From: Candidatus Eiseniibacteriota bacterium
GTDB lineage: Bacteria; Orphanbacterota; Orphanbacteria; Orphanbacterales; Orphanbacteraceae
NCBI GenBank assembly: GCA_024276995.1
Contig: JAJRWB010000068.1
Coordinates: forward strand, 1-6,817
DNA length: 6,817 bases
Reading direction: 5' to 3'
Shown here: piece after piece, positions 1-6,817 of the stretch
Position numbering within the stretch: the stretch's first letter is position 1
How the letters are laid out: every line of letters begins with the position of its first letter
The notes under the pieces: model-generated
Database searches by the model: none
Told to the model about the DNA's origin: nothing
The model's input: only the letters and a program-made list of their open reading frames with translations
Translations under genes and position numbers: made by a program

Positions 1-152
1 AGCGCGTACCATGCCCCTCGAAAGACGCCATGGCGGGCCACGGCGTCACGGGCGTACGCGCTGCACGTTGGATGGAAACGACACGAGGGGGAAAAGAGCG
101 GAGAGATCCACCTCCGGTAGGCGGTTATCAGGGCGATCAGGAAGGACTTCAA
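1..152 (-). CDS. yidD: Membrane protein insertion efficiency factor YidD (5' part, truncated by window edge)
   Basis: I read this small gene directly from the minus strand. It starts at a TTG (152-150) whose last two bases lie in the rnpA stop codon, and about 50 codons are present before the window ends. The protein begins [20 protein letters not shown] and continues [22 protein letters not shown], then VFRGAWYAL. The CRF-PTCS-YA block with its two cysteines and the following basic/hydrophobic helix are the hallmark of the YidD family, normally 70-90 residues. YidD is a small amphipathic protein at the inner face of the cytoplasmic membrane that assists YidC/Sec-dependent insertion. The missing C-terminal part should carry the family's conserved RC-P and G-DPVP motifs. 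A GGAGGTG lies 13 bases upstream of the TTG, rather far, so translation is probably coupled to rnpA. The start is the least certain part; the family call is strong. Confidence 0.93.
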
Positions 153-559
153 GTCCGGCGACCTTTCACCTCCGGCGCATCGGGGGCGATCCATCCCGCG
201 CGGCGGAGGAGATCCCGCATCTCTTCTTCGATTTCGTGCGATCGGCTTCGTGAAAAATCCCGCTGGGCGACGAAAATGAGATCGAGGCCTGTCCTGGTGT
301 TCAGGTCGCCCCTAATTCGCCGGAACGCTTCACGGAGCAAACGCTTCACCCTGTTCCGGGTTACCGCGTTGCCGATCCTTTTTCCCGCAACGACCGCCGA
401 ACGTACCGGATCACGCTGGGTTGCCTCATGCTCATGGAAGTAGAGGCGAAAGTTCCGGCTCCGGAGAGTGTTGCGACTTTCGAAAACCCTTTCGAAGTCT
501 CTCTTCCGGTGAAGCCGGTCCGGTCCGCGCGGCGCCTGGCGCATTCCTGGCCCGGTCAT
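149..559 (-). CDS. rnpA: Ribonuclease P protein component
   Basis: The product is the 136-residue protein subunit of RNase P, which binds the catalytic RNA and removes the 5' leader of precursor tRNAs in the cytoplasm. The conserved N-terminal [13 protein letters not shown] segment (about residues 16-29) and the diagnostic RNR-KR-LRE helix ([19 protein letters not shown], about residues 63-81) are both present. The length is slightly above the usual 110-125, with a short extra C-terminal tail. I take the ATG at 559-557, which has an AGGGGG-type ribosome-binding site 8-9 bases upstream. An in-frame ATG five codons later (544-542) would also give a normal N-terminus and cannot be excluded. The gene starts 13 bases after rpmH and overlaps the start of yidD, so the three are one transcript. 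The Shine-Dalgarno sequence can be masked by a small hairpin, described separately. Confidence 0.97.
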
Positions 560-572
560 GGGGTATTCCCCC
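560..572 (-). promoter_or_regulatory. rnpA ribosome-binding site inside a GC hairpin
   Basis: On the minus-strand transcript the 13 bases between the rpmH stop and the rnpA ATG read GGGGGAATACCCC. Four of the G residues of the Shine-Dalgarno run can pair with the four C residues directly before the AUG across an AAUA tetraloop. Ribosomes finishing rpmH would open this stem, so the layout suggests rnpA translation depends partly on rpmH translation. The pairing is seen in the sequence; the regulatory role is inferred. Confidence 0.5.
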
Positions 573-707
573 TTAGACGGCGAGCCGCTTTCTTCCTTTT
601 GCCCGGCGACGATTCAAAACGGCTCGTCCGCCACGGGTCTTCATGCGTGCACGAAATCCGTGCACCCTTTTCCTCTTCCGATTACTCGGTTGGAATGTGC
701 GCTTCAC
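573..707 (-). CDS. rpmH: 50S ribosomal protein L34
   Basis: This 44-codon gene reads (V/M)[20 protein letters not shown], then [20 protein letters not shown] and LAV. That is the full L34 sequence: the [11 protein letters not shown] start, HGFRARM centre and [10 protein letters not shown] end are family-invariant. L34 is a very basic component of the large ribosomal subunit. The start is GTG (707-705), with GGAG six bases upstream, and the stop is TAA. It is the first gene of the rpmH-rnpA-yidD operon and stands next to dnaA as in most bacteria. The consensus-like promoter at 782-810 suits a highly expressed ribosomal gene. The coding sequence contains a perfect 7-base inverted repeat (647-653 and 659-665), possibly coincidental. 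Confidence 0.98.
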
Positions 708-742
708 AATATACTCCGTTCACGGTTTTCTATAGCAAACGA

Positions 743-758
743 GGCCGGCTATGCGGCC
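743..758 (-). other. Small GC stem-loop in the rpmH leader
   Basis: The rpmH leader transcript can fold GGCCG (758-754) onto CGGCC (747-743) with a six-base loop. It lies between the promoter and the rpmH ribosome-binding site. There is no U-tract, so it is not an intrinsic terminator. It could protect the mRNA 5' end or be incidental. Confidence 0.3.
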
Positions 759-781
759 ACGTCGGCACCCTTAACGGAAAA

Positions 782-810
782 AGTCTAGAGAGAGGGGTGA
801 TTCCTGTCAA
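782..810 (-). promoter_or_regulatory. Sigma70-type promoter of rpmH-rnpA-yidD
   Basis: On the minus strand a perfect -35 hexamer TTGACA (810-805) is followed after exactly 17 bases by TAGACT (787-782), a 4/6 match to TATAAT. Transcription would start near 775, leaving an rpmH leader of about 68 bases. It points away from dnaA and no competing minus-strand promoter was seen nearby. Position, spacing and orientation all fit the operon promoter. Confidence 0.8.
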
Positions 811-916
811 GAGGAAAACCCCTCGCGCCGTCACTCGCTCACCGGGGGTGTCCCTTTTTAAGGACGGCCTTCCGCCCGGATCGGCGGGAAACGGGCCACC
901 CCCTCCTTAATCTTTT

Positions 917-925
917 TGTGGAAAA
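917..925 (-). promoter_or_regulatory. DnaA box (one mismatch)
   Basis: TGTGGAAAA is the complement of TTTTCCACA and differs from the TTATCCACA consensus at one position. It lies in an AT-rich patch (907-935) some 20 bases upstream of the candidate dnaA promoter. Confidence 0.6.
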
Positions 926-941
926 ATAATCCAAAAACCTC

Positions 942-971
942 TTGCACTTCGCTCGACCGGGGTGATAATAT
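942..971 (+). promoter_or_regulatory. Candidate dnaA promoter
   Basis: TTGCAC (942-947) is followed after 16 bases by GATAAT (964-969), a 5/6 match to the -10 consensus. An alternative -10 is TAATAT (966-971), preceded by TGA as in an extended -10 element, at a spacing of 18. Transcription would start near 978, giving dnaA a leader of about 300 bases that contains three DnaA boxes. The -35 match is only 3/6, and no better rightward promoter was found between 810 and 1283. Confidence 0.45.
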
Positions 972-1156
972 CTCTTCCCCGTTCGGGAGCGGATCCCGGC
1001 GGTGGATCGGTTCGGCCAGGGTGTTCTTGACAATTTGCTTTTTCATCTCGGCAAAACGACTTCTGCGAGACCTGCCCGGGGATAAACCCGACCCGATTCG
1101 ACGGCCTCATCTATCTAAACGGTCACATAGCAATGGATTAGAGTCTTGTCCCTCGG

Positions 1157-1165
1157 TGTGGATAA
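1157..1165 (-). promoter_or_regulatory. DnaA box, perfect consensus
   Basis: TGTGGATAA is the exact complement of TTATCCACA. A degenerate neighbour, GGTGGATAT (two mismatches), follows at 1168-1176 in the same orientation. Confidence 0.85.
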
Positions 1166-1209
1166 GTGGTGGATATCTCTGTCGAAAAACGCGCCGCGTG
1201 GCCTGTTTT

Positions 1210-1218
1210 TGTGGATAA
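1210..1218 (-). promoter_or_regulatory. DnaA box, perfect consensus
   Basis: This is a second exact TGTGGATAA, preceded by a T-rich run. It lies 22 bases (about two helical turns) from the next box at 1232, so both would face the same side of the DNA. Confidence 0.87.
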
Positions 1219-1231
1219 CTTCGGGGTTGCC

Positions 1232-1240
1232 GGTGGATAA
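1232..1240 (-). promoter_or_regulatory. DnaA box (one mismatch)
   Basis: GGTGGATAA differs from the consensus only in the first base. It lies some 30 bases ahead of the dnaA ribosome-binding site and is followed by a T6 run. Binding here would be well placed to repress dnaA expression as well as to serve the origin. Confidence 0.75.
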
Positions 1241-1282
1241 CTTTTTTGGGGTGCTTTGAACCTTTTTCCCGGGGATCTGCTC

Positions 1283-2668
1283 ATGTCAACGTCTCCCTCC
1301 GCTCTGTGGTCCGCCACGCTGAATAAGATCCAGAATCATGTTTCCGACCAGACCTACGAGGCGTGGTTTGAACCTACAAAATGTGTAGCCAGCTCCGCCG
1401 AAGGGGTTCGTATCCAGGTACCGAACCAGTTTTTCGCCGACTGGCTCAAGGAGAATTACTTCACCCTGATCAGCAGCTGTCTCGGCGAGGTGCTTCGCCG
1501 CGAACCCGCCTCGGTCGACTTCGCCATCTCCTCGAACAAGGCGGAGGACGCCACGACCTCTCCCCGCCACGCGACCGGCACGGGTGGGAGAAACGGTTCG
1601 CCCTCCCGGGCGGCGAACGGCGACGTGGACAAGGCGCGGAACGCGGCGATCGCCCAGCTCAACAGCCGTTACACGTTTTCATCCTTCGTCGTGGGGCGCT
1701 CGAACCAGTTCGCCCGGGCGGCCGCCCTCGCCGTGGCGGAAAAACCGGCCCGGATCTACAACCCCCTCTTCATCTATGGCGGCGTCGGCCTCGGCAAGAC
1801 GCACCTGATCCAGGCGATCGGCCATAAGGTGATCGAAAACGCGCCCTCCTCGCGGATCCATTATGTCTCCGCCGAGAGCTTTATGAATGAAATGATCTAT
1901 TCGATTCAAAAAGGGGAAACCCTACTCTTCAAAGAGAAGTACAGAACCGTCGATCTTCTCCTCATCGACGACATCCAGTTTCTCGCCGGAAAAGAGAGCA
2001 CCCAGGAGGAGTTCTTCCACACCTTCAACGCCCTTTACAACGCGAAGAAGCAGATCGTCCTTACGAGCGATCGCCCGCCGAAGGAGATCGCCAACCTCGA
2101 GGAGAGACTCATATCCCGTTTCGAATGGGGCCTCGTGGCGGACATCGGCTCGCCCGACCTCGAAACGAGAATCGCCATCCTACGGCGGAAGGCCGAGACC
2201 GAGGGTCTCACCATCCCGCAGGATGTGCTTCTGTTCATCGCGAAATCGATCCGATCGAATATCCGGCAGCTCGAAGGCTCGCTCGTGCGCCTCCTCGCCT
2301 TCTCCTCCCTCACCGGCCAGGATCTGAACGTCGATCTCGCCCGGGACGTACTGAAGGACTACTTCTCCCACAGGACGAACAAGGCAACGATCCGCGACAT
2401 TCTGAAGGTGTGCGCCGCGCATTTCGATATCACCGAGGAGGCGATCCTGTCGAAGCGGAGAACGGCGGAGATCGCCTTGGCGCGGCAGGTGGCGATGCAC
2501 TTCGCCCGGGAGATGGGCGGCCTCTCGCTGAGCCAGATCGGGGCGCGCTTCGGTGGGCGGGACCACACCACGGTGCTGCACGCCTGCCAGAAAATACAGC
2601 GGCTCTGTGCGGCGGACGACCAGTTCCAGAACACTCTCGACCGCCTGGCCGACGAGATCACGAGCTGA
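1283..2668 (+). CDS. dnaA: Chromosomal replication initiator protein DnaA
   Basis: DnaA is the AAA+ ATPase that binds DnaA boxes, oligomerises and opens the origin. The 461-residue product has all four domains. The N-terminal domain (about 1-85, with the WF near 28-29) mediates self-association and helicase contacts, followed by a low-complexity linker (about 90-125). The AAA+ domain carries Walker A GGVGLGKTHL at 166-175, Walker B LLLIDD at 225-230 and the likely arginine finger R279 in LISRFEWGL. The DNA-binding domain holds the DnaA signature GGRDHTTVLHA at 424-434. I choose the ATG at 1283 because GGGGAT sits seven bases upstream and the protein then begins like other DnaA proteins. An upstream in-frame TTG (1256) would add nine unrelated residues. 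The region of the initiator-specific motif, which engages single strands and DnaA-trios, is intact (about 190-220). DnaA boxes flank the gene on both sides. Confidence 0.98.
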   Translation: MSTSPSALWSATLNKIQNHVSDQTYEAWFEPTKCVASSAEGVRIQVPNQFFADWLKENYFTLISSCLGEVLRREPASVDFAISSNKAEDATTSPRHATGTGGRNGSPSRAANGDVDKARNAAIAQLNSRYTFSSFVVGRSNQFARAAALAVAEKPARIYNPLFIYGGVGLGKTHLIQAIGHKVIENAPSSRIHYVSAESFMNEMIYSIQKGETLLFKEKYRTVDLLLIDDIQFLAGKESTQEEFFHTFNALYNAKKQIVLTSDRPPKEIANLEERLISRFEWGLVADIGSPDLETRIAILRRKAETEGLTIPQDVLLFIAKSIRSNIRQLEGSLVRLLAFSSLTGQDLNVDLARDVLKDYFSHRTNKATIRDILKVCAAHFDITEEAILSKRRTAEIALARQVAMHFAREMGGLSLSQIGARFGGRDHTTVLHACQKIQRLCAADDQFQNTLDRLADEITS

Positions 2669-2760
2669 AAACGACCCGCCTCACCGACACGTCACGATCC
2701 TTCCCGCTCTTTTCCGACATGCCCCGCCCCGCCGGCGCCTTCCCCGAGAGGTGAACAAGA

Positions 2761-2769
2761 TGTGGAAGT
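2761..2769 (-). promoter_or_regulatory. DnaA box with conserved TGTGGA core
   Basis: TGTGGAAGT keeps the core six bases, but the last three differ from the consensus TGTGGATAA. It is the first member of the downstream cluster and is probably low-affinity. Confidence 0.5.
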
Positions 2770-2782
2770 CTCGTGGAGCCGC

Positions 2783-2791
2783 TGTGGAAGA
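2783..2791 (-). promoter_or_regulatory. DnaA box (two mismatches)
   Basis: TGTGGAAGA has the same orientation as the box at 2761, with a start-to-start spacing of 22 bases. The same spacing separates the upstream boxes at 1210 and 1232. A weaker GGTGGAGAA follows at 2812-2820. Confidence 0.55.
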
Positions 2792-2839
2792 AAGCGTTTC
2801 GTCGCGACGGCGGTGGAGAAGACCCTCTTTTCGGTCGTT

Positions 2840-2861
2840 CTTTCCACACCGCTGTGGACGG
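2840..2861. promoter_or_regulatory. Head-to-head DnaA box pair
   Basis: CTTTCCACA (2840-2848, plus strand) and TGTGGACGG (2853-2861, minus strand) face each other across CCGC. Together they form the inverted repeat TCCACACCGCTGTGGA. The sequence shows two oppositely oriented cores only four bases apart. Cooperative binding, or formation of a small cruciform, is inference. Confidence 0.6.
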
Positions 2862-2913
2862 CGCAACTTCGGCGGAGTGCGAACGAAGGGTGCGAATCGA
2901 TGCTCTAACGGGA

Positions 2914-2930
2914 TCATCCACATTTCCACG
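2914..2930 (+). promoter_or_regulatory. Tandem DnaA boxes next to the unwinding site
   Basis: TCATCCACA (2914-2922, one mismatch) is immediately followed by ATTTCCACG (2922-2930, three mismatches, sharing one base), both in plus orientation. They stand directly before the GC-rich spacer and the CTA tract. That matches the pair of boxes from which the DnaA filament extends onto trios in B. subtilis. Confidence 0.7.
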
Positions 2931-2934
2931 GGCT

Positions 2935-2949
2935 CTACTACGACTACTA
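2935..2949 (-). repeat. DnaA-trio tract
   Basis: The plus strand reads CTA CTA CGA CTA CTA, so the complementary strand carries five consecutive 3'-GAT-type trinucleotides with one G-C change in the middle unit. In the B. subtilis system DnaA assembles from adjacent boxes onto such trios to separate the strands. Here the tract lies four bases after the box at 2922-2930 and abuts the T8/TATAAA element. Confidence 0.8.
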
Positions 2950-2962
2950 TTTTTTTTATAAA
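2950..2962. other. AT-rich DNA unwinding element
   Basis: T8 followed by ATAAA gives 13 consecutive A/T bases, conspicuous in GC-rich DNA and directly after the DnaA-trio tract. This is the expected first melting site. On its right, CTTCT-GAA-AGAAG (2964-2976) can form a five-base-pair hairpin when single-stranded. Confidence 0.75.
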
Positions 2963-2983
2963 CCTTCTGAAAGAAGAAGAGCG

Positions 2984-2992
2984 TGTGGACGA
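2984..2992 (-). promoter_or_regulatory. DnaA box on the far side of the unwinding element
   Basis: TGTGGACGA keeps the core with two mismatches. It is the only box-like site right of the AT-rich element and is oriented opposite to the pair at 2914-2930. Confidence 0.45.
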
Positions 2993-3041
2993 CGGGAAAC
3001 ACCTCCGGAGAATCTATTTTACAGACAAACAAACGACCCGT

Positions 3042-3058
3042 CCGCCGCTCCTCGGCGG
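3042..3058. other. Short GC hairpin in the dnaA-dnaN gap
   Basis: CCGCCG (3042-3047) and CGGCGG (3053-3058) can pair across a five-base loop. No T-tract follows on the plus strand, so it is not a standard intrinsic terminator for dnaA. Its role is unknown. Confidence 0.3.
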
Positions 3059-3139
3059 GAAGGGAGGCCATGAGAAAAAATAGAGTGCAACCTATTGAAA
3101 AGAAACAGGTTAAAGAAGGTGTCGGCGGGGGCTTTTCCC

Positions 3140-3168
3140 TTGCCCCTGTCGCATAGGTCCTCTATACT
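3140..3168 (+). promoter_or_regulatory. Sigma70-type promoter of the dnaN operon
   Basis: TTGCCC (3140-3145, 4/6) is separated by exactly 17 bases from TATACT (3163-3168, 5/6). Transcription would begin near 3175, about 55 bases before the dnaN start codon. This gives dnaN-recF-dciA-gyrB a promoter independent of dnaA. Confidence 0.75.
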
Positions 3169-3174
3169 GGGAAT

Positions 3175-3200
3175 TCTGGAAGAAGACTGTTCCAGACAGT
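3175..3200 (+). promoter_or_regulatory. Overlapping inverted repeats at the dnaN transcript 5' end
   Basis: TCTGGAA (3175-3181) pairs perfectly with TTCCAGA (3190-3196) around an eight-base loop. ACTGT (3186-3190) pairs with ACAGT (3196-3200) around TCCAG. The two structures share bases and exclude each other. The position at the inferred transcription start suits either an mRNA-stabilising 5' hairpin or an operator; neither is shown. Confidence 0.4.
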
Positions 3201-3230
3201 TGTAATACTTTGAGAATGGGGGAGTTCCCG

Positions 3231-4346
3231 TTGGAATTCAAAACGCAGAAGGGCGATCTTTCGAGAACCCTCGACCTGGTGCTCAATATCGTTCCGCCGA
3301 AGACCACGCTTCCCGTGCTGTCGAACCTCCTTCTCGATGTGAAGACCGATTCGATCTGTGTGGTCTCCACCGATCTCGATACCACGGTCACGACCACACT
3401 GAAAGGAGAGGTGATCCGCGAGGGGATGATCACGCTGCCGGCGCGACGGTTGAATGAAATCATCCATCACGCGGGGGACGACGAGATTCATTTCAGCCTC
3501 GAGGACGAAACGGTCGTGCGTATCGTGTGCGGAAGCACCGATTGTCGTCTTCCCGGGATTCTCGAAGAGGAGTTCCCGAAGATTCCGTCGATCCAGACGA
3601 AGGAGAGACTGCAGCTTCCCGCGGGGATGCTCAGGCGGATGGTGGCGAAGACGGCGTTCGCCGTGTCGAAAGATGAGACGCGACCGGCGCTGAACGGCAT
3701 CTTCTGGCGCATCGAGCCCAGGCGGATGGAAATGGTGTGTACCGACGGCTACCGTCTGGCGAGAATGGAAAGGACCGGCGAGTTCCCGGTGAAAGGGAAG
3801 AAGGAGTTCCTCGTATCGCCCAAGGCGCTCAACCAGATGGCCCACCTGGCGGAAGACTCCGACGAGATGGTCGATATCCGGGTGGACAACAACTACCTCG
3901 TATTCTCCTGCGCGGGGACGGTCGTCTATTCGCGACTGCTCGAAGGGCCGTTTCCACGGTACGAGCAGGTGATTCCGAAGGACAACAGGAAGGAACTGAT
4001 CACCCGCAGGGACCGGCTCATGCAGTCGTGCCGCCGGGTGGCTATTTTCAGCGACAGTCTGACCCACCAGGTACAGCTGTCGGTAAAGAAGAACGAACTG
4101 GTGTTGAAGTCGAACACGCCCGACGTGGGAGAGGCGACCGACCGCGTGGAAGCGGAGTACTCCGAGGATGAGATGGATATCGGATACAACGCCACCTATC
4201 TCGCCGACATTCTGAAGCACATCGACGGTGATATGGCGAAGTTCCGCCTCGACTCGCCGATCAAGGCGGGAATCATCGAGCCGGTCGAGCAGGAGAAGGA
4301 CGAGAACTATTTCTGTCTCCTCATGCCGCTGCGCCTTGCGGAGTGA
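3231..4346 (+). CDS. dnaN: DNA polymerase III beta subunit (sliding clamp)
   Basis: The product is the ring-shaped processivity clamp that tethers the replicative polymerase, and many repair proteins, to DNA. From the TTG at 3231 the protein has 371 residues, the usual family length, made of three repeated clamp domains (about 1-120, 121-245 and 246-371). Recognisable stretches are TLPVLSNLLL (26-35), DETRPALNGIFW (138-149), TDGYRLA (161-167), LEGPFPRYEQVIP (227-239) and the C-terminal MPLRL (365-369). I choose TTG 3231 because GGGGGAG lies six bases upstream and the N-terminus MEFKTQKGDL aligns with other clamps. In-frame ATG 3216 and TTG 3210 would add five to seven residues and lack a good ribosome-binding site, but remain possible. 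The gene has its own promoter and its stop overlaps the recF start, so translation is coupled. Confidence 0.97.
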   Translation: MEFKTQKGDLSRTLDLVLNIVPPKTTLPVLSNLLLDVKTDSICVVSTDLDTTVTTTLKGEVIREGMITLPARRLNEIIHHAGDDEIHFSLEDETVVRIVCGSTDCRLPGILEEEFPKIPSIQTKERLQLPAGMLRRMVAKTAFAVSKDETRPALNGIFWRIEPRRMEMVCTDGYRLARMERTGEFPVKGKKEFLVSPKALNQMAHLAEDSDEMVDIRVDNNYLVFSCAGTVVYSRLLEGPFPRYEQVIPKDNRKELITRRDRLMQSCRRVAIFSDSLTHQVQLSVKKNELVLKSNTPDVGEATDRVEAEYSEDEMDIGYNATYLADILKHIDGDMAKFRLDSPIKAGIIEPVEQEKDENYFCLLMPLRLAE

Positions 4347-5446
4347 TTCTGGAAAGCCTTTCGCTGCACGATTTCCGCAACTTTCAGGATGTGGAGATCG
4401 AGGCCAGCCGGGGTGGAGCGGTGATCTGGGGTCCGAACGGCCGGGGGAAAACGAATCTCCTCGAGGCGATCTTCATTCTCGGCGCCACCCGTTCTCACAG
4501 GACCCGGAAGGATGTCGAACTCATCCGGTTCGGATGTCCCTTCTTCCGTGTGAGCGGTCGCTTCCGGAAGGAGGACGCCGGGCGGACGACGATCTCCCTT
4601 TCCTACGAGCGCAACGGAAGGAAGAGGGGAAGGATCGACGGGAAGGAGAAGGAGAAGCTCTCGTCGATGGTGGGACATTGCGGCGTGATTCTCGTCTCTC
4701 CCGACGACGTGGAAATCACCGGGGGAGAACCGGAAAAGCGCCGGCAGTTTCTCGACCTGATGCTCTGCACGGTAGACGGCGTCTACCTTCGCGCGCTCAG
4801 GGAGTACAACAGGATTCTCAGGCAGAGGGGGAGCATCCTGAGGGATTTTCGGGAGAGAGACCGGGGGGGGCTTCTCGATCCGTGGGATCGACAGCTTGCC
4901 GAAGGGGCCGCTTCGATCACCTCCGCGCGCTCCGCCGCGGTAAGCCGCCTCGGACCTCTCGCGGAGGAGTCGTACGGCAAACTGGGAGGAGGCGAAATAT
5001 TCACGGTGGCGTACCGGCCGGGTGCGGGGGAAGGCCCCGAGTGGACGAGCGAACAGGTCTACGATCGGATCGTTGCGGCGAGGGAGGAGGATCTCCGTAC
5101 GAGACGCACCTCGATCGGTCCACACCGGGACGACCTTCTCTTCCGGCTCGACGACCGGCCGATCCGGAATTTCGGGTCCCGGGGACAGCATCGCACGGCG
5201 GTGCTCGCCCTGAAGCTGGCGGCGGTGGAACTGATGAAGGAGCGGCTCGGCGACGATCCGATCGTTCTGCTCGACGATGTGTTCACCGAACTCGATGCCG
5301 GCAGGGCGAGGAGACTCGCCGATCATCTGCCGGGGGCGGGCCAGGTGTTCGCCACCGGCACCGGCAGGGCGGACCTGGCCGAGTATTTTCCCGGCGCGAC
5401 CGCGTTTTCGGTGAACGAAGAAGGGGGCGTCGTTCGTGAGATCTGA
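4343..5446 (+). CDS. recF: DNA replication and repair protein RecF
   Basis: RecF is an SMC-like ATPase that acts with RecO and RecR to load RecA at single-strand gaps. The 367-residue protein begins MILESLSLHDFRNF, typical of the family. It shows Walker A GPNGRGKT (30-37), a SPDDVEI-GGEPEKRRQFLD block (119-138), IGPHRDDL (258-265), the ABC-type signature region GSRGQHRT (278-285) and Walker B IVLLDDVFTELD (307-318). The GTG start overlaps the dnaN stop (GTGA) and has no strong ribosome-binding site of its own, so coupling to dnaN is likely. A run of eight G residues (4863-4870) encodes part of RDRGGLLD and is a plausible slippage site, though the frame is intact here. The 3' end overlaps the next gene by 11 bases. 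Confidence 0.97.
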   Translation: MILESLSLHDFRNFQDVEIEASRGGAVIWGPNGRGKTNLLEAIFILGATRSHRTRKDVELIRFGCPFFRVSGRFRKEDAGRTTISLSYERNGRKRGRIDGKEKEKLSSMVGHCGVILVSPDDVEITGGEPEKRRQFLDLMLCTVDGVYLRALREYNRILRQRGSILRDFRERDRGGLLDPWDRQLAEGAASITSARSAAVSRLGPLAEESYGKLGGGEIFTVAYRPGAGEGPEWTSEQVYDRIVAAREEDLRTRRTSIGPHRDDLLFRLDDRPIRNFGSRGQHRTAVLALKLAAVELMKERLGDDPIVLLDDVFTELDAGRARRLADHLPGAGQVFATGTGRADLAEYFPGATAFSVNEEGGVVREI

Positions 5447-5747
5447 TTGGCGGTCCGCTGGCGACCTGATCGCGACGGTGCTCGATCGGGCGGGAATCAC
5501 CGAAGGTTTCCGGCGGCATTCGGCCCTTTCCCACTGGGATGAGGTGGTGGGTGAGAAGATCGGCCGGAAGGCGCGGCCGAGGGAATTAAGGGGGAAAACG
5601 CTGATCGTCGACGTGGAAAGCAGCGCCTGGGTTCACGAACTGACCTATTTGAAAAGCGAGATTCTGTGCGACCTGAACCGGAAAGTCGGGGGGGACGCGA
5701 TCGACAGGATCGTATTCCTGGTAGGGGGATCGGTGGAGGAAAGATGA
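5436..5747 (+). CDS. dciA: DUF721 / DciA-like protein, probable replicative helicase loader
   Basis: This 103-residue protein has the DUF721 (DciA) features: an N-terminal helix ([12 protein letters not shown]), then [20 protein letters not shown] (about 31-50), a hydrophobic strand [14 protein letters not shown] (56-69) and [11 protein letters not shown] (71-81). Family members are small KH-like, nucleic-acid-binding proteins. DciA promotes loading of the DnaB helicase in bacteria that lack DnaC or DnaI. Some DUF721 proteins are uncharacterised, so the loader role here rests on family and location rather than on catalytic residues. The GTG start at 5436 has AAGGGGG eight bases upstream and overlaps recF by 11 bases. 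The stop overlaps the gyrB ATG. Position between recF and gyrB is common for this family in several phyla. The protein is short, with no long disordered C-terminal tail. Confidence 0.87.
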
Positions 5748-6817
5748 GCGGGGATATGACGAAAGAAAGAGACGAACAAGTCCCCTCGGGGGAGTACGGC
5801 GCCGACAAGATCACCGTTTTGAAGGGTCTCGACGCCGTGCGCCGTCGTCCCGCCATGTACATCGGGAGCACCTCGTCGAGAGGGCTCCATCATCTCGTCT
5901 ATGAGGTGGTGGACAACTCGATCGACGAAGCGCTCGCCGGGCACTGTACCGAGGTGAACGTCACCATTCACGAAGACAACACGGTTACCGTGGTCGACAA
6001 CGGCCGCGGCATCCCCGTGGGGGAACATCCCGAACAGAAGCGCCCCGCCGTCGAGGTGGTGATGACCATGCTACACGCCGGCGGTAAGTTCGACAACCGC
6101 ACCTACAAGGTTTCGGGTGGTCTTCACGGCGTCGGCGTTTCGGTGGTGAACGCCCTCTCCGAGGAGCTGTGTCTCGAAATCTACCGTAACGGCAAGGTCT
6201 ACCGACAGACATACGCCCGCGGAAAGATCACCTCCGATCTCGAAGTGACGGGCGAAACCGACCGGTCGGGCACGAAGATCACGTTCAAACCGGACGGCGA
6301 GATCTTCACCGAGACGGTGTTCAGCTACGAGACGCTCTCCCACCGGATGCGCGAACTCGCTTTTCTGAACAAGGGGCTGAAGATATCCATCGTCGACGAG
6401 GGAACCAGAAAGAAGGACGAGTACCTCTACGAGGGCGGGCTGGTCGAATACGTGAAACTCCTGAACAAGAACAAGGAGGTTCTTCACGAACCGATCCACG
6501 TCGACAAGGACCGGGACAGAACGGGTGTGGAGATCGCCGTTCAGTACAACAACGGCTACCAGGAGACGCTCTTCTCGTATGTGAACGCCATCAACACGCT
6601 CGAGGGGGGAACCCATCTTTCCGGCTTCAAGACGGCCCTCACCCGCACGATCAACAACTACGGGAACAAGGCGGGGATTTTCAAGAACGGTCAAACGTTG
6701 TCGGGGGAGGACGTGAGAGAGGGGCTCACCGCGGTGGTGAACGTGAAGCTCCTCGATCCGCAGTTCGAGGGACAGACGAAGACGAAACTCGGCAACAGCG
6801 AAGTGCGGGGAATTGTC
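5744..6817 (+). CDS. gyrB: DNA gyrase subunit B, N-terminal part (truncated by window edge)
   Basis: The visible 358 codons cover the GHKL ATPase and transducer domains of the type II topoisomerase that introduces negative supercoils. ATP-site features are [12 protein letters not shown] (53-64, with the catalytic glutamate E54 and the magnesium-binding N58), VVDNGRGIP (83-91), TMLHAGGKF (108-116) and the lid [15 protein letters not shown] (125-139). The QTKTKLGN loop (344-351) contains the expected Q344 and K346. R148, equivalent by offset to the E. coli coumarin-contact Arg136, is present. The TOPRIM and C-terminal domains lie beyond the window. The ATG at 5744 overlaps the DUF721 stop (ATGA) and has GGAGG four bases upstream; ATG 5756 is an alternative. 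GyrB rather than ParE is favoured by the neighbours, but ParE cannot be excluded formally from this half alone. Confidence 0.95.

Follow-up and report, generated by a model that had tools for sequence, protein, structure and literature searches.

In the basal unwinding system (BUS) of Bacillus subtilis, DnaA bound to its boxes extends onto the trio strand and captures two bases per trio between protomers, and the adjoining duplex opens. The system consists of DnaA-boxes 6 and 7, a G+C-rich spacer and DnaA-trios (PMC6669920, PMC8287927, PMC10721633), and its published search rule asks for three consecutive trios with a middle A no more than 16 nt away from a good box (PMC8287927). In this bacterium a middle C works both in vitro and in vivo and is better than G or T for opening and growth (PMC10721633), and about 40 unpaired bases have been measured at oriC (PMC13326638). 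How a second replicative helicase gets to the complementary strand in the correct geometry is described as unresolved outside Firmicutes (PMC10201434).

The locus described here resembles the B. subtilis BUS in order, polarity, 8-bp box spacing and 12-nt gap, in its location between dnaA and dnaN, and in the trio-binding residues of DnaA. It differs in that trio 3 has a middle C instead of a middle A, its boxes are weaker, an inverted box and opposite-strand trios face the forward array, and DciA is present where DnaD is absent. The DnaD recognition element (DRE) of B. subtilis is a proposed route to the second helicase opposite the trio strand (PMC10201434), as this locus may be, but no DnaD homologue was detected here and DnaA sites on the opposite strand would serve instead. 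Two box sets of opposite orientation are also found in the left and right DnaA oligomerisation regions of Escherichia coli oriC (PMC13220808, PMC10316083), where both sets lie on one side of the DUE, whereas the sets in our locus flank the DUE at a fixed distance. The bipartite oriC1/oriC2 origin of Helicobacter pylori likewise places a box cluster and a trio-bearing unwinding site on opposite sides of dnaA, with no DnaD expected; an inverted half is not described there (PMC8235120), and our locus has one. Among papers accessible without subscription, our literature search returned no description of an inverted BUS partner.

Predicted forward opening site between dnaA and dnaN

The window (the whole stretch of DNA analysed, 6,817 nucleotides) is one entire contig of a 3.76-Mb draft genome (G000; 81 contigs, 96% complete), in which no SSU rRNA match was found. 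It carries rnpA and rpmH, both on the minus strand (rpmH identified by eye), together with dnaA, dnaN, recF, dciA (DUF721) and gyrB. The gap between dnaA and dnaN is 562 bp long and contains the BUS. The features relevant to initiation are as follows.

1157-1240, minus strand: DnaA-box cluster upstream of dnaA with five boxes (1157, 1168, 1180, 1210, 1232), two of them perfect TTATCCACA (box scan)
1283-2668, plus strand: dnaA, initiator (TIGR00362, 560 bits)
2914-2922, plus strand: DnaA box 1, TCATCCACA, one mismatch to TTATCCACA (read directly; position kept in all seven genomes of the phylum)
2922-2930, plus strand: DnaA box 2, ATTTCCACG, three mismatches (CCAC cores of boxes 1 and 2 are 8 bp apart)
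2931-2934, plus strand: G+C-rich spacer GGCT (read directly)
2935-2949, plus strand: DnaA-trios CTA-CTA-CGA-CTA-CTA on the box strand (read directly; trio chemistry from PMC10721633)
2950-2962, no strand assigned: A/T run T8ATAAA (TTTTTTTTATAAA, 13 A/T), the least stable duplex in the window
3231-4346, plus strand: dnaN (TIGR00663, 260 bits)
5436-5747, plus strand: dciA (DUF721; PF05258, E 9e-22)

A preliminary description of this DNA had proposed two boxes, a spacer, trios and an A/T run at 2914-2962, and the letters, read directly, show exactly that layout; the likeness it had claimed to the B. subtilis trio system in order, polarity and position extends to the 8-bp box spacing, which is also present in Bacillota loci (e.g., TTATCCACAAATCCACAGG), and to the 12-nt gap. 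The two boxes face the same way in tandem with one and three mismatches, where BUS membership allows at most two in the better box and four in the other, and the better box is separated from the trios by 12 nt (10-13 nt for membership) with a G+C-rich spacer. The site also has the position expected at oriC beside a weak duplex, lying in the dnaA-dnaN gap with the least stable duplex and the GC-skew minimum. The complementary strand of 2935-2949, 3'-GAT-GAT-GCT-GAT-GAT-5', is the predicted DnaA target.

To score BUS sites, box weights and five trios were combined with a gap of 10-13 nt. The site at 2914-2962 scored 20.3, which was reached by none of 3000 dinucleotide shuffles of the dnaA-dnaN gap scored on both strands (mean 8.5, maximum 18.0), and the next independent BUS-like site anywhere in the window scored 14.2. 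The pattern CCACA-N12-CTNCTNCNNCTN has a single occurrence in the 3.76-Mb genome, at this BUS, and was also found at dnaA in five of six relatives; of two extra matches, one, in G001, was unrelated and the other was a second copy of the BUS on another contig of G003. In G003 this region lies at the ends of two contigs, C100 and C83 (L137, L139), with a small indel difference, and the duplicate is probably due to variation between strains or to a break in the assembly at the purine tract, which resembles a repeat.

The least stable duplexes in the window were 2948-2962 at 15 bp, 2933-2962 at 30 bp and 2933-2982 at 50 bp. The GC-skew minimum that the preliminary description had expected here was found close by, as cumulative skew in the window is minimal at 2745, 190 bp to the left, and in G002 (62-kb contig) the minimum falls inside the element; in G001 and G004 the minima are flat and 4.8 and 15.5 kb distant. 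We also considered whether the chromosome opens instead at 907-935 in the rpmH-dnaA gap, a site that the preliminary description had named as a competing place of melting. The stretch at 908-937 is the second least stable of 30 bp and a strong reverse box, TTTTCCACA, is present at 917-925, but trios are absent there, the BUS scan places no site there, and the best BUS lies downstream of dnaA in all seven genomes of the phylum. Opening at 907-935 is highly improbable, and the region was rejected as the main opening site for being only the second least stable stretch and having no BUS-like site. No trios were found at the upstream box cluster at 1157-1240, which completes a bipartite oriC and probably also serves dnaA autoregulation.

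Initiator, probable helicase loader and conservation of the forward site

In alignment with B. subtilis DnaA (residues numbered by counting along the known B. subtilis sequence), the window DnaA is identical at E183, N187, I190, I193, K222, E223, E228 and R264, and carries R202K and N196G among the trio-contact residues. Apart from these two substitutions it has the trio-binding residues and the arginine finger that BUS membership calls for. No TIGR01446 match to DnaD was found in G000 (96% complete), while the B. subtilis positive control matched; the DnaD/DRE pathway presupposes a genome that encodes DnaD, and none is detectable here. The dciA product is likely the helicase loader of G000. 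Across 50 genomes with a BUS, DnaD was found in two and DciA in 44, and G000 is a genome with DciA present and DnaD not detected.

Conservation was assessed in seven genomes of the window's phylum (seven species of a single family, their DnaA proteins sharing 65-77% identity with that of the window) using an ungapped alignment anchored on the first trio. Pairwise identity was 0.70 over the core from -21 to +12 versus 0.33 and 0.31 in the flanks. The distance from box 1 to the first trio was exactly 12 nt in all seven genomes and likewise in 25 of the 31 BUS sites of a separate 100-locus test set, and the same BUS architecture with a 12-nt gap is present behind dnaA in Bacillota loci and many other phyla. 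The preliminary description had proposed that trio units, spacer length and A/T run would be conserved while the flanks drift; trios and the 12-nt gap are indeed kept in seven of seven genomes with diverged flanks, but the A/T run is not conserved, being absent in G003 and G006, where the trios pass straight into GAAGAG or AAAGAG.

In G001 and G005 (L010, L136) the BUS lies directly behind dnaA although the next gene is arsenate-reductase-like (by eye) and not dnaN.

Conservation, the DnaA trio-contact residues and GC skew, taken together, support a forward BUS at oriC. We consider it highly probable that 2914-2962 is the BUS of the chromosome's oriC and its forward opening site, and very likely that it is a further member of the known BUS type with one middle-C trio. 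Such a site predicts where the strands first open and not the base at which synthesis starts, so that the single-base prediction of the replication start offered in the preliminary description goes too far.

Natural trios with a middle C

Four of the five units at 2935-2949 are CTA, and the remaining unit, trio 3, carries a natural middle C (CGA); uninterrupted trio arrays are found in relatives such as G005. Because of this third unit, the window BUS fails the strict rule of three middle-A trios, and it passes once a middle C is permitted. Using middle-base counts taken from fetched dnaA loci, we found that 248 of the 266 internal trios of the surveyed BUS sites have T on the box strand. Ten of the 18 exceptions have G on the box strand (C on the trio strand), though locally G is the least common base (binomial p=6e-6), and with related loci removed the proportion is nine of 16 (p=1.6e-5). 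A pattern search of 386 genomes gave too few matches to use for this question. In natural origins, then, the exchange in use is the one that the trio chemistry permits. Such CGA and CGG units with a middle C speak for the amine-recognition model of trio binding, and, as the strict published rule misses the window origin, they show how BUS prediction could be extended.

CGA or CGG units within otherwise canonical CTA arrays were seen at L027, L032, L080, L106, L113 and L182.

An inverted half facing the forward site

The preliminary description overlooked an inverted half at 2968-2992, which we ourselves noticed post hoc in the window.

2968-2979, minus strand: opposite-strand trios, CTT-CTT-CTT-TCA on the minus strand (read directly)
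2984-2992, minus strand: inverted DnaA box, TCGTCCACA on the minus strand, at +49 from the first trio base

From 2992 to 2968 the minus strand reads TCGTCCACA-CGCT-CTTCTTCTTTCA; in this order come a DnaA box, a 4-nt spacer rich in G+C, and CTT trios, all oriented towards the forward BUS. The forward and inverted trio arrays start 45 bp apart and enclose 45 bp, near the ~40 unpaired bases of B. subtilis oriC (PMC13326638), and forward box 2 and the inverted box are placed symmetrically about the middle. The inverted box has the same +49 offset in G001 and G005, is weak and at +43 in G002, and is absent in G003, G004 and G006 (G003 by reading), which have a CTT-type tract without it. Inverted box and inverted trios are 4, 6, 9 or 12 nt apart, whereas the forward gap is fixed, and the window's own opposite-strand 12-mer is individually non-significant (p=0.15).

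This inverted repeat could in principle be a transcription terminator, a hairpin or a dnaN leader and not an origin feature, as it is located 3' of dnaA with a T run of the plus strand close to its end. Against this, the element remains behind dnaA in G001 and G005 where dnaN is not the next gene, and DnaD-type lineages show no signal (below). The arms are also unpaired in the window's phylum because CTA-type trios on the forward side face CTT-type trios on the inverted side; the terminator or hairpin reading was rejected for these non-complementary arms and is barely conceivable.

Opposite-strand trios and reverse boxes across lineages

Opposite-strand trios were compared with a control consisting of the same DNA read backwards, which has identical composition; scores, windows and lengths for the inverted half were chosen during the analysis, and much of the signal is post hoc. 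In an exploratory non-Bacillota set, opposite-strand trios versus reversed control were 17:3 for 9-mers and 13:9 for 12-mers (not significant), and in a new 100-locus set they were 24:3 for 12-mers (p=7e-5). With one vote each, 44 DnaD-lacking families gave 32:8 (Wilcoxon p=4.7e-6), and 25% of DnaD-lacking families were individually below 0.05 versus 2% for the reversed control. There was no such signal in 37 DnaD-type lineages (13:17 versus control). Group membership followed phylum for the named Bacillota (DnaD-type); the other named loci and the unsearched genomes were counted as DnaD-lacking by assignment. From 29 further loci used as a small hold-out came nine weak BUS sites, with two wins, four losses and no +49 box, and there the inverted signal was not repeated; the pooled sign test including the hold-out gave 34:12 (p=8e-4). 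The mean positional profile of opposite-strand trios showed no signal, because the frame is averaged out.

Among 59 families lacking DnaD, reverse boxes are concentrated +47 to +52 nt from the start of the trios, with eight families in that range, where ~0.57 per 6-nt bin would be expected from the rate elsewhere. These are the window's family, those of two further phyla, and L027, L065, L149, L168 and L019. Families f1, f67 and f70, like loci L027 and L065, were already known when the spacings were counted; taken alone, the three that were found blind reach only p=0.02. Reverse boxes at +47 to +52 are absent from all 38 DnaD-type lineages. In the G075 phylum 11 of 17 genomes have, at +49 to +51, a reverse box of variable sequence (TTCTCCACA, TTGTTCACA, TTTTCCACA), and no such box was found at +120 to +180 in any of the 17. 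In the G072 phylum it is present at +47 to +50 in four of five genomes, and two of these four boxes have the TCCCCG form that is also seen in forward boxes there. The nearest phyla may share the inverted layout by descent.

Forward and inverted boxes in the G072 phylum (L259-L263) are often TTTTCCCCG/TTATCCCCG, and the box sequences suggest that DnaA of this lineage may have a shifted box preference.

These surveys bear on whether the BUS is one-sided, with the reverse box as one of several low-affinity boxes in the gap and the GAAGAAG tract as a purine-rich, A/T-rich flank without a role of its own. Further weak boxes at 2761, 2783, 2812, 2840 and 2853, the missing reverse box in three of seven phylum genomes, the variable inner box-trio gap and the negative hold-out are consistent with a one-sided site, while the recurrence of the +47 to +52 spacing above its expected rate and the opposite-strand trio excess over a composition-matched control, with none in DnaD-type lineages, argue against it. 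We regard a one-sided BUS as a serious possibility, though somewhat short of an even chance. In an E. coli-like layout, by comparison, the inverted box would be part of a second DnaA subcomplex, and this subcomplex would bring in the second helicase via protein contacts (DnaA domain I) and not via single-strand trios of its own. The left and right DnaA subcomplexes of E. coli are oppositely oriented and both take part in helicase loading (PMC13220808, PMC10316083), and the distance between the facing boxes varies less than the register of box and trios. This layout is unlikely for the window, as the E. coli arrays occupy one side of the DUE and the window boxes flank it, opposite-strand trios are enriched, and no TTATT-type motif was found by eye in 2931-2992. 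A two-sided layout, considered as sequence anatomy, is well supported in several DnaD-lacking lineages and is not universal; that the inverted half acts as a second DnaA seat or anchor is a tentative proposal, with somewhat less than an even chance.

A proposed model of two-sided opening and its implications

For the mechanism, we infer binding by DnaA, strand melting and what the inverted half does, and take anatomy, conservation, uniqueness, duplex weakness, DnaA residues, DciA and the lack of a detectable DnaD as obtained directly. DnaA on boxes 1 and 2 would extend as an ATP filament onto the minus strand of 2935-2949 and capture two bases per trio, whereupon the weak A/T duplex alongside would open. 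Less certain than this forward step, a second DnaA anchor at 2984-2992 may guide a filament onto the plus strand at 2968-2979. Each strand would then carry a DnaA filament, the end of which would receive helicase with DciA. With a filament or at least an anchor on both strands, DciA-assisted helicase could therefore be placed on both.

In many DnaD-lacking bacteria, two sets of DnaA-boxes and trios ~45 bp apart may face each other in this way, and two filaments may open the origin symmetrically, each marking one strand for the helicase, a generalization that we offer with some reserve. The inverted half might show how the second helicase is placed, since it recurs in several phyla without DnaD. 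If true, the two-sided BUS would be the equivalent, so far missing, of the DnaD recognition element in Bacillus, and an inverted box at a fixed distance with trios on the opposite strand would provide a concrete, testable answer to how the second helicase is placed where DnaD is lacking.
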